Shown here one piece after another: positions 1-64,000 of a DNA stretch of 64,000 nt. The notes beneath the pieces are model-generated. The model was not told the DNA's origin, made no database searches, and was given only the letters and a program-made list of their open reading frames with translations. Both the position numbers and the translations under genes were made by a program. How positions within the stretch are numbered: the stretch's first letter is position 1; each line of letters begins with the position of its first letter. The stretch comes from Salinarchaeum sp. IM2453 (GTDB lineage: Archaea; Halobacteriota; Halobacteria; Halobacteriales; Salinarchaeaceae), in assembly GCF_019693215.1 (NCBI RefSeq), contig NZ_CP081183.1:437226-501225 (forward strand). The letters are read 5' to 3'.

Positions 1-241
1 CAATCCAAACCTTTGTCGCAATAAACAGCTCGTCACGGGAAACTGACGCTTGTGCAATGCCCTTTCCAACTGCCTGTTCGTTTTCGTATACCTGTGCAGT
101 GTCGATGTGCCGATATCCCATCTCAATTGCTCTTTTGACACTGTTCGTACACGCTTCAGGATCTGTATTCTGCCATGTTCCAAGGCCAAATGCTGGAATG
201 CCATTAACTGCTGGAACACGATCCGTAGCAGGAATAGTCAT
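1..241 (-). CDS. Aldo/keto reductase, N-terminal part (cut by window edge)
   Basis: The first 80 residues of an NAD(P)H-dependent aldo/keto reductase, a soluble TIM-barrel oxidoreductase acting on carbonyl compounds; the rest lies outside the window. The family signature GYRHIDTAQVYENE is at residues 42-55 and contains the catalytic Asp47 and Tyr52; the TKVW segment at the end supplies the expected catalytic Lys77. The ATG at 241 gives the usual short N-terminus (MTIPATDRVPAVNGI). The substrate cannot be told from this part. It lies on the same strand as the next gene, about 90 bases downstream of that gene's stop. Confidence 0.85.
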   Translation of the reverse strand, partial: MTIPATDRVPAVNGIPAFGLGTWQNTDPEACTNSVKRAIEMGYRHIDTAQVYENEQAVGKGIAQASVSRDELFIATKVWI

Positions 242-327
242 GTAACAATATTCAGTGATTGGAAGTCAAAGTTATTGCGGAGAAGTCAAATAATCCAAGA
301 TCAAAAGAAACAGGGCTAAACGAATGG

Positions 328-1704
328 TTAGTATTTCGGATCTGCACCCGTTAGGTCGTATACTTTGTCATAGACAGCATCACGACGATCTTGCCAGTAG
401 TGAAGATCATCTGGTCGTGATGGGTACTCGTTGTAGACTTGTTTGATGTTATTAGCTTGTTCATGGACATGGTACAGCTCATACAGAAGTTTCCAGTGTC
501 CGAACGTTTCTAGCAGAATCCGGGCCATAAGTGGAACATCGAACGACGAAGTACCCTTCTTTCCGAGCGCATCGATGAGTTGCTGACCCGGCATCGCGGT
601 GACAATATCCACTAGCTCGTCGATCTCGTGGGCTGTGCCCCAGATGTTGTACAAGTCCATCGCAGCAAACCGTTTGCCGAAAGAGCGCATAACCTTAGCA
701 TTGTAATCCCACAGTGCTGGTTCAGAAACATCACCGTTTGAGATAGCCTCGACAGCCTGTTGAGCTGCCCACGTACCTGCTTTAGCAGCTCCCGGAATGC
801 CACCACCGGTCGTTGGGTTGACATGGCCAGCAGCGTCTCCAGCAGCAATAAATCCCGGAGCAACTGCAGAGTCAAACGGTCGACGCGTCGGAACCGCTGC
901 ACCAAGTTTGTTCTTTACGGTGGCATTCCTGAATTCCGGTCGACGTTTAATATCACGGCGGAGTTCCTCGGCCAGTTTCACTGGTTCTTCGGTCATCTGG
1001 TAGCCGAGACCGACGTTAATCTCGGTAGGGGTGCGAGGGAAATACCACAAGTAACCAAGTTCAGCAGTGGGTTTAAACACAATCGCATCATGATAATCAA
1101 CCGGTTCATCAAGTTGCAAGACTTCTCTGTAAGCAGCACAGAACTGTTTGGCTTGGACATCTGTATCAAAGTGTGTTCCAGAGAAGTCGGCTTTTTCTTG
1201 GAGAATTGAAAGTGCCCCAGTCCCGTCAATCACAACATCGGAGCGATACTCTCTGTGATCACCTGCGTGAACGCCTTTAACGCCAACAACCGTTCCATCG
1301 TCATCCTGAATGACATCATTGACGACCGTTTCGTACTGGATATCTGCACCGAGTCGCTCTGCCTCTTCAATCAGGACTTCTCCGTACCGCTTACGGTCAA
1401 CAACGGCACCAGTTGTTTCATGAAATGTGATGTCAACAGCATCGGGAGAACCAGGATCACCAAAGATTCCGCGCCGAATATTCTGGTTGGTGAATGATTC
1501 GTCTTTGAGATATTCACGGTCTATGACATCGGGAAACGTACTTGTCCCTTTGATTGCATCAGCACAGGGGATATAACCGGCGTTCTCCTGCGTTTTTCGT
1601 TCAAGAACCAGCACATCCATTCCTTCTTGAGCGGCCGTTGCTGCGGCAAAGCATCCGGCCGTTCCCGCACCAACGACGATAATATCACGGGACTCGGTTG
1701 TCAT
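328..1704 (-). CDS. Geranylgeranyl reductase family FAD-dependent oxidoreductase
   Basis: A 458-residue flavoprotein of the geranylgeranyl reductase family. Members saturate isoprenoid chains, and archaeal ones include the enzymes that reduce geranylgeranyl lipids, so membrane lipid or isoprenoid metabolism is the likely role. The N-terminal dinucleotide-binding motif GAGTAG (residues 12-17) is followed by an acidic strand end (VLERK), and the second FAD-contact motif GDAAGHVNPTTGGGI is near residue 288. The C-terminal 130 residues are helical and rich in aromatic residues, as usual for the family. Which of the several haloarchaeal paralogues this is, and whether it acts on phospholipids or on quinones, is not decided by the sequence. 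Start ATG at 1704; a 287-base divergent spacer separates it from cheW. Confidence 0.85.
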   Translation of the reverse strand: MTTESRDIIVVGAGTAGCFAAATAAQEGMDVLVLERKTQENAGYIPCADAIKGTSTFPDVIDREYLKDESFTNQNIRRGIFGDPGSPDAVDITFHETTGAVVDRKRYGEVLIEEAERLGADIQYETVVNDVIQDDDGTVVGVKGVHAGDHREYRSDVVIDGTGALSILQEKADFSGTHFDTDVQAKQFCAAYREVLQLDEPVDYHDAIVFKPTAELGYLWYFPRTPTEINVGLGYQMTEEPVKLAEELRRDIKRRPEFRNATVKNKLGAAVPTRRPFDSAVAPGFIAAGDAAGHVNPTTGGGIPGAAKAGTWAAQQAVEAISNGDVSEPALWDYNAKVMRSFGKRFAAMDLYNIWGTAHEIDELVDIVTAMPGQQLIDALGKKGTSSFDVPLMARILLETFGHWKLLYELYHVHEQANNIKQVYNEYPSRPDDLHYWQDRRDAVYDKVYDLTGADPKY

Positions 1705-1991
1705 TACTCATAGCTACTCAGTGCGGCAGTAAAAAACAGCGGGAAATCGATGCGCCAGCCGGAACAATAAGTATTCTTAGTATTTTGGAACAGGCAACCG
1801 GTGCTGGTTTTTACAAGCGTCTGCTCAGGATGAGATCAACAGACAGCAAACCGAAATTAGTTAGAAACAATTTATCGGGGGTGATGAGATCATCAGGGAC
1901 AGTTGGTGAGATATGGCGGTTATCTGAGCCAATTCTGTGCTGCCAACAACTGTTATGATGATCCGGCGTGTAGCTATCTATATTAGCAGTA

Positions 1992-2432
1992 ATGACCGCA
2001 ACTGATACACAATCAATTGAAGACGAAGGTGAGCTTCAGATCGTTGAATTCTATCTTGGCGATCAGGCATACTGCGTTGCAATTGATCAAGTCTTTGAGC
2101 TGGTCGATATGCAGTCACTGACAAAGATTCCGGATTCTGATCCCCGAGTGATGGGCATCGTTGATCTACGGGGGGAAACAACACGGGTAATCGATCCACG
2201 TGAACCACTTGAGGTCGAATCTGACGGCCCACAGCGTCGAATACTAATTTTTGATGACGGAGACGGAAAACAAGGCGATGTTGGATGGGTTGTCGATCAG
2301 GTAACGGAAGTACGGACAATCAAGGGCGAACACGTAGAAGACAAAACAACGGGCGATTTTGTTCAAGGATTGATCAAAGACGGTGATGACTTTATCCTCT
2401 GGGTTGACGTCGAAGCCGTCAACAACGTCTAG
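1992..2432 (+). CDS. cheW: CheW-like chemotaxis coupling protein
   Basis: A 146-residue protein consisting of one CheW domain, which links membrane chemoreceptors to the histidine kinase CheA in the cytoplasm. The domain begins with the typical strand (ELQIVEFYLGDQAYCVAIDQVFEL) and contains the family hallmark near residue 55, MGIVDLRGETTRVIDPR, followed by the second half (VGWVVDQVTEVRTIKGEHVE) and the closing strand. No signal peptide or membrane segment. No cheA, cheY, cheB or receptor gene lies in this window, so it is isolated here. It converges on mce, the two genes overlapping by four bases at their ends. A CheV-like receiver domain is absent. Confidence 0.88.
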   Translation: MTATDTQSIEDEGELQIVEFYLGDQAYCVAIDQVFELVDMQSLTKIPDSDPRVMGIVDLRGETTRVIDPREPLEVESDGPQRRILIFDDGDGKQGDVGWVVDQVTEVRTIKGEHVEDKTTGDFVQGLIKDGDDFILWVDVEAVNNV

Positions 2433-2815
2433 TGCTCAACAAACTCAATAAGCACACCGCCAGTGTCTTTTGGATGTAAGAACGCTACATCGTGTCCCCA
2501 AGCACCCGGACGAGGTTCCTCATCAATACAGCGGATGTCCAGATCACGAGCCTGATCTAATGCATCCTGCACAGATTCAGTTTCAACAGCCAAATGATGA
2601 ATGCCAGAGCCGTTTCGATCAAGGTACGAGGCTATGGTACCATTATCCGAAAGCGGCTCAAGCAACTCAAGCGTTGCATTGCCAAAGTCAAGAAAAACAA
2701 CTTGCATGTCGTTAAACGTCTCTTCGTGAACGACAGTGGCGTCAAATAGGTCTGTGTATAATGCACCAAGATCAGCTGCGTCCGCTGTCGCGATACCTAC
2801 GTGATCGATCTGCAT
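2429..2815 (-). CDS. mce: Methylmalonyl-CoA epimerase
   Basis: A 128-residue single-domain protein of the vicinal oxygen chelate (glyoxalase) superfamily. It interconverts the 2R and 2S forms of methylmalonyl-CoA, feeding the mutase encoded just upstream. The N-terminus [13 protein letters not shown] carries the first metal-binding His; GIHHLAVET carries the second; the C-terminal strand (GVLIEFVEH) ends with the Glu ligand. Length matches the family. The ATG overlaps the TAA of the mutase gene by one base, so the two genes are co-transcribed and probably translationally coupled. The pair converts propionyl-CoA-derived methylmalonyl-CoA to succinyl-CoA. Confidence 0.92.
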   Translation of the reverse strand: MQIDHVGIATADAADLGALYTDLFDATVVHEETFNDMQVVFLDFGNATLELLEPLSDNGTIASYLDRNGSGIHHLAVETESVQDALDQARDLDIRCIDEEPRPGAWGHDVAFLHPKDTGGVLIEFVEH

Positions 2816-4497
2816 TAGATTCCCCCTCCGTGGTATTCACCGAACACATCACGAAGCGTATCACTAATCTCACCAACTGTGGCGCCGGCTTTGACAGCAT
2901 CAATGATCAATGGCATAAGGTTGGCGTCTCCCTTTGCACCGTCCTCAAGTGTATTGAGGCTTTCTTCGACAGCCTCACTGTCACGTTCGTCTTTGAATTC
3001 TTGAAGCTGCTCTTTCTGCCGACGCTCTTCTTCTTCTGAAACTTCCTCAAGTCGAACATCATCGTCTTTTTCCTCGATCTCGAATTCATTGACGCCAACA
3101 ATAATGCGCTCACCACTCTCGATTTCTTGCTGTCGTTCAAACGCAACATCTTGGATCTGCTGTTGTACCCACCCTTCTTCGATTGCCTTGACCATACCAC
3201 CGCGGTTGTCGATCGCATCAATCATCTCTTTTGCCTCCTCCTCGACTTCGGCAGTCAATGCTTCAATCGTATATGAACCAGCAAGCGGATCAATTGTATC
3301 AGCAACACCAGACTCATGTGCGAGAATCTGCTGTGTTCGCAGGGCAGTACGGACAGACTCTTCAGTTGGGATTGAGAGTGCTTCGTCTTTACCGTTTGTG
3401 TGGAGACTTTGGGTACCACCAAGGACGGCTGCAAGCGCTTGATAGGCAACACGGACAATATTATTCTCAATCTGTTGTGCAGTCAGTGTTGATCCGGCTG
3501 TCTGGGTGTGGAATTTCAGTTGTTTTGAAGCCGGATTGTCTGCGTCAAACCGCTCGTCCATGATCTGGTACCAAAGTCGGCGGGCAGCACGGAACTTGGC
3601 AACCTCCTCAAGAATGTTGTTATGGGCTGCAAAGAAGAATGACAGCTGTGGAGCAAAGTCATCCACATCCAAACCGGCCTCAACGGCTGCCTCAACGTAG
3701 GCAATCCCGTCTGCGAGTGTGAAAGCAATCTCTTGGGCCGCTGTTGCTCCTGCCTCACGGATATGATATCCAGAAATCGAGATTGTATTGAAATTTGGAG
3801 TCTCTTCAGCACAGAACTCAAAGATATCAGTGATAAGTCGCATTGACGACTCAGGTGGGTAAATGTGGAGATTCCGGGCGATATACTCTTTGAGGATGTC
3901 ATTCTGAATTGTCCCGCGGAGTTTCTCACGATCAACTCCCTGCTTGTCGCCGACTGCAATGTACATTGCCAGTAAAATCGAAGCCGGAGCGTTAATCGTC
4001 ATACTGGTGGAGACTTCATCGAGTGGGATCCCCTGGAAAACCCGTTCGAAGTCATCTAAGGTATCAATTGCAACACCGGATTTACCAACTTCACCAGTAG
4101 ACATCGCATGATCCGAGTCATGGCCCATCTGTGTTGGAAGGTCAAATGCCATTGAAAGGCCAGTTTGGCCCTGATCAAGCAGGTACTGGAAACGTTCGTT
4201 TGTTTCCGCTGCAGTTCCCATCCCGGCATACTGGCGCATCGTCCAGAGTCGACCACGGTGCATCGTCGAATACGCCCCTCGCGTGTACGGTTCTTCACCT
4301 GGGAATCCAAGATCATCGAGATAGTCAAGATCGGCGATATCATCAGGCGTATACAACCGCTCCAAAGTCTGTCCACCGGTATCGGTGTCGAACGATTCCT
4401 TTCGCTCGCCGAACCGCTCAAGCGTTGGCGAAAGCGTCTCCTCATCCCACTGCTGTTTGGCATCACGTATTTCCTCTAATTCATCAGCATCGAACAT
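2815..4497 (-). CDS. mcmA1: Methylmalonyl-CoA mutase, large (catalytic) subunit
   Basis: A 560-residue TIM-barrel subunit of the adenosylcobalamin-dependent methylmalonyl-CoA mutase, converting (R)-methylmalonyl-CoA to succinyl-CoA in the cytoplasm. Diagnostic segments are [19 protein letters not shown] near residue 92, the barrel strand [12 protein letters not shown], and [17 protein letters not shown]. The protein stops at about the length of the alpha-type catalytic domain and lacks the C-terminal B12-binding domain with its DxHxxG motif; haloarchaea encode that domain as a separate small subunit, which is not in this window. An acidic helical stretch follows residue 470. It is first in the operon with mce. 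Confidence 0.95.
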
Positions 4498-4592
4498 TAT
4501 TATTCAGTGTGAGTAGAACAAACTTAAATCTCAACAATTTCCCTTGCGAAACAAACATATCAGTCGTATATACGAGTGATAATTATTCCGCG

Positions 4593-4615
4593 CACGGTGG
4601 GGCGGGGAATCCACC
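4593..4615 (-). repeat. Solitary left-end motif of an IS1341-like element
   Basis: Read on the minus strand, this GC-rich stretch matches the left end of the deleted tnpB element at 28803-28826: both contain GGATTCCCCG and CCACCGTG with the same spacing. It sits alone in the 160-base spacer between the GNAT gene and the mutase gene, which otherwise shows no gene. No matching right end is nearby, so it is probably a decayed fragment. Confidence 0.45.
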
Positions 4616-4657
4616 TTGTTATTTGGCTTGGGCTAAAGTGAGAATCGAAAAATCTGT

Positions 4658-5242
4658 CTAGATGTCGTACTTGTAGCTGGCATCGTCAGTGTCGATACCG
4701 AAGTCCTCGACCATCTCATCTTTCATTGACTCGCGTTGTTGCTGTCGGCGTTCAACTGCTGCCTGTTTGAACCGTTCGCGGAGCCGATCTGGCATCTCAA
4801 ATGCGTCAACATCAATTCGCAGAGAAATCGCGTCAGAGTGTTGTTCTCGGACCTCGGAGAGTCGACTCTCAAGCGCGTCTGGGAGATCGCCTGTCGAAAT
4901 CGGTGTGAATCCAAACTGAATGAAATACTCTGGGTCCTCGGAAAATACGTACGCCTGCTCAAACATATCATCACTTGCTAGTGCCAGTAGCCGTTCAACA
5001 ATGTGTGCACCAACACCTTTCGACCGCCAACCAGGTAACACGCCAACAGAGGTGATCTCACAGAAAGTCTCTTCATCAGTTACGTGTTCACGAAGGCGTC
5101 CAAACCCGGCTTTTGTGTTTGTCGTTTCATCTACGGCAACGACAAAATCATCGACTTGTGGTGAGTCTGCTTCTAAATCCAAGTCACGAATCCAATCAAG
5201 CAACCACACCTCTTCCTGAGATTTAGCATCACGAACGTACAT
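4658..5242 (-). CDS. GNAT family N-acetyltransferase
   Basis: A 194-residue acetyl-CoA-dependent acyltransferase of the GCN5-related family. Motif A, which binds the pyrophosphate of CoA, is visible as LPGWRSKGVGAHIVERLL around residues 88-105; the preceding strand (FCEITSVGVLPGW) is the conserved beta-4. Residues 109-130 (YVFSEDPEYFIQFGFTPIS) are the conserved segment in which such enzymes often have 'FYxxxGF', here YFIQFGF. The last 50 residues are charged and coiled-coil-like (RLRERFKQAAVERRQQQRE) and end in an acidic tail. Substrate unknown; conserved haloarchaeal members act on proteins or small molecules, and nothing here distinguishes these. Confidence 0.8.
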   Translation of the reverse strand: MYVRDAKSQEEVWLLDWIRDLDLEADSPQVDDFVVAVDETTNTKAGFGRLREHVTDEETFCEITSVGVLPGWRSKGVGAHIVERLLALASDDMFEQAYVFSEDPEYFIQFGFTPISTGDLPDALESRLSEVREQHSDAISLRIDVDAFEMPDRLRERFKQAAVERRQQQRESMKDEMVEDFGIDTDDASYKYDI

Positions 5243-5404
5243 GGTATCAGATCAGTCGTGATCAGAAACGGTGAGCCATGGTGGTGGTCACCGGATCACG
5301 GTATGTAATTATATCAGTGCGCGCTGTACTAGAGTGTTGCGGACACCTTGATATTGCCCTGCGGTCGATAATGTTCTCAACAAACCGAGCAATGCAGTCA
5401 CTGA

Positions 5405-6127
5405 TCAAGCATCGAGTGGAACATCAAGCGGCAGCAACAGACGAGGTTCTGGGGCTGCTTCACTGGTAATTGCCAAGTCGCCATGCGAACTGGTATCTGT
5501 CGGGAATCGGATTGTTGCCCCAGCCAGTAATGGCGCGATAAATCCGGGTGCAATTGTGCGCGGATCTGAAATTGATGAGCGAACGACGACGGTCATCTCT
5601 TCGTCCATTTCGCGAGCCTTTACAGCTGCTTCTGCAGCTTTGATCACACGCCGATGCGAAAACGTTGCTTCAGGCGTCTTAAGCAACGATGTTGAAGGGA
5701 GGACAGACGCCTCGGGAAGTGTCGGATCTGTTTTCCAGACAAGCTTCTCAAAGTGCATGATCTTGTCATGATCTGGGGATGACCCAAAACCAATCCGGGG
5801 TGATTGCGCCGGAATACGGTACTTCCCGACAGAGTTGGTTGGACCAACCAATGCATCAACGGCCGTTCCAGAGATATCTTCAAGTTGAATCTGAGCTCCT
5901 AAGGCTGCGGCTCCAAGCACACTGATAACTGTCTGGCCATTGCCTGATGGAACAATACCGACGAGGCTCTCATTGTCAACCCCGTGTTCGGAAAGAACAT
6001 GTGCAAACGAATAGGTGGTCTCTTGTAGTTGTTCATATGTATAGACATTCTCACCAGCTCGAGGAACACCAATTGCAGTGCCTTCCCTGCTGGAGAGATC
6101 CTCAACAAGCGAGCGAAGTGTGTTCAT
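5405..6127 (-). CDS. AMP-dependent synthetase/ligase-like protein, N-terminal half only
   Basis: A 240-residue protein resembling the N-terminal part of acyl- or acetyl-CoA synthetases of the adenylate-forming family: the opening YTYEQLQETTYSFAHVLSEHGV and VGIVPSGNGQTVISVLGAAALGAQIQLED is the usual start of these enzymes. The later adenylation motifs (the Gly/Ser/Thr-rich P-loop and the C-terminal hinge with catalytic Lys) are not visible; residues 120-240 match the family only loosely. It therefore is unlikely to be a working ligase. It may be a haloarchaeal stand-alone protein derived from the ligase fold, or a remnant. It has its own start ATG at 6127 and no frameshifted continuation that I can recognise downstream. 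Confidence 0.55.
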   Translation of the reverse strand: MNTLRSLVEDLSSREGTAIGVPRAGENVYTYEQLQETTYSFAHVLSEHGVDNESLVGIVPSGNGQTVISVLGAAALGAQIQLEDISGTAVDALVGPTNSVGKYRIPAQSPRIGFGSSPDHDKIMHFEKLVWKTDPTLPEASVLPSTSLLKTPEATFSHRRVIKAAEAAVKAREMDEEMTVVVRSSISDPRTIAPGFIAPLLAGATIRFPTDTSSHGDLAITSEAAPEPRLLLPLDVPLDA

Positions 6128-6204
6128 ACAGTAGCATCGATGACCGTCAGCAAAAAGGATTCTTACAGAAATGGGTACGTATGATTCTGGGAGTAGCGAG
6201 CTCC

Positions 6205-6217
6205 AAAAAACAAAAAA
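6205..6217 (-). terminator. Oligo-T terminator of the candidate small RNA
   Basis: On the minus strand this reads as two runs of six T separated by one G, preceded by a further T-rich stretch. Runs of this kind act as intrinsic terminators in archaea. It lies right after the hairpin at 6235-6295 and about 80 bases before the start of the ligase-like gene. Confidence 0.5.
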
Positions 6218-6297
6218 GATAGATAAGAAAGGTTGTCATCTGGGGAGGGCCAAAACGCCGGGGGTTGGGAGCAAGGCGGGCTGTAACCAGATGACGG
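6205..6297 (-). ncRNA. Candidate small structured RNA, H/ACA-guide-like hairpin
   Basis: On the minus strand, 9-base arms GTCATCTGG (6295-6287) and CCAGATGAC (6243-6235) pair perfectly and enclose a GC-rich 43-base interior that can form an upper stem (GCC.CGCC with GGCG..GGC) separated from the lower stem by unpaired bases on both sides. ACA overlaps the 3' end of the lower stem, where an archaeal H/ACA guide RNA has its ACA box; the 61-base hairpin is also about the usual size. A TATA-like box lies about 25 bases upstream of the 5' arm and two T6 runs follow. The region between dnaJ and the ligase-like gene has no reading frame of note. The class (H/ACA) is an inference; that it is a transcribed structured unit is better supported. 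Confidence 0.45.
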
Positions 6298-6320
6298 CAT
6301 TGACAAATTGCTGAGAGGTG

Positions 6321-6330
6321 TATAAAAAGG
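6321..6330 (-). promoter_or_regulatory. TATA-like box for the candidate small RNA
   Basis: The minus strand reads CCTTTTTATA here, a typical archaeal TATA box. It is 26-35 bases upstream of the first hairpin base (6295) and lies after the dnaJ stop codon. It could alternatively serve the ligase-like gene at 6127, but that would give a leader of about 170 bases interrupted by two T6 runs. Confidence 0.45.
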
Positions 6331-6364
6331 GTGGGGCCCAATTATCAACAGTGAAAATGATATT

Positions 6365-7516
6365 TTACAGTGAATTTCGAATTCGGTCAAAGAACCCCTG
6401 CTCGACCTCAACTTCTTCTCCACCAGCCTCGGCGTAGTCTTTGAGTGCTTCACGCTGCTCTTCGTTGAGCGAGCCTGGAGTAACTACCTGCACAGTGACA
6501 AACAAATCACCACTACCCCGACCACGGAGACGAGGCATACCCTTGTTCCGAAGGCGGAGCGTTTCACCACTCTGTGTCCCAGAAGGAATCTCTAGCTCAA
6601 CATCACCGTCAAAGGTTGAGATCTGGATCGTATCACCAAACACGGCTTGTGGGAACGAAATTGCCTGCTGGTAGTGTAGGTCATCGCCATCACGTTCGAA
6701 GTCTTCGTGATCACGGATTGAAACGTCAATTAGCAGATCACCGCTTCCAGCCCCCTGTTCACCTGCAGCGCCTTCGCCCTCCATGCGAAGTGTCTGACCA
6801 TCGCGAATACCCTCTGGAACTTCAACGGTCAGTGTTGCTCGGTTGCGAACGGTACCATCCCCGCCACAGTTACTACAGTTTTCGTCATAAATTTCACCAC
6901 GTCCATCACAACGTGGGCACTGCCGAGTCTGTTGAACCTGTCCGAGTGGCGTTCGTTGGACCTGACGGACTTGACCGCGGCCATTACATTCAGGACACGT
7001 TCGGACATCGGCATCAGGTGGATGACCAGCTCCATCACAGACATCACATTGTTCTGGGCGGCGAATTGTGACTTCTTTTTCTGTCCCGTGATATGCCTGC
7101 TCAAGATCAATAGTGAGTTCCGTACGAAGGTCGCGACCACGGTTTGATCCGCCACGACCACCACCGCCGAAGAACTGATCAAATATGTCTTCAACGCCAC
7201 CAAAGCCATCGAATGGATCCTGTCGAGCACCAGCACCACCACGGCCTGCACCGGCACCGCCAGCACCTTGGTCAAATCCACCGTGCTTCTGTGCCTGCTG
7301 AAATCGTTCGTGTCCAACTTGGTCGTAGATTTGGCGCTTCTCTTCGTCAGTTAGGACTTCTTTCGCTTGCTGAATCTTCTTGAATTTCTCTTCAGCATCG
7401 GGATCATCGCTGACATCCGGATGATATTCGCGGGCTTTCTCACGGAATGCCTGCTTAATCTCATCCTCAGACGCATCCGAACTTACACCGAGAATCTCGT
7501 AAAAATCCTTGCTCAT
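6365..7516 (-). CDS. dnaJ: Chaperone protein DnaJ (Hsp40)
   Basis: A 383-residue type I Hsp40 co-chaperone that stimulates the ATPase of DnaK and delivers unfolded proteins. Domains in order: J domain (residues 4-68) with the HPD triad in YHPDVSDD; a Gly/Phe-rich linker with repeated GGAGAGRGG; a zinc-binding region with four CxxCxGxG-type repeats (CDVCDGAG, CPECNGRG, CPRCDGRG, CSNCGGDG) at about 158-222; and the C-terminal substrate-binding domains. All elements are intact. It is last in the grpE-dnaK-dnaJ order, 100 bases after dnaK. Confidence 0.97.
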   Translation of the reverse strand: MSKDFYEILGVSSDASEDEIKQAFREKAREYHPDVSDDPDAEEKFKKIQQAKEVLTDEEKRQIYDQVGHERFQQAQKHGGFDQGAGGAGAGRGGAGARQDPFDGFGGVEDIFDQFFGGGGRGGSNRGRDLRTELTIDLEQAYHGTEKEVTIRRPEQCDVCDGAGHPPDADVRTCPECNGRGQVRQVQRTPLGQVQQTRQCPRCDGRGEIYDENCSNCGGDGTVRNRATLTVEVPEGIRDGQTLRMEGEGAAGEQGAGSGDLLIDVSIRDHEDFERDGDDLHYQQAISFPQAVFGDTIQISTFDGDVELEIPSGTQSGETLRLRNKGMPRLRGRGSGDLFVTVQVVTPGSLNEEQREALKDYAEAGGEEVEVEQGFFDRIRNSL

Positions 7517-7616
7517 CAGTTATTCACCTATAAGAAAGTAAGCTACTTGAAACACGCGACTGCAGTATCAGCTCTACGTCCGTCAGAACGGGTAGAAAGG
7601 AAAAAAGAGAACTCAG

Positions 7617-9557
7617 TTAGTTGTTGTCGTCGTCTTCGTCAACGTCTTCGAAGTCTGCATCAACATATTCTTCGTCATCATCACCAGCAACATCACCCAT
7701 ATCAGCACCTGCACCTGGGCCTGCTCCAGCACCCGGACCAGCGCCAGCACCAGCGGCACCAGCAGCGCCTGCACCAGCAGCACCTGCACCGGCACCGGCA
7801 GCTCCTTCAGCGGCACCTTGGTACATCTGCTTACCAATTTCCTGAAGTGCTTCAGTTAGGTCTTCAGTTGCAGATTCGATTTCTTCAAGCTCAGCATCTT
7901 CATCCTCGAGGACAGCTTCGACGTTTTCGATCTCAGCCTCAATATCTTCGATGAGATCAGCCTCGAGATCGTCTTCATTCTCATCAATCAGCGTCTCAGC
8001 ACGGCGAACAGCTGACTCTGCCTCGTTACGTGCTTCAATTCGTTCACGACGACGCTGATCTTCTTCAGCATGTTCTTCGGCTTCTTGTTTCATCTCTTCA
8101 ATTTCTTCATCGGAAAGGCCTGCACCGCCTTCGATCGTGATCGACTCTTCGGTTCCAGATCCTTTGTCTTCCGCGGAGACGTTGACAATACCGTTTTCGT
8201 CAAGTGCGAATGTAACTTCAATCTGCGGTGTTCCGGCTGGAGCCGGTGGAATACCCGTCAGCATGAACTCGCCGAGAAGCTCGTTCTCTTCAGCAATTTC
8301 TCGCTCGCCTTGGAAGACGCGAATCTGAACTGATGTCTGGTTGTCCTGCGCTGTTGTGAAGATCTTTGACTCTTCGGTTGGAATTGTCGTGTTACGCTCG
8401 ATGAGGCGCTCGAAGAGACCGCCCTGCACTTCCACACCAAGGGAGAGTGGCGTAACATCAAGAAGGACAATGTCGTCAACATCGCCAGCAAGAACACCAC
8501 CCTGAATTGCCGCACCAAGTGCGACTGCCTCGTCTGGGTTGACATTCTTCTGTGGTTCCTGGCCGGCGAGTTCTTCAACTTTTTCCTGAACCTGCGGCAT
8601 TCGGGTTGACCCACCAACGAGGATCACTTCATCAACGTCGCTGGTATCATAGCCGGCATCCGAAAGTGCCTGTTCCGTTGGGCCAACGGTCCGTTCAATC
8701 AAGTCCTCGGTAAGAGACTCAAAGGTCGCTCGAGTGAGTGATTCCTCAAGGTGGACTGGGCCATCATCAGTAGCCGTAATGAATGGGAGGTTAATCTCCG
8801 TCTCCTTACGGCTTGAAAGCTCAATCTTGGCCTCCTCAGCGGCATCTTTCAGTCGCTGGAGTGCCTGTCGATCATCACGGAGGTCAATACCGTGTTCGTC
8901 TTCAAAGTTATCGGCGAGATAGTCGATGACTGCCTCGTCCCAGTCGTCGCCACCAAGGTCATTATCACCGTTTGTCGCAACAACCTCATAGACACCGCCA
9001 CCGAGTTCAAGGACGGAAACGTCGAACGTTCCGCCACCAAGGTCATAAACAAGAACAGTCTGATCCTGTTCTTCATCCAGACCGTATGCCATTGAAGCAG
9101 CGGTAGGCTCGTTGACGATCCGTTCAACCTCAAAGCCAGCAATTTCGCCGGCATTTTGCGTTGCTTGCCGTTGCCGGTCGTTGAAGTACGCTGGAACAGT
9201 AATAACAGCTTTCTCAATCTCGTCGCCAAGATAGTCTTCAGCATCTCGCTTGATCTTCTGGAGGATCATCGCCGAGATCTCTTCTGGAGTATATTCACTA
9301 TCATCGATCTCAACGGTATAATCCTCCTCACCCATGTGTCGCTTGATCGACTGAATTGTCCGTTCTGGATTCTGAACGGCCTGATTCTTCGCTGGTTTTC
9401 CGATTAGCCGCTCGCCATCGTCGGAGAATGCAACAGCCGATGGAGTAGTGCGGTCACCCTCACTATTGACAATAATTTCTGGGTCACCACCTTCCATAAC
9501 CGCAAATGCGCTGTTCGTCGTTCCGAGATCGATGCCGAGAATCTTCTCACTTGCCAT
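7617..9557 (-). CDS. dnaK: Molecular chaperone DnaK (Hsp70)
   Basis: A 646-residue Hsp70 chaperone. The N-terminal ATPase domain has [13 protein letters not shown] at residues 7-19, [13 protein letters not shown] near 170 and [10 protein letters not shown] near 315; the substrate-binding domain begins after [17 protein letters not shown]. The last 80 residues include a flexible Gly/Ala/Pro repeat ([11 protein letters not shown]) and a very acidic end, as in other haloarchaeal DnaK. The clamp helix region is coiled and charged. It works with DnaJ and GrpE encoded next to it; archaeal DnaK systems are of bacterial origin. No heat-shock operator was recognised in the 118 bases before it. Confidence 0.98.
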
Positions 9558-9675
9558 CTTAACAATACGTTAGTCATTCTTCCGTAAAAACGCTCCTATC
9601 CAATGGTATCAAGAGAATATCCCACATGAATTGATGGCAGTACGGGAGGCAAAAACAGGTTGTTGACGCGCGGTG

Positions 9676-10329
9676 TTATTCGCCGCTTTCGTCGCTTGAA
9701 TCATCGGGTTCGCCAGTACTGACAGTAACCTGTGCAGGTCGAATAATATCATCTTCGCTGAGTTGGTAGCCGGGTTGGTACACGTCAACGACAGTTCCGG
9801 CTGGCTGATCAGCATCAACACGCATCATGACCTCATGGCGGTGAGGATCAGTGTCCTCGCCAGCATCCGGATTAATCTCAGTGACATCCTCAGCATCAAG
9901 CACGCGATCAAATGACTGAAGTGTCATACGGATACCTTCACGAATATCATCGATATCGTCATGATCGGCTTCAATAGCCCGTTCTAGGTCGTCACGAACC
10001 GACAGGAATCGGTCAATAAGCTCTTTGGTAACCCGTGTTTGAATCCGCTCTTGTTCGCGCTGTTGACGCTTCTTGTAGTTCTGGAAGTCTGCCTGTTTAC
10101 GTTTGAGCTTTGATTGGAGCTCGTCAACCTCCTCTTCAAGCGACACAATTTCTTCGGCTTGGTCTTCGACGGTATCCTGGAGATTCTGAATCTGTGCATC
10201 TTGCTTATCAGTATATGTCCGAAGGTCAGCTGCTAACTCGTCATCATGTTCTTCGACTGCATCAGCAAGAATGTCAATATCAATTGTTGGCTCAGAGTCT
10301 AAATCAACCACTTCCTGATCGTCGCTCAT
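9676..10329 (-). CDS. grpE: Nucleotide exchange factor GrpE
   Basis: GrpE releases ADP from DnaK. The long N-terminal coiled coil (residues about 40-100, with repeated Glu/Gln/Lys heptads such as SLEEEVDELQSKLKRKQADFQNYKKR) leads to the four-helix region and the C-terminal beta domain, which shows the family signature VMMRVDADQPAGTVVDVYQPGY. The ATG at 10329 (MSDDQEVVDLDSEPTID) is preferred; an upstream in-frame ATG would add 21 non-acidic residues unlike the rest. First gene of the chaperone group; 216 aa with an acidic tail. Confidence 0.95.
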   Translation of the reverse strand: MSDDQEVVDLDSEPTIDIDILADAVEEHDDELAADLRTYTDKQDAQIQNLQDTVEDQAEEIVSLEEEVDELQSKLKRKQADFQNYKKRQQREQERIQTRVTKELIDRFLSVRDDLERAIEADHDDIDDIREGIRMTLQSFDRVLDAEDVTEINPDAGEDTDPHRHEVMMRVDADQPAGTVVDVYQPGYQLSEDDIIRPAQVTVSTGEPDDSSDESGE

Positions 10330-10496
10330 GTTATCGTCAGTATGCTTTCTGCGCCTAAAAGAATTCAGAAATACAGACACAGAACAGGACAATTAGCTTG
10401 GTGATATCGGTCTGTTCGAGCTGTGGGAGACTCACATCCGGATAACATTGATACAAGACTGTGGGACAATAATTTGCATATTTCAACAAATGGTCA

Positions 10497-11255
10497 TTGA
10501 TTGGTGATGCAGTTAATGCAATTCAAGATCAACTATTCGGAGCAAGTGGAGATGATCCATTCGATGAGTTCGATGTCAACTATGCAACAACAGATCTGAT
10601 TGTCGGTGAAGGGGAAGTTGAGATCGAAGCAGCAGGTGACTTTGATGGGATGGAAGACCTAGAACGGGAGTTCATCGGTACAGACACGCCAATGACTAGC
10701 GTGTTTCTACAGATGGGAAGTGATGTACAGATGTACATGCACCTAGATGGAGAGCCAGGTGCAATGGCGGAGGATTATGCCGGATGGTATGACGCTGACC
10801 AGACTGAAACATACGATCTTGAAGATCTTGAAGAGCAGTCACAGATGGATGAAGGAACCGTAGAGACGATGTTGTCGGACTTTACGATTGCAGATGCAGA
10901 ATTTGAAGATGACGAAGTTACTGTCGAAGATGAAATTGAGGCAACAGCTACAATTGAAAACGCACAATCGTATGACGGCACGAAGGATGTTGAACTGATA
11001 CTCGGAGATGAAACGGTTGCAAGCGAAGAACTGTCAGTTGACGCAGACGGTGAAGAAACTGTAACGTTAACTGCAGATGCTCCGGATGAAGCCGATGAAT
11101 ATACGTACACGGTCCAAACACCAGATGACAGCGTTGATCTGACCTTGACAGCTGATGATGACGATGGAATTCCTGGCTTCACACTTGGTGCCGCTGCAAT
11201 TGCAACGCTGCTCGGAATCCTATTGCTCCGTCGTCGAGCAAAGGAAAATCGGTAG
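10497..11255 (+). CDS. PGF-CTERM surface protein lacking a recognisable signal peptide
   Basis: About 250 residues, very acidic. Residues about 125-220 form a CARDB-like beta-sandwich (DFTIADAEFEDDEVTVEDE, then a strand pattern ending in VDLTLTADDDDG) similar to the repeats in the surface proteins at 36019 and 41555. The C-terminus GIPGFTLGAAAIATLL then RRRAKENR is a PGF-CTERM sorting tail, which in haloarchaea is removed by archaeosortase A as the protein is lipid-anchored outside the cell. But no signal peptide precedes the first domain: the frame is closed by a TAA at 10470-10472 and the first usable start is TTG at 10497. It is therefore probably a 5'-truncated gene, or its true start lies in another frame. 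Confidence 0.6.
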   Translation: MIGDAVNAIQDQLFGASGDDPFDEFDVNYATTDLIVGEGEVEIEAAGDFDGMEDLEREFIGTDTPMTSVFLQMGSDVQMYMHLDGEPGAMAEDYAGWYDADQTETYDLEDLEEQSQMDEGTVETMLSDFTIADAEFEDDEVTVEDEIEATATIENAQSYDGTKDVELILGDETVASEELSVDADGEETVTLTADAPDEADEYTYTVQTPDDSVDLTLTADDDDGIPGFTLGAAAIATLLGILLLRRRAKENR

Positions 11256-11266
11256 TAAGGGAAAGA

Positions 11267-13171
11267 TCAGTCGTTCCCAAACGCTTCTTCGAACGTGGCC
11301 GGTAATTCGGCCAGTTCAATCCCCCAAGCGACAGGAAGCCACGTGAGGACAATAGCTAACACGAGGATGATCCCGAGGATATTGAGTCCAATTCCAACTT
11401 TTGCCATTTGTGGAATAGTAATATAACCACTACCGAAGACAATCGCATTTGGAGGCGTAGCAACCGGGAGCATAAACGCGAATGAGGCAGCAGTTGCAGC
11501 GCCAATCATCAATCCGTACGGGTGAACGCTAATTCCGATTGCGACGCCAGCAAGGATTGGCATCAGCATGGCTGTTGTTGCAGTATTCGACGTGACTTCG
11601 GTCAGGAAGACAGTCATCGTAACGACAACCAAGATAATGATAAGCATTCCAGTGCCTTCAAGCACTGAGAGCTGGTCGCCAATCCAGACTGCAAGACCGG
11701 TCTCACCGAACGCGTTCGCGATGGCAAGACCACCGCCGAACAGGAGGATAACACCCCATGGAATCTTTACAGCATGTGTCCAGTTTAATAGGAACGTATG
11801 GCCGCCATCACTGGTTTTGGTTGGAATGGTGAACAACACCATCGCACCACCGATTGCAACAATTGTGTCTGCATCATCAGGGATTGGGATTGCATCAAAG
11901 TCGATGCCGAGAAGCACAAAGCTTGCTTCATCGATTAGACTGACACCGATCCAAGAAACTGCCATCCCGGCAAACACAATAAGCACCATCAGTTCCTGTC
12001 TGGACATGTCTCCGAGTTCTTTGAGTTGTCGGTCAATCGTATCAATTCCGACAGGGAGGGATTCAAACTGTGGCTTCATAGCAAGTCGGGAAACATATAC
12101 ATACACCATTACAATGCCAACTGCAGCAATTGGGACCCCATAGAGCATCCATTCATAGAAAGAGATTGTTTCACCAAAGAGTTCGCCTGCTTGACCAGCG
12201 AAGATAATATTTGGTGGGGTGCCGATTAGTGTTGCAACACCGCCAACGGACGCGCCATATGCAATACAGAGCATAAGCGCGACACCAAAGCGGAACTCAC
12301 CCGTTCCTGTTGGAATCGACATATCAGTTTGTTTGACCAGATCAGCGGTTTGATAAATAACTGCGAGTGCGATTGGAACCATCATCATTACCGTCGCCGT
12401 ATTTGAGATCCACATTGAGAGGAATGCTGTTGCGAGCATGAAACCCAGAATAAGTCGTGAAGGAGTGGTTCCAACAGCCTTGATGATTCGTAGGGCAATA
12501 CGGCGGTGTAACCCCCAGCGTTGCATTGCCATTGCCAAGAAGAACCCACCCATAAAGAGGAAGATCAGTGGATGAGCATACGAGGGCGTCGTTTCAGCAA
12601 CAGGTAACGCCCCTGTTACTGGGAACAGAACGATCGGAAGAATACTCGTTGCTGGGATCGGGATCGCTTCAGACATCCACCATGCTGCAACCCACGCAGT
12701 GATGGCCGCCGTTGTCTGTGCTTCATATGCCAGGCCCTCGGGAGACGGGAACAGAAAAATCAACAGGAACAACGCTGGTCCGAGCACAAATCCAACTTTC
12801 TGTCGCGTATCATATTCGCCACCAACATCAAATGATGAGGTCTCATCGTCCTGTACTTCTGCCCGTTTCTCGTCCTCATCGTCATCACCACTGGAAGAAC
12901 CACCAGACCCATCGGGGGAGCCGCCAGGGGATCCAGCCGAATTGTTGTCCATATTCGATGCAATCTCCGCTGGGTCTTTATCACGACCACCGTCAGCAAA
13001 GACCCGCTCAGCGACTTTGCGCTCCTCTTTTGAGACAATCGACAGATCATCGAGGATCGCCGGCGCATCAAATCGAAGGTACGCCTTCGTTTGGGCATGT
13101 AAGTACCATAGATACGCCCAAAACGCGGAGATATGTTCTTTCAGCGTCGTATAGTAGGTACGTGGATGCAT
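11267..13171 (-). CDS. DASS/SLC13 family anion (dicarboxylate or sulfate) symporter
   Basis: A 634-residue inner-membrane transporter of the divalent anion:sodium symporter family. Residues about 165-630 carry 11-12 hydrophobic segments and the two Ser-Asn-Thr motifs that bind substrate and sodium: ISNTATVMMMVPIALAV in the first half and TSNTATTAMLMPILAG in the second, followed by the SLC13 signature LPVATPPNAIVFGSGYITIPQM. The first 150 residues are unusual: a hydrophilic region with a Gly/Ser/Asp-rich linker (GGSPDGSGGSSSGDDDED) joins a short aromatic N-terminal helix to the transporter. Substrate is not determined. A paralogue without this extension lies at 23903-25445. Confidence 0.88.
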   Translation of the reverse strand: MHPRTYYTTLKEHISAFWAYLWYLHAQTKAYLRFDAPAILDDLSIVSKEERKVAERVFADGGRDKDPAEIASNMDNNSAGSPGGSPDGSGGSSSGDDDEDEKRAEVQDDETSSFDVGGEYDTRQKVGFVLGPALFLLIFLFPSPEGLAYEAQTTAAITAWVAAWWMSEAIPIPATSILPIVLFPVTGALPVAETTPSYAHPLIFLFMGGFFLAMAMQRWGLHRRIALRIIKAVGTTPSRLILGFMLATAFLSMWISNTATVMMMVPIALAVIYQTADLVKQTDMSIPTGTGEFRFGVALMLCIAYGASVGGVATLIGTPPNIIFAGQAGELFGETISFYEWMLYGVPIAAVGIVMVYVYVSRLAMKPQFESLPVGIDTIDRQLKELGDMSRQELMVLIVFAGMAVSWIGVSLIDEASFVLLGIDFDAIPIPDDADTIVAIGGAMVLFTIPTKTSDGGHTFLLNWTHAVKIPWGVILLFGGGLAIANAFGETGLAVWIGDQLSVLEGTGMLIIILVVVTMTVFLTEVTSNTATTAMLMPILAGVAIGISVHPYGLMIGAATAASFAFMLPVATPPNAIVFGSGYITIPQMAKVGIGLNILGIILVLAIVLTWLPVAWGIELAELPATFEEAFGND

Positions 13172-13274
13172 CTGCTAATACTGACGGAAGAAAAACTTAT
13201 AAATTCATCCGAAGTTCTTTTGTCAGCGAAATATAGCATAAGAAATATATTCCAAATATTCGGAGACGATAATG

Positions 13275-13715
13275 TTATTCTTCAGAGATTACCATCACAG
13301 GATAAGTACTATCCAGCAATACAGCTTGGGCCACGTTGCCAAAGATTACCTTCCCGATTGGAGACTGTCGGCGAGCACCCATGAAGATGCTATCACAGTC
13401 AATTTCCTCAGCAACGCTGAGAATTTCTTCTGCAGGGTCACCGGATCTGCCTTCAACAGAAGAGGAGATTCCAGCGTCGGCGAGTTTTTTATGTGCATGT
13501 TCGACTGCTGATGGAAGCGGTGGATCATCTAACTCTTCTTCAATTTCATCGGAATAGCCGCCTGCAATCCAGATGGTGTCAGGGACTTCTGACTCAAAGA
13601 CGTGTAAGAGTGTGACCTCGATGTCATCAGGATCAACTGGAAGATCGAGGATAGCATCAACCTGCAGCGACGCTCGGCTCTCATTGGTATCAATCGGAAC
13701 CAAAATATTGTACAT
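13275..13715 (-). CDS. Universal stress protein (UspA family)
   Basis: A 146-residue single-domain Usp protein, soluble and probably nucleotide-binding. The start at 13715 gives the typical opening MYNILVPIDTNESR; an upstream ATG would add 26 residues without resemblance to the family. The ATP-binding signature appears near the end as FMGARRQSPIGKVIFGNVAQAVL (GxxxxSPxGKxxFGNVAQ, close to the canonical G-2x-G-9x-G-S/T), followed by the closing strand YPVMVISEE. Haloarchaeal Usp genes are often next to transporters, as here beside the DASS symporter, and are thought to sense nucleotide state. Confidence 0.88.
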   Translation of the reverse strand: MYNILVPIDTNESRASLQVDAILDLPVDPDDIEVTLLHVFESEVPDTIWIAGGYSDEIEEELDDPPLPSAVEHAHKKLADAGISSSVEGRSGDPAEEILSVAEEIDCDSIFMGARRQSPIGKVIFGNVAQAVLLDSTYPVMVISEE

Positions 13716-13883
13716 ACAGTTCGTAATCAGAGGAAACGAATAACAGTTGCTAACGGCCTCAATATGTGTAATATTTGTGGTACTGCAACACATGGATATC
13801 TACCGGCAGACAGAAGTTTTATCGAAACGGATAGGAACTATCCGGATGTACGCTATCAAACGTAGCGGGAACTGGAGATAAGC

Positions 13884-14345
13884 ATGACATTACTTGTTCC
13901 ATTTGACGGTACTGAACTTGCAGAAGCAGCATTGCAGCGGGCAGATGAGTTTTCCGACCTACTTGGGGAGGAAGTGATCGTTCTGTCGGTGGTGCCAAAA
14001 GATGCACAATATGCCCGTGGCCATGGCTGGCTTGATGTTAACGAAGAGTTTGATACGGATCTCGTCTGTACACGACTCGAAGAACAAGCCAAGGCCATTG
14101 CAACAGATATCACATTCCGTTGTGAGCATCCAGCGGATCGGGACGAACGAGCATCAATGACAACCAACGTAATTCGGACCATTCGTGATGTTGCCAGCGA
14201 TATTGACCCATCGATTTTATTCATCGGTAGTGAAAACGCTGGACAGGTTGCAACCCCAATCACAAGCGTTGGATCGCCTGTTTCAGAAGATCCACGCTAC
14301 GATGTGCATATTGTTCGGCATCCGGTTGCAGAAGACGAAGAATAG
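13884..14345 (+). CDS. Universal stress protein (UspA-like), divergent
   Basis: A 153-residue Usp-fold protein starting MTLLVPFDGTELAEAALQRA. The first strand and helix match the family, and residues 100-150 give the last two strands (DPSILFIGSENAG, YDVHIVRHP). The canonical glycine-rich ATP-binding loop is replaced by GSENAGQVATPITSVGSPVS, so ATP binding is doubtful. It is transcribed divergently from the Usp gene at 13275-13715, with 168 bases between them. Confidence 0.8.
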   Translation: MTLLVPFDGTELAEAALQRADEFSDLLGEEVIVLSVVPKDAQYARGHGWLDVNEEFDTDLVCTRLEEQAKAIATDITFRCEHPADRDERASMTTNVIRTIRDVASDIDPSILFIGSENAGQVATPITSVGSPVSEDPRYDVHIVRHPVAEDEE

Positions 14346-14376
14346 CAATTGCAATAGTCAACCGGTTTGGCGTTTG

Positions 14377-14898
14377 TTATTTTAGCTTACTCAGATCGAA
14401 ATCACGGCGACGGCCCTTTGAGATCATCGACTGTAGTTCACCATGAACATATAAGCCAACGCCCAATAGGACACGCTCATCATCAATTTCAATGGCTGCA
14501 ATAAGATATCCCCAGTCACCATCCCAGTCCAAGTTCTGATCATAGCCGGAAATAAACGCTGCAGCCTCGCCTGCAGAAAGTGTGATAACATTCTTGGATG
14601 CTAGATGACCGAATCGCTGTACTGCATCTGTCGTTGGCTTCCAATACTCAGAACGGGTCCGAAGGAACGTCATTCCGAGGCCTTCAATTGCGATTGGATC
14701 TGGCGCGTCACCGCGTGTAATCCAGATCTTACCACGACCACGCTCCCAGAACGAGAAGTCAGCGAATACGGATTGATCAATGTCAAATCGATCTTCCCAC
14801 CACTCCAGTACTTCTTCACGAGTAGGACGGTCTGGATCAGTACGGTCAGCATCTGTCGCTGGAAGTCGATCAAAGCGTTGTCCGTCGTGCTCAGTCAT
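14377..14898 (-). CDS. PUA-like RNA-binding protein, partner of the m5C methyltransferase
   Basis: A 173-residue conserved haloarchaeal protein. Its C-terminal 70 residues (GDWGYLIAAIEIDDERVLLGVGLYVHGELQSMISKGRRRDF) resemble the small C-terminal RNA-binding domain found fused to Nop2/RsmF-type m5C methyltransferases, here encoded as a separate gene. The middle part (EEVLEWWEDRFDIDQSVF then FWERGRGKIWITR) resembles the N-terminal segment of the same class. Its start ATG overlaps the stop of the methyltransferase gene (ATGA, 14895-14898), so the two are translated together. I infer that it helps the methyltransferase bind its RNA; the exact domain assignment is tentative. Confidence 0.65.
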   Translation of the reverse strand: MTEHDGQRFDRLPATDADRTDPDRPTREEVLEWWEDRFDIDQSVFADFSFWERGRGKIWITRGDAPDPIAIEGLGMTFLRTRSEYWKPTTDAVQRFGHLASKNVITLSAGEAAAFISGYDQNLDWDGDWGYLIAAIEIDDERVLLGVGLYVHGELQSMISKGRRRDFDLSKLK

Positions 14899-15803
14899 GC
14901 TGTCACCTCCAGTGTGGCACAGAAAAAGCCACCAGTATCATTATGATGTGGGTAAATCCGGGCGGCCTGTTGGACAGCCGGATCATACTCTTGATCTTCC
15001 CATTCTGTAATCCCGTGTGTATGGTTAATTGGAAGTTCTTGCTCGACAATCCGACATGGCTCGTTGGCAAGAACATGATCAAGAACAGCTTCGTTTTCCT
15101 CTGGAGCGAAGGTACATGTTGAGTAAACAACGCGACCACCGGGACGGGTTGCCTGTACAGCACGGCGTAACACGCCTTTTTGCACACCAGCAATTCCGGT
15201 TACCTGATCAAGACTCCAATCATCAATCGCGTCAGGGTTCTTCCGAATAGTTCCCTCACATGAGCAAGGGACATCGACAAGAGCACTATCAAACTGCTCA
15301 AAGTCAAACGGCTTTAACGAGAAGTTCCGTGCATCAGAGTGTGTTACAGCGAGATTGGTAACACCAAGTCGCTCGGAATTAAAACGAAGTGCCGAGAGTC
15401 GACCAAGATTGTTATCATTAGCAACGACTCGGCCACGGTCGTCCATCAGTGCTGCCAGTTGTGTTGTCTTGCTTCCTGGAGCAGCACAGCTGTCAAAGAC
15501 AACCGTTTCCGGGTCAGGATCAAGAACCTGTGCTGGAATTGCTGAGACTTCTTCTTGTCCGTGTGTCCAGCCAAGAAAAGATGGGAGGACTGATCCAGCA
15601 CTAACGTCGGAAAGTCGGAACAGTCTGTTGTTCCAAGCAACCTGTTCGTATGTAATCTCCTGTTGATCCAAGACAGTTTGTACCTGCTGTGGTGTCGCTT
15701 TGATTGTGTTTGTTCTGATTACAGCAGGAAGTGGCCGGTTGCAGGCCTCCATAAACGCATCAAAGTCGTCGATAATCGATCGATACCGTTCGAGTGCCTC
15801 CAT
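14895..15803 (-). CDS. tRNA/rRNA cytosine-C5 methyltransferase (NOL1/NOP2/Sun family)
   Basis: A 302-residue SAM-dependent RNA m5C methyltransferase. The SAM-binding motif I is DSCAAPGSKTTQLAALM near residue 117, motif II VANDNNLGRL, and the two active-site cysteines are in motif IV (DVPCSCEGTIRKNP, near 178) and motif VI (YSTCTFAPEENEAV, near 230). The C-terminus ends right after the Rossmann fold (TGGFFCATLEV). The extra C-terminal domain of Nop2-type enzymes is missing but appears as the overlapping downstream gene. Target, rRNA or tRNA, is unknown. The ATG at 15803 follows a 100-base gap upstream of which tRNA-Gly is divergently encoded. Confidence 0.92.
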   Translation of the reverse strand: MEALERYRSIIDDFDAFMEACNRPLPAVIRTNTIKATPQQVQTVLDQQEITYEQVAWNNRLFRLSDVSAGSVLPSFLGWTHGQEEVSAIPAQVLDPDPETVVFDSCAAPGSKTTQLAALMDDRGRVVANDNNLGRLSALRFNSERLGVTNLAVTHSDARNFSLKPFDFEQFDSALVDVPCSCEGTIRKNPDAIDDWSLDQVTGIAGVQKGVLRRAVQATRPGGRVVYSTCTFAPEENEAVLDHVLANEPCRIVEQELPINHTHGITEWEDQEYDPAVQQAARIYPHHNDTGGFFCATLEVTA

Positions 15804-15867
15804 TGCCCAGAGTTAGCGGACCGGACCGTTTGTTGGTTTCGGCTTGTCGGAAGTTCGATTCGCAACG

Positions 15868-15874
15868 CTTATAC
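15868..15874 (+). promoter_or_regulatory. TATA-like box of tRNA-Gly
   Basis: The heptamer CTTATAC lies 30-36 bases before the first base of the tRNA and is preceded by a purine-containing BRE-like stretch. The position fits a transcript that begins a few bases before the mature 5' end. Confidence 0.5.
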
Positions 15875-15903
15875 AACTATCAACTGGTATATATCGATGA
15901 AGG

Positions 15904-15974
15904 GCGCGGGTAGTGTAGTGGTATCACGTGACCCTGCCACGGTCGCAACCCGGGTTCAAATCCCGGCCCGCGCA
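15904..15974 (+). tRNA. tRNA-Gly (anticodon GCC)
   Basis: A complete 71-base cloverleaf. Acceptor arms GCGCGGG (15904-15910) and CCCGCGC (15967-15973) pair over seven bases with discriminator A at 15974. The anticodon arm TGACC-CTGCCAC-GGTCG gives anticodon GCC, which reads GGC and GGT. The T arm is CCGGG-TTCAAAT-CCCGG. The D arm contains TAGTGGTAT. There is no intron, and CCA is not encoded. A T-rich stretch follows directly (CTTATTTTCC). Confidence 0.97.
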
Positions 15975-16014
15975 CTTATTTTCCTATATATTCACCGACT
16001 CTGAGCGATAGCTA

Positions 16015-16446
16015 CTATTCAATGAACTCATCATATGATTGAACCTGAAAACGAGGATGAAGACCATACCAGAGCAACACTCCAGTTGCTCCAAGAGTAT
16101 TTGTGATCACATCCTCAATTAGGAAGTCAGTTCGATGAGGAACAAACATCTGGCCAGCTTCGAGGCCGGCACCGTATACTGAGGCCACAACAACCACGCT
16201 GATTGCTTTGTGCCAGCGTGGAATCTCCCACGGCTCAATTGCATATGCTACTGTGCAGGCAAGGACAAAATACGCGACAAAATGTCGCCAAGAGCTTAGC
16301 GGAATGATACCCGGATGAGTCTCATCAACAACGGTCTCAGGGACAGTAACAAGTGATGCATAGAAGATGAGTCCAGCAACGACAAAGACAGCAGCCCAGC
16401 GAATGGAAGCAGGCAACAATGGAATAGGCAACGTGATGCGAGACAT
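16015..16446 (-). CDS. VanZ-like membrane protein
   Basis: A 143-residue protein with four hydrophobic segments (about residues 13-33, 48-68, 78-95 and 112-130). It carries the VanZ family hallmarks: WRHFVAYFVLA in the second segment and EAGQMFVPHRTDFLIEDVITNTLGA before the last one, with the conserved Glu, Gln, Arg, Asp and Asn. The function of VanZ-like proteins in archaea is unknown; in bacteria some relate to envelope antibiotics resistance. A close relative, sharing the same motif order, is at the right edge of the window (63541 onward). Confidence 0.82.
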   Translation of the reverse strand: MSRITLPIPLLPASIRWAAVFVVAGLIFYASLVTVPETVVDETHPGIIPLSSWRHFVAYFVLACTVAYAIEPWEIPRWHKAISVVVVASVYGAGLEAGQMFVPHRTDFLIEDVITNTLGATGVLLWYGLHPRFQVQSYDEFIE

Positions 16447-16547
16447 GTCTGTGAATTCCTATAAGAGTAAAAAAGAGAAACAACGCCCGTATGTGTTACC
16501 ATCGAAAGGGATGAGAACACGAGACCAACAGAGAAACGGCCTGTTCG

Positions 16548-16973
16548 TTATTCGACGGCCGGATCGTCAACGAGTTCAGCAAACGCGACATTTTCACGGA
16601 CTTCTTCAACTTTAACAGTGACTTCATCACCTGGGCGAGCACCAGGAACGATGAGGACGTACCCTCGCTCGACTTTGGCGATACCATCCCCTTTGTCACC
16701 AAGCGATTCGATTGTAACGGTCCGGGTTTCGCCTTCCTCTACTGGTGGCGTCTGGTGTTGTTCCTCGCCTTCAGGAGCGGATGTTGCGTACTCAGGTGTC
16801 GATGCATCAGTCGTCGTGCGTGAAAGTAAGGCTACTTTGTACGTTTCAGCAGGTTCGACGGTCTCGTGTTCAATTTCGCTTTTTGGGATTTCAATGACAT
16901 ATCTATCATCTTCATCATGTTCCTCGACAGAGGCAGTAAATAAACTACGCAATGAATCCGGTATATCAACCAT
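16548..16973 (-). CDS. TRAM domain protein
   Basis: About 141 residues. The C-terminal 65 residues form a TRAM domain, a small beta-barrel that binds RNA: TRTVTIESLGDKGDGIAKV, GYVLIVPGARPGDEVTVKV, ENVAFAELVD. The N-terminal half begins MVDIPDSLRSLFTASVEEH, the usual opening of this haloarchaeal protein, and I prefer this start at 16973 over an upstream one that adds eight residues. A linker rich in Thr, Pro and Glu separates the two halves. Small TRAM proteins in methanogens act as RNA chaperones (TRAM0076 type); a similar role here is an inference. Confidence 0.85.
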   Translation of the reverse strand: MVDIPDSLRSLFTASVEEHDEDDRYVIEIPKSEIEHETVEPAETYKVALLSRTTTDASTPEYATSAPEGEEQHQTPPVEEGETRTVTIESLGDKGDGIAKVERGYVLIVPGARPGDEVTVKVEEVRENVAFAELVDDPAVE

Positions 16974-17125
16974 ATACACAATGTTGTGCTCAACCAATGT
17001 AACTTATTCCCTTGGCGCATACCAGAACTGAGGCGTGAAAAATGGTACAGACAGGTTACCGCGAAAAGCTGTATGAACGTGAATTTCAAGGCCACAGAAC
17101 TGGTGTAAGTAACTAGAGAATATCT

Positions 17126-18073
17126 ATGGGGTCCGATGACAGTTCAGATGATGCCATGTCTCGATTCGAGGAGTTAAAACAACAATACGAAGAGGAAGGT
17201 GGATTTGAAGATGATGGTGAAGAGAACTCCGGCACGACAGAAGCGACAGAAACAGTAGAATCAACTGCGGATCCACCAACGCCATCGTCGAATACAGCAC
17301 CATCTGCTTCTAGTACACAGGACACACCATCACCAACAGGAACATCATCACAGAGTAAATCACAAGAACAAACGCGGGAAACACAGCCAACGAAGACAGA
17401 GCAGACGCAGTCAGAGCAGTCATCGGACACAACAAAATCGGCAACACAGTCCAGCACGCCGACGGGCAGTATACAGCCATCTCGGCAGTCAGATCCAATA
17501 CAACAGGAATCAGGATCATCGCAGCCAACCCAGCAACAATCAACAAACGCAGCGCCACAGTCAAACCAGCGCCAACAATCGACATCCCAGAGTCAACTAG
17601 AGCGTTCGAAGCAAACAAAACAAGATCAGACGACATCGGACACATCACGCTCATCGCAGCCCCCACAGACACAATCGACATCTACAACGACGACACGGGA
17701 ACCGTCAAAATCGACAACACCAGAGAAAAGCTACGAGTCAATCGCAGAAACACGGCAACGAGCACAACAGCAGAACGATATTGAGTTTGCTGGACGCCCA
17801 TATCTTAAGCAATTACCAGCTGATTTGCATGCAGAAGAGCGTATTATTGACTGGATGGGATACTTGATCGAGACTGGAGGCCGGGAGCGAACAGCACAGG
17901 CACTCGCGTATTATCGATCAATCGGCTGGATTGGTGAAGATGCAGAAGATGAACTACGCGAGTATTTGGAGATGTTTGACGAGCGGACAGGAACAGAAGA
18001 GCTCACGATGGACCATCACGCTCGAAGTTTAGAATATATTGCACAGTTAGCTGGCGGACGAATTATACAGTAA
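17126..18073 (+). CDS. FlaD/FlaE-like domain protein with long low-complexity N-terminus
   Basis: A 315-residue protein in two parts. Residues about 20-200 are extremely rich in Ser, Thr, Gln and Pro with acidic spots and no hydrophobic core, so intrinsically disordered. Residues about 220-315 form a conserved helical domain: RPYLKQLPADLHAEERIIDWMGYLIETGG, QALAYYRSIGWIGEDAEDELREYLEMF, and a last helix (TMDHHARSLEYIAQLAG). This matches the C-terminal domain of archaeal FlaD/FlaE proteins, which form part of the archaellum motor ring in euryarchaea. No other fla gene (archaellin, FlaG/F/H/I/J) is present here, so it may be an adaptor reused outside motility. Confidence 0.65.
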   Translation: MGSDDSSDDAMSRFEELKQQYEEEGGFEDDGEENSGTTEATETVESTADPPTPSSNTAPSASSTQDTPSPTGTSSQSKSQEQTRETQPTKTEQTQSEQSSDTTKSATQSSTPTGSIQPSRQSDPIQQESGSSQPTQQQSTNAAPQSNQRQQSTSQSQLERSKQTKQDQTTSDTSRSSQPPQTQSTSTTTTREPSKSTTPEKSYESIAETRQRAQQQNDIEFAGRPYLKQLPADLHAEERIIDWMGYLIETGGRERTAQALAYYRSIGWIGEDAEDELREYLEMFDERTGTEELTMDHHARSLEYIAQLAGGRIIQ

Positions 18074-18282
18074 CAGACAGTTGCATCCGGCGGTCGTGGA
18101 CCCCTGTTTATATTTTCTTTTTCGTTTGTTGTTGTATGATCTCGAATACCCCGGGACAATTTCCGTGGTATTTACCTCAAGCCGTTGTAAACAATAGCAA
18201 AATACACAGGCAGTTCTCACCGAGTGAGAGACGGTGGCACAAAAGAGAAAGCTAAAGGGCTGTCTGGGTGAAAACACAATAC

Positions 18283-20340
18283 ATGAGTTCTCCGACAGTC
18301 GTCACGTGCGGACTTCCATACGCTAACGGAGATTTGCATATTGGGCATCTCCGCGGATATGTTAGTGCGGATGTCCTGCACCGAGCGCTCGAAAAGACGG
18401 GTGAGAAAACAGCGTATGTCTGTGGGTCAGACATGCATGGCACACCAATTGCGGTGAATGCAGCACAAGAAGGCATGTCTCCCAAGGAATTTGCATTGAA
18501 TTATCACGAGCAGTATAAGGAGACATTCCCGAAGTTCGACGTTGATTTTAGCCATTATGGGCATACCCATGATGATGTAAATACCAGCACAACGCAGGAA
18601 ATCGTCAAAATACTGGACGATGAAGGATACGTCTACGAGAAAGAGATCAAAGTAGCATTTGATCCAATCGAGGAGCAGCCGCTTCCAGACCGGTTTGTTG
18701 AAGGGACCTGTCCATACTGCGGTGCCACAGCCCGCGGTGATGAATGTGACGAAGGCTGTGGTCGACATCTTGAGCCAGGAGAGATTGAAGATCCAGTATC
18801 AACGATTACTGGCAATCCTGCTGAGTACCGGGACCGAACCCACAAGTTCTTCGAAGTCTCTGAGCTGAGTGATGTCTTGACATCGTTCCTCGATCAGCTG
18901 GAAGGAACCGATAATGCGCAGAATCAACCTCGACAGTGGATCGAGGAAGGGCTACAGGACTGGTGTATCACGCGTGATATGGACTGGGGGATTGACTATC
19001 CAGAAGAAGACACTGATCTTGTCCTATACGTCTGGGTGGATGCCCCGATTGAATACATTTCTGCGACAAAGCAGTATACCGAGAAAGTCGGAGAAGACGA
19101 GTACGACTGGCGTGATGTCTGGAAAGGAGATGGCGACATTATCCATGTGATTGGGCGAGACATTATCCAGCACCACACGATTTTCTGGCCATCAATGTTG
19201 CATGTCGCTGATTACAATCTCCCAAAAGCAATCTGTGCAACCGGATTTATTACAATCAACGGCAAGGGACTTTCGACAAGCCGGAATCGAGCAATCTGGG
19301 CACAGGAGTATCTCGATGAAGAACTGCACACAGATCTGCTTCGATACTATTTGACAACAAACGGTGGGCTACAACAAGATGTTGACTTCTCTTGGGAAAA
19401 ATTCCAGAACCGTGTCAACGGTGAGTTGGTCGATACGCTCGGGAACTTCCTCTATCGGGCAATGCTGTTTGCACATCGGAACTACGAGGGCACGCCTGAC
19501 ACAGCGGTAAGTGATGAGGTCAGCAATCGCATTGAAACAGCCTGTGAAGACTTTGAAACGGCAGTTGATGAATATGATATCCGGCAGATCGGACAGGTTG
19601 CGGTTGAACTTGCAGGCTATGGAAATGAGTACATCCAGCGAAACGAGCCGTGGAACCTCGTTGATTCAGAACCAGATCAGGCAGCAACGGTCATTCGTGA
19701 CTGTGTGCAGATTGCAAAGGCCGTCGCCGTGCTTGCAGCACCAACACTTCCACAGAAGGCACAGACCTTGTGGCAACAGCTTGGAGAATCTGGATCAGTC
19801 AGAGACGTTGGACTCGATGCAGCACTTGAAGCACCACCAGAAACGTTCAATGAACCGGTCGAGCTCTTTGCTGGCATCGAAGACGAGCGGGTCGAAGAGT
19901 TAGATGCAAAGCTACAAGAACGGGTTGCGACCGCTACGGATGATGAGAACGAATCAGAAGATACATCGACAGGAGACGACGAAGAACAAACAATGGCAGA
20001 CGATATTGAACCAATCGCTGAGGAACGGATAAGCTTTGACGATTTCAAAGAGCTGGATATCCGTGTTGGACGAATCGAAACCGCAGAACCAATCGAAGGT
20101 GCTGATGAACTGCTTCGGCTGGAGGTCGACATCGGTACTGAAACACGACAGATTGTCGCTGGATTACGACAACTGCACGATGTTGATGAGTTGCCCGGAA
20201 CAAAGATCATCGTCGTGGCAAACCTCGAAAAAGCAGAGCTATTTGGCGTCGAGTCAAACGGGATGCTCCTTGCAGCCGGTGAGCAGGCAGATCTGTTGAC
20301 CACGTACGAAGACGCAGAGCCAGGCGAAAAGATTCAGTAA
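18283..20340 (+). CDS. metG: Methionyl-tRNA synthetase
   Basis: A 685-residue class I aminoacyl-tRNA synthetase that charges tRNA-Met. The start MSSPTVVTCGLPYANGDLHIGH at 18283 carries the HIGH motif at residues 19-22; an upstream GTG would add five residues without family support. A zinc-binding knuckle CPYCGATARGDECDEGCG lies near 145, and the KMSKS-equivalent reads GKGLSTSRN near 330. After the anticodon-binding helices and a Glu/Asp-rich linker, the C-terminal 105 residues are an EMAPII/Arc1p-type tRNA-binding OB fold (FKELDIRVGRIETAEPIEG ... NLEKAELFGVESNGMLLA), as in other MetRS that dimerise or hold tRNA. Complete. Confidence 0.97.
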   Translation: MSSPTVVTCGLPYANGDLHIGHLRGYVSADVLHRALEKTGEKTAYVCGSDMHGTPIAVNAAQEGMSPKEFALNYHEQYKETFPKFDVDFSHYGHTHDDVNTSTTQEIVKILDDEGYVYEKEIKVAFDPIEEQPLPDRFVEGTCPYCGATARGDECDEGCGRHLEPGEIEDPVSTITGNPAEYRDRTHKFFEVSELSDVLTSFLDQLEGTDNAQNQPRQWIEEGLQDWCITRDMDWGIDYPEEDTDLVLYVWVDAPIEYISATKQYTEKVGEDEYDWRDVWKGDGDIIHVIGRDIIQHHTIFWPSMLHVADYNLPKAICATGFITINGKGLSTSRNRAIWAQEYLDEELHTDLLRYYLTTNGGLQQDVDFSWEKFQNRVNGELVDTLGNFLYRAMLFAHRNYEGTPDTAVSDEVSNRIETACEDFETAVDEYDIRQIGQVAVELAGYGNEYIQRNEPWNLVDSEPDQAATVIRDCVQIAKAVAVLAAPTLPQKAQTLWQQLGESGSVRDVGLDAALEAPPETFNEPVELFAGIEDERVEELDAKLQERVATATDDENESEDTSTGDDEEQTMADDIEPIAEERISFDDFKELDIRVGRIETAEPIEGADELLRLEVDIGTETRQIVAGLRQLHDVDELPGTKIIVVANLEKAELFGVESNGMLLAAGEQADLLTTYEDAEPGEKIQ

Positions 20341-20373
20341 CGCACGTTGTTTTTCCAGTAGTTTTGGAAACGA

Positions 20374-20380
20374 CTTATAG
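20374..20380 (+). promoter_or_regulatory. TATA box, leaderless promoter
   Basis: CTTATAG centred 27 bases before the ATG at 20404, preceded by a purine-rich BRE-like stretch (GGAAACGA). This spacing predicts a leaderless transcript, common in haloarchaea. Confidence 0.55.
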
Positions 20381-20403
20381 GAGGCTATACACTAGTTTTA
20401 GAT

Positions 20404-20763
20404 ATGACAGACAATCCGGAGGGCACCGACGAGCAGTCGGCCCACGATGACGAGTCAGAGCAGTCGCTTGAATCAATTGTCAATCCACCGGATGATCCAG
20501 CAACGCAGTCTGAACACCGACAGGCACCGGTACAGTCTGAACAGAACCAATCAGAGACAAATGATACAGCAGAAGAACCACTGCAGGTTGGAGATGCTGT
20601 AGAGACAGCAGAAGACAGTGACAAAACCGACGAAGAGCCAGAGTTCCCGCGTCCGGACATTGAACCGGGTGATCCAAAGCTTGAGCACGTCATCTTTGTA
20701 CTTCTTGGCGTATTGCTTACCCTCGGAGTTGTCTATCAGGCAGCAAATGTCTTCATTCTGTAG
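20404..20763 (+). CDS. Small conserved haloarchaeal membrane protein
   Basis: A 119-residue protein with a long acidic, Gln/Glu/Ser-rich N-terminal region (residues 1-88) and one C-terminal membrane segment (HVIFVLLGVLLTLGVVYQAANVFIL). The topology suggests a tail-anchored protein with the acidic region in the cytoplasm. The motif FPRPDIEPGDPKLEH just before the membrane segment is the only conserved-looking part; I recognise this type as a haloarchaeal family of unknown function, often near metG. No catalytic residues are apparent. Confidence 0.7.
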   Translation: MTDNPEGTDEQSAHDDESEQSLESIVNPPDDPATQSEHRQAPVQSEQNQSETNDTAEEPLQVGDAVETAEDSDKTDEEPEFPRPDIEPGDPKLEHVIFVLLGVLLTLGVVYQAANVFIL

Positions 20764-20831
20764 TGATATCAAAGAAGTGGATTGTTAGCCAACTGCTGGA
20801 CATTGGATTTTGCGCTGGTGACGAGACACCA

Positions 20832-21038
20832 TCACATGTATCCGTAGTCCTCAGGAGCCACCCGGGTTTGTTCTTGTTGATGCGCTTCAACTTGGGCAGC
20901 AAGTTGCTCATAGTGTTGCCGTGTCCGGTTAGCGAATGTCCGAAGATCACTGGTATCAATCGAGAAATCGTACAGATCAGCAACGCCCTCAACAAGCCGA
21001 AGTGTTGCTTCGCCATCGAGCGGCTGCCATGGGTGACG
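20832..21038 (-). pseudogene. PAC2 family protein, C-terminal fragment (split by TnpB element)
   Basis: Reading leftward from the element, the frame gives RHPWQPLDGEATLRLVEGV, ADLYDFSIDTSDL, FANRTRQHYEQLAAQVEAH and ends in GYM, which is the usual C-terminal helix pair of PAC2 (proteasome assembly chaperone 2-like) proteins in haloarchaea. It has no start codon. The missing N-terminal part is at 23063-23608 on the same strand; the TnpB element lies between the two pieces. Joining them at the shared CGT codon restores one reading frame. Confidence 0.7.
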
Positions 21039-21139
21039 TAACTGTTACTGAATCCAGTAGTATTCGGCAATAAGCAGCAGTTTTCAGAAGCATACTCTCA
21101 CCGTGAAGTGCTTATACAAGGCTAATGTATTGATAAGTA

Positions 21140-21304
21140 ATGACCGAACGCGAAACGACCAACGTAAACATCGAACTCCCCCAAGAAGATTTCGAATTCC
21201 TCAAAGAATACAAAGACGAGATGGGCCTCACGTGGGAAGGTCTACTGAAAAACGGAACCCCATTCCCCGAATGGAAAAAGAAGCAGTACACTGACAACGA
21301 ATAA
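21140..21304 (+). CDS. Small protein encoded upstream of tnpB
   Basis: A 54-residue acidic protein (MTERETTNVNIELPQEDF, then LKEYKDEMGLTWEGLL, ending PFPEWKKKQYTDNE). The segment VNIELPQEDFEFLKEYKDEMGL looks like a ribbon-helix-helix or other small DNA-binding element, and similar short ORFs commonly precede tnpB in haloarchaeal IS1341-type elements. It ends two bases before the tnpB ATG, so the two form an operon. A role as regulator of tnpB is an inference. Confidence 0.65.
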   Translation: MTERETTNVNIELPQEDFEFLKEYKDEMGLTWEGLLKNGTPFPEWKKKQYTDNE

Positions 21305-21306
21305 CA

Positions 21307-23034
21307 ATGCCGCTCACCGAGCAATTTCACATCCCGGACGAATACCACAACGCCTGTAATCGAGTAACGACACTCGTCCAGACACATACCCAGCGATTGC
21401 TCGCTGACGAATACTGGACTGACGACCACCTCAACGCCATCAGTGACCACACCGGCCAGTCCTACACCTACATCCGCGACGACAACCACGACGCCTTCGA
21501 AGACGTCGAAGAATACGTCTACAGCCGATTCAAACGCTGCGTCTACCACCGCGTCACCCACATCCTCGACGCCCATACCGACGAGTATCAGGCCTTCCAG
21601 TTCGTGACCGACACGGTTGCCGAGCGCAAGATCCGACGCATCGGCTGGCACAGACTCCGCCAACGGCTGTTCGACGAAGACTCACCATACATCGAATGGC
21701 GCGTACTGGAGTCGGTCGTCGACCAACTCAACACCTACTACGACCGACACGGACGCTTCCCCGAAACATACACTGAACTGGTCGAGACGCCGAAACCGAA
21801 CGGCACACTACCGTATGCACCGGACAAAGGCGACTACAACATCCACGAACTGACGGTCAAAAACGGAGAACTCTGCTTCGTGTTGAACACGCCGGACTCC
21901 CTCTCGCCGGACAGTTACCACGACTGGACGAAACACGAACTCCGCTTTCCGACCCATTCCCGATTTAACGAGATGCTCGACGCGGGAGACGTGAAAGCCC
22001 CAACACTTCACGCCTCCGAACACGGCTACACCATCGACGTACCCGTTGAGATTCCCGAGCAAACCTCTGAAACGGAAGACGGGAGGGTGTTGGCAGTTGA
22101 TCTCGGCGTCAAAAAACAGGCGACTACGACTGTGCTTGACAGCGGGGACGGGACGCACGAGCAAGTTGCGCCGCCACAGTTCATCGACCATCCAGCGAAA
22201 GACAAACTGTTCCGGGTGAAAGCTGACGCCGAAGGGATTAACGACCGCCTTGCAGAACTCCGGCGACAGGGCAACGCACACACCGAACGGTTCGACCACT
22301 TGCTCAGTGAGTATCGCCAGACACGCCGGAAGGAACGGCGGTTGCGCGAGCAAATCCAACACAACGTGGCCAACCAGTTGGTGTGGTTCGCTGTCGAGAA
22401 CGACTGTGAAACGATTGTGTTCGAGTCCCTCGGCCAGTTCGACGCAGGCGATACAAGTGAGGCAGTCGCGTGGTCGATTTCGTCGTGGGCACGAGGGGAA
22501 TTGTTGGATTACGTCGAGTACAAGGCTGGTCTGCTTGGGATTGAGTTTACGACGGTGAATCCGTGGGGGACGAGTCGGTTCTGCCCCCGGTGTGGTGAGC
22601 GTGGTCGGACGGTAAACGCACCGAATGATCATACGGAGTGTCGTTACGGTGGACATTTCCACTGTCCGACGTGTGGGTATGAGTGTGATCGGGATGTGGT
22701 GGGTGCGGTGAACGTCGGGCGAAAGTACTTCTCCGAGTGTCAGATGGAGGAGGCGAACCCTGTTGAGTATATCTCGGCGGGGAATCACGCCAGTTTTCCA
22801 TCGCCTTCGGAGGGTGCCCGTTCTGCTGGTGTTCAGTCCGCGACCGACAAACAGGATCAGGCGAGCGGTCGTCAGACCCACCTGTCTCAGCACTGTTCGT
22901 CGTCACTCACTGCGAAACGGCGGGAGGCAGTTATGGGTGGACTGCAGCAAAATCACGGTAGTAACACGGCCCAGCAGTGGGGCAGCGGGAGTATCACACA
23001 GTACGCCCTCGCCAGTACTACCGAATGTGGTTGA
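21307..23034 (+). CDS. tnpB: TnpB, RNA-guided nuclease of IS1341-type element
   Basis: A 575-residue TnpB (OrfB) protein. The RuvC nuclease triad is complete: Asp265 in LAVDLGVKK, Glu373 in FESLGQFD and Asp463 in CDRDVVGAVNVGRKY. The zinc ribbon is CPRCGERGR (near 430) with CPTCGYECD (near 456). The N-terminal 230 residues form the RNA-recognising part. About 95 residues after the last RuvC motif (rich in Ser, Gln, Gly and Ala) have no fold signature; this 3' segment is where the guide RNA of TnpB systems is normally encoded, so the tail may simply reflect reading through that region. TnpB proteins cut DNA next to a short target motif using the transposon-end RNA. Codon use is GC-rich compared with neighbours. 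Confidence 0.93.
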   Translation: MPLTEQFHIPDEYHNACNRVTTLVQTHTQRLLADEYWTDDHLNAISDHTGQSYTYIRDDNHDAFEDVEEYVYSRFKRCVYHRVTHILDAHTDEYQAFQFVTDTVAERKIRRIGWHRLRQRLFDEDSPYIEWRVLESVVDQLNTYYDRHGRFPETYTELVETPKPNGTLPYAPDKGDYNIHELTVKNGELCFVLNTPDSLSPDSYHDWTKHELRFPTHSRFNEMLDAGDVKAPTLHASEHGYTIDVPVEIPEQTSETEDGRVLAVDLGVKKQATTTVLDSGDGTHEQVAPPQFIDHPAKDKLFRVKADAEGINDRLAELRRQGNAHTERFDHLLSEYRQTRRKERRLREQIQHNVANQLVWFAVENDCETIVFESLGQFDAGDTSEAVAWSISSWARGELLDYVEYKAGLLGIEFTTVNPWGTSRFCPRCGERGRTVNAPNDHTECRYGGHFHCPTCGYECDRDVVGAVNVGRKYFSECQMEEANPVEYISAGNHASFPSPSEGARSAGVQSATDKQDQASGRQTHLSQHCSSSLTAKRREAVMGGLQQNHGSNTAQQWGSGSITQYALASTTECG

Positions 23035-23062
23035 ATACTCCCAAATACTACTGAAAATTAGA

Positions 23063-23608
23063 ACGGTTTGCGCCAGTTGCCAGAACACCAACCCGCAGTG
23101 ATGTGTTCATCGATCGAGAGATAAGGCTAGCATTAACACCAGTCAAAAATCCACCCGAAAGTGGAATCATTGAACTATCAGAATCCTGAAGCCGGGCTCG
23201 ATGGTAATCTTCTGAAGCAACATATGCCAGTTTCTCAGAGGAGTTAAGAGATGGAATCGCCGTGAGAAGCGCCACTTCTTTGACACCCTCTGTATCAATC
23301 CAGTTGATAATATCACGACCAAACGGCTCAGAGAACTGAATCGGAATCGGCAATTCACTGAGCAAAATCGTGTAATCAAAGCCGGGCTTCGAAAACAGTC
23401 GGGTGTGATGATGTGGGCGGCCATCCTCGTAGGGAGTCACCGCAGGGATGCCCTCAACCTGAACATGGCCGGTCTCCTGTAGTCCTAGTCGCTCAATAAT
23501 GTACTGATGAGCCGAGACAGCTGCCATCCCCGGGCCGGGAAAGGCTGCAAGGAGCGTTGAAGCCGGAGGTTCTGCAGTGTCGACATTGGTAGTGAATTCC
23601 ACCGTCAT
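23063..23608 (-). pseudogene. PAC2 family protein, N-terminal fragment (split by TnpB element)
   Basis: Starting at ATG 23608, about 182 codons match the PAC2 (proteasome assembly chaperone 2-like) family: STLLAAFPGPGMAAVSAHQYII at the N-terminus, IPAVTPYEDGRPHHHTRLF, TILLSELPIPIQFSEPFGRDII, and SLRVGVLATGANR where homologues continue into the C-terminal helices. The frame then runs into the element and stops after four foreign codons (SNFQ, stop at 23048-23050). The remainder of the gene is at 20832-21038. The gene is therefore disrupted; whether the 186-residue product is stable is unknown. Confidence 0.75.
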
Positions 23609-23697
23609 AGGTCACAATATGCTACCAGCTAACAAATATGTTATTACATGTCAACCCTCATTCATTAGATAATGCTATAGTAATAGGACGAGGATGG

Positions 23698-23823
23698 CCT
23701 CAGGCTAGTTTGCCTGTCAACTATATCGGGACAAATCGGTCAAGAATTTCCGATTCCCGTGGTTACGAACGTCTTCGGTTTTCGGATGCCCCCGAGGCAC
23801 GCTGTCTGTCTTGTCTGTAGAAC
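23698..23823 (-). repeat. Palindromic left-end repeat, copy D (decayed)
   Basis: A degraded copy of a 75-base palindrome (23723-23797) with centre CGTGGTTACG, ending in CCCCGAGG and followed by a tail (CTGTCTTGTCTGTAGAAC) that matches the tail of copy C at 33211-33237. It occupies most of the 294-base spacer between the PAC2 fragment and the broken DASS gene; the remaining bases contain nothing I recognise. Orientation is the same as copy C and opposite to copies A (32673) and B (59777). Confidence 0.5.
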
Positions 23824-23902
23824 ATGGTATTCACTGCGCCGGTAATTTCAGATCATGAACAGAGTGAATGCCGATACCGAGCACTGAATGCAGACGAAGG
23901 GA

Positions 23903-25445
23903 TCAAGCCCAGACAAGCGGAATCCACCAGACCGCAAATATCGAGATAACGAGAATCGCTGGGAGCGTCAAAATGAGTCCGATTTTGACCATTTGAGGAA
24001 TGGTCAGGTATCCACTCGCGAAGACAATTGCATTTGGTGCGGTTGCAACTGGGAGCATAAACGCAAACGATGCCGCAAAAGCAGCCGTCGCCATCAACGT
24101 AAGTGGAGTTATCCCAAGAGCAAGGCCGATACTAAGCGTGATTGGCATGAAAAGAGACGCAGTTGCTGTATTAGAGGTTACATTTGTCAGCAGAATAACC
24201 GTTGTTGTCACAATTAGGACCATGACAGAGAGCTCGGTTATACCAAGTGAAGCGATAGCATCAGCAATGATACTATCTAAACCACTTTCCTGAAATCCAC
24301 GAGCAATGGAAAATCCTGCCCCAAGCAACAGTAGGACACCCCACGGAACCCGGCTAGTGTATTCCCAGTCAAGCATCTGTTTACCGTTGACAGGGACGAG
24401 AAACACAAGAATACCACCAGCAATCGCAATCATAGCATCAGTAACCGGTAAGAATGGTTCAATGACAAATGGGCGAAGAATCCATCCAGCAGCAACAAGA
24501 GCAAATACAGTAAGGACACGTCGTTCGCCAGTCGTCATTGGGCCAAGTGCCTCAAGTTGCTTAGCAACAACATCACTGCGTCCTGGTTGCCGATCGATTG
24601 TTGGTTGCAGAACGATGATAAGAATGCCCCATGTGATGATAAGGAAAACAGCAGCAAGTGGAACGCCAACGAGCATCCACTCAAGAAATCCGATATCGAC
24701 ACCGAGGTTTGGATTCAGCGACACCTGCCAGCACAGCGTTTGGAGGACTGCCAATGAGTGTTGCTGATCCACCAATCGAAGCGCCGTAAGCGATGGCAAG
24801 CATAAGTGCAAGACCAAAGGCAGTATTCGGAAGTTCAGTAGGATCTTCTTTGATTGACTGCAATAGTTCCCCTTCAACATCAAGAGGATCATTTGGCTCT
24901 TTGATGTCTTCGCGGTCGAGCGGTGGGATGCGACGGCCACCAACAGCAGTAAGTTCAACGATAACAGCGGCACCAATTGGCACCATCATCATCGCTGTTG
25001 CAGTATTTGAGATCCACATTGAGAGGAATGCTGTTGCAATCATAAAACCAAACACAAGTGCCCGACCACTGGTTCCAACCGCAGAAATAACAAGTAAGGA
25101 CAAGCGATGGTGGAGATTCCAGCGCTCAATGGCAAGGGCAAGCAAGAAGCCTCCAAGCAACAAGAAGACAATCGGATCGGCATACGGTGCTGTTGTAGTT
25201 CCAATCGACATGACACCGGTCGCCGGAAAGAGAACAACCGGAAGCAGTGAGGTGACAGGGATTGGAATCGCTTCTGAAACCCACCAAATAACAACCCATG
25301 TGGTACTTGCAAGTGCTGCGGTCGCCGCTGGATCGAGTCCAAATGGTTCACCAAGATAGATAGCAGCGAAAAACACAGGGCCAGCAACAAGTCCAACCGA
25401 CTTTCGCGTGACCGAGATTCCTAACTGAGAACGGTTCACTGACAT
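23903..25445 (-). pseudogene. DASS/SLC13 family symporter, broken by a single-base frameshift
   Basis: Two frames together give a full divalent anion:sodium symporter similar to the one at 11267-13171. The first part, from ATG 25445, contains ISNTATAMMMVPIGAAVIV and SIGGSATLIGSPPNAVLAG; the second, to the stop at 23903, contains TSNTATASLFMPITLSIG and LPVATAPNAIVFASGYLTIPQM. The switch occurs at a run of three T (24708-24710, plus strand). With one base fewer, the protein reads LAGVAESNLGVDIGFLEWML, which has the same spacing as LAGQAGELFG...EWML-type homologues, including FAGQAGELFGETISFYEWML of the paralogue. A sequencing error is possible. It lies in tandem with the TrkA-C permease gene. 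Confidence 0.8.
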
Positions 25446-25553
25446 AGAACTCAGTAATGAAATACTATTCTTGTAAACACTAAACAAGTACTGTCAGTTC
25501 AATATGTGATCACCGAGTGCAGTGTATGATCAATCGAGGTGCGATAATACCGG

Positions 25554-27404
25554 TTACAGACCCCAGATAACAGCAATCCCGGCCGTTGCAACAAGTGCAA
25601 GAAGAATCTGTAGCGGCCCGCCAACACGGAGGAAGTCTGTGAACTGATATCCGCCGGGACTGTAAACCATCAAGTTTGTTTGATAGCCAATTGGCGTCAT
25701 AAACGACATTGCTGATGCAAACATGATCACCAGCAAAAAGGCCAGTTCATTTGCACCAAGCTGGACAGCTGCATCAACTGCAACTGGGATCATCAACACA
25801 ATCGTTGCAACGGGTGTGATTGCACTGGCAAGTAATCCAGTAACGAAATAAAACAACAATGCAACGCCAAACAGCGGAAGAACATCAGCTGTTGTGATGA
25901 TAAGCTCAGCAAGGAATGCAGCTCCACCGGTTTGTTCCATGGCGATCCCGAGTGGGATCACACCAGCAAGTAAGAAGATAATATTCCATGAAACAGCGTT
26001 GTACGCTTCAGAGGGTGACAGACAACCAGTGACCACCATCAAGAATACACCACCAAGTGCAGCGACAGCAATTGGAAGAAAGTCCAGTGCTGCGACAAGG
26101 ACAACACCGGCCAGAATCATTACTGAAATCGGGGTTTTTGCTGATAATTGGGTTATCTGCTGTTGTTGTTGCTTAATCGCCTGATAAATGGCGTCATCCC
26201 CGATGATAATCAGTTTCTCGGACTCAGTCAAGTACTGAATATCTCCCTCAGTACTCTGAAGTAATAGCAAGTCGCCGGATTGAATCTCAACATCTCGGAG
26301 ATTAGTCTGAATAAGGCGGCCACCCCGACGGACAGCCAGAACAGTTGTTCGGTGAAATTCCTGTAATCGAGCGTCACGTAGCTCCGATCCAGCCAGCGAA
26401 GAACCCTCTGGAACGATGCCTTTGACCAGCGTTTTACTCGACGTGGGACTCGTAAAGAGGTCATCGGTAATACGGCGATGGCTCAGTTGGCGAAGAGATT
26501 GGGTTTCCTCAAGTTCGGTCACCGCAGCTGGTGGACCATGTACAATGAGAATATCTCCACGTTCGATTATTTGCTCGGCATCGGAGGGGCCGAAAATGTC
26601 TCTCCCTTTTCGGACCTGAAGAATCGTCACAGGGTCAGGTAGTGCGTCATCCAGCTCAGCAATCGTCATATCAATAACCGGCGACTCTTCACGGACCCTG
26701 TATCGAGTTAAATAATTCTCCAAGCTAAATTCATCAACCAGTTCAGCGTCAACAGGAATACGGGCTGGAGTCAATCGCCAGCCGACTGTGACAAGGTATA
26801 CGAGTCCAACAGCAAGAGTGACTACACCGAGAATTGTAAACTCAAACATTCCTAACGGACCTCGGTCAAACTGGTCAAGAGCAACAATAAACTCACTTGC
26901 CAAAAGATTCGTACTGGTTCCAATGAGTGTCAATGTGCCACCCAGAATAGCAGCATACGAGAGTGGCATAAGCAGTTTTGACGGAGACATCCCGATTTGC
27001 TTTGCAAGATCCGTGATCATCGGAATAAACACTGCAACAACAGGCGTGTTGTTAATAAACCCAGCAATAGGTCCGGTGGTGCCGACGGTTGCAGCGAGGG
27101 CCCGCCGATCATTGCCGCGGCTAAATTCGGCAAGGTAAATGCCAAGCCGCTGTACAAGCCCGGTCTTTTGGATACCAGCACTCAGCATGTACATGGCAAG
27201 AATAGTTATTGTCGCTGGATTAGCGAAACCGGAGATCGCGTCTCGAGGGGTAACCTGTGTCCATGGCTCAAGGATAACAAGAGCAACAATGATACCGATG
27301 GCAGTGGTATCGTTTGGAATAACTTCCGACACAAAGAGAATCAGCGCAATAGCAATCAGTGCAAAAACAACCAGAATATCCATCGAAAGGTCGGAAAATA
27401 CCAT
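25554..27404 (-). CDS. SLC13-type permease with two central TrkA-C (RCK_C) domains
   Basis: A 616-residue membrane protein: about six hydrophobic segments (residues 8-205), a soluble middle (about 215-395), then about six more segments. The middle contains two RCK_C/TrkA-C domains, each with the strand pattern ending in a DILIV or DLLLL step (RGDILIVHGPPAAVTELEE and SGDLLLLQSTEGDIQYL), typical of ligand-sensing regulatory domains. The first half has SPSKLLMPLSYAAILGGTLTLIGTSTNLL and the second ASAMSFMTPIGYQTNLMVYSPGGY, the two ion-transporter signature loops. Such proteins are annotated as anion or citrate permeases; the true substrate is unknown. It has the same strand as the broken DASS gene 109 bases downstream. 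Confidence 0.85.
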   Translation of the reverse strand: MVFSDLSMDILVVFALIAIALILFVSEVIPNDTTAIGIIVALVILEPWTQVTPRDAISGFANPATITILAMYMLSAGIQKTGLVQRLGIYLAEFSRGNDRRALAATVGTTGPIAGFINNTPVVAVFIPMITDLAKQIGMSPSKLLMPLSYAAILGGTLTLIGTSTNLLASEFIVALDQFDRGPLGMFEFTILGVVTLAVGLVYLVTVGWRLTPARIPVDAELVDEFSLENYLTRYRVREESPVIDMTIAELDDALPDPVTILQVRKGRDIFGPSDAEQIIERGDILIVHGPPAAVTELEETQSLRQLSHRRITDDLFTSPTSSKTLVKGIVPEGSSLAGSELRDARLQEFHRTTVLAVRRGGRLIQTNLRDVEIQSGDLLLLQSTEGDIQYLTESEKLIIIGDDAIYQAIKQQQQQITQLSAKTPISVMILAGVVLVAALDFLPIAVAALGGVFLMVVTGCLSPSEAYNAVSWNIIFLLAGVIPLGIAMEQTGGAAFLAELIITTADVLPLFGVALLFYFVTGLLASAITPVATIVLMIPVAVDAAVQLGANELAFLLVIMFASAMSFMTPIGYQTNLMVYSPGGYQFTDFLRVGGPLQILLALVATAGIAVIWGL

Positions 27405-27649
27405 ATCTATGTCAAATTGATGAATCTATTTGAGTGTTTCTTGGTAACATAAGCCGCTTATTAGCAGATATGAACAAGACAGTATTAAAGGATCACGTGA
27501 ATACAACAGTTAGATTGGTCGTTGGAGTGCTTGGCTGGGGAGTGTATCACTGGCGACAGACAAATCAAGTAGTAAAATGACGGGCGATGGCTTAGATATC
27601 AATCAAATAATATATAAGATTAATCGTACGGAGCCATAATAGGACAATA

Positions 27650-28189
27650 ATGGTGTTGGAGAATCTCCCGCTGATACTTGTCTTGGCGGGCATCGTGCTG
27701 ATGGTGCTTGAAGCGCTTGCGCCGGGAGCGAATTTTATCGTTGTCGGAGTAGCTGTGCTTGCTGCCGGGCTTGTTGGGTTACTCGTTGGGTCGGCGGGAT
27801 TACTCACTGGCGGTGCATTGGTGGCATTGCTTGCTGCCCTGACGATTATATTCGGAAGTGTTGCCTTGTACGTGTATCGTGAATTCGAATTCTACGATGG
27901 AGGTGATTCCGGGGCAACGTCTGATTCTGCATCTTTACGGGGTAAGACCGGGCGAGTAACTGAGCGGGTGACCGAAACGGATGGTCGCGTAAAGCTTGAT
28001 GAAGGCGGCTTCAGTCCAGTCTATCAGGCCCGGGCAATCGATGGTGAGATTCCAGAAGGAGAGCGAGTGTTTGTTGTGGACCCGGGGGGCGGAAACGTGT
28101 TGACAGTAGAGTCACTTGGTGCAATTGAACGAGATGAAATTGATCGGGCTCTAGAGCAGGAAGAAGAATCTGAGTATGAAACAAATTGA
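27650..28189 (+). CDS. NfeD-like membrane protein
   Basis: A 179-residue protein with two to three hydrophobic segments at the N-terminus (LPLILVLAGIVLMVLEALAPGANFIVVG, GLVGLLVGSAGLLTGGALVALLAAL) containing the conserved NfeD turn EALAPG, followed by a C-terminal OB-fold domain (RGKTGRVTERVTETDGRVKLDEGGF, YQARAIDGEIPEGERVFVVDPGGGNVLTVESL). NfeD proteins normally pair with a stomatin/SPFH membrane protein encoded next to them and help organise membrane domains. Here the position downstream is occupied by a mobile element (28248-28830), and no stomatin gene is visible. A TATA-like ATATATAAG lies about 35 bases before the ATG. The 245 bases before it contain nothing else that I recognise. Confidence 0.85.
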   Translation: MVLENLPLILVLAGIVLMVLEALAPGANFIVVGVAVLAAGLVGLLVGSAGLLTGGALVALLAALTIIFGSVALYVYREFEFYDGGDSGATSDSASLRGKTGRVTERVTETDGRVKLDEGGFSPVYQARAIDGEIPEGERVFVVDPGGGNVLTVESLGAIERDEIDRALEQEEESEYETN

Positions 28190-28247
28190 CAGAGTACTGC
28201 TCTATAGATTGGCATCCTTCTGACGTTATATGCACAAAGTTTCTCTG

Positions 28248-28830
28248 TCAACTGCCCCGCGCCATCGTGCGCGGGGCTTGTCAGTGAACTCGACCTCGAA
28301 CCCCAAAACAGGGTGAGCCAGTGTATCTGGCTACCTCGGCGTCCTTGCTCCTGACTTCAGGGCGTATTGACTGACGCTCCTCCGACCGGACGGCTGATGG
28401 CCCCGCCGGAGATACAACTCCGCTATGTTCTTCGCGGCGTTATAATCCCCATGATTCGACTTCCCACACGACCGACACTCGAACTGTCCAGCGTGCCGGT
28501 TGGCTTCGTGGCAGGCAAGCGTAGCGTGCTGATCGCCTAACTCGGTTTCCTGCTTGAGTTCTTGTTTCGTGAGGTGTCTCACGTCGGACTTGGTATGACA
28601 CTCGTTCCACGCAAGAGTGCTGGCGATGTTGCAGCCGTCGAGCCACTCCCCGATTGTGTGAAAAAGCAGTTGCTCATCCTCGTCACTACGAAGGGTGAGG
28701 CGAGTGATGAGCGTTCGACGATGATACTCGTCCGACGCCATATCTTCAACAAAGTACCATTGGCTGATGAGGGTTAGGGTTGGGCGTCGGCTTCAACCCT
28801 GTCCACGGTGGGACGGGGAATCCGCCTCGC
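28248..28830 (-). mobile_element. Internally deleted IS1341-like element (both ends kept)
   Basis: A 583-base element. The right end is a perfect hairpin: CCCCGCGC (28256-28263) and GCGCGGGG (28270-28277), flanked on the minus strand by TGACAAG before and CAGTTGAC after. These flanks match the right ends of the relics at 32650 and 59761. The left end (28803-28826) reads GAGGCGGATTCC on the minus strand, matching the start of the palindromic left ends elsewhere. Between them is a short ORF made of the start and the zinc-finger end of tnpB. It is GC-rich compared with neighbours. A non-autonomous element of the type called PATE or MITE in haloarchaea. Confidence 0.75.
28331..28741 (-). pseudogene. 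Internally deleted tnpB
   Basis: A 136-residue reading frame in which the first about 80 residues look like the start of a TnpB (RRTLITRLTLRSDEDEQLL, then WNECHTKSDVRHLTKQELKQE) and the last 55 are the zinc-finger and RuvC-III end (FECRSCGKSNHGDYNAAKNIAELYLRRG). The middle of the protein, with the first two RuvC catalytic residues, is missing, so it cannot be a nuclease. The final Asp in GDYNAAKNIA is still present. The open frame across the deletion shows that the join was in-frame or nearly so. Confidence 0.8.
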
Positions 28831-28875
28831 TACCTATTTGAATTCTCATGATAAAATCAGTAAAGCAATAATTGG

Positions 28876-29703
28876 TTATTCGACTGGCTTGGGAGGATCA
28901 ATGTCAGCCTCAAGATGGGAGAAAACGTCTTCGATACCCATTGTTGCACCTTCATCATCACTGGTATCAGCTACTGTTTGCATAACCGCGTCTTCAAGTT
29001 GATCAAGCCGTTCGGTTACGCGCTCTAAGTTTAGAATTCGAGGCGACAATGACAGATACGTCGTTCCGTTCTGTTCGTATCGATCGTTGTTTGTCATTAC
29101 TGGGAGACGCGGTTCGTCTGCAGTATCGGCCTCTGTCTTCGCTTCCTCTACGTTGAGATCACCGAGACCAGCAACAGTAACAGGCGTCTTAAGATCCAGT
29201 GTTCCACCGACAGCAATTTGTGGAAGAATCGTTGTTGTGTCGTCTAAGATAGTATCTCCTTCGCTTCGAACGGTATAGCAAACCGTATCCTCAACCGTCA
29301 GCTCTCGGTCTGCGGTCACAATCCCAAGGACGACGGAGTTTTCGAGGATCACATTCATTCCGACAACATTCCCACGAATGATACAGTTGGTGAGCCGCAC
29401 ACGCTTGCCGGTAACTGTGCCTGCAACACGGGTAGATTTGGCGTGAACACGACCTGGCGAGCCAACCTCTCCGGTGACCCGTCCATTAGTCAGTTCAACA
29501 GCTTCAGACGCCATGACCGATCCTTCAACGGTGGCCTCATCAGATATTTCGACAGTCTCGCCGTAGATACTACCGTGTACTGTTGCCCCGTCATAGACAC
29601 GGACCGGACGATCAATTTCGGCTTGTGTTGTTGGAATGATCTTCCCATCGTAAGTCTCGCCATCGTTTACGATTGCTCTGGTGGGTTCGATATCCGCCAT
29701 CAT
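28876..29703 (-). CDS. Bactofilin/halofilin-like beta-helix protein
   Basis: A 275-residue protein (start ATG 29703 or the adjacent ATG 29700) built of repeated short beta strands, as in polymer-forming bactofilins: VYDGATVHGSIYGETVEISDE, ATVEGSVMASEAVELTNGRV, TGEVGSPGRVHAKSTRVAGT, VTGKRVRLTNCIIRGNVVG, each coil about 17-20 residues. After about residue 175 comes a linker and a C-terminal helical part (NLERVTERLDQLEDAVMQTV). No signal peptide or membrane segment. Bactofilin homologues (halofilins) shape cells in Haloferax; a cytoskeletal role is inferred here. It ends an operon with the coiled-coil protein, overlapping its stop by an ATGA. Confidence 0.65.
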   Translation of the reverse strand: MMADIEPTRAIVNDGETYDGKIIPTTQAEIDRPVRVYDGATVHGSIYGETVEISDEATVEGSVMASEAVELTNGRVTGEVGSPGRVHAKSTRVAGTVTGKRVRLTNCIIRGNVVGMNVILENSVVLGIVTADRELTVEDTVCYTVRSEGDTILDDTTTILPQIAVGGTLDLKTPVTVAGLGDLNVEEAKTEADTADEPRLPVMTNNDRYEQNGTTYLSLSPRILNLERVTERLDQLEDAVMQTVADTSDDEGATMGIEDVFSHLEADIDPPKPVE

Positions 29704-30656
29704 TCCTCACCCCTGGCGGTTCGGACTGGAATATCTCCTCCCTCAGGAACGGCTTCTGTTACAGCAGATTCGTATGATAGACCAAGAAGGGATTCGTCTC
29801 CATGTTTGGATGCCGTTTCTTCTATTGTTGTCTTTCTGAGAACCGTCTCAGGTGTGTAATGTTCGGGGTCATGAGTATCGCCAATATCCTCATCGATCCC
29901 TTCAACGGGAGACAGCGACACAGAATACCACTCATTTGTGTCTTCTGCGGATAGTTTTGATGGGACAACTGTTGTCCGCTCTGTGACACCATCGATTTCG
30001 TATTCGACGACATAATAGCAGAGTTGTAGCGGTTCTGGCGTATCAACATCAATCGGAGAAGAATCAGGATCAAAGCGGTGCTTGTCAATTTTGTTTAGAA
30101 TGTCTTCTTTTCGTTTGACATAGTTGTTGATATCTTCAGCAACCGATTGGGCTGTCTCACGGAGTTGTTCGTTTCGTTCTTTCCGAACAGTTTCGTTATG
30201 GGATTGCAGGAGATCCCATGTGTCGGTTACCTGTTGAGTAAATGGATCTTCGATGCCGTCCTCAAACTCCTGTTCGTTGATTTCAAAGATATGTGAGCCA
30301 AGATTTCGAACTCGTTGTTGTGCCTTCTCGTCAAGTTCGTCGTGTTTGCGTTGATACCGGTTCTCGATCTGTTCAAGCGTTTCTTCTAATTCTGTTTTTT
30401 CCGATGATAGCTGCTCTCGTTCAGCTTCAATTTGTGGCTCGACAGACTGGACCTCCATCATGTGCTCCATCAACTTGAGCTCGGCTTGGGCTTGCGTGTT
30501 ATCGTCGATCGCGTTTTGAATAGCTTCAGTTCCCTTCTCGATTACCTCAGGGATCTTTTTTACAGTCCCGTGGAGTGATTCAATCGCTTCTAGAATGTTA
30601 CTAAGAGTTTGCAGAATCTGTTTTTGATACTCTTGGAGATCCTCATTCCCAGACAT
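29700..30656 (-). CDS. Coiled-coil protein of the bactofilin-like operon
   Basis: A 318-residue soluble protein. Residues about 1-65 are amphipathic (LQEYQKQILQTLSNILEAIESLHGTVKK); residues 65-115 form a strong coiled coil (EAEREQLSSEKTELEETLEQIE); residues 120-195 are a second helical region. The C-terminal 110 residues change to beta structure (LCYYVVEYEIDGVTERTTVVPSKL, WYSVSLSPVEGIDED), a globular domain I do not recognise. It overlaps both neighbours by a few bases: it starts at the last base of the upstream gene (30656) and its stop overlaps the downstream ATG. The product is therefore probably made in step with its neighbours and likely forms a complex with them. No known family recognised. 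Confidence 0.75.
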   Translation of the reverse strand: MSGNEDLQEYQKQILQTLSNILEAIESLHGTVKKIPEVIEKGTEAIQNAIDDNTQAQAELKLMEHMMEVQSVEPQIEAEREQLSSEKTELEETLEQIENRYQRKHDELDEKAQQRVRNLGSHIFEINEQEFEDGIEDPFTQQVTDTWDLLQSHNETVRKERNEQLRETAQSVAEDINNYVKRKEDILNKIDKHRFDPDSSPIDVDTPEPLQLCYYVVEYEIDGVTERTTVVPSKLSAEDTNEWYSVSLSPVEGIDEDIGDTHDPEHYTPETVLRKTTIEETASKHGDESLLGLSYESAVTEAVPEGGDIPVRTARGEE

Positions 30657-32341
30657 TACCGACCACCTCCATCAGTTCGTGCCGAAACACCGATCAGCCT
30701 GTCTTTCTTCATTTTTGTTCGGTTAATGAGCCCTGAGGCAGACACTCGTCCTCGTGTCTTTAACATCCAGTTTTCACGATGTTGCCGTTTCTCCATCGAC
30801 ATCTCAGCTTCGTGTTGTTGTGCGTTTTGTGCTAGTACCGCCTGTGTAGCCTCGGCCTCTAACTGTTGTTGCGCGGCGAGTATCTCCGCGTCTCGCTGTC
30901 GTTGCTCCAACCGCATGAGTTCAGCCTTCTCTTTTGCAGCCTGCTCGGCTTCTTCAAGTCGTTTTTGCTGTTTATGTTGTGTCTGTTCCAACACTTCTTG
31001 TGTCTTTTTGTCAATCTCTGCAAAGCTATCTTGAACATCGCGCCGGAATTCTTCTTTTCGCTCTTTTCCGAGCCGCTCATATCGTACCATTAGTGAGCTT
31101 ATCTGTTCAACAGTACCTCGGGCTGCCTTTGCCTGTGTCTTGAGATCTCGAATTCGCGAGCGCAGGTCCTTGATACGGTCTGTGGCTGATCTTATTTCTT
31201 CCCTGCGCTCTTCAAATTCTCGCTCTTGGAGTTCTTGCTTTTGATCTTCAATCTTCTCGTATATCCTCCGGCGTTCATCGTCTTTTTCGATCCATAGTTG
31301 ATCACAGACGGGTGTCACTACGTCGTCTTTGAGGCGGTGGCGTGGCACGGTATCACCCATGTCGTGATAGCTGCGACATGTTTCACAGTACCATTCACCG
31401 GCTTCTGGGTCAGAGATTGTGACTTCCGACTCGATGTCGTCCTCTAAGCAACTTGGGCAATAAAAGTTGTAACTGACAATTCCAAATGCATCTGCAGCCA
31501 TCGTGATATGATCATTCAACAACTCGATTGCTGTCTGTTGCATCCCTGAGAGGTCATCGACGAGTTGTTGACTCTTCTGTGATATCTGTCTAAGCTTGGC
31601 GTCATCTTCGTCAGTAGCGCTAATCCGTTGCAGTGTTGACAGGGATTCGACATCGGACCGGGCCTCATCGAGTTCGATGTCGACAGGTGAGTTGTATGAG
31701 TTTTGTTCAATATCGGCGAGCGCAGTGATTTCTGAAATTCCCGTTGACTGTGGAGCATCTGTCTGCATGATTGGCATCTCGCGTGTGTGCTGTTCTGCAG
31801 CGTTAATCTCGGACTGAACCTGTTCCAGCGTATCGGTGACGTTCTGTTCGACATTCGTATCAGATGGCATTACAACAGGGAAGTCATCAGGCGAATCGAG
31901 TTGCGCCGCTGCCCGGTCAATTACCTCAGTGTCGGTTATCTGATCGACTTCAAATGTCGTATCGTCGATTGTTTTGTTTGCATCATACAGCACGATGCCT
32001 TTGTTATCGGGGATGCCATAGACCGTCCAGTGCGCTTTATCAATCCCTTTAATTGTGACATCAGGGTCTTGGGTGGATGCATATCCATACCCGATCATGC
32101 CAGCGGCAACGCCACCAACAAGTATCAGTAATGCAACCGTCCCCCCAACGCCTGTCACCAGCATACCTCCCCCAATGATGATGCCGATTCCAACTGCGGC
32201 TACAGCGCGGGTGATAATCTTCTTTTGCTTGTCAAGGTACTCCGATATTGGATCCGACACTGCTTCTAAAACCGCTATTGAAAGGGCACGGTCTTCGTCT
32301 ACTGGTGATGACCCATCAAACACAACATCATCCACTCGCAT
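30656..32341 (-). CDS. Membrane-anchored coiled-coil protein with zinc ribbon
   Basis: About 561 residues (start 32341, MRVDDVVFDGSSPVDEDR; an in-frame ATG at 32392 would add 17 basic residues). Order of parts: short cytoplasmic head; two adjacent membrane segments with Gly-rich turn (residues about 45-90: AVAAVGIGIIIGGGMLVTGV and VALLILVGGVAAGMIGYGY); an alpha/beta region; a helical part; a four-Cys zinc ribbon (YCPSCLEDD near residue 295 and WYCETCRSYHD near 318); then a 160-residue charged coiled coil (RRRIYEKIEDQKQELQEREF onwards); and a basic tail. First gene of the three-gene operon. The zinc ribbon and coiled coil probably face the cytoplasm. I do not recognise the family. Confidence 0.75.
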   Translation of the reverse strand: MRVDDVVFDGSSPVDEDRALSIAVLEAVSDPISEYLDKQKKIITRAVAAVGIGIIIGGGMLVTGVGGTVALLILVGGVAAGMIGYGYASTQDPDVTIKGIDKAHWTVYGIPDNKGIVLYDANKTIDDTTFEVDQITDTEVIDRAAAQLDSPDDFPVVMPSDTNVEQNVTDTLEQVQSEINAAEQHTREMPIMQTDAPQSTGISEITALADIEQNSYNSPVDIELDEARSDVESLSTLQRISATDEDDAKLRQISQKSQQLVDDLSGMQQTAIELLNDHITMAADAFGIVSYNFYCPSCLEDDIESEVTISDPEAGEWYCETCRSYHDMGDTVPRHRLKDDVVTPVCDQLWIEKDDERRRIYEKIEDQKQELQEREFEERREEIRSATDRIKDLRSRIRDLKTQAKAARGTVEQISSLMVRYERLGKERKEEFRRDVQDSFAEIDKKTQEVLEQTQHKQQKRLEEAEQAAKEKAELMRLEQRQRDAEILAAQQQLEAEATQAVLAQNAQQHEAEMSMEKRQHRENWMLKTRGRVSASGLINRTKMKKDRLIGVSARTDGGGR

Positions 32342-32649
32342 GTGTATCCCCCCGGTTTTCGGCTTTAATCTGTGTTTTTGATCCCCCCTCATACTCTTGT
32401 GTGGTCATTGCTACCAACATTTGTACGAGTAACATAACTCATCGATATTAAAGATAACCATTGGTATGATATATTACAATTTTATAACTTAACTGAGAAG
32501 GCCGGCAAGTCGTTTTTGAAGGGTGGAAATCAAGCGATCTCTCACGTCACACAAGGTGTAATCAGAGTCTCGTTGACATGATGGACGATAGGCAGATGGA
32601 TTTACATTGAAGCCAGACTGAAAGCTTTGGAGCTTGCTTCCAAAGTACT
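32342..32649. other. Spacer upstream of the coiled-coil operon
   Basis: No gene is visible. On the minus strand an AT-rich segment (CTTTAATATCG, about 32446-32456) could be a TATA-like box for the operon, giving a leader of about 80 bases. A 6-base stem CTTTGG/CCAAAG (32625-32646) ends the region just before the mobile relic at 32650. Confidence 0.3.
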
Positions 32650-32973
32650 TCACAGAATATCGAGGCGGATGCCACGGGGTCGTCCGGAAATCTCCGATTT
32701 CCGTGATCACGAGAATCGAAGATGCTCGAACGACTTGACCCCGTGGAAGAGGCCGACACGCAACCGAATACAACATATTCAAAGAGTTTAACATCGTATT
32801 CAAAACTAGTAACTTGCAGCCAGATGTGTTGTGAGTTACGGGCTGTCCGTCAACCAGCCCCTCGAAGTTAGGGACGTTGAACGTGAATGGTCAGACAGAC
32901 CCCACCGAGCATTTCTCGGTTAGAACGGGAGTCCACTGACAAGCCTCAGGGTCAAGCCCCGAGGCAGTTAACA
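32650..32973 (+). mobile_element. Non-autonomous IS1341-like relic, unit 1 (palindromic left end plus 3' module)
   Basis: A 324-base unit without coding capacity. Its left end starts TCGAGGCGGATGCC and contains the 75-base palindrome A (32673-32747). Its right part has three hairpins in order: GGGCTG/CAGCCC (32841-32861), CCGAG/CTCGG (32906-32920) and GCCTC/GAGGC (32944-32966), followed by CAGTTAAC. The linker GGGAGTCCACTGACAAGCC between hairpins two and three is identical in unit 2 (59761-60110). No tnpB sequence lies between the ends. Confidence 0.7.
32673..32747 (+). repeat. 75-base palindrome, copy A
   Basis: Outer arms CCACGGGG and CCCCGTGG, then GTCG/CGAC, then CGATT/AATCG around the perfect centre CGTGATCACG. 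Almost the whole length can pair with itself. Copy B (59777-59851) is the same length and differs at only a handful of bases. Copy C (33136-33210) matches in the opposite orientation. Confidence 0.8.
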
Positions 32974-33135
32974 CTGTAGCTTGAATGCAATTGAAACAAC
33001 GCTGGACAAACGTCTAGAAGTTCATCCAGCAGTAGGCGAAACGTTTGTGTTTTTCCTTCAGGGCTAAGACTGAAGCAAAAAGAACGTTGCAAAACGCGAA
33101 ATAGTAGTATTAGTTCTATTTAGAAAAGTGAAGTA

Positions 33136-33237
33136 CCTCAGGGGGAAGTCGTTCGAGAATCGGAGATTCTTGTGATCACGAAAACCGGAGGGTTTTCGAC
33201 GACCCCGAGGTCTGCCTGCTTTCTCTGTAGAAGATTT
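33136..33237 (-). repeat. 75-base palindrome, copy C, with conserved tail
   Basis: Palindrome 33136-33210 with outer arms CCTCAGGGG and CCCCGAGG and centre TGTGATCACG. The following tail ending TTTCTCTGTAGAAG is shared with copy D. It lies 19 bases from the 3' end of tRNA-Thr, on the side where integrative elements often insert. The 160 bases between unit 1 and this copy hold nothing else that I recognise. Confidence 0.7.
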
Positions 33238-33255
33238 AACGCTGGAATTAGGCAA

Positions 33256-33328
33256 GCCGGTGGAGGGATTTGAACCCTCGACCTAATCCTTACGAAGGAT
33301 TCGCTCTGCCAGTCTGAGCTACACCGGC
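33256..33328 (-). tRNA. tRNA-Thr (anticodon CGT)
   Basis: A complete 73-base cloverleaf on the minus strand. Acceptor arms GCCGGTG and CACCGGC pair over seven bases. The D arm contains CAGACTGGCAGAG. The anticodon arm AATCC-TTCGTAA-GGATT gives anticodon CGT, reading ACG (Thr). The T arm is GAGGG-TTCAAAT-CCCTC. No intron and no encoded CCA. The position of its TATA box (33354-33360) coincides with the end of a mobile relic. Confidence 0.96.
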
Positions 33329-33357
33329 ACTCATCATACTGTTGCCGAATCCGCAAA

Positions 33358-33880
33358 TTGACATCCTCCTCCGCGTTCACGCGGAGGAATCCCGAGCGGT
33401 GGGAGTTTCAGGTTTGCAGTCCAAGTATAGACTACCACACCTTTCGGGCACGGGTAGTCCCACAGCATCGGTGTGGTGGACTGCTGGCGGTGCCAAACCG
33501 CCGTTACCCCTATCTTCGACCGTGTATGGCGTCCCAGTGTTGTTTTTGCCACGGGAACGCCGGCAGGCGTCAGCAGAGTTGGGAGTATCGTTATGCTCGC
33601 TTTGAGCAGTCGGCACGGACACACCCTTCGAAGATATGCGTTCACCGACTGCCATTTCGGATACTGCCTCGTTACGTGGGCGGACAGGCCGCCCCCGAAG
33701 GACGGTTCGGAATCCGCTCCGTTCCGACCGATTCCTATATTGGTGTAGGGCAGCCTGTCACTTAAACGTCACTGTAGCAAACTCGGGGTGACGTTCGAAC
33801 CGTGGTCTGTTACCCAGAGTGACGGCGCGTATCCACGCCGTGAACGACGTGGTATTGCGCCTGCTCCGCGTATAATCATG
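33358..33880 (-). mobile_element. tnpB element relic, family II (end at the tRNA-Thr promoter)
   Basis: A GC-rich, non-coding stretch of about 520 bases. On the minus strand the right end is GGATTCCTCCGCG-TGAA-CGCGGAGG followed by AGGATGTCAA (to 33358), a hairpin end like that of the relic at 56010-56450. The other end has a hairpin formed by CCACG and CGTGG near 33838-33866. Between them are further short palindromes and conceptual translations typical of the 3' tails of haloarchaeal tnpB genes, but no RuvC or zinc-finger motif. Boundaries on the high-coordinate side are approximate. Confidence 0.55.
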
Positions 33881-33905
33881 AGAGTGAGTCGATAGTCGCG
33901 GATTA

Positions 33906-34883
33906 CTACCGGGAAACCTTGATATCAAGCACGACATTCAGCTCGTGTGGTGCATATGAACGGACAATGCGCTCGTTCTCAACTGTGACCGAGTACTCCT
34001 CAGCATGCTCCTGAAAGAGCTGTTTTGCAGGACCAAATGGATCATCCTCGTGCTGGATATCATAATAATGGATCAGACACTCATCACCAGCGAGCGCAAG
34101 AGCCGTGTCAACGAACTGATCAGCACTGTGTGGTAAATTCATCATTAGTCGGTCTGCCCAGTCAGTATACTCGTCAGTGACAGCCCGAACATCACCAGCA
34201 ATAGCAGTTACATGATCAGAGACACTGTTGCGAGCGGCGTTTTCGTTAAGGTACTGTATTGCAACCTCGTTTTTGTCAACACCGACTGTAGTGGCTCCCT
34301 GTGCTGCTGCTGGAATCACAAATGGACCAACGCCGGCGAACATATCAAGCACTTGCTCAGCTGCTGTGATCTGTTCAGTAACGCGGTGCCGTTCGGTGGC
34401 CAGTCGCGGCGAAAAGTAGACACTATCGAGATCAAGTGCATATTCAAAGCCGTATTCACGGTGGACAGTTTCGGTGCTGTTACCAGCAAGGACCTCCCAG
34501 TCCCGGACACGGAGTTCGCCTTTAATTTTTGATGCCCGGTTGAGTACGGTGGTAACGGGTAGATCCGATTCAACAATTGCATCGGCGAGTTGCTGAGCAC
34601 GATCAGCGTCATCCTCGTCGATGATCACGATGTCGCCAATCCGTTCATACGAGACGTCAAAATCAACAAGATCAGCTGGCATCGTTGGCTGTTCTCTGGC
34701 TGGAACCTCGTGATACTGGATGGTATATTCGTCTGGCACAGCATCTGGATCAGTAACTGGAAGATACAGGGTGCCATCTTCGACGGTGATTTGCCAGTCA
34801 TCAGCCAGCACATCGGCCGTAGCCAGCGTCTGGCGGGTTTCTTCGCCATCAGTTCGATCGACAACAACGCAAGGTACCTTCAT
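33906..34883 (-). CDS. trm5: tRNA (guanine-N1-)-methyltransferase Trm5
   Basis: A 325-residue SAM-dependent class I methyltransferase that makes m1G37 (and its wyosine-pathway intermediate) in tRNA. The start at 34883 gives MKVPCVVVDRTDGEETRQ, the usual archaeal N-terminal D1 domain; an upstream extension would run through non-conserved sequence. The catalytic part contains LDMFAGVGPFVIPAAAQGA (SAM motif I), GVDKNEVAIQYLNENA, and the NLP motif MMNLPHSADQF. A central acidic D2 linker is present. The gene is transcribed divergently from dph5. Confidence 0.92.
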   Translation of the reverse strand: MKVPCVVVDRTDGEETRQTLATADVLADDWQITVEDGTLYLPVTDPDAVPDEYTIQYHEVPAREQPTMPADLVDFDVSYERIGDIVIIDEDDADRAQQLADAIVESDLPVTTVLNRASKIKGELRVRDWEVLAGNSTETVHREYGFEYALDLDSVYFSPRLATERHRVTEQITAAEQVLDMFAGVGPFVIPAAAQGATTVGVDKNEVAIQYLNENAARNSVSDHVTAIAGDVRAVTDEYTDWADRLMMNLPHSADQFVDTALALAGDECLIHYYDIQHEDDPFGPAKQLFQEHAEEYSVTVENERIVRSYAPHELNVVLDIKVSR

Positions 34884-35103
34884 AGTCGGTGGATTGTCTA
34901 CGTGTGTATATCCTGCGGAGCTATAATTGCATTTGTGTTTATCCTTGCATACACGATTGGGACGGCTTCTGGATGAATCCCTAAGGTGTCCGCTATGGTA
35001 TCTGATGAAAGGCCACAACAGTAATTGAGGTTGGGGCAGACGATGCGAGCAGTGGCTATGTCGATGAGACATTGTTTTGATGACAGAGCGTCCAGTTCGG
35101 TGT

Positions 35104-35877
35104 ATGCTTAGTTTCGTTGGGCTGGGATTATATGATGAACAATCCATTACGCTACGCGGACAGAACCGATTACAGGCGGCTGATCGGGTGTTTATTGAGA
35201 CGTACACCAGCAAGCTTGCTGGAACAACACTTGATGCATTATCCGACTTTCATGGAATAGAGATTGAACATCGGGATCGAGCCGGAGTTGAGCAGGATCC
35301 AGCGCCAATCCTTGATGCAGCTGAGGCAGGCCATGCTGCGTTTGTGACCGCCGGTGATCCAATGATTGCAACAACACATGTTGATTTGCGATTGCGGGCT
35401 GCACAGCGAGACATTGAGACGGAGGTAATTCATGGTGTAACAGCACAGACAGCGGCCAGTAGTCTGACTGGGTTGCAGAATTATCGATTTGGCCCGGCAA
35501 CGACGTTGCCATTTCCATGGGCACACGGAGCAGATGGAGTTCCGAGTAGTGTCATCAAGACCATTACAGACAATCTTGAGCGTGATCTGCATACACTCGT
35601 GTTTCTGGATATCAAGGCCAGACGAGATGAGTATATGACTGCTGATACAGGCGCTGAACTGTTGGCGGAAGCGTTTGATGACCAGCTAGCGATTGGGATT
35701 GCTCGGGCTGGTTCCGATGATCCGGTACTAAAGGCAGACAATCTGGATGCGCTTGCTGACTATTCTTTTGGCAAACCGTTGCACATGCTTGTGATCCCAG
35801 GAACATTACATGAGATGGAGGCACAGGCAGTCAAGGCATTCTGTGATGGACCAACAGCAGTTATTGATTCACAATAG
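35104..35877 (+). CDS. dph5: Diphthine synthase
   Basis: A 257-residue SAM-dependent methyltransferase that trimethylates the modified His of elongation factor 2 on the way to diphthamide. The start at 35104 gives MLSFVGLGLYDEQSITLRG, the conserved opening; the in-frame ATGs upstream add residues absent from homologues. The tetrapyrrole-methylase fold is visible: AAFVTAGDPMIATTHVDLRL (SAM loop), VIHGVTAQTAASSLTGLQNYRFG, and the C-terminal GKPLHMLVIPGTLHEMEAQAV. No sign of truncation. Confidence 0.93.
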   Translation: MLSFVGLGLYDEQSITLRGQNRLQAADRVFIETYTSKLAGTTLDALSDFHGIEIEHRDRAGVEQDPAPILDAAEAGHAAFVTAGDPMIATTHVDLRLRAAQRDIETEVIHGVTAQTAASSLTGLQNYRFGPATTLPFPWAHGADGVPSSVIKTITDNLERDLHTLVFLDIKARRDEYMTADTGAELLAEAFDDQLAIGIARAGSDDPVLKADNLDALADYSFGKPLHMLVIPGTLHEMEAQAVKAFCDGPTAVIDSQ

Positions 35878-35898
35878 GAGGACCTGGACGGAATTGCG

Positions 35899-35907
35899 TC
35901 TTTTTTG
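35899..35907 (+). terminator. Oligo-T terminator after dph5
   Basis: A run of six T (35901-35906) about 22 bases after the dph5 stop codon, typical of archaeal intrinsic termination. Confidence 0.5.
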
Positions 35908-35950
35908 GGTAGATAGAGAGATAAGAGAAGGTAGCCGTTGCTACGGGGTT

Positions 35951-35985
35951 GGTGAAAAGGAATGAAAAGAAAAGGGGAGAAAAGT
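35951..35985 (-). terminator. T-rich terminator after the S-layer-type gene
   Basis: On the minus strand this reads as a pyrimidine tract with repeated T4 runs (TTTTCTCCCCTTTTCTTTTC), starting about 34 bases after the stop of the surface glycoprotein gene. Such T-rich tracts end transcription in haloarchaea. Confidence 0.5.
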
Positions 35986-36018
35986 GAACCGCTCAGTAGT
36001 CGGCGTTAGCCGAGTACC

Positions 36019-39000
36019 TTATTCTTCGTTACGCAGGCGCAGAGCAAGCAGTGCAGCACCAAGCAGGGCGAGGGCTGCAATGCCAGCCGTGAAGCCTGGG
36101 ATTCCTTCATCATCTTCTTCAATGGTTAGGGTTGCCGTGTCGGATGCGTCATCATCGTCGTGGGTTGCGGTTGCCTCCATGTCATACTCATCAGCATCGA
36201 GATCTTCAGTTTCGACGTCTTCGAAGGTAACCGTTTCAGTGTCACCTGCATCAACATCAACGGTATCATCTACGGTGATCTCGCCGTCGTCAATGTCAAG
36301 TTCAACATCGACATCTTCGGCGTCAAGGTCACCGGTGTTTTCGACATCAACGTCAATGTCAGTGTTTTCACCTTCGTCGATCGTGAGATCATCCAGTGTA
36401 ACATCAAGTTCAACAACTGGTTCCTCGACGGTGAGTGTTGCATTTGCAGTGTCGTCGTCGGTCATCGCGGTCATGTCATAGTCATCAGCGTCGAGGTCCT
36501 CAGTGTTGAGGTCAAGGCTGACAGTCTCGCTGTCATCAGGACTAAGTTCTTCAATTTCCTCAGTTGCGCTGATGTCTTCACCGTCAACTTCAACTACGAC
36601 TTCCTGTGTACCTTCAGCATCTCCTTCATTCGTGACTTCAACATCGACAGTTGCTTCGTCACCTTCAGTGATTTCTACATCGTCGAATTCGGTAATCTGG
36701 AAGTCGGCCTCGTCATCGACAACGCTCAGAGTTGCGGTTGCAGCGTCGACGTCGAACTCGTCGAGGTCATCTTGTTCTGGTGTAGCTTCAATATCAGTCT
36801 CACCGATTTCGTCACCAATGACCTCTACTTCAGCGAGTCCGTCTTGTTCAGTGTCAGCAGTCTCGTCACCGGTGAATGATGCAACAGAGGTATTGGTTAT
36901 TTCGAAGTCAATTCCAATTCGTGGAACCTCGATTACATCGTCGTTTTCATCAACGAGGTTGGCTGAAACGTTGGTGGTCTCATCTTCAGCGATAGAGTCT
37001 GTTTCGAGTTCGATGTTACCTTCTTCAGCAAAACTGTAGAAAGTTGCATCAGCATCATCACGGTCGATGCCTGCAGTTTCTTCAACAGGGTTGACATCCA
37101 GGTTGATATCGTGTGTGCCAGAGTTAGTACTATCTACGAATACGTAGAAATGTCCATCAGTGATCTCTTCGCCAAGTTCGTTGCCAGTGATTCGCTCACC
37201 GAGGTTTTCATCCTGAATAACACCCGTTGGCTGCCCATCATCGATATCATCAGCAATGACTTTTGCAGACCCGGCAGTTGTGAGTTCGAATTCGAACGGC
37301 TCGTCATCTTTCTCGGTCAAAGATCCAAACTCATCGAAAATACTAACATTGTAGGCAGCAACGCGGTGTTCTCGGGTAAATTCTTCATTAGTTGAATCGT
37401 AACTTGTACCACCACGGATTGCATTTTCTTCGAGATCAACACTGATCTCATCAGGAGCACCAGCTGTTACTGTGTATTCAAGATCAACGTGCTCTTCGCC
37501 GTTGTCAGTTTCAAGTGTTGCGTTGACAGTGTAATCACCAGCGAGGGTACCACTAAACTCAAACGGAGCTGTTCCGTATCCTGGGTTTTCAAAGTCAAAC
37601 CCTGCTGTCTCAAGGCTGGTCGTGTTAAGAACGTCACCAGCATCAAGATCGCCAGGGGATTCAGTTAACTCTAGGGAGACATCGGCACCGCCAAAGGGTC
37701 CATACGTCTCATTTGTGACCTCAACAGTTCCTACTTCGGTTTCGCCAGCAACAACATTTTCAGGACTCTCTCCAGCATCGCCGGTAATGTCATCGGCCAT
37801 CACATCGACTGTGTCAACATCACTGGTGGTGGTGACGTCGTTACCGCCATCAGCTTCAGTTGTCGTATTGTACGTAACTGACATGTCCACATCGTCAGCT
37901 TCGGCAGTCACATTTAGAAGTCCGAATGGAGCAACAGTCAGCTCATCATTAGTGCTAAAGTCACCGTCCGCTTGGACAATAAGCTCGTTGTCACTTACTT
38001 CTTGGAAGGTAACATCGTCACTACCAAGTTCAGGTTCGTCTTCTGGACCATCAACTACAACTTCCCAATATGTGAAGTCAACTCGTTCACCAGTGTCTTC
38101 ATCAATGGCATTTCGGGTATCAAAGGTAATCTCGCTGTCAGTTGGGAACTCAAAGGTGATATTGGTTCCGTCTGCGACTTGAACAGCATCGTCATCAGAA
38201 ATCTCTGCCGGAACTACAGTAATGGCATCGTCACCATTCCCGGGATTACCGATGATTGAGCCATGTGCATCTGCGTCTTCGACAGGAATCTCGTCAAATT
38301 CTCCAAACGATTGACCGACTTCGACATCAGCTTTTTCAACGCTAATCAGAGCGTTTTCATCAACGGAAGTGACCTCTCCAGTTTCACCGGTCTGGAGCTC
38401 GATATCAACAGACGTCTCATCGTCGATGTCAGCAGAAGTGTTGAAGTCAAGTGACTCCTCATCGCTAGCATCTGCAATGAAAAGTGACTCTCCATCGGCT
38501 GGTGGGGAGTCTGTAACATTGAAAGTCAAGACATTGTCTTCGATGACTACATCATAATCTGCTGAAACTTCACTTTCATCATTATCGTAGATGGTAATCT
38601 CCTGTCGTTCATCAAACGTAACATCAGAATTATTCGTTGCTAATGTTATATTGGTATTCTCTGCAATGACACCTTCCTGATTCGTGATTTCAACGACAAA
38701 ATCATCATCCGGTTCTGCAATTTCTTGGCCGTTTATACCAGCGCCAAGGGTAACCTCATCACTGCCGAAGATTGTGAGTTCAGGCTTGCTAATCGCAATT
38801 GTGTGAGTCTCATCCGCTTCAACAGAGCCAGTCGAAGCTTCTGCCTCTGTAGTCATCGAGAGTTCAGTTTCATCAGGAACATCTGCATCGACATCAACCT
38901 GAATGTTTTCGACATGAACGGATTGACCAGACTCGAATGATTCGCTCACAGGAAGGAAAAGTTCGTTTGCCTCAGCAGAGATGTCATCTTCCTCAATGTT

Positions 39001-39759
39001 TCCGGCATCACTGCCACCTTCGATACTAATGTCATCGACGTTAGCGAATTCTAAACCTTCATCCTCAATGGTGAAAATAACATCTTCGCCTTCAGCAATT
39101 TGGCTGTTTGCTTCTGAAAGACCATCTGTAGCATCGGCTGTTTCAACAGTCAAAGTCTCCAGACCTTCACCTGATGAGTCAGCACCAACAGATGAGTCGT
39201 CGTCGTCATCGAGTGATGGTTTCTGTGGGTCGAAGACCTGTTCGTCAACATCGCCGAGGAAGACGTCAATGTTGACATCTTCGTCATCAGATCCGAGATC
39301 AGGAGTTGTATCAAACTCAAGTCCTTTCAGGCGAAGTTGGTCATCATGTGAGGTGGGGCCGTCAATTTCGACTTCTAGTGTCTGGTCATCAACGATAGTG
39401 ACATCGGTGAAAGTAAAGTCCGCCTCGCTGTTCTTTGAGGTTTGGATATCATCTTCATCCAGACCATCGCTGAAGCTAACATTTTCTGGCAGTTCTATGG
39501 TTGTAGTGCCATCAATAGCTCCGTCCGTACCTCCATCTTCAATGACAAACACGTTAGTAGCCTGATCGCCACTGCCAGCAATTAGTTCTGCGTTATCCAA
39601 GCCGGTGGTAAATCCAGCGCTGATGTCACCTTCGGAAAAATCTGCCTCTGGATCAGCAGCAGCACTGCCAGCAAGCGCGGTTGCCCCCATTGCGACCATC
39701 GAGACAACCATTACAGTCGCAAGGAAAATAGCACGGAATTGCTCGCGCCTACTTGTCAT
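36019..39759 (-). CDS. S-layer-type major cell-surface glycoprotein
   Basis: A 1246-residue secreted protein and the most probable S-layer subunit here. Signal peptide at residues 1-34 (MTSRREQFRAIFLATVMVVS, cut after GSAAA). The mature chain is very acidic, nearly free of Lys and without Cys, and consists of serial beta-sandwich domains; several N-glycosylation sites (for example NTTTEAD, NETYGPF, NATLETD) are present. The last two domains before the tail, about 985-1205, are CARDB-like (FDDVEITEGDEATVDVEV, LDDLTIDEGENTDIDVDV). The end GIPGFTAGIAALALLGAALL plus RLRNEE is a PGF-CTERM sorting tail for archaeosortase and lipid attachment. It is preceded by a Shine-Dalgarno sequence and a long leader, fitting high expression. 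Confidence 0.9.
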   Translation of the reverse strand: MTSRREQFRAIFLATVMVVSMVAMGATALAGSAAADPEADFSEGDISAGFTTGLDNAELIAGSGDQATNVFVIEDGGTDGAIDGTTTIELPENVSFSDGLDEDDIQTSKNSEADFTFTDVTIVDDQTLEVEIDGPTSHDDQLRLKGLEFDTTPDLGSDDEDVNIDVFLGDVDEQVFDPQKPSLDDDDDSSVGADSSGEGLETLTVETADATDGLSEANSQIAEGEDVIFTIEDEGLEFANVDDISIEGGSDAGNIEEDDISAEANELFLPVSESFESGQSVHVENIQVDVDADVPDETELSMTTEAEASTGSVEADETHTIAISKPELTIFGSDEVTLGAGINGQEIAEPDDDFVVEITNQEGVIAENTNITLATNNSDVTFDERQEITIYDNDESEVSADYDVVIEDNVLTFNVTDSPPADGESLFIADASDEESLDFNTSADIDDETSVDIELQTGETGEVTSVDENALISVEKADVEVGQSFGEFDEIPVEDADAHGSIIGNPGNGDDAITVVPAEISDDDAVQVADGTNITFEFPTDSEITFDTRNAIDEDTGERVDFTYWEVVVDGPEDEPELGSDDVTFQEVSDNELIVQADGDFSTNDELTVAPFGLLNVTAEADDVDMSVTYNTTTEADGGNDVTTTSDVDTVDVMADDITGDAGESPENVVAGETEVGTVEVTNETYGPFGGADVSLELTESPGDLDAGDVLNTTSLETAGFDFENPGYGTAPFEFSGTLAGDYTVNATLETDNGEEHVDLEYTVTAGAPDEISVDLEENAIRGGTSYDSTNEEFTREHRVAAYNVSIFDEFGSLTEKDDEPFEFELTTAGSAKVIADDIDDGQPTGVIQDENLGERITGNELGEEITDGHFYVFVDSTNSGTHDINLDVNPVEETAGIDRDDADATFYSFAEEGNIELETDSIAEDETTNVSANLVDENDDVIEVPRIGIDFEITNTSVASFTGDETADTEQDGLAEVEVIGDEIGETDIEATPEQDDLDEFDVDAATATLSVVDDEADFQITEFDDVEITEGDEATVDVEVTNEGDAEGTQEVVVEVDGEDISATEEIEELSPDDSETVSLDLNTEDLDADDYDMTAMTDDDTANATLTVEEPVVELDVTLDDLTIDEGENTDIDVDVENTGDLDAEDVDVELDIDDGEITVDDTVDVDAGDTETVTFEDVETEDLDADEYDMEATATHDDDDASDTATLTIEEDDEGIPGFTAGIAALALLGAALLALRLRNEE

Positions 39760-39762
39760 AGT

Positions 39763-39770
39763 TCACCTCC
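39763..39770 (-). promoter_or_regulatory. Shine-Dalgarno sequence of the S-layer-type gene
   Basis: GGAGGTGA on the minus strand, three bases before the ATG at 39759. A near-perfect anti-16S match is unusual for haloarchaeal genes, many of which are leaderless, and confirms the chosen start. Confidence 0.75.
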
Positions 39771-39793
39771 ATATTCATAATCAAAATACGATA

Positions 39794-39900
39794 CTCCACC
39801 GCCAGAAGAAAGGCGGGTACTGATACTATGCATAGTCAATTGTGTCATAATGGAATCGTGAGTCTACCAGTTTATACGTCTTATCCCCGACTATAAATAT
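39794..39900 (-). promoter_or_regulatory. Promoter and hairpin leader of the S-layer-type gene
   Basis: The minus strand has a TATA box ATATTTATAG at 39891-39900, so transcription should begin near 39868 and leave a leader of about 110 bases. The leader holds a hairpin with 5-base arms CCGCC/GGCGG and an AT-rich loop (about 39796-39818). A leader hairpin upstream of a good Shine-Dalgarno may stabilise an abundant mRNA. Confidence 0.5.
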
Positions 39901-40449
39901 TTTGTGAGATGTGGAGAGAAATACGTTCAAATAATGGACATAACCGCCTGATTAGGAACCCGACACACAGGTACGCACTATTTTCGATACCAAACAATAT
40001 TTCTCATAACGCAGACATAAAGTATGCTATAAAGCATGCGCGCGTCAGACAAGTAGCTGGACAGCTTGACCCGATATATATGCTATGGTGTGGGGGTGAT
40101 AAAATGCCAGATCAGCGGGTAGAGACCATATTTCTGGTACTTTGCCATTGTCAGCTACCAACGACTTAATGACCAAGACGTGATTTGAAACCTTGCAATC
40201 TTAGCAGTGGATAGAGCCCTTCAAACGGTGGATTTAAAGAGCGCGAAGTGTACAGATATCCGTTTATATGTAGGTGTCGATATCAGGAGTCTTGTGGCTT
40301 CTACCGGTGGTATTTTGCCCACCACCACCAATCCAGCAAACACCCCTCAGAACATCCCGGGCTAGCGAACAAACGCTTAAACTCCTCTAAAATGCTTTTG
40401 CGCTCCTCTAAGGAGATAATTTACACCGGAGAAATTAAATTTCAAACCT
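39901..40449. other. Gene-free spacer, nothing recognised
   Basis: About 550 bases without a convincing reading frame, RNA gene or repeat. It lies upstream of the S-layer-type promoter. Two TTAGAGGAG copies (minus strand, near 40380 and 40412) are the only internal repetition I noticed. Confidence 0.4.
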
Positions 40450-40735
40450 TCTCTAAGCCATTAAAGTCGTTGGCTTGTCAGTTGGACTCCCGAGTTTCGC
40501 GCTTCTAGCCCGAAGGTCCCACGTCCCTGACGTTCTAATCAGAGACGTTCTCAGGCGACAATCAGGCAGAGAGTCGGAGGGACTCGTTCGCTGTCCCCTG
40601 ACTCCGGGGCTGGCTGACAGACAGCCCGTCCCACCGACCGCTTCTGGGCCTGTGGGACGTGGTTTGACGTACGGTCCAGAGTCAAATCAAGCGTATGCAC
40701 TTCTTCCCACCGCTAAAACGGGTGGGCTTCCGTGC
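40450..40735 (-). mobile_element. tnpB element relic: 3' module with right end
   Basis: A GC-rich non-coding stretch. On the minus strand it begins with AAGCCCACCCGTTTTAGCGG (near 40731), an element-end hairpin also seen in related form at 44250-44270. It continues with a GGGCTG/CAGCCC hairpin (40627-40607) and ends with GGGAGTCCAACTGACAAGCC (40493-40474) and the stem AAGCCA/TGGCTT (40456-40477). The hairpin order and linker match the 3' modules of units 1 and 2. No part of the tnpB coding region is left. Confidence 0.6.
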
Positions 40736-40776
40736 TGTAACCCCGTGAGAAGACTACGGTGTCGGGAGAAGTTGCA

Positions 40777-41508
40777 TCAGCTAGTCGTAGAGTCACTCGA
40801 GGTAAGCCGGTTGCTGTGTCGCAGGGCCTGAACAACCAGTCCAAAAACAAACACCCCAGCGAAGACGATCGGAGAGGGTTCAGCCTGGCCCGTAACAACG
40901 ATTGTGCTTTCTGTGATGATTGCTTCCCAGATCGGGTACACTGTGCTAAGTAACGCAGCTCCAAGGCCGGTCAGAGTGATTGCCATAATGGCCCCATAAT
41001 AGCGAAGGGAAATGATTGCTGCGGCAATTCCGACAATGATTGCAAGTGCAAGGAACTGTTGAAGTTCTGGATCAGTAAAGAGTGAGAGTTCAGCAATTTC
41101 GGTGAACAACAATTCAGGACGGGATGCAGCACGTTCCGCATCCGGGACAGAAAGAGTAGATAGGGCTTCTTCGCCAATACCAAGGACCAGCGTTGCAAGC
41201 GCCCCCGTGACAAAAGCAGTAATGGCAACCGTAAACTGGGCGAGCATCGAGATGAGAATTCGACCGAGGACAGCCCCGACAAATACGGCCACAGCAACAG
41301 CAACCAAATGCTCCCCGAGGGCAAGTGATTGATCAAGGAGTTGTGGGACGAATATCCAGCCAGCCATACCTCCGAGCGTGCCACCGGCGAGCCAGCCAAT
41401 CCAAGCTAACAAGAGATTACGAAGGTCATACCCTCCAATCGTGAACACAAGCCCAATTGCAGTGACCACCGCTGTGGCAACAGTGATTGTCGGATCGATT
41501 TCTGTCAC
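40777..41508 (-). CDS. Polytopic membrane protein of unknown function
   Basis: A 243-residue protein with about six hydrophobic segments (roughly residues 8-25, 33-55, 67-87, 92-113, 150-172 and 178-200, with one more near 212-230). A soluble loop of about 35 residues (STLSVPDAERAASRPELLFTEIAEL) separates the halves. Small residues (Gly, Ala) dominate the membrane segments. No transporter signature is evident. Haloarchaeal proteins of this kind are usually annotated as hypothetical or phosphate-ABC-permease-like, which I cannot support. It lies between two surface-protein genes on the same strand. Confidence 0.7.
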   Translation of the reverse strand: MTEIDPTITVATAVVTAIGLVFTIGGYDLRNLLLAWIGWLAGGTLGGMAGWIFVPQLLDQSLALGEHLVAVAVAVFVGAVLGRILISMLAQFTVAITAFVTGALATLVLGIGEEALSTLSVPDAERAASRPELLFTEIAELSLFTDPELQQFLALAIIVGIAAAIISLRYYGAIMAITLTGLGAALLSTVYPIWEAIITESTIVVTGQAEPSPIVFAGVFVFGLVVQALRHSNRLTSSDSTTS

Positions 41509-41554
41509 ACTCCAATAGTTTAGTGCCGATTACCTAATCCGTTCCGGTGTTTAG

Positions 41555-44170
41555 CTACTTCGATTGTCCGTTAGAGTTATCATCAGATTCGGTAACGCCG
41601 GCATCACTGTCATCAGATCCATCGCTGTTCGAGTCATCATCAGAGTCATCACTGCGCATCGAGCGTAACAGAACGTACCCGATTAACAGAAGCAGGACAA
41701 GAATTCCTAAGATGGCAAGGATTGAGACATCATCGTCATCAGGACTAGGGTCAACATCTTCCTCTGCGGTTAACGCGAAGAATGAGAATCCAGGGACATC
41801 AGCACGGAGTGTGATAAACTCATCATCCTGATCAACGACTTCAGCATCAAGTGTTTGCCATTCGTCGGCGGTATCGTTGTATCTGACCGCTTCGACATCT
41901 TCAGCGTCGGCATCTAGATCATCGACAGCGTCAACAGAGACGTTCATCAGCATGCTGCCACTTCCATCAGCTGCGGCCTCTGGAAGATCGAGATGGGAGA
42001 CTGCAAGCACCTCATCATCCGGCTCACCGGTTCGTTCTGGAGCGGATGCAAGAAGACTGGTGCTTGCATCGCCGGCAATCTCACCACCGATCCGGACATC
42101 TTCAACGGATGTAGCACCGGTAAAGCCATAGATTGTCTCATCATCATCGGTACCATAGACCGGTGAGTTGCGTTCAGAGCGGGTGAACACAACATCGTCA
42201 TCGTCCGGGAGAAGGTCTTGACGGGTCGTATTGAGCGCCTCTTCATCTTCTTCTACCGCTGGAACAGGTAAAACTTCAAGTTGCGCAGTATCACTTGCAC
42301 CATCAAATGCTGCGGTGATAGTTACGATACCTGGCCCCTCGCCGGTAATGACATTGTCATCAACGCTCGCAATGCTGTCATTGGCACTGGTGATGGTTGC
42401 CTCATCGGTTACATCTTCTTCAGTGCCATCCTCAAAGGTTGCAGTGACGGTTGCAGATGTCGTTCTGTCAACTTTAATTGTCTCACGGTCTAGTTCAAGA
42501 TCAAGGTCATCAACCTCAGTGTCGCTAACTGTCAGAGTTGCAGTAGCAGTGTCGGACGCGTCCGTGTCCGGATGGTCTGCTTCTAACTCCATGGTGTAGT
42601 TATCAGGGGAAAGGTCATCCGTTTGGACTGACTCAAAGGTCACGGTCTCCGTAGCCCCTTCCTCAATATCGACAGTCTGTGTGTCAACAATCTCGCCAGC
42701 ACCGATATCGAGTTCAACATCAACTCCGTCTGCATCGGCGTCGCCGTCATTCTCAATCACAGCTGAAATATCAGCCTGCTGCCCTTCGAAGATGGAGACA
42801 TCATCAAACTCGATGATCTCAAGATCTGGTTCGTCTGGATCAGGATCAACAACGTCCTCCTCTTCGATTGTTATCTGTTCTTCTGTTGTCTCAAACTGCT
42901 GGCTGGTGTCGTTTTCTGAGGCAACGTGAACAACCTGATACTCACCTTCATCAAAGTCTTCAAACGTTTCAACAGTAATCTCCCCATCGGCACTGCCCTG
43001 AAGCGCCGTCATTGACGCATCAAGTCGCTCATCACCAGTTGCCTCAAGTTCTGGTGTGTCAACACCAGCTTCATCAGCAAGCCGCTCAATGACGGCTTGG
43101 AGTTCAAACTCACCACTCTCCTCTTGTTCAGAAAGAGTCATTCCGGCCGCTGAGATGTCAGTGGCAATGTCGGCAATACCATTGACCGACGCAATCGAGT
43201 GTTCAAGAACAAGGTCCTCATCATCAAGGTCGCCTAGTTCATCAAACTCTTCTGTGACATCTAGGGTAAACTCAGCATCAGTGAAGGTCTCTTCATTATA
43301 GATACCAACAGCATGAATGACATCATCATCAGCGTCATCAAGATCTGTATCGACATCAACAGTAATGTCATCGCCAGGTTCTGCATCATCAACCTCAATG
43401 GCTGATTCGTCGGCGTGAACAGCTGCCTGTTCAAGACCGATCACAGTTCCTGGATCATCAGCAATATCCTGCACTTCGTTGTTCTCAATCTCAACGACCG
43501 GGTCATCACTGAGCATCATCGCATACTGGCCAGACCCAGGATCAAATGGATCATCAATATCATCAGCAAGATTGACATCGTCCGCGAAGGTTCCATCCCC
43601 ATCAATCGTCACGTCTTTTTCAGCGAATGTGACATTGTCATTGAGTTGCGTGCGGTTTTCAGCAGTTGCAGAATCTGCAAGGAAATCATCAAGTTCTGCG
43701 ATGGAACTCGGAAGTTGATTCATAATGCCGTCGTCTGGAATATCCTCTTCGGTCAGTGACTCATCTAAGTATGCAACAACAAGTGTTGCGTCACCGTCCC
43801 ACTGTGCGGTGTCTGCATCGTCACGATCACCATATTCAACAGGAACATTATCGGTGCCAAATACTGAGATATCTGATCGAACATCAAATGAGTCAGTTCC
43901 GTCTGGATCGTTAATACGGAGGTCGGGAGCCTCTACAGAGGTCTCCGCAGCATCTGAATCGGTCTGTAAAGGAAGCACACTACGGTCCCACACTTCAACC
44001 GTTGTCTCGTTCACAGTAACATCAAAGGTATTATCAGTGCTCTGTGTCTGCGTACCAGAGCTATCAGCACCAGCGATGCCCCCCATCGCGGCCGGTGCAA
44101 CCAACAGCGCTAAAATCATCAGAACAACGGTAAATAGTTGAAATACTGACTGTCCTGAGTCTGAATCCAT
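41555..44170 (-). CDS. Large surface protein with CARDB, Big-2-like and PGF-pre-PGF-like domains
   Basis: About 871 residues from ATG 44170 (MDSDSGQSVFQLFTVVLMIL, a signal peptide ending near AGAD). After a long acidic N-terminal part come a CARDB-like domain (FDDVSIFEGQQADISAVIEN), a Big-2-like domain (LDLELDRETIKVDRTTSATV ... SANDSIASVDDNVITGEGPG), and a domain like PGF-pre-PGF (GTDDDETIYGFTGATSVEDV ... ADVPGFSFFALTAEED). A single membrane segment (DVSILAILGILVLLLLIGYV) and a Ser/Asp-rich cytoplasmic tail of about 35 residues end it, so it is anchored by a helix, unlike the S-layer protein. Probably an envelope protein co-expressed with its neighbours; function unknown. Confidence 0.75.
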   Translation of the reverse strand: MDSDSGQSVFQLFTVVLMILALLVAPAAMGGIAGADSSGTQTQSTDNTFDVTVNETTVEVWDRSVLPLQTDSDAAETSVEAPDLRINDPDGTDSFDVRSDISVFGTDNVPVEYGDRDDADTAQWDGDATLVVAYLDESLTEEDIPDDGIMNQLPSSIAELDDFLADSATAENRTQLNDNVTFAEKDVTIDGDGTFADDVNLADDIDDPFDPGSGQYAMMLSDDPVVEIENNEVQDIADDPGTVIGLEQAAVHADESAIEVDDAEPGDDITVDVDTDLDDADDDVIHAVGIYNEETFTDAEFTLDVTEEFDELGDLDDEDLVLEHSIASVNGIADIATDISAAGMTLSEQEESGEFELQAVIERLADEAGVDTPELEATGDERLDASMTALQGSADGEITVETFEDFDEGEYQVVHVASENDTSQQFETTEEQITIEEEDVVDPDPDEPDLEIIEFDDVSIFEGQQADISAVIENDGDADADGVDVELDIGAGEIVDTQTVDIEEGATETVTFESVQTDDLSPDNYTMELEADHPDTDASDTATATLTVSDTEVDDLDLELDRETIKVDRTTSATVTATFEDGTEEDVTDEATITSANDSIASVDDNVITGEGPGIVTITAAFDGASDTAQLEVLPVPAVEEDEEALNTTRQDLLPDDDDVVFTRSERNSPVYGTDDDETIYGFTGATSVEDVRIGGEIAGDASTSLLASAPERTGEPDDEVLAVSHLDLPEAAADGSGSMLMNVSVDAVDDLDADAEDVEAVRYNDTADEWQTLDAEVVDQDDEFITLRADVPGFSFFALTAEEDVDPSPDDDDVSILAILGILVLLLLIGYVLLRSMRSDDSDDDSNSDGSDDSDAGVTESDDNSNGQSK

Positions 44171-44239
44171 ACTATACTGGAACGCTATATGTCGCATCGG
44201 ATATAATATTACCGACTTTCTACCTTATTTGACACATAT

Positions 44240-44665
44240 CAAGCGGAAGTCCATCCGCTTTAGCGGTGGGTGTGAGCAACAACACGATGAAACGGTCCGC
44301 CGCTGTACAGTCGACTGTAATCCTTCCCTTTTACTCATCTGAAAACATATAATACAATAGGCAGGTTGGGGGAAACGTGGAGTTGGATGGGTGTCTCCAC
44401 TACAATCAAAAAGCGAGGCCCCGCATTTGCCACTGCTACACCAGACCGGAACGGCGGTGAGGCCGATGGCCCAGCCTGTGCCCACCCGAGCGAACACGAC
44501 GGTGGACGCACGCTTTGCGGCAACGCGAAGCGGCGTGCCGTGAGCGGATCCCCAACAGACCAGACCCTCTTTACGAGGGCTAAAGCGGAGCGCACAGACT
44601 GGAGTCCCCGCAAAGGGGAATCTTGCCTCCGGTGGGAACCAGCACCGGACTAGAGTACCCACGCG
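44240..44665 (+). mobile_element. tnpB element relic, 3' tail (family III)
   Basis: A GC-rich block beginning with an element-end hairpin (CATCCGC-TTTA-GCGGTG, 44252-44268) and ending in palindromic segments. One plus frame (44366-44653) gives a 95-residue Gly/Arg/Pro-rich translation like the meaningless tails read through the 3' part of haloarchaeal tnpB genes; it contains no RuvC or zinc-finger motif. I treat it as a decayed element, not as a gene. Confidence 0.5.
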
Positions 44666-45009
44666 AGAGGAATCTCACGGCTAAAGCCCTGTCTCTTATC
44701 CACAAATTACGTCGCTGTCGGGATCGGTGAGATCGGCTGAAATACCGATATCTACGGATGTAACACCCTCATAGAACGGTTTTGCCGACCTTGTTTATCC
44801 GCATTTAGTCACTCCCTATCGCCGATATCACTGCCCAAATCGCTGCTCATCTCGATCTCTTGAGCACAGATCGGGGTCGACAGCGTCTGAAACGTCCGTT
44901 TGATCCTCGTGAACGTATGGGTAAAAGACAGGGGGACAACCGTTGGAGGAGGTCAAACAAATATTGCGAGTACTTGTTGTGAGGAAGTATAGACCAATTT
45001 GCTGAAAGA
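44666..45009. other. Gene-free spacer, nothing recognised
   Basis: About 340 bases with no convincing gene or RNA. A GGAGGAGGTCAA string at 44945-44956 recalls the family II element end but lacks the preceding hairpin, so I do not call it. The stretch separates the element relic from the PKD-like surface protein gene. Confidence 0.35.
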
Positions 45010-46197
45010 TCAGTCAGTTCGAGAGAGACCGATGATCAGACCAAGAGTCAACGCAACAACGGGTACGATGATTGACAGTGGAATTGGATCATCCTCATCA
45101 TTGTCATTTGTCTGGTTTGTTAATTCTTGTGTACTGTCTCCATTGTCAGTCTCGTTGTTGTCATTATGATCATTTTCGGTGATAGTGATTGTCGTTGTGT
45201 CAGATACTGATTCATCATCTGTATCGACAGTAAGCGATACGTTGTACGTGCCTGCGCTATCGAAGGTATGTGTATGTTCGATCGATTCACCGGAATCATC
45301 CATCCCATCGATTTCCCACGTAAACTCAGCGTCTTCGGCTTGCTCTGTTGTGAGATTTGTCGAAAATGTCACGGAGTCGTTAACGGTTGGTTCAGCAGGG
45401 GACTCAATATCCACACCGTCAATTGATGGGTCATCACTTGGGGGTGATGGATCGGTAGGAGAAGAACTGTCGTCATCAGATACGTCAAGCGTAGTAAGTG
45501 GAGAAAAGGCAATCCGTTCGGTACCAAGACCAAATGCCGTATCTGATCCGCGGACACTGACATGAAGCTGATACGCATCAGCAGACAAATCTGCATCAAG
45601 AGGAATGTCAACGGTATATGTGTGCTCCTCAGCAGTAGCATCTGCTTGTTCAATGACAGGGTCGTTATCTGCAGTGAATCCAACCTCGACATCAGCAGCG
45701 TCAATGTCTGTATCAGACACAGCGTCGTCAATCGGATTGAGAGAAAACTCAACAGTTACCTCATCTCCCGGTCCTGGTGTATCTGGAGTTTGCTCCTCAA
45801 CTGTCGGTTTATACCCGGAAATAACAAGCGGCTGTACTGCTTCAATACTTGCGTCATCAAGAAGAAGAACCGCGTATGTTCCTGCATCAAGTTCAGCAGC
45901 ATCGATTGATAATGAATTATTGGTAAGAAGACGTTCTTCGTCAGAACTTCGGAGCTCAAGTTCACCCGATGGTACATCGTGGTCAAACTCGATCGATTCA
46001 TCACCGGGAACATACGCGATATCAGTGATTGTATACTCATCACCGCCATGTTCAACAGTTTCCTCAGGAATTGAAATAAGATTGCCAGAATCTGTAATGA
46101 TATCAGGTTCGGTATCAGCTGTTGTTCCAGCGGCAACGCCAGAAACTAGAATCATGCCAAGACAAACAACAAGACAGATCAATCCAAGCTGGCGCAT
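45010..46197 (-). CDS. Surface protein with PKD-like domain and C-terminal membrane anchor
   Basis: A 395-residue secreted protein. Signal peptide at residues 1-23 (LGLICLVVCLGMILVSGVAAG). Two acidic beta domains follow (residues about 40-230). Residues about 265-345 are PKD-like: PTVNDSVTFSTNLTTEQAED, FTWEIDGMDDSGESIEHTHT, FDSAGTYNVSLTVDTDDE. A Thr/Asn/Asp-rich stalk suited to glycosylation leads to a C-terminal membrane helix (IPLSIIVPVVALTLGLIIGL) and a three-residue cytoplasmic end. It is on the same strand as the ABC permease genes, about 75 bases after them. No enzyme motif is seen. Confidence 0.75.
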   Translation of the reverse strand: MRQLGLICLVVCLGMILVSGVAAGTTADTEPDIITDSGNLISIPEETVEHGGDEYTITDIAYVPGDESIEFDHDVPSGELELRSSDEERLLTNNSLSIDAAELDAGTYAVLLLDDASIEAVQPLVISGYKPTVEEQTPDTPGPGDEVTVEFSLNPIDDAVSDTDIDAADVEVGFTADNDPVIEQADATAEEHTYTVDIPLDADLSADAYQLHVSVRGSDTAFGLGTERIAFSPLTTLDVSDDDSSSPTDPSPPSDDPSIDGVDIESPAEPTVNDSVTFSTNLTTEQAEDAEFTWEIDGMDDSGESIEHTHTFDSAGTYNVSLTVDTDDESVSDTTTITITENDHNDNNETDNGDSTQELTNQTNDNDEDDPIPLSIIVPVVALTLGLIIGLSRTD

Positions 46198-46272
46198 TTA
46201 GTTAGATATCGACACACTAGGAGTATATACTCTTTGGGTTGATCAAGCCTGCAAATTCGGTAATTTGTGGCA

Positions 46273-47508
46273 CTACGGTTCTAATCGATCAATAACTGCA
46301 TACCTCGACATTCGAACACCAGCGATTAATGCCCCAAGTGTGCCGACACCAACAGCGATGATGAATCCACCAGCATAGATCCGTGGGTCAGTCTGGACGA
46401 GCCCCTCAAAACCCACGATCAGCGCTGCTAAGTGATTCAGCACAGATGCGGCCGGTGCAGTTAGGAGAATACCAGCAAGACCACCAAGCGTACCAAGCAA
46501 TAGCCCCTGAACGAGTGCAATCGAAAGGACAAATCCGGTTCCAGCACCTTGAGCCTGGAGGGCTGCAAGCGGTCGGCGCTGTTGATAAATAATAACAGAA
46601 AGCAATGTAAATGTAAGTGCAGTGCCGCCAATAAACGCAAGGACAACTGTCGATCCACCAGCAGCAAAAACAAGCACTTGATCCTCTACAATCGCTTGGA
46701 GTTGCTGTTGGTCAGTCCGGATCTCATAGTTTGGATATGCCTCCTGTAACTTGGCCTGCACGGATGCTGTGTCTGCCTCATCATCGACACTAACAGTGAT
46801 AAATGTCGCCGGCTCGGTACCGGTGGTGCCGGTTTCAGTATGGAACTCACTGAGTGGCATCACAACGGTACCAGCCCCAAGCAGTTCCTGATAGGTTGGA
46901 GAGATACCAGCAACGGTCATGTTGTTTGCGGTTGCAGAAAGCGTTGTATACCCAGCATGAACCGTATCACCAACTGTCACGTTAAGGCGGTCTGCAGTGC
47001 CCTGATCAAGTAGCACCTGGTTGGTTTTCTCACCATCATAGGTACCATCGGCATAATGTGGGTCACCGGGTAAATCTGCACCATCAGTGACCTGAACAGC
47101 ATCGCCGCCGCCGGGAACGCCCACGCCAATGACCGTTTGTAAAGCATCGGTATCAGGCTCTTCGCCAACATACAGTGTTTCAAACGAAAGTGGGGTTGCT
47201 TGAGTGACATTATCATTGGCTGCAATTGACTGTGAGAGATTGCGCGAGTCATCGATTGTGTTGGCAAAGCCGCCACCAACGGGAGAAAGACTCGTTTCGC
47301 CACTTGATACCCAGAGGTCCCGATCTGCTGTTTCAAACTGGTCCTGACCGGTATCAATGACACCAAAGCCAGCCCCAGCGAGGAGCGTAACAGCAAGGAC
47401 AGCAAGCGCAATCCCAACAATGGCTAACAGTACCTGTGTGCGGCTGGATCGCCATTGACCATAGGCATATGTGATGCTAAACCGAATCCGAGTAAGATAC
47501 TTGCTCAT
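46273..47508 (-). CDS. MacB/FtsX-type ABC transporter permease
   Basis: A 411-residue permease with the topology of MacB/LolC-type systems: one membrane helix at residues about 27-50, a large extracellular domain (about 55-275) and three helices at the end (about 280-310, 330-360, 375-400). The FtsX-type core is seen in FIGGTALTFTLLSVIIYQQRRPLAALQAQG. It pairs with the ABC ATPase at 48711 and the second permease at 47505, whose stop overlaps this start (ATGA). Such exporters push peptides, lipoproteins or envelope components outward; the cargo is unknown. Confidence 0.85.
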   Translation of the reverse strand: MSKYLTRIRFSITYAYGQWRSSRTQVLLAIVGIALAVLAVTLLAGAGFGVIDTGQDQFETADRDLWVSSGETSLSPVGGGFANTIDDSRNLSQSIAANDNVTQATPLSFETLYVGEEPDTDALQTVIGVGVPGGGDAVQVTDGADLPGDPHYADGTYDGEKTNQVLLDQGTADRLNVTVGDTVHAGYTTLSATANNMTVAGISPTYQELLGAGTVVMPLSEFHTETGTTGTEPATFITVSVDDEADTASVQAKLQEAYPNYEIRTDQQQLQAIVEDQVLVFAAGGSTVVLAFIGGTALTFTLLSVIIYQQRRPLAALQAQGAGTGFVLSIALVQGLLLGTLGGLAGILLTAPAASVLNHLAALIVGFEGLVQTDPRIYAGGFIIAVGVGTLGALIAGVRMSRYAVIDRLEP

Positions 47509-48707
47509 GCTGGCACACCTCCGCTAAGCCGACGGAGAACAATCCAGATTGCTGGAAGTGCAAGCAGGGCAATGATCATCGTGACGAGAAGCCCATACCC
47601 AGCCAGCAAGGGATGAAAGTAGGCGACTGGATTAGTAATGATGGTTGCTGTCAGGATAGTATTAAGCGCATAAATCCCACCAAGCCCCAGTAAACTCCCA
47701 AGAATGCCACCAGCGATTGTCAGGCCAAACATCTGTGTGCTAATCAGCAGAAGCTGACTTCGCACAGAGATACCAATTGCCGAGAGTGTCTGGAGGGTCG
47801 ATCGGTCACTCGCAATTTCAAGTCCGGTAACAGTGCCAACAAAGAGTGTACCAACAACAACAGAAATCACAACAGCAGTAAGCGCAAGCGCAAGGGCCAT
47901 CTCTTCGTCAAACAACGCCGAGACAGTCATGCTTCCTCGGGTTTCAACCTCCGCATTTGGATACAGATCAGCGAGTGTTTCCTCGACAGCAGGGTCGGTT
48001 GTCTGAACCACAAACTGATCAGCCTGATCGTTTGCGGTCGCCCCCATCAGCTCCTGCATATCACTGAGTGGCAGCAGTGCAACCGGAAGGTTAGCTGCGA
48101 AGTCGCCTGATCCTTCATCAACAGCAACGATAGTAAACTCGGTTGTATCGATTGTTACGTTGTCACCCGGCTCGACAGCCAACTGATTACTTGCCGCCTC
48201 TGTCAACACGATCGTTCCGGTTGTTTGATTGGCAGTATACTCAGGGGGAGATGGCAACCCGTCTGGACTGACGCCGGTAAATGACTCAAGCTCAGGGGAG
48301 TTTATGATGCCGTGTACAAGAAGGTACTCTGAGTGGTTGTTGGCTTCTGTGAGATGTGGATGAGAAAGAACAGGGGTTGTTGCGTCCACACCATCGGTAT
48401 CAGTGATGATCGTGTGGGCTTCATGTGCGTCAGCAAACTGTGGACCGCCAGTATCGACCAGCGGCGAATCCTCACCGTCATCTGCCGGAACAAGCCAATA
48501 ATCCATCTCATCATCATAGACGGTCGTGCCAACAGCCAGTCCAAGTCCAATACCGGTGACAATCACAAGCAACGCAATGGCCAATGCAATCCCAAAGACG
48601 GTATACCGAATCCGGCGGCGGCCGGACTGTCGGGCCTGAACAAGAAAGCGTCGGATGCCAAGCCCAATCAACGAGCGAATACGATGGACTGAGTTGCGGA
48701 TCGACAT
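47505..48707 (-). CDS. MacB/FtsX-type ABC transporter permease
   Basis: A 400-residue permease of the same build as its neighbour: N-terminal helix (RYTVFGIALAIALLVIVTGIGLGLAVG), a periplasm-side domain (about 65-270) and three C-terminal helices (LALALTAVVISVVVGTLFVG, then MFGLTIAGGILGSLLGLGGIY and LLVTMIIALLALPAIWIVL). The core ASDRSTLQTLSAIGISVRSQL corresponds to the coupling region. It starts three bases after the ATPase gene stop and overlaps the next permease by four bases, so the three genes form one operon and probably a heterodimeric exporter. Confidence 0.85.
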   Translation of the reverse strand: MSIRNSVHRIRSLIGLGIRRFLVQARQSGRRRIRYTVFGIALAIALLVIVTGIGLGLAVGTTVYDDEMDYWLVPADDGEDSPLVDTGGPQFADAHEAHTIITDTDGVDATTPVLSHPHLTEANNHSEYLLVHGIINSPELESFTGVSPDGLPSPPEYTANQTTGTIVLTEAASNQLAVEPGDNVTIDTTEFTIVAVDEGSGDFAANLPVALLPLSDMQELMGATANDQADQFVVQTTDPAVEETLADLYPNAEVETRGSMTVSALFDEEMALALALTAVVISVVVGTLFVGTVTGLEIASDRSTLQTLSAIGISVRSQLLLISTQMFGLTIAGGILGSLLGLGGIYALNTILTATIITNPVAYFHPLLAGYGLLVTMIIALLALPAIWIVLRRLSGGVPA

Positions 48708-48710
48708 AGA

Positions 48711-49457
48711 TTAGGATGAATCAGCGACACGTTTGCCATCTTGCAAGTGGATAACACGATCAGCAAACGAAAGTACCTGCTCGTCGTGTGAGGCAAGCAC
48801 AACAGCCCGGTCAGTGGCAACCTCGCGAAAGAGATCAAGAATTGCCTCACCGGTGTCCGTATCAAGTTCACCGGTCGGTTCATCAGCAATCAACAGCTGT
48901 GGGTCTGTAACCAGCGCCCGGGCAATCGCGACACGCTGTTGTTCGCCGCCGCTCAGTTCTGTTGGTCGATGGCCAATCCGGTCACCAAGCTCAACAGCCT
49001 CAAGCATCTCAGTTGCCTGGGTACGCCGTGTCCATTTTGACCGGCCAAGTTCAATGAGTGGTGCAGCAACGTTGCTGCGGGCCGAAAGGGTATCAAGCAG
49101 ATGAAAATGCTGAAACACAATGCCAATCTGTGAAAGCCGAAGTGAGCGGCGTTTGCGGGCTGAAAGATTTGTAATATCAGTGCCATCAATAGAAACGGTC
49201 CCCTCCGTTGGGGTGATCAACGCTGCAAGTACATGCAGTAATGTTGATTTTCCGCTTCCGCTTGGGCCAGCAATTGCTAAGATTTCACCACGGGACACAG
49301 TTAGGGAAACCGCATCAAGTGCGGTGACAGTTGGCGAAGAGGTGGCATCAGAAGCCTCGGAGATGGATTGTGAGCCACGTGCATACCGTTTGGTGACGGC
49401 ATCACAATGAGCAATAGTTGATTGCTCTTGAGACTGGTTACCGGCTGTTGCCATCAT
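48711..49457 (-). CDS. ABC transporter ATP-binding protein (MacB/LolD type)
   Basis: About 248 residues from ATG 49457 (or 49454). Walker A is GPSGSGKST (near residue 70), the signature [16 protein letters not shown], Walker [13 protein letters not shown] and the H-loop LASHDEQV; the Q-loop sits in [13 protein letters not shown]. All parts of a working nucleotide-binding domain are present. Between the first strand and Walker A it has a small Ser/Thr-rich insert ([15 protein letters not shown]). It heads the exporter operon and is read away from the transglutaminase-like gene. Confidence 0.93.
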
Positions 49458-49665
49458 ATATGTATCATTGAACCAATGCGTATAATCCTGTCTGTTTTTG
49501 CCGAACAACGATAACAGCGGTAGCGAGGCAAACGCTTATAACTTCGATCGGGGAGAAAAATCAGTGTGCGACGGAAGTGCTTTGGCTCATGGGTATGTGT
49601 TTTGTGGAGAGAGGCGTAGCCTGCAAAAGTTAAGAACATGTAGTCAGTACGGTTAATTATAGATT

Positions 49666-52362
49666 GTGAAACAGGTCGTCCAGCGCCGTCAACTCTGGAA
49701 TCTAGTACTCATAGTGACGTTTATTATTGCGATCAGCCTTGCAGCGGTTGTTTTCATTGGAGCTGACGATCCATTTGCAAGTCCGGGAGAAGATGACCCT
49801 GACACAGCGACAGATGCGTTTCCGGCAGTAGATGAATATAGCACTGTTGGTGGGGGAAGTATTGGCGGGGCGGCAGTCAATCCGGTCGGAGAAGCGATCA
49901 ACGAGGATGTGACAAACCCATTGGCGACGACAAATGCAACCAAGCAGTTTACCGTTGAGACAGCACAGCCGCAGTACTGGCGGGTAAACGCATATGACCG
50001 GTATGAAGACGGCGAATGGCTCCGGACAGAGCCAACAGTAGCATACACTGATCGATTACCGGAAACAGGGCCAACAACGGGAACAGCTGATCATACAGTA
50101 ACACTGCAGCGAGATACCACAATGCTGCCAGCAGCGTGGCAACCAGCAGAGATTGACTTTGACGGCGAGGGAATGATTGGCGTGAGTGGGGAGCATGGGA
50201 TTGATCTTGAAACAAAGCAGTCGGCCGAAACAGAGTATACAGTCGAGACCTATACGTATGATCCCGATCCAGCGGCATTATCAACTCCATCGGGGGATCC
50301 ACCACAGACAATTGTCCAGCAGTATGGATCCGAAAAGGGAGCAATCCCCGATGAGATTGAAGACGTTGGCGAGGCGGTAACTGAAGATACAGCAACCGCC
50401 GCAGACGCAGCGTGTGCCGTCCAAGACTGGTTGCAGGCAAACTATGACTATAACCGAACAGCGACACCGGCCGGCGACGATCCGGTAACAGAATTTCTGT
50501 TTGATACAGAAACCGGCAATGCAGAATATTTCGCCTCAAGTATGACGACGGTATTACAGTCACAAGATATTCCTGCCAGATACGTAACCGGCTATGGTCC
50601 AGGCGAAGCACAAGAAGATACGGAGGGCAGTTACAATATCTATAGTGCAAATACACACGCGTGGACAGAAGTGTATGTAGCTGGCCATGGATGGATTCCA
50701 TTTGATCCTACGCCAACAGATGACCGACTGGCCGCAGCACAGACACATATTGAGCCAGATGGAGAGCTAGTCAATCATACAGTAGCGGAGGTCTGTGATG
50801 CAGACACTGATCCGGCCCTACCACCAGCAGATGAAATCGGTGACGAGGACGAAGACGAGAACGGTGCTGAAAACGGCAACGAGTCAGACAACGGCGATGA
50901 GCCAACAAATGGGGATGATCCCGTTGTGATTGATCCTGATCCGGGAGCAGATACAGACTATACGTTATTGCTCTCTGATGAGTCACCACTGCCGGGAGGT
51001 CAGATAACGGTAACAGTACAACAGGAGGAATCCCCGGTAGCTGGTGTTAATGTGTTCGTTAACAGTGAGGATGTTGGATCGACCGACGAAAATGGAGAAA
51101 TAACAATCACGGTTCCGTATGCGTCGAACCTTGTGATAACACTTGAAACAGCCGAGACGGCAACGGTAACAACAAACACAGCGGCGACGACTACAGGGAC
51201 AACAGACCACACTTATACCGTACCAATTACAGGATCACTGTCAGTAACCACAAATCCTGCACCATTGATTGCTGATGGAACGGCAACCACATATGTGACA
51301 ATTGGGGGAAATCCAGTGACAAACGCAGCAGTTGCAGTGAATGGGGACCATATCGGCATGACAGATGAGACAGGCAGCATGACAATGGATGTGCCAGCCA
51401 AAGATGAGATTGCGATCACAGTTGAACGTGGAGAACTAACCAAAACAGCATCACACGCGGTTGTGCCACTGGAACTATCAACAGAGACAGATCGTGTGCT
51501 GGCGATGCCTGGACAAAACGTATCGGTAACGCTAACTGCCGGGGGACAGCCAGTTGCCGGGGCACAAATAACAACTGGAGAGACCACAGTGACCACAGAT
51601 ACAGATGGGACGACAGCAGTGCCAATCTCGGCATTGCAAACCACAATAACAGGCGAGCACGCAGATGCTGAGACAACACACGAGGTACAGAATCTATTAC
51701 TGCCGGGAATTGGTGGCGGAGTTGCTGGAGTAGTACTTGTAGTTGGCGGCGTAATTGGCATGCGTCGGTATACGGGTGTTACAGAACGAGCAACCACAGT
51801 TACACGAACACTCACGCAGCGATTGTTACAGGCACTAAGCCGGATTGAAACCGGAATACAGGCGATAAGCACACGGGCAAACGAAGGCACTGGTGCGATT
51901 GGGCAGTATCTACTTGCGCAAATCAAACGCGGGATCAGATGGGCAAAGTCAGTCAATGTGACTGGCGGATTATCCATGATTGTTCGGGGAATCTGGGCAG
52001 GGCTCATTGTTCCGGTGCGGTGGATTAACACCCGATTTCGAGAGACAGACGAACCAACAACAGATACAGCAGACGGCGAGCAAACAGCACAAACAGAAGT
52101 ACAACAGTCAATTCGTGATATCTGGGGACGGTTTACGATGCTTGTAACGCCACAGGAAGGAACAACAGCAACGCCAGCAGAGATTGCCCAGCAAGCAGTT
52201 ACAATGGGGCTGCCGAAACGACCAGTCACCCGGCTACTGGACATATTCCGAAAAGCAGAATATGGCCCGCCAGAACAACACTCAGAACAGCTAGCAAACG
52301 ACGCAGCAGACGCCTTCGCTGAACTCGAAGACGAGCAACAAACTGGCGAGGATGAGACATAA
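49666..52362 (+). CDS. Membrane transglutaminase-like protein, catalytic Cys replaced
   Basis: An 898-residue protein starting with GTG at 49666. After one membrane helix (NLVLIVTFIIAISLAAVVFIG) comes a large external part. Residues about 245-350 are a transglutaminase-like core, but where active members have Cys in GxCEYFA the sequence is GNAEYFASSM with Ala286; His331 (ANTHAWTEV) and Asp347 (FDPTP) of the triad are kept. Then follow a Glu/Asn-rich linker, three carboxypeptidase-regulatory-like or Ig-like repeats, a membrane helix near residue 685, and a cytoplasmic DUF4129-like end (AEIAQQAVTMGLPKRPVTRL). It begins an operon with the next three genes. Probably not an active protease or transglutaminase. 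Confidence 0.75.
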   Translation: MKQVVQRRQLWNLVLIVTFIIAISLAAVVFIGADDPFASPGEDDPDTATDAFPAVDEYSTVGGGSIGGAAVNPVGEAINEDVTNPLATTNATKQFTVETAQPQYWRVNAYDRYEDGEWLRTEPTVAYTDRLPETGPTTGTADHTVTLQRDTTMLPAAWQPAEIDFDGEGMIGVSGEHGIDLETKQSAETEYTVETYTYDPDPAALSTPSGDPPQTIVQQYGSEKGAIPDEIEDVGEAVTEDTATAADAACAVQDWLQANYDYNRTATPAGDDPVTEFLFDTETGNAEYFASSMTTVLQSQDIPARYVTGYGPGEAQEDTEGSYNIYSANTHAWTEVYVAGHGWIPFDPTPTDDRLAAAQTHIEPDGELVNHTVAEVCDADTDPALPPADEIGDEDEDENGAENGNESDNGDEPTNGDDPVVIDPDPGADTDYTLLLSDESPLPGGQITVTVQQEESPVAGVNVFVNSEDVGSTDENGEITITVPYASNLVITLETAETATVTTNTAATTTGTTDHTYTVPITGSLSVTTNPAPLIADGTATTYVTIGGNPVTNAAVAVNGDHIGMTDETGSMTMDVPAKDEIAITVERGELTKTASHAVVPLELSTETDRVLAMPGQNVSVTLTAGGQPVAGAQITTGETTVTTDTDGTTAVPISALQTTITGEHADAETTHEVQNLLLPGIGGGVAGVVLVVGGVIGMRRYTGVTERATTVTRTLTQRLLQALSRIETGIQAISTRANEGTGAIGQYLLAQIKRGIRWAKSVNVTGGLSMIVRGIWAGLIVPVRWINTRFRETDEPTTDTADGEQTAQTEVQQSIRDIWGRFTMLVTPQEGTTATPAEIAQQAVTMGLPKRPVTRLLDIFRKAEYGPPEQHSEQLANDAADAFAELEDEQQTGEDET

Positions 52363-52364
52363 CA

Positions 52365-53105
52365 ATGCAACAGACGCTGTCACGACTGGGCCCGATAATA
52401 CTGATTGGGGGATTACTTGTTGTGGGCATTGTTGGTGTTGTGCCAGGGCCAATTGCAGCAAGCCTTACAGAATGGAGTGCCGATAGGCTCGCCCCAGTAC
52501 TTCGGATCGGCGCAGCAGAAATACTGGCGGGCGGATTCTTCCTGATTGGCGGATACCTTTGGTATGTCACTGCCAACACAGAACGCCAAACGCATACACT
52601 AACCGGATCGTTGCCGCCAGAGCAGCCTAGAAATCCACCAGCAATTGTTGGTGAATCCATCCAGAAAGACATCGAGGATGCAGCAGATGCCATCACAATC
52701 AAAGGTGTTCCATACGAAGAGACAACACCAAGAGAACAACTCCAAGATATCGTCAGAGAAGCAACAATACAAACTAATGGACAGGCCCCGGAAAGACAGC
52801 TACAAACAGGGGCATGGACAGATGATCCCGTTGCTGGTGCATTGTTGAGTGATGACCGGGGATATCCACCACGGTTTCAGCTATACAGATGGGCGCGCCC
52901 GGAGAAAGCATACAGACAGGCAGTTCAGCGAACGGTCAAAGCGATTGATCGGCAGTACAACCCGGCTGGAAATGATAACGGAGAACCACTGACAGAGTCC
53001 GATGGGCTGTTCAAGAATCGTATCAATTACAGTACAACGGCAGAACCAATAGACAAGAGGCAACAACCGCCACAACCATCTGCAACGGAGGGCAACGATG
53101 ACTAA
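52365..53105 (+). CDS. Two-helix membrane protein (DUF7269-like)
   Basis: A 246-residue protein with two membrane helices near the N-terminus (IILIGGLLVVGIVGVVPGPI and ILAGGFFLIGGYLWYVTA) and a cytoplasmic helical domain of about 170 residues (PPAIVGESIQKDIEDAADAI, TPREQLQDIVREATIQTNGQ). It starts three bases after the transglutaminase-like gene stop and its own end overlaps the DUF58 start. In haloarchaea a protein of this form is regularly found beside DUF58 and transglutaminase-like genes; I believe it is the DUF7269 family, though I cannot confirm it. Function unknown. Confidence 0.65.
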   Translation: MQQTLSRLGPIILIGGLLVVGIVGVVPGPIAASLTEWSADRLAPVLRIGAAEILAGGFFLIGGYLWYVTANTERQTHTLTGSLPPEQPRNPPAIVGESIQKDIEDAADAITIKGVPYEETTPREQLQDIVREATIQTNGQAPERQLQTGAWTDDPVAGALLSDDRGYPPRFQLYRWARPEKAYRQAVQRTVKAIDRQYNPAGNDNGEPLTESDGLFKNRINYSTTAEPIDKRQQPPQPSATEGNDD

Positions 53106-54426
53106 TCTGGTACCACGCTGGCGGGTGGTGATCGGGCTTGCGTTTGTACTGGTCGGGGTTGGTGTGCTGGTTGTCGATCCGCGAATATTGATTGGTGCAA
53201 TCATTCCCGTGCTTGTTTTGGGATATGGAATGGTCGGATCCACACCGGAGATAACAGACGCAATTGTGCTGCGTCGGTCAGTGACGCCTGCACAAACACA
53301 TCCAGGAGGAACACCAACGGTCACGCTGACCATAGAAAATACTCGTGATACGTGGATCACCGACCTACGAGTCGTCGATGGCGTTCCAGACGAGGTAGCA
53401 GTGATTGATGGCTCACCACGAGCAACAGTACGTCTGGCCCCCGGCGAATCAGCCACACTAACATACACGGTCCAAGCTCGATACGGGACAACGGAGTTTA
53501 CATCAACGACGGTTCGGAGTGTTGGGGTTGGGGCCCTGCATATGCAGACAGTCACAATGGAGCCAGCAGGGGACAACCACATTACAGCGACAGTCACCCC
53601 GGAGACAACAATAACACAACGACAACCAACAGACATTGTAGGACAACAGACCACCGATCAAGGCGGAGAAGGAATTGAGTTTCATGGGGTCCGATCCTAC
53701 CAGCCAACAGATCCAGCACATAAGGTAAACTGGCGACAGTACGCAAAAACCCGTGAGCTATCTACTATCCAGTATCGACAAGAAGAGGCGCTTGATACCG
53801 TTGTTGCGGTTGATCTACGCCCCTGTACAAAGCAGGCACAGCGGAAAACAGCGCCAACCGGCACAGAATTATGTATCTACATGGCCCACCAGCTGGTCAG
53901 TGAGTTACTTGCAAACAGAAATCGGGTTGGGATGCTTGCGTTTGGAGTACAGGCGAGTGAAATCGATGGGCCCGTCGCTGGGGAGACTGGCTATGTCTGG
54001 ATTTCACCAAGTGATCGAACAGAAACACTGACGCGCGTTCAGCAGGTCCTTGACCATGCAGGACAGGCCGCAGATCCATCGGTAACAGAACAAATTCTAT
54101 CGGATACCGTTCCAACAGCGACCGAGATTACAGAACGAATAGATGGACAAACACAGGTGCTGTTTGTCAGCCCACTGTGTGATGAGACTGCGGTTGATCT
54201 GGTCCGAGCATACAACCAAGTCAGTCACACGACCAAGGTCTATCTGCCAGATATCACAAGCCGGGCCTCAACAGGCGGACTCATTACACAGACCCAACAC
54301 AGAATGCGAATGCAGCAAGTACGGCAGTATGGAGTACCTGTTATATCCTGGCGTCCGGACACAGAATCCCTGGAAACAGCATTACAGGAGGGAACCAGAC
54401 GTGTACCAGCAGGAGGTGAAAGCTAA
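53098..54426 (+). CDS. DUF58 domain protein
   Basis: A 442-residue protein with two N-terminal membrane helices (WRVVIGLAFVLVGVGVLVVD, LIGAIIPVLVLGYGMVG), a beta domain (residues about 65-165), and the DUF58 core at about 195-300: GIEFHGVRSYQPTDPAHKVN leading to WRQYAKTRELSTIQY, followed by a von Willebrand A-like fold (DTVVAVDLRP, GMLAFGVQA, VLFVSPLCDE). DUF58 proteins regularly accompany MoxR AAA ATPases and are thought to act in assembly of membrane or surface complexes. The MIDAS-like DxS is not clear here. It overlaps both neighbours. Confidence 0.88.
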   Translation: MTNLVPRWRVVIGLAFVLVGVGVLVVDPRILIGAIIPVLVLGYGMVGSTPEITDAIVLRRSVTPAQTHPGGTPTVTLTIENTRDTWITDLRVVDGVPDEVAVIDGSPRATVRLAPGESATLTYTVQARYGTTEFTSTTVRSVGVGALHMQTVTMEPAGDNHITATVTPETTITQRQPTDIVGQQTTDQGGEGIEFHGVRSYQPTDPAHKVNWRQYAKTRELSTIQYRQEEALDTVVAVDLRPCTKQAQRKTAPTGTELCIYMAHQLVSELLANRNRVGMLAFGVQASEIDGPVAGETGYVWISPSDRTETLTRVQQVLDHAGQAADPSVTEQILSDTVPTATEITERIDGQTQVLFVSPLCDETAVDLVRAYNQVSHTTKVYLPDITSRASTGGLITQTQHRMRMQQVRQYGVPVISWRPDTESLETALQEGTRRVPAGGES

Positions 54427-55946
54427 TGGCACAGCGATCACAGTCGGCGACGGACCGAACAAGCACAGCAGTCCCAGAGAATACCAGTGGATACCGTATT
54501 CCGACTGCCAGTGTGATAATCTCTGGGTTACTTGCTGGAAGTAGCCTGCTATGGATTGGCGTTGTACTTGATGCAGGATGGCTAATTGGTGCTGGATTTG
54601 GGTGTGGTGTGATACTGGCAGTCACGGCTGCAAACACGACAGATGACGGTGGACTGCGGGCAGATGTATTTGGAATTGGCTTTTTGCTTACGATAGGCGG
54701 GACAGTAGCAATACCAGCGTATGCCGTGACGACTGCAACAGCAGCAGTTGCACTTGCAGTTGGTGGGAGTATCATTACCGGCTTTGGGATTGCACAACTG
54801 CGAGCATTGTTGATTGGAAATGGGGCATTGATTGATGCACTCGGCTGGTTGACCAGAGTTGCAGTTGTGTTGGGACTGTGTACAGGTCTTGTGGCGCTAA
54901 TACAGCTTGAGGTGAGTGCTGTGCTTGGGCCCCTGTCAGCCCTCATCGCGCCGACAACGGCGACAGCCGAAGCTGTGAGCTTTCTTGTGCTGGCATGGCT
55001 CTGTGTCGGTGGTATATGGGGAATTGGTGCTGTCTTACCACCGGCGACGGTGTTTGGGTCGGATACGAAAGCGCGGTATCAACGACTCACAACCAGCATA
55101 CAGTATGGTGTTGGAATCATCATCGGCGGCGGGAGTTTGCTGGTGGTCCTTATCTATTTGATTAGCGTTGAAACAACCGTTGCAGCCGAGACAATTGAGC
55201 AGACCATCGGCCCGCTTGTGACCGGAACTGCAATTCGAGGAGCACTCATGCAGGGACTGTTATTGTTGGGACTTGTAATCGTTAGCATTCGAGTCTTTCG
55301 GACAGCCGGGATTGCACTGTTGTATGAACGGCCAGCATGGATTCCCGTTGCAGCAGTACTGACTGGAGGGGCAGTACTGATCGCATGGCAGTTTGGAGAT
55401 CAAATACAGACGACAGTCACACAGACACATGAGCTTGTAGCCACGCCGGTCACGGCAGGAACAACGCTCACCGGTGAGCTAACGGTTGGGCTTGGACTGA
55501 TCACGCTTGGAATCTTCGGTGTCATTGCAGTATTCCTTGGTGTTGTCATCGCAACCCGGACAGGACTGCTTCCAGCAACAACCGGACCAGCACGACTGGC
55601 CGTCGTTGGACTGGTGTTAGGGGCCATTGGAGCAACACTTGGAGACACAGGCACAGGGACGGTACTCTTTGGGATTATGAGCGCAGTCGTGGTGTGGGAT
55701 ATAACCGAGTTTGGAATTGGACAGACCATTGCCGTGGGATCGATGCCGGCTCATCGAGACGGAGCGCTGGTGGCTGCAGGCATAAGCATTCTAGTTGGTG
55801 TTGGGAGTCTGTTGTTCACAGGTGGATTGTACACACTCTTGACAAGGGTAACAGTCGAGATTCAGTATGGAATTTTGCCACTGGGAGTCGCATTACTGGC
55901 CGCAGTCCTTGCAATAGTGTTTGTGTACTGGAATCAACGCGATTGA
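54426..55946 (+). CDS. Polytopic membrane protein (DUF7519-like)
   Basis: A 506-residue protein, almost entirely of membrane segments, about twelve to fourteen, alternating with short loops (for example SVIISGLLAGSSLLWIGVVL, VGIIIGGGSLLVVLIYLISV, LGLITLGIFGVIAVFLGVVI). It ends in a positive tail (VYWNQRD). Its ATG shares one base with the DUF58 stop, so it is part of that operon. Haloarchaeal proteins at this position have no assigned function (I think DUF7519). The helices are rich in Gly and Thr and no transport motif is evident. Confidence 0.7.
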   Translation: MAQRSQSATDRTSTAVPENTSGYRIPTASVIISGLLAGSSLLWIGVVLDAGWLIGAGFGCGVILAVTAANTTDDGGLRADVFGIGFLLTIGGTVAIPAYAVTTATAAVALAVGGSIITGFGIAQLRALLIGNGALIDALGWLTRVAVVLGLCTGLVALIQLEVSAVLGPLSALIAPTTATAEAVSFLVLAWLCVGGIWGIGAVLPPATVFGSDTKARYQRLTTSIQYGVGIIIGGGSLLVVLIYLISVETTVAAETIEQTIGPLVTGTAIRGALMQGLLLLGLVIVSIRVFRTAGIALLYERPAWIPVAAVLTGGAVLIAWQFGDQIQTTVTQTHELVATPVTAGTTLTGELTVGLGLITLGIFGVIAVFLGVVIATRTGLLPATTGPARLAVVGLVLGAIGATLGDTGTGTVLFGIMSAVVVWDITEFGIGQTIAVGSMPAHRDGALVAAGISILVGVGSLLFTGGLYTLLTRVTVEIQYGILPLGVALLAAVLAIVFVYWNQRD

Positions 55947-56009
55947 GTGAGGCCAATAAACCAGTGCGTGCAAGCAAGACAGACTAGATGCTGGAGTTAT
56001 CTTGATTCA

Positions 56010-56450
56010 CCGAGAGAATCCCACCTTTCCCACGAAGCATGAGTGTTTCGACAGCCAGTCGAAACTGAAGACTGAGCAGGGTGGGAGTGGATCGCGTTCG
56101 CTCCGTGAACCAAGAGACAATGATACTACAACACCGAAATTTAATATTCCCTATGCCACTACATGACACACACTGAGGCGGTTCGCCGCCGTCGTAAACG
56201 GATAATATCGGATTCGGGAATTGATGTCTGAAGGAATCCCCTTCGGGCCGCTGGATTCCCGGTACACGGTACCTCCGAATCCCTCACAGGATAGGAGTAA
56301 CGGCTGTCTGGCCCAGCCATCGGTTCGTCTGTTCGATAAACAAACGGGACGAGTCCCCACAAGAACAGGTGCGACCGTACACCGGCAAATATCCCAACGC
56401 TTGCGGTGCGGTTCGGGAAGCCTCGTTGTGTACGACGAGGAGGAGGTCAC
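56010..56450 (+). mobile_element. tnpB element relic, family II, ending at the moxR stop codon
   Basis: A GC-rich non-coding stretch. Near the left it has a palindrome with outer arms CCCACC (56020-56025) and GGTGGG (56080-56085) and inner perfect hairpin GTTTCGAC-AGCCA-GTCGAAAC (56045-56065). The right end GCCTCGT-TGTGT-ACGACGAGG followed by AGGAGGTCAC (to 56450) matches the right end of the relic at 33358. The plus frame 56221-56460 gives the Arg/Pro-rich tail typical of read-through of tnpB 3' regions, without catalytic motifs. Confidence 0.6.
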
Positions 56451-57433
56451 GCAGAGTTGACCGCCGGAACGCTGATGTCTCCAAGCACATCTTCAATGAC
56501 TGCAGTCCGTGTAATGCCATCGACGTGGGCAGAAGAGCTTAATACAAGTCGATGTGCAAGCACAGGAACAGCAAGTGTCTTGACATCGTCTGGGACAACA
56601 TACTCGCGGCCATGAATAACCGCACGGGCTCGGCTTGCTTCAACAAAATGCTGGATTCCGCGTGGGGAAACACCAACGTCAACACGCGGATGGTCACGGG
56701 TTGCCCGTCCGATGTCAAGAAGGTAGTCCTGAATCTCGGGGGCAACATGGACGTATTCTGGCATCTGTTGCAGCGTGCTAAACGCATCAACTGTTGTTGT
56801 GCGGCTAGGGGTCGGGGTTGCTGCAGTACGATCAAGTCGACGTGTAATCAAGTTGGCTTCGGCATCCCGGGTTGGATACCCAATACTGGTTTTGATGACA
56901 AACCGGTCTCGCTGTGATTCAGGGAGTGTGAATGTCCCTTCCTGTTCAACAGGGTTCTGTGTTGCAAGGACAAAAAACGGCGTCGGCAGCGAAAGCGTTT
57001 CATCGGCAATGCTTACTTGTTTTTCTTCCATTGCTTCGAGTAAGGCTGCTTGGGTTTTTGCTGGTGCACGATTAATTTCATCAGCAAGGACAATATTCGC
57101 AAAGATTGGCCCACGATTAAGCCGAAATTCATTGCGCTGTTCATCAAAAACCATTGACCCAGTAATATCAGCTGGGAGCAGGTCTGGCGTGAACTGAATG
57201 CGGCCAAACTCAAGACCAAGCACGGTCGCAAGCGAGCGAGCAGTCAGCGTTTTCCCCGTGCCAGGGACATCCTCAATTAGTACATGTCGGCGAATCAATG
57301 CCCCGGTTAGCATTGACTCAAAAAACTGTCTGTCTGCAACAACCGCATCATTAAGGGCACTGATAATCTGGTCAATCTGTTTTGAAGCCCGGTCAAACGA
57401 CATCGGTGGATCGCCTTGCGACGTACTGCTCAT
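56447..57433 (-). CDS. moxR: MoxR-type AAA+ ATPase
   Basis: About 328 residues from ATG 57433 (MSSTSQGDPPMSFDRASK; MSFDRASKQID at 57403 is an alternative). Walker A is VPGTGKT, Walker B VLADEINRAP, sensor 1 ATQNPVEQEGTF, the arginine-finger region RDRFVIKTSIGYP, and sensor 2 GVSPRGIQHF. MoxR ATPases work as chaperones with DUF58 and VWA proteins, fitting the convergent operon. The stop codon TGA (56447-56449) lies inside the right end of the mobile relic, so the last few residues (VNSA) may be altered from the ancestral C-terminus. Confidence 0.92.
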   Translation of the reverse strand: MSSTSQGDPPMSFDRASKQIDQIISALNDAVVADRQFFESMLTGALIRRHVLIEDVPGTGKTLTARSLATVLGLEFGRIQFTPDLLPADITGSMVFDEQRNEFRLNRGPIFANIVLADEINRAPAKTQAALLEAMEEKQVSIADETLSLPTPFFVLATQNPVEQEGTFTLPESQRDRFVIKTSIGYPTRDAEANLITRRLDRTAATPTPSRTTTVDAFSTLQQMPEYVHVAPEIQDYLLDIGRATRDHPRVDVGVSPRGIQHFVEASRARAVIHGREYVVPDDVKTLAVPVLAHRLVLSSSAHVDGITRTAVIEDVLGDISVPAVNSA

Positions 57434-57546
57434 ATGAGAGGTACTTGCGATACGGACATATATTGGTTTGGACAACACGATGAAGGATGGATTCAGACTG
57501 TCAGATAGAAGATGTTAAGTTACCAGTAGATGTTTAGCTATTCATA

Positions 57547-58752
57547 ATGGCAAACGAGGAGGATGCACAGCCGGACAATGATGAGACAGCAGGGACACAG
57601 TCGGACGATGGCCAACCGGAACAGGATTCTGGACGGGCAACGACAACTGATTCACAGCCAGCGGCTGAACAGACTGACAGTTCACAGTTTGGATCACTGA
57701 TCGACGATGACGGGAAGCTATTTGGGCTTGTAAACGTCGTCGATGCGCTGGTTGTTGTGTTGATCGTGGCAGTAGGTATTGCTGGCATTGCACTGTTGGT
57801 GCCGGGCGATGGCGATGATACGCGATATGTAACCGTTGATCTTGGGTCAGAGGCAGAGTATGTCGCTGAACAGATCAGCGAAGGCGACGAATGGGGCAAT
57901 AACTTTGAGATTACAGATGTGTATTATGCACCCGGAGATGACGACGGTAGCACGAATGTCCTGATCCGTGCTGAAGTACAGGGAACAGCCGTTGATCCAG
58001 ACCAAGCTGAGACCAGTACAATTGATTTTGACGGAGAACCGTTACGATATGATCAGGAGCTAGAAATCGAGACAAGCCAGTACGCAGTAACCGGTTCAGT
58101 TATTGATGTGAGTGAATCAGGTGAAACAATCGAAACTGAAGAGGAAGCAATGGTCCTTGATGCTGAAGTGAGTCAGTCTACGGCAAATCAGATTGCTGAA
58201 GGTGATGAGTATACACTTGGTGGACAGACACTGCTTACAGTCCAGTCAGTAACGAAATATCCAACCGGTGATAGTGACATGCGACAGCTTGTGCTTGGCG
58301 TTGATGGGGTTGATCTGCGAGATGATGGCGGAACACTCCGCGTTGGGGATACGCCCGCCGTCGAGGGTGAAACAATACCGGTTCGGACAGGGGACGTGAA
58401 CTTCGACGCAGAAATTCTACAGGTTGGAACCTTCGAAGAACCGGGGGTTGAGACGACACTCACTGTAGAATACGAGACAGACGGACTCAGTGCTGGACAG
58501 GCTGACCGGCTTGCTGCAGGCATGACAGAATCACTCGATGGACTCCAGACAGCCGAAATACTGGAGGTAGAAGGCAGCGGCACGGACCGTACGTTACTCC
58601 TTGAGCTTACCGTTCGTGAGCTAGACGATAACGGCGGTGATGAAACATATCTGTTCCGTGGCCAAGAGTTGTTAATCGGGGATGAGCCGTCATTCGAGTT
58701 TGGCGGACAAATCCCATCGGTTGATGGTGAAATAACTGATATTAGCACATAA
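57547..58752 (+). CDS. DUF4330 family membrane protein
   Basis: A 401-residue protein. An acidic Gln/Asp-rich N-terminal 50 residues precede the DUF4330 hallmark DDDGKLFGLVNVVDALVVVL with one membrane helix (VLIVAVGIAGIALLVPG), followed by an external part of repeated beta segments. Two similar halves can be seen: TVDLGSEAEYVAEQISEGDE and ATANQIAEGDE-like pieces, with VDGVDLRDDGGTLRVGDTPA. The function of the family is unknown; by topology the bulk lies outside the membrane. It is followed after six bases by the next gene, making an operon. Confidence 0.8.
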   Translation: MANEEDAQPDNDETAGTQSDDGQPEQDSGRATTTDSQPAAEQTDSSQFGSLIDDDGKLFGLVNVVDALVVVLIVAVGIAGIALLVPGDGDDTRYVTVDLGSEAEYVAEQISEGDEWGNNFEITDVYYAPGDDDGSTNVLIRAEVQGTAVDPDQAETSTIDFDGEPLRYDQELEIETSQYAVTGSVIDVSESGETIETEEEAMVLDAEVSQSTANQIAEGDEYTLGGQTLLTVQSVTKYPTGDSDMRQLVLGVDGVDLRDDGGTLRVGDTPAVEGETIPVRTGDVNFDAEILQVGTFEEPGVETTLTVEYETDGLSAGQADRLAAGMTESLDGLQTAEILEVEGSGTDRTLLLELTVRELDDNGGDETYLFRGQELLIGDEPSFEFGGQIPSVDGEITDIST

Positions 58753-58758
58753 AGAAGC

Positions 58759-59523
58759 ATGGATATGACATCCGCTAAAGAGCAGTCACGGATATATCAG
58801 CGATATCAACAGATCCAAGAGACATTACGGACTGCAAGCGCGGAGTCACGAGTGGTACAATTGGTTCGATCAAAGACCCAGCAGCGTCCAGCAGAGAAAA
58901 CACAGACTAAAACAACAACATCAACGGACAGCCAGCAAGCAAAGCATAATGCTAACCAAACCGTAAAGTCACAATCACCGGTCCATCAGTCAGCTGTGTA
59001 CCAGGCCATTGCTGGGGGCAAAGAGTATCTTCGGTCAGCATGGCTGTATCGATGGCTCACGAAAGAGCCAGAACCGGATATCATCGTGATTGATCTGCGA
59101 GAAACACGGTCTGTTGGGCCGGTATTAGCGCGGGTTGATCGCGTACTAACAGCCCTCACCCCGGCATTGCTCCGATCAACCGTATCAAGAGTCTGGTATC
59201 GAGGCCAACGACAACTGCAACAGCGACCGATTCGAACAGCAAGTTTCGGAGCAATTGCAGGCGTTATTGTGGGACTGCTGGTCATGACAACGATTGCAAC
59301 GGTGAGTGTACCAGCAGTGTTGCTTCTGACAGCAGTCTTAATTGGCGCACTTCGGGGCACACAAAGTGACATGACACTACAGGAGTGCAAGCAGACACGA
59401 TGGTTTGGGTATCTTCAGCGAATTGGACAGGCATTTGTCCCACCCGAGCCACCAGAACAACAAGAACCCACACAACAGTCATCTCAGTTAGATAAAGAAA
59501 ACATATCAAAGAACAATAACTAA
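58759..59523 (+). CDS. Conserved membrane protein of unknown function
   Basis: A 254-residue protein. The first 80 residues are polar and rich in Gln, Thr and Lys. A central part (EPEPDIIVIDLRETRSVGPVL) is beta/alpha in look. Two membrane helices (SFGAIAGVIVGLLVMTTIAT, PAVLLLTAVLIGALRG) follow at about residues 155-195, with a polar tail rich in Gln and Pro. The start could also be the ATG at 58765. It follows the DUF4330 gene after six bases. I do not recognise the family; similar partners accompany DUF4330 genes in haloarchaea. Confidence 0.65.
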   Translation: MDMTSAKEQSRIYQRYQQIQETLRTASAESRVVQLVRSKTQQRPAEKTQTKTTTSTDSQQAKHNANQTVKSQSPVHQSAVYQAIAGGKEYLRSAWLYRWLTKEPEPDIIVIDLRETRSVGPVLARVDRVLTALTPALLRSTVSRVWYRGQRQLQQRPIRTASFGAIAGVIVGLLVMTTIATVSVPAVLLLTAVLIGALRGTQSDMTLQECKQTRWFGYLQRIGQAFVPPEPPEQQEPTQQSSQLDKENISKNNN

Positions 59524-59623
59524 AATGCGAACCAACAGCGAGATAATTATTGGTAAGTGGTAAAGAAGAAAGAATTACTGGCGTAAATAAGTTTTAACTA
59601 TAATCAGTACAATATAACAGGTA

Positions 59624-59699
59624 CTCCCAGTACAGGGAGTGTGTTCCGGGACCCCCTGTTTTCCCCTACCCCCCTACCGACAGAAGGCCCCCCGGAACA
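59624..59699. repeat. Two stem-loops with C-rich centre
   Basis: A hairpin CTCCC-AGTACA-GGGAG (59625-59640) is followed by a larger perfect inverted repeat TGTTCCGGG (59642-59650) and CCCGGAACA (59691-59699) enclosing a C-rich tract (CCCCTACCCCCCTACC). The C-rich core stands out strongly from its AT-rich surroundings. It is between the membrane-protein operon and the mobile unit at 59761 and could be an element end, a terminator or a structured RNA. Confidence 0.45.
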
Positions 59700-59760
59700 T
59701 TGTTTTGTACAGGCGGTCGAGGCAACTGCTCCGAGGCTTGACCCCGGGTAAATTCATAGA

Positions 59761-60110
59761 AGAATCAAGGCGGATGCCACGGAGTCGTCCGGACATCTCC
59801 GATTTCCGTGATCACGAGAATCGAAGCTGCTCGACCGACTTGCCCCCGTGGAGGAAGCCGACACGTTGGAATTAATCAACACAGTAAACCAATCCAACTC
59901 CCTGATTGAAATGCGACTATTTATTGAGTAGTGTCCTATGGTTGTAGTACATCCATCGCGGGCAGACGTCTCGTGGTGGATGGGCCACTAGTCAACTGGC
60001 CCTCACGTCAGGGGCGCTGAATGTGAACGGTCAGACCAGCCCTACCGTATCACACGGGTAGAACGGGAGTCCACTGACAAGCCTCGAGGCTTGACCCCGA
60101 GGCAGTTGAC
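59761..60110 (+). mobile_element. Non-autonomous IS1341-like relic, unit 2
   Basis: A 350-base copy of the unit at 32650-32973. The left end AAGGCGGATGCC leads into palindrome B; the 3' module has GGGCCA/TGGCCC (59982-60002), CTACCGT/ACGGGTAG (60042-60061) and GCCTC/GAGGC (60081-60103), followed by CAGTTGAC. The linkers GGGAGTCCACTGACAAGCC and ATGTGAACGGTCAGAC are shared with unit 1, while the stem sequences differ by paired changes. No coding sequence is left. The spacer at 59524-59623 before it has no gene. Confidence 0.7.
59777..59851 (+). repeat. 75-base palindrome, copy B
   Basis: Same length and same centre (CGTGATCACG) as copy A. Outer arms CCACGG/CCGTGG; inner GTCG/CGAC and CGATT/AATCG. 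Near-identical to copy A, which suggests recent spread or selection on the structure. Confidence 0.8.
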
Positions 60111-60135
60111 ACGGAGTAGGTGCAATACCACGTTG

Positions 60136-60163
60136 TTACAGAAATATCGAGGCGAATGCCACC
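60136..60163 (+). repeat. Truncated left-end repeat
   Basis: The stretch TATCGAGGCGAATGCCACC repeats the beginning of units 1 and 2 (TATCGAGGCGGATGCCACG in unit 1) but is cut off where the palindrome should begin. It lies between unit 2 and the 3' end of the epimerase gene, so a further element probably once lay here. Confidence 0.5.
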
Positions 60164-60192
60164 AGACGCCGATAATTCGTGGAACCTCTTGG

Positions 60193-61107
60193 TCAAAGTT
60201 CAGCGTATAGTTCCTGTGTTGCCCGTCGAACAGCCTGTGTGCTTTCATACGCAGGTGTCCAGCCAAGGGCTGATAGCTTCTCAATTGACAGCCGCATCTT
60301 TGGAACATCACCTTTCCAGCCACGATTTCCCCCGGTATATTCAAAAGTTGGCGCAAGTTGCATCTCCTCGCTGACAATCTCAGCAATTCGATCAACAGAC
60401 GTTGTCGTGCGGGTGCCAAGGTTATATGTTGCGACCGGGCCGGTAGCATGCTCATAGACATGTATCATGGCATCAAGACAGTCCTCGATGTGCATGTATG
60501 ATTTTTGCTGGCGACCATCCCCTAAGATCTCAAGTGTTTCAGGCGTGTGCTGTAGCTTCTGGATAAAATCCGGAATCACAGCGCCACGAAGCCGGGGGCC
60601 AACAATATTTGCAAACCGGACCGTATACACGGTCAGATCAGTTGTATGTGCAGCCGCCGATAACAGGCTTTCACAGGCAAGCTTGCTGGCACCATATGCG
60701 CTGATCGGTTCTAATGGCGCATAATCCTCTGGAGTTGGACGTGGAGCTTCGCCGTAGACGGTTGAACTTGAGGTAAAGAAAATATCGGTAATGGCATGCT
60801 CCTGTGCAGCAGCCAGCACTTCCTGTGTCATCGCTGTGTTTTCCTGAAACTGATCTCGTGGGTTAGCATCGTTAACGGCTTTTCGGGCAGCAAGATGGAA
60901 GATGACATCATGGTTGTCTGAGACGATTGACCGAAGCGAATCTGGCTGGCTAATATCCTGTTCAATAAATGTAACAGCATCTGGAAGCCGGTCTGGCTGC
61001 CCATTCGAGCAATCATCAACAACAGTAACCGTATGGCCACTGTTGTGCAGTCGTTCTGTTAAATGTGAGCCAATAAATCCAGCACCCCCGGTCAGTACTA
61101 CGTTCAT
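60193..61107 (-). CDS. NAD-dependent nucleotide-sugar epimerase/dehydratase
   Basis: A 304-residue extended short-chain dehydrogenase. Start at 61107 gives MNVVLTGGAGFIGSHLTERL with the NAD-binding GGAGFIG; nine more residues upstream lack family support. The catalytic Tyr and Lys are in SAYGASKLACE, with the Ser/Thr in FTSSSTVYGEAP. It resembles UDP-glucose/galactose 4-epimerases and similar enzymes that make sugars for surface glycans. The exact reaction is unknown. Together with the nucleotidyltransferase at 62749 it may feed glycosylation of the surface proteins in this window. The stop lies about 30 bases from a mobile repeat fragment. Confidence 0.85.
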   Translation of the reverse strand: MNVVLTGGAGFIGSHLTERLHNSGHTVTVVDDCSNGQPDRLPDAVTFIEQDISQPDSLRSIVSDNHDVIFHLAARKAVNDANPRDQFQENTAMTQEVLAAAQEHAITDIFFTSSSTVYGEAPRPTPEDYAPLEPISAYGASKLACESLLSAAAHTTDLTVYTVRFANIVGPRLRGAVIPDFIQKLQHTPETLEILGDGRQQKSYMHIEDCLDAMIHVYEHATGPVATYNLGTRTTTSVDRIAEIVSEEMQLAPTFEYTGGNRGWKGDVPKMRLSIEKLSALGWTPAYESTQAVRRATQELYAEL

Positions 61108-61207
61108 GACAGGGCGTTGGAGAATCTGGGACAAAAATACCTCGGGTTAGGAGACAAAAAGAGAATGCTGAAATAGACTCCAACAGAAAATAAAACAGAG
61201 CGTCAAC

Positions 61208-61978
61208 GTGGATCGAGCAACACTGCGGGATGCCTTTGCACAGACCTATTCGCCGCCGAATGATATCGATCTAGGTGAACTGCTGGATCAGTATCGTCGG
61301 TTTGTTGACTACCAAGCAGAGCACCCAAAGGCCGGTCGATACAAGATTGCAAACGCGCTTGGTATCCCGGAAGGTCGAGCCCGGTCATGGATCGATGGTG
61401 GAATGCCGGATGTGGTCCGCGGGATCGAAACAGCCACAAAGCATGGCTGGTTTCAGACCGACGGAGAAACCCATCTCGCAGTCACACGACTTGTTGCCGG
61501 AATCTTCGCTGCCGGCTCGGTCAATAACGTGTGGACACCACGGTGGTCTGCAACTGATGGAATTCCAGTTGAACAGGATTTACGCCAGATTGGCGCTGGC
61601 GTAAAACAGATTGATCGAGTACAAGCAGAACGTGGCGATGAACTGGAGCCAACCACACACCCTCGCGTGCTTGGGCGGGTGCTGGTTGCTCGCGGGGCAG
61701 TCAAATCGCGGAACAGTGCATCTACGTTACCATCGTATCTGTTTGCTGATCAGTCGGCCGGGCGCGTGTTTGTCAAGACATATATCCAGGCCCGCGGTGT
61801 GACACCAACGGATAGAAACCATATTCAGATATACGAAAACAAACGTTCGGATACATTCCACGAGGAGCTTGCACAGCTGGTAGCAAAACACGTTGTGGGT
61901 GATGTCTCTTGTGTTAAACAAGGGATTATCCTACCGCCAACAACGGTATCTCAAACAACATGGCTAGATGACGATTGA
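61208..61978 (+). CDS. Helix-turn-helix protein with degenerate LAGLIDADG-like domain
   Basis: A 256-residue protein starting with GTG at 61208. Residues about 45-70 (AGRYKIANALGIPEGRARSWI) look like an HTH. Two later segments resemble LAGLIDADG helices and their following loops, LVAGIFAAGSVNNVWTPRWSA and LGRVLVARGAVKSRNSAS with LPSYLFADQ, and RVFVKTYIQARG recalls the repeat end. The acidic catalytic residue expected at each helix end is not present, so nuclease activity is unlikely. The combination of an HTH and a defunct LAGLIDADG fold recalls the bacterial regulator WhiA, with reversed domain order. A DNA-binding regulator is my inference. Confidence 0.5.
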   Translation: MDRATLRDAFAQTYSPPNDIDLGELLDQYRRFVDYQAEHPKAGRYKIANALGIPEGRARSWIDGGMPDVVRGIETATKHGWFQTDGETHLAVTRLVAGIFAAGSVNNVWTPRWSATDGIPVEQDLRQIGAGVKQIDRVQAERGDELEPTTHPRVLGRVLVARGAVKSRNSASTLPSYLFADQSAGRVFVKTYIQARGVTPTDRNHIQIYENKRSDTFHEELAQLVAKHVVGDVSCVKQGIILPPTTVSQTTWLDDD

Positions 61979-62125
61979 CACGATATTTATATGTGTAGTG
62001 GACACGTATATACAGTACGTAAGTCACCGTTTACGGGACAGATGAGCAGTTGGCGATCAATTGCAACAACGTAGTCCATGACGGTGGACTTAGGTTATGC
62101 GTAACTAATTGCGCAATAGAAACTT

Positions 62126-62629
62126 ATGATACGAAACTTATTATCCGCCGATTCAGATGAATCGGAGCGTTCACGAGGAGTCTCTCCCGTTATTGGGGTC
62201 ATCCTCATGGTTGCAATCACTATTATCCTTGCCGCTGTCATCGGTGCATTTGTACTCGGATTCGGCACAGATACCGAAACACCACCAAACACTGCATGGG
62301 ACTCGAGTCAGGATCCAGTTAGTATCGGTGATGATGGTTTAGAGTCAGATGATGACCTTAATGTAACATTCACCTTAGAGACAACCGATCGGACAATTGA
62401 TGGGTCAAATCTAAATGTTGTCCTCACTGGTGATGGAGAAGTTGATGGGGATGATATCGACCTGAATGATGAGACGTACAGCGCTGGAAGTTCAATCGTT
62501 GTTGGAACTGCTGACAATGTTGATGTTGACATAACGGATACTGAGGGGATTAACCCAGATGATCAGATCCGAATTGTCTGGGAAGGTGACGATACCTCAT
62601 CGACTCTAACAATACACACGATCAACTAA
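62126..62629 (+). CDS. Type IV pilin
   Basis: A 167-residue prepilin. A short charged leader ends in the archaeal prepilin peptidase site RSRGVSPVIG, followed by the conserved hydrophobic helix VSPVIGVILMVAITIILAAV that drives pilus assembly. The mature part is a small acidic beta domain of about 115 residues with Thr/Asp-rich strands. Such pilins mediate adhesion in haloarchaea. TATA-like GATATTTATATG at 61981-61992 suggests a leader of about 110 bases. No pilus-assembly genes (PilB, PilC) are in this window. Confidence 0.9.
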   Translation: MIRNLLSADSDESERSRGVSPVIGVILMVAITIILAAVIGAFVLGFGTDTETPPNTAWDSSQDPVSIGDDGLESDDDLNVTFTLETTDRTIDGSNLNVVLTGDGEVDGDDIDLNDETYSAGSSIVVGTADNVDVDITDTEGINPDDQIRIVWEGDDTSSTLTIHTIN

Positions 62630-62748
62630 CAGAATCGAATAGCTAGCTATACATTTTTCTCTCAGTGCAGTCAATAGAACAACCAGGAGCTACGGAAACA
62701 ATAGACAAAACACATGATTTATGTGACGTGTCGTTCTGGATATCTGTT

Positions 62749-63495
62749 ATGGATGCTGTTGTGCTGGCAGCCGGCGAAGGCACCCGGCTTCGGCCACTAA
62801 CGGAAGACACTCCAAAAGCGATGGTTGGGGTTAATGGCAAACCGATCCTAACACACTGCTTTGAGCAGTTAGTCGACGTTGGAGCAGATCAGCTGGTGGT
62901 CGTTGTGGGCTACAAAAAAGAACAGATTATCGAACACTATGGAGACAGTTTCCAGGGAGTTCCGGTCACATATACACACCAGCGTGAGCCAAAGGGACTG
63001 GCACATGCATTGCTCACAGCCGAAGAGTATGTTAATGATGAGTTCATGCTCATGCTTGGTGATAACATTTTCCAGGCAAATCTGGAGGACGTAGTCCAGC
63101 GACACAACGAATCCCGGGCTGACGCAGCATTCCTTGTCGAGGAGGTCCCCTGGGAGGAAGCATCGCGGTATGGCGTCTGTGATACAAACGACTACGGGAC
63201 AATTACGGACGTTATCGAGAAACCGGATGACCCCCCATCGAACCTCGTCATGACCGGCTTTTATACGTTTACGCCAGCGATTTTCCATGCCTGTCATCTG
63301 GTCCAGCCATCTGATCGGGGTGAGTACGAACTCTCAGATGCGATTGATTTACTTCTAGAATCAGGGCGGACGATTGATGCAATTCCACTTAATGGATGGC
63401 GAATTGATGTTGGGTATCCGGAAGATCGAGATCGGGCCGAACAGCGCTTGCAAGCAGAAAAAGCAAGCAAAGCAGAAACATCCAAAGAAGTATAA
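62749..63495 (+). CDS. Sugar-phosphate nucleotidyltransferase
   Basis: A 248-residue nucleotidyltransferase (NTP:sugar-1-phosphate). The start at 62749 gives MDAVVLAAGEGTRLRPLTED, the family opening, and the following TPKAMVGVNGKPILTH fits the active-site loop (GEGTRLRP...PKAM). The metal-binding Asp is in FMLMLGDNIF. The C-terminal part GWRIDVGYPEDRDRAEQRL is typical. Such enzymes make UDP- or dTDP-sugars; in Haloferax a relative (AglF) acts in N-glycosylation, but identity here is not certain. It follows a pilin gene and sits near the epimerase, so it may serve surface glycan synthesis. Confidence 0.88.
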   Translation: MDAVVLAAGEGTRLRPLTEDTPKAMVGVNGKPILTHCFEQLVDVGADQLVVVVGYKKEQIIEHYGDSFQGVPVTYTHQREPKGLAHALLTAEEYVNDEFMLMLGDNIFQANLEDVVQRHNESRADAAFLVEEVPWEEASRYGVCDTNDYGTITDVIEKPDDPPSNLVMTGFYTFTPAIFHACHLVQPSDRGEYELSDAIDLLLESGRTIDAIPLNGWRIDVGYPEDRDRAEQRLQAEKASKAETSKEV

Positions 63496-63540
63496 CAAAC
63501 AGTAACGAGACAAGACAGGTAGTAGGAGATCCAGAAAACG

Positions 63541-64000
63541 TTAGCGTTCTGAGGAAGGCAGAAAGGCTGAGACTGGTCGCAGGGTGAGATAGGGGCGAGC
63601 AAGATACCAGAGCATGACACCGCTGGCACCAATGGTATTGATGAGAACATCACTGAGAAGAAACGAACTGCGATGAGGGACAAAGATCTGCCCGACTTCC
63701 ATTAGGGCGCCATAGCCAGCAGCAAGCCCAATCACAATCAGTGCATGGCGCCAACGGGGAAGCTGCCAGTGATCAGTTGCATATGCTAAGACACAAGCAA
63801 AGACAAAGTATGCAGTCAGGTGTCGCCAATGGCTCAATGAAATCAGACCAAATCCTGAGTCGCCACCTGTGCTAGCACTTGAGGAAGCCTCATTGGTGAC
63901 GACTGAGTCGGGTTGAACCTCATCAACAACGGTCTCGGGGACGGTTAGTAACGAGGAGTACAGGATCAAACCTGCAATAATGATCACCCCGGCCCATCGA
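63541..64000 (-). CDS. VanZ-like membrane protein (N-terminus beyond window)
   Basis: At least 153 residues; the frame continues past the window end, as shown by an upstream RWAGVIIIAGLILY matching the paralogue (IRWAAVFVVAGLIFY). It contains four hydrophobic segments and the VanZ hallmarks SHWRHLTAYFVFACVLAYA and MEVGQIFVPHRSSFLLSDVL, with conserved Glu, Gln, Arg and Asn. Compared with the paralogue at 16015-16446 it has a 20-residue insert (TNEASSSASTGGDSGF) in the external loop. Function unknown. Confidence 0.8.
   Translation of the reverse strand, partial: RWAGVIIIAGLILYSSLLTVPETVVDEVQPDSVVTNEASSSASTGGDSGFGLISLSHWRHLTAYFVFACVLAYATDHWQLPRWRHALIVIGLAAGYGALMEVGQIFVPHRSSFLLSDVLINTIGASGVMLWYLARPYLTLRPVSAFLPSSER

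Follow-up and report, generated by a model that had tools for sequence, protein, structure and literature searches.

A three-gene operon of Salinarchaeum sp. IM2453 and other archaea that may encode a membrane-anchored, bactofilin-like scaffold

A three-gene operon, A-B-C, was analysed in a stretch of 64,000 nucleotides from Salinarchaeum sp. IM2453 (NZ_CP081183.1, positions 437,226 to 501,225), which we call the window. With a probability of roughly 0.58, we read A-B-C as an accessory operon that moves horizontally and encodes a membrane-anchored, bactofilin-like scaffold. The trio is more than a chance neighbourhood because the order A-B-C recurs in 15 other archaeal genomes. Judged by searches of Pfam and NCBIfam, in which neither A nor B matched a known family, these two are undescribed protein families. 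The coordinates of the features are collected in Table 1.

Table 1. Features of the A-B-C operon and its surroundings (window coordinates)
Feature	Coordinates	Strand	Remarks
tRNA-Thr(CGT)	33255..33328	-	upstream of operon; beside Trm5-like gene also in operon-less family members
28-nt inverted pair, arm 2	32918..32945	-	upstream of operon
Gene A	30656..32341	-	561 aa; membrane hairpin, beta-rich region, zinc ribbon, long charged helix
A residues 42-90, two-helix membrane hairpin	32072..32218	-	hydropathy; helices 16-63 and 67-90 in model
A residues 295-322, C-x2-C...C-x2-C zinc ribbon	31376..31459	-	alignment of 14; also in G409
A residues 342-528, long helix	30758..31318	-	low-confidence model, alignment
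Gene B	29700..30656	-	318 aa; N-terminal heptad coiled coil, C-terminal strand-rich part
Gene C	28876..29703	-	bactofilin-like beta-helix protein; start probably 29700
C beta-helix core, residues ~33-178	29170..29607	-	AlphaFold2 model and hydropathy periodicity
TnpB remnant	28331..28741	-	directly downstream of C; N-terminal part joined to C-terminal zinc-ribbon part, middle lost
28-nt inverted pair, arm 1	28275..28302	+	pair flanks operon and TnpB remnant

The three genes are open reading frames that follow each other head to tail on one strand, most likely as a single transcription unit. They had been described from the letters alone as packed with overlapping ends, and the junctions agree with this description: the stop codon of A and the start codon of B share 1 nt (TAATG), and the stop codon of B overlaps C by 4 nt if the first ATG of C is used, or by 1 nt with the second. 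The second ATG is probably the true start, because all homologues of C begin at the residue matching it. For the same kind of reason, position 32341 is the right start of A, since its homologues begin at the matching MR(V/I). The GC content of A (49%), B (46%) and C (50%) corresponds to that of the window (50%). A scan for promoters and terminators with a sigma-70 model, which is unsuited to archaea, gave no signal above chance.

The fold of C was assessed by structure prediction and by analysis of its hydropathy. The AlphaFold2 model, calculated with 15 homologues, is a beta-helix with 143 residues at pLDDT of at least 90, a level reached throughout about residues 50-180, and its rungs of 16-17 residues each start at residues 41, 58, 75, 92, 108 and 124. 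In the alignment, hydropathy repeats at about 5.6, 11, 17, 22, 28 and 33 residues, as expected of a three-sided helix. The sequence-only reading had taken the product of the last gene for a beta-helix repeat protein; the high-confidence prediction and the periodicity bear this out, and both give C a core beyond the approximately 100 residues that mark a bactofilin. Comparison with the Pfam bactofilin model PF04519 gave 25.3 bits for C, under the curated cut-off of 27.9. This model matched 14 of the 15 C homologues at E ≤0.01, with a best E of 1.3e-6; all bit scores printed for members were under 27.9, the best member not being among those printed. The C profile also aligned with A7, a haloarchaeal family whose tested members pass the bactofilin cut-off with 38.6 and 54.1 bits (hhalign 92.5%, E 4.8e-7, 76 columns), and C thus shows profile similarity to proteins above the cut-off. 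Alignment with a looser bactofilin set, A8, was weaker (66.8%).

Foldseek returned no match of C at E <0.001 in the PDB, solved bactofilins included, where repetitive beta-solenoids such as this are hard targets for the program; the best weak matches were right-handed beta-helix lyases. Nothing significant was obtained against viral structures, and a profile search of PDB sequences gave weak matches to eIF2B only (eIF2B gamma). Both flanks of the core are conserved in C, with an N-terminal TRA.VE..ETYDGKI.P motif and a C-terminal Y.TL.PR.LNLE...RL.ELE helix, whereas the flanks of bactofilins are described as variable (PMC12364344). We consider C best called bactofilin-like, because it has the fold and some of the sequence in common with bactofilins but misses one formal threshold and has conserved flanks. 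By sequence, it stands at the margin of that family. As for attachment to the membrane by the protein's own N-terminus, through an amphipathic peptide or a transmembrane segment as in bactofilins, hydropathy shows no N-terminal hydrophobic segment in C; A could supply its membrane anchor. Two further bactofilin-domain proteins are encoded elsewhere in this genome (L106:4411-5325 and L107:3301-4428), one with several bactofilin stretches and one with a signal-like N-terminus and membrane helices.

Protein A had been predicted to combine a two-helix membrane anchor with a four-cysteine ribbon, and both parts were recovered by hydropathy and alignment. All four cysteines (295, 298, 319 and 322) are invariant in 14 homologues and are kept in the distant homologue of G409, an archaeon outside the order. 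Basic residues beside the hairpin, together with the zinc ribbon, suggest that both ends of A are cytoplasmic. The AlphaFold2 model of the whole protein is of low confidence (pTM 0.22) and predicts a helix of about 190 residues. The first half of this helix, to about residue 421 (LWIEKDDERRRIYE.IEDQK...), is the most conserved stretch of A. The hydrophobic periodicity of the helix is 3.6, compared to the canonical 3.5 of a coiled coil, and on this measure it is better described as long and amphipathic than as a classical heptad coiled coil. In B, residues 5-60 show a strong heptad period of 3.5. Of the two long coiled coils claimed at the outset, the one in B therefore stands, whereas the one in A stands only in part, as a long helix without the heptad. 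A common origin of A and B as paralogues was considered and rejected, as their hhalign score (17.8%) is at coiled-coil level.

To describe the distribution of the trio, three genome sets were used, namely 59 relatives, 392 genomes of the order and a phylum-wide sample. Among the 59 relatives, A, B and C occur together in three, in addition to the genome of the window, and neither of the two other sampled members of the family of the window carries them. In the order, one and the same set of 15 genomes out of 392 contains A, B and full-length C, and these genomes belong to 12 genera and five families; Natronorubrum thiooxidans is a carrier of the trio. The gene order is always A-B-C, and the junctions of adjacent genes range from a gap of 3 nt to an overlap of 4 nt. 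The trio is also intact and in order in G409, at a locus with 32% GC, and is present in one of the three sampled genomes of the class of G409. In total, 16 genomes across six families share the arrangement. No genome had a full homologue of A or B but lacked C. The remaining matches of the C profile in the 392 genomes are either weak ones to other proteins (bactofilin-like in those that were read) or C-terminal remnants of C, as in G042 and in a second copy in G024; the B profile gave one extra match, weak and partial, in G369.

Trees of A, B and C agree where they are resolved, yet they cut across families, with members of two families (f4 and f8) interleaved. The window and N. thiooxidans, which belong to different families, are sisters in all three trees with 100% bootstrap. 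The pairwise distance matrices of the three proteins correlate with r = 0.92-0.96, a value to be read without an unrelated control gene beside it. Since these mutually consistent trees do not follow family borders, the trio is most likely both transferred and lost as one unit. Decay is visible in two genomes of one genus: in G050 (L022:8810-11499), a DDE-transposase insertion and a frame change interrupt A, with B and C still intact, and in G042 only the end of C is left. Being absent from 377 of the 392 genomes and decayed in some, the module is dispensable. No relatives were found on plasmids (search with A), in phages (search with C) or in viral contigs (A profile).

The genome of the window has a size of 2.66 Mb. 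The two other sampled family members belong to another genus and have about 67% GC at the matching locus, compared to about 50% in the window. An early remark on the interest that the module would have in a square, flat organism such as Haloquadratum finds no support here in composition or family size, as the family of the window is small and Haloquadratum belongs to the large family Haloferacaceae. In G001 and G002, the same pair of Trm5-like gene and tRNA-Thr is present and the operon is absent. TnpB-type scars and the inverted 28-nt pair lie on both sides of the operon in the window. The sequence GGCTTGTCAGTGNACTC occurs in exactly three copies in the window (28275-28291, 32929-32945 and 60067-60083), of which the first two flank the operon in opposite orientation; the copies are possibly the ends of remnants of IS200/IS605-type elements. 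Two 75-nt inverted arms with 77% complementarity (32672-32746 and 33136-33210) lie between tRNA-Thr and the operon. Integration into tRNA genes was dropped as an explanation, because no consistent tRNA stands beside the module at other loci and no duplication of a tRNA was seen. An NfeD-like membrane protein is encoded next to the operon (27650-28189, + strand), and no SPFH partner gene was recognised beside it. About 4 kb upstream of the operon lies a gene for a large surface-layer-like protein of 1246 aa (36019-39759, - strand), which contains CARDB domains and, at its C-terminus, a hydrophobic segment.

A fourth gene, D, adjoins the trio in nine of the 15 loci. Its product consists of an N-terminal hydrophobic stretch (a membrane region in most), a disordered part and C-terminal HEAT repeats. 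The gene lies upstream in L020, L089, L092, L094 and L096, downstream in L022, L087 and L095, and on both sides in L090. A profile of the N-terminal part of D, searched in 293 genomes, gave strong matches only in trio genomes and at the trio, with two other matches being weak; no D was found in the genome of the window. A Ser/Thr kinase gene is located near the module in three of the 15 loci (best PADLOC match PD-T4-6, E 1.9e-44), and a membrane protein of 81 residues is encoded 3′ of C in two. Around the trio of L087 (11500-16497) and L095 (12678-15964), the kinase is accompanied by a shared zinc-ribbon protein that is FHA-like by look. Two more proteins are encoded in L087, an AAA ATPase that matches IetA and a zinc-ribbon protein that weakly matches SPFH (Band 7).

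Because its distribution is patchy and a kinase is sometimes nearby, a membrane signalling or defence-type complex is the main rival reading of the trio. C would then serve as a non-polymerising beta-helix adaptor in a complex that includes D and the kinase at the loci that have them, and viral or stress selection would account for the patchy spread, the decay and the kinase and HEAT neighbours. A module that is patchy, horizontally moved and often decayed would fit such a role, as would the kinase match and, in L087 and L095, neighbours of FHA-like or zinc-ribbon type. However, the kinase is missing from 12 of the loci, and the PADLOC PD-T4-6 models are general kinase models. The PADLOC matches of A and B themselves are at coiled-coil level only and C has none, which does not qualify the trio as a known anti-phage defence system; the core also contains no nuclease, NTPase or toxin. 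Together with the lack of relatives in the plasmid, phage and viral searches given above, this makes a signalling or defence role unlikely in our judgement.

The two further alternatives concern C and its neighbours. If C were a left-handed hexapeptide-type beta-helix with a transferase-like fold instead of a bactofilin, the trio might be an enzyme or carrier complex. The Pfam model LbH_EIF2B does match C (E 2.2e-6) and nine of the 15 members, in line with the weak PDB profile match to eIF2B gamma. Nevertheless, the score is 28 bits compared to a cut-off of 54, which leaves C outside this family, and genuine haloarchaeal bactofilin-domain proteins match LbH models too. Hexapeptide proteins have short strands and strict 18-residue coils, whereas the model of C has strands of 8-10 residues in rungs of 16-17. 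As no nucleotidyltransferase or transferase domain is present either, we regard a hexapeptide-type complex as improbable. Least credible of all seems a genomic island in which C, as an ordinary halofilin or bactofilin, merely lies beside genes that have nothing to do with it. The scars of mobile elements on either side and the family members that lack the operon at the same site could be taken in this way, but the strict co-occurrence of the same three genes, in the same order and with correlated divergence, in 16 genomes of six families contradicts it. The other bactofilin-domain genes of this genome, moreover, lie elsewhere without A or B.

The membrane-anchored scaffold thus remains the reading that we prefer. 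C would probably be the scaffold subunit, stacking end to end without nucleotide as bactofilins do, and because its flanks are conserved, they probably bind fixed partners. A would sit in the membrane by its hairpin, with both ends in the cytoplasm and the long helix reaching inward, and B may be a cytosolic coiled-coil protein linking A to C. D, as a membrane protein with a HEAT end, might join the complex in many lineages as an optional peripheral subunit. By analogy with bacterial pairs of bactofilin and membrane protein, the complex could locally organise or stiffen the membrane or envelope, with shape, curvature or surface-layer placement as candidate tasks. The sequence-only reading had proposed a beta-helix filament held at the membrane. 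Neither of the two outcomes that it named as refuting was observed, as C is predicted to be a beta-helix and A and B do not occur mostly without it. A membrane-anchored, bactofilin-like complex is well supported by the predicted beta-helix of C and by the strict co-occurrence of A and B with it; polymerisation of C, and the part of A and B in anchoring and regulating it, are what we infer beyond this, and a role in cell shape is plausible. Going further, we tentatively propose a new archaeal cytoskeletal system, made of a bactofilin-like polymer, the zinc-ribbon anchor A, the linker B and the optional D, as a transferable module of cell architecture or envelope; on present evidence this somewhat less than even possibility is the bolder claim. 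If true, such a module has been passed among halophilic archaea and is present in at least one archaeon outside their order, which suggests that parts of a cytoskeleton can be optional, exchangeable cargo. To our knowledge, little is known about dedicated partners of archaeal bactofilin-type proteins. Haloarchaea are devoid of peptidoglycan, and the trio offers a defined complex for testing the attachment of a beta-helix polymer to an archaeal membrane where no peptidoglycan wall is present.

Among known systems, the bactofilins of PF04519 (BacA of Caulobacter, Asticcacaulis and Hyphomonas) resemble C in the beta-helix core, the rungs of about 17 residues and the weak but consistent Pfam match. 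C differs from them by a longer core (about 145 compared to 100 residues), by flanks that are conserved instead of variable, by a score below the family cut-off and by its dedicated partners A and B. The halofilins HalA and HalB of Haloferax volcanii are likewise haloarchaeal and related to bactofilins, and C is likened to them by description; C itself lies outside the haloarchaeal comparison family A7. As cited in PMC12186497, HalA and HalB are reported to act on curvature and shape. The BacNOP-PadC-ParABS system of Myxococcus, as cited in PMC12284271 and PMC12704722, also combines a bactofilin scaffold with dedicated partners, but the trio contains no ParA or ParB homologue. In the bacA-lmdC pair of Hyphomonas and Rhodospirillum, the genes of a bactofilin and a membrane coiled-coil protein overlap in a bicistronic operon, and the two products bind each other (PMC10945521). 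LmdC is a single-span M23 peptidoglycan hydrolase, whereas A, which lacks an enzyme domain, combines a hairpin with a zinc ribbon. With overlapping genes for a beta-helix protein and a membrane protein in both cases, bacA-lmdC is, by analogy, the closest functional parallel to the trio.
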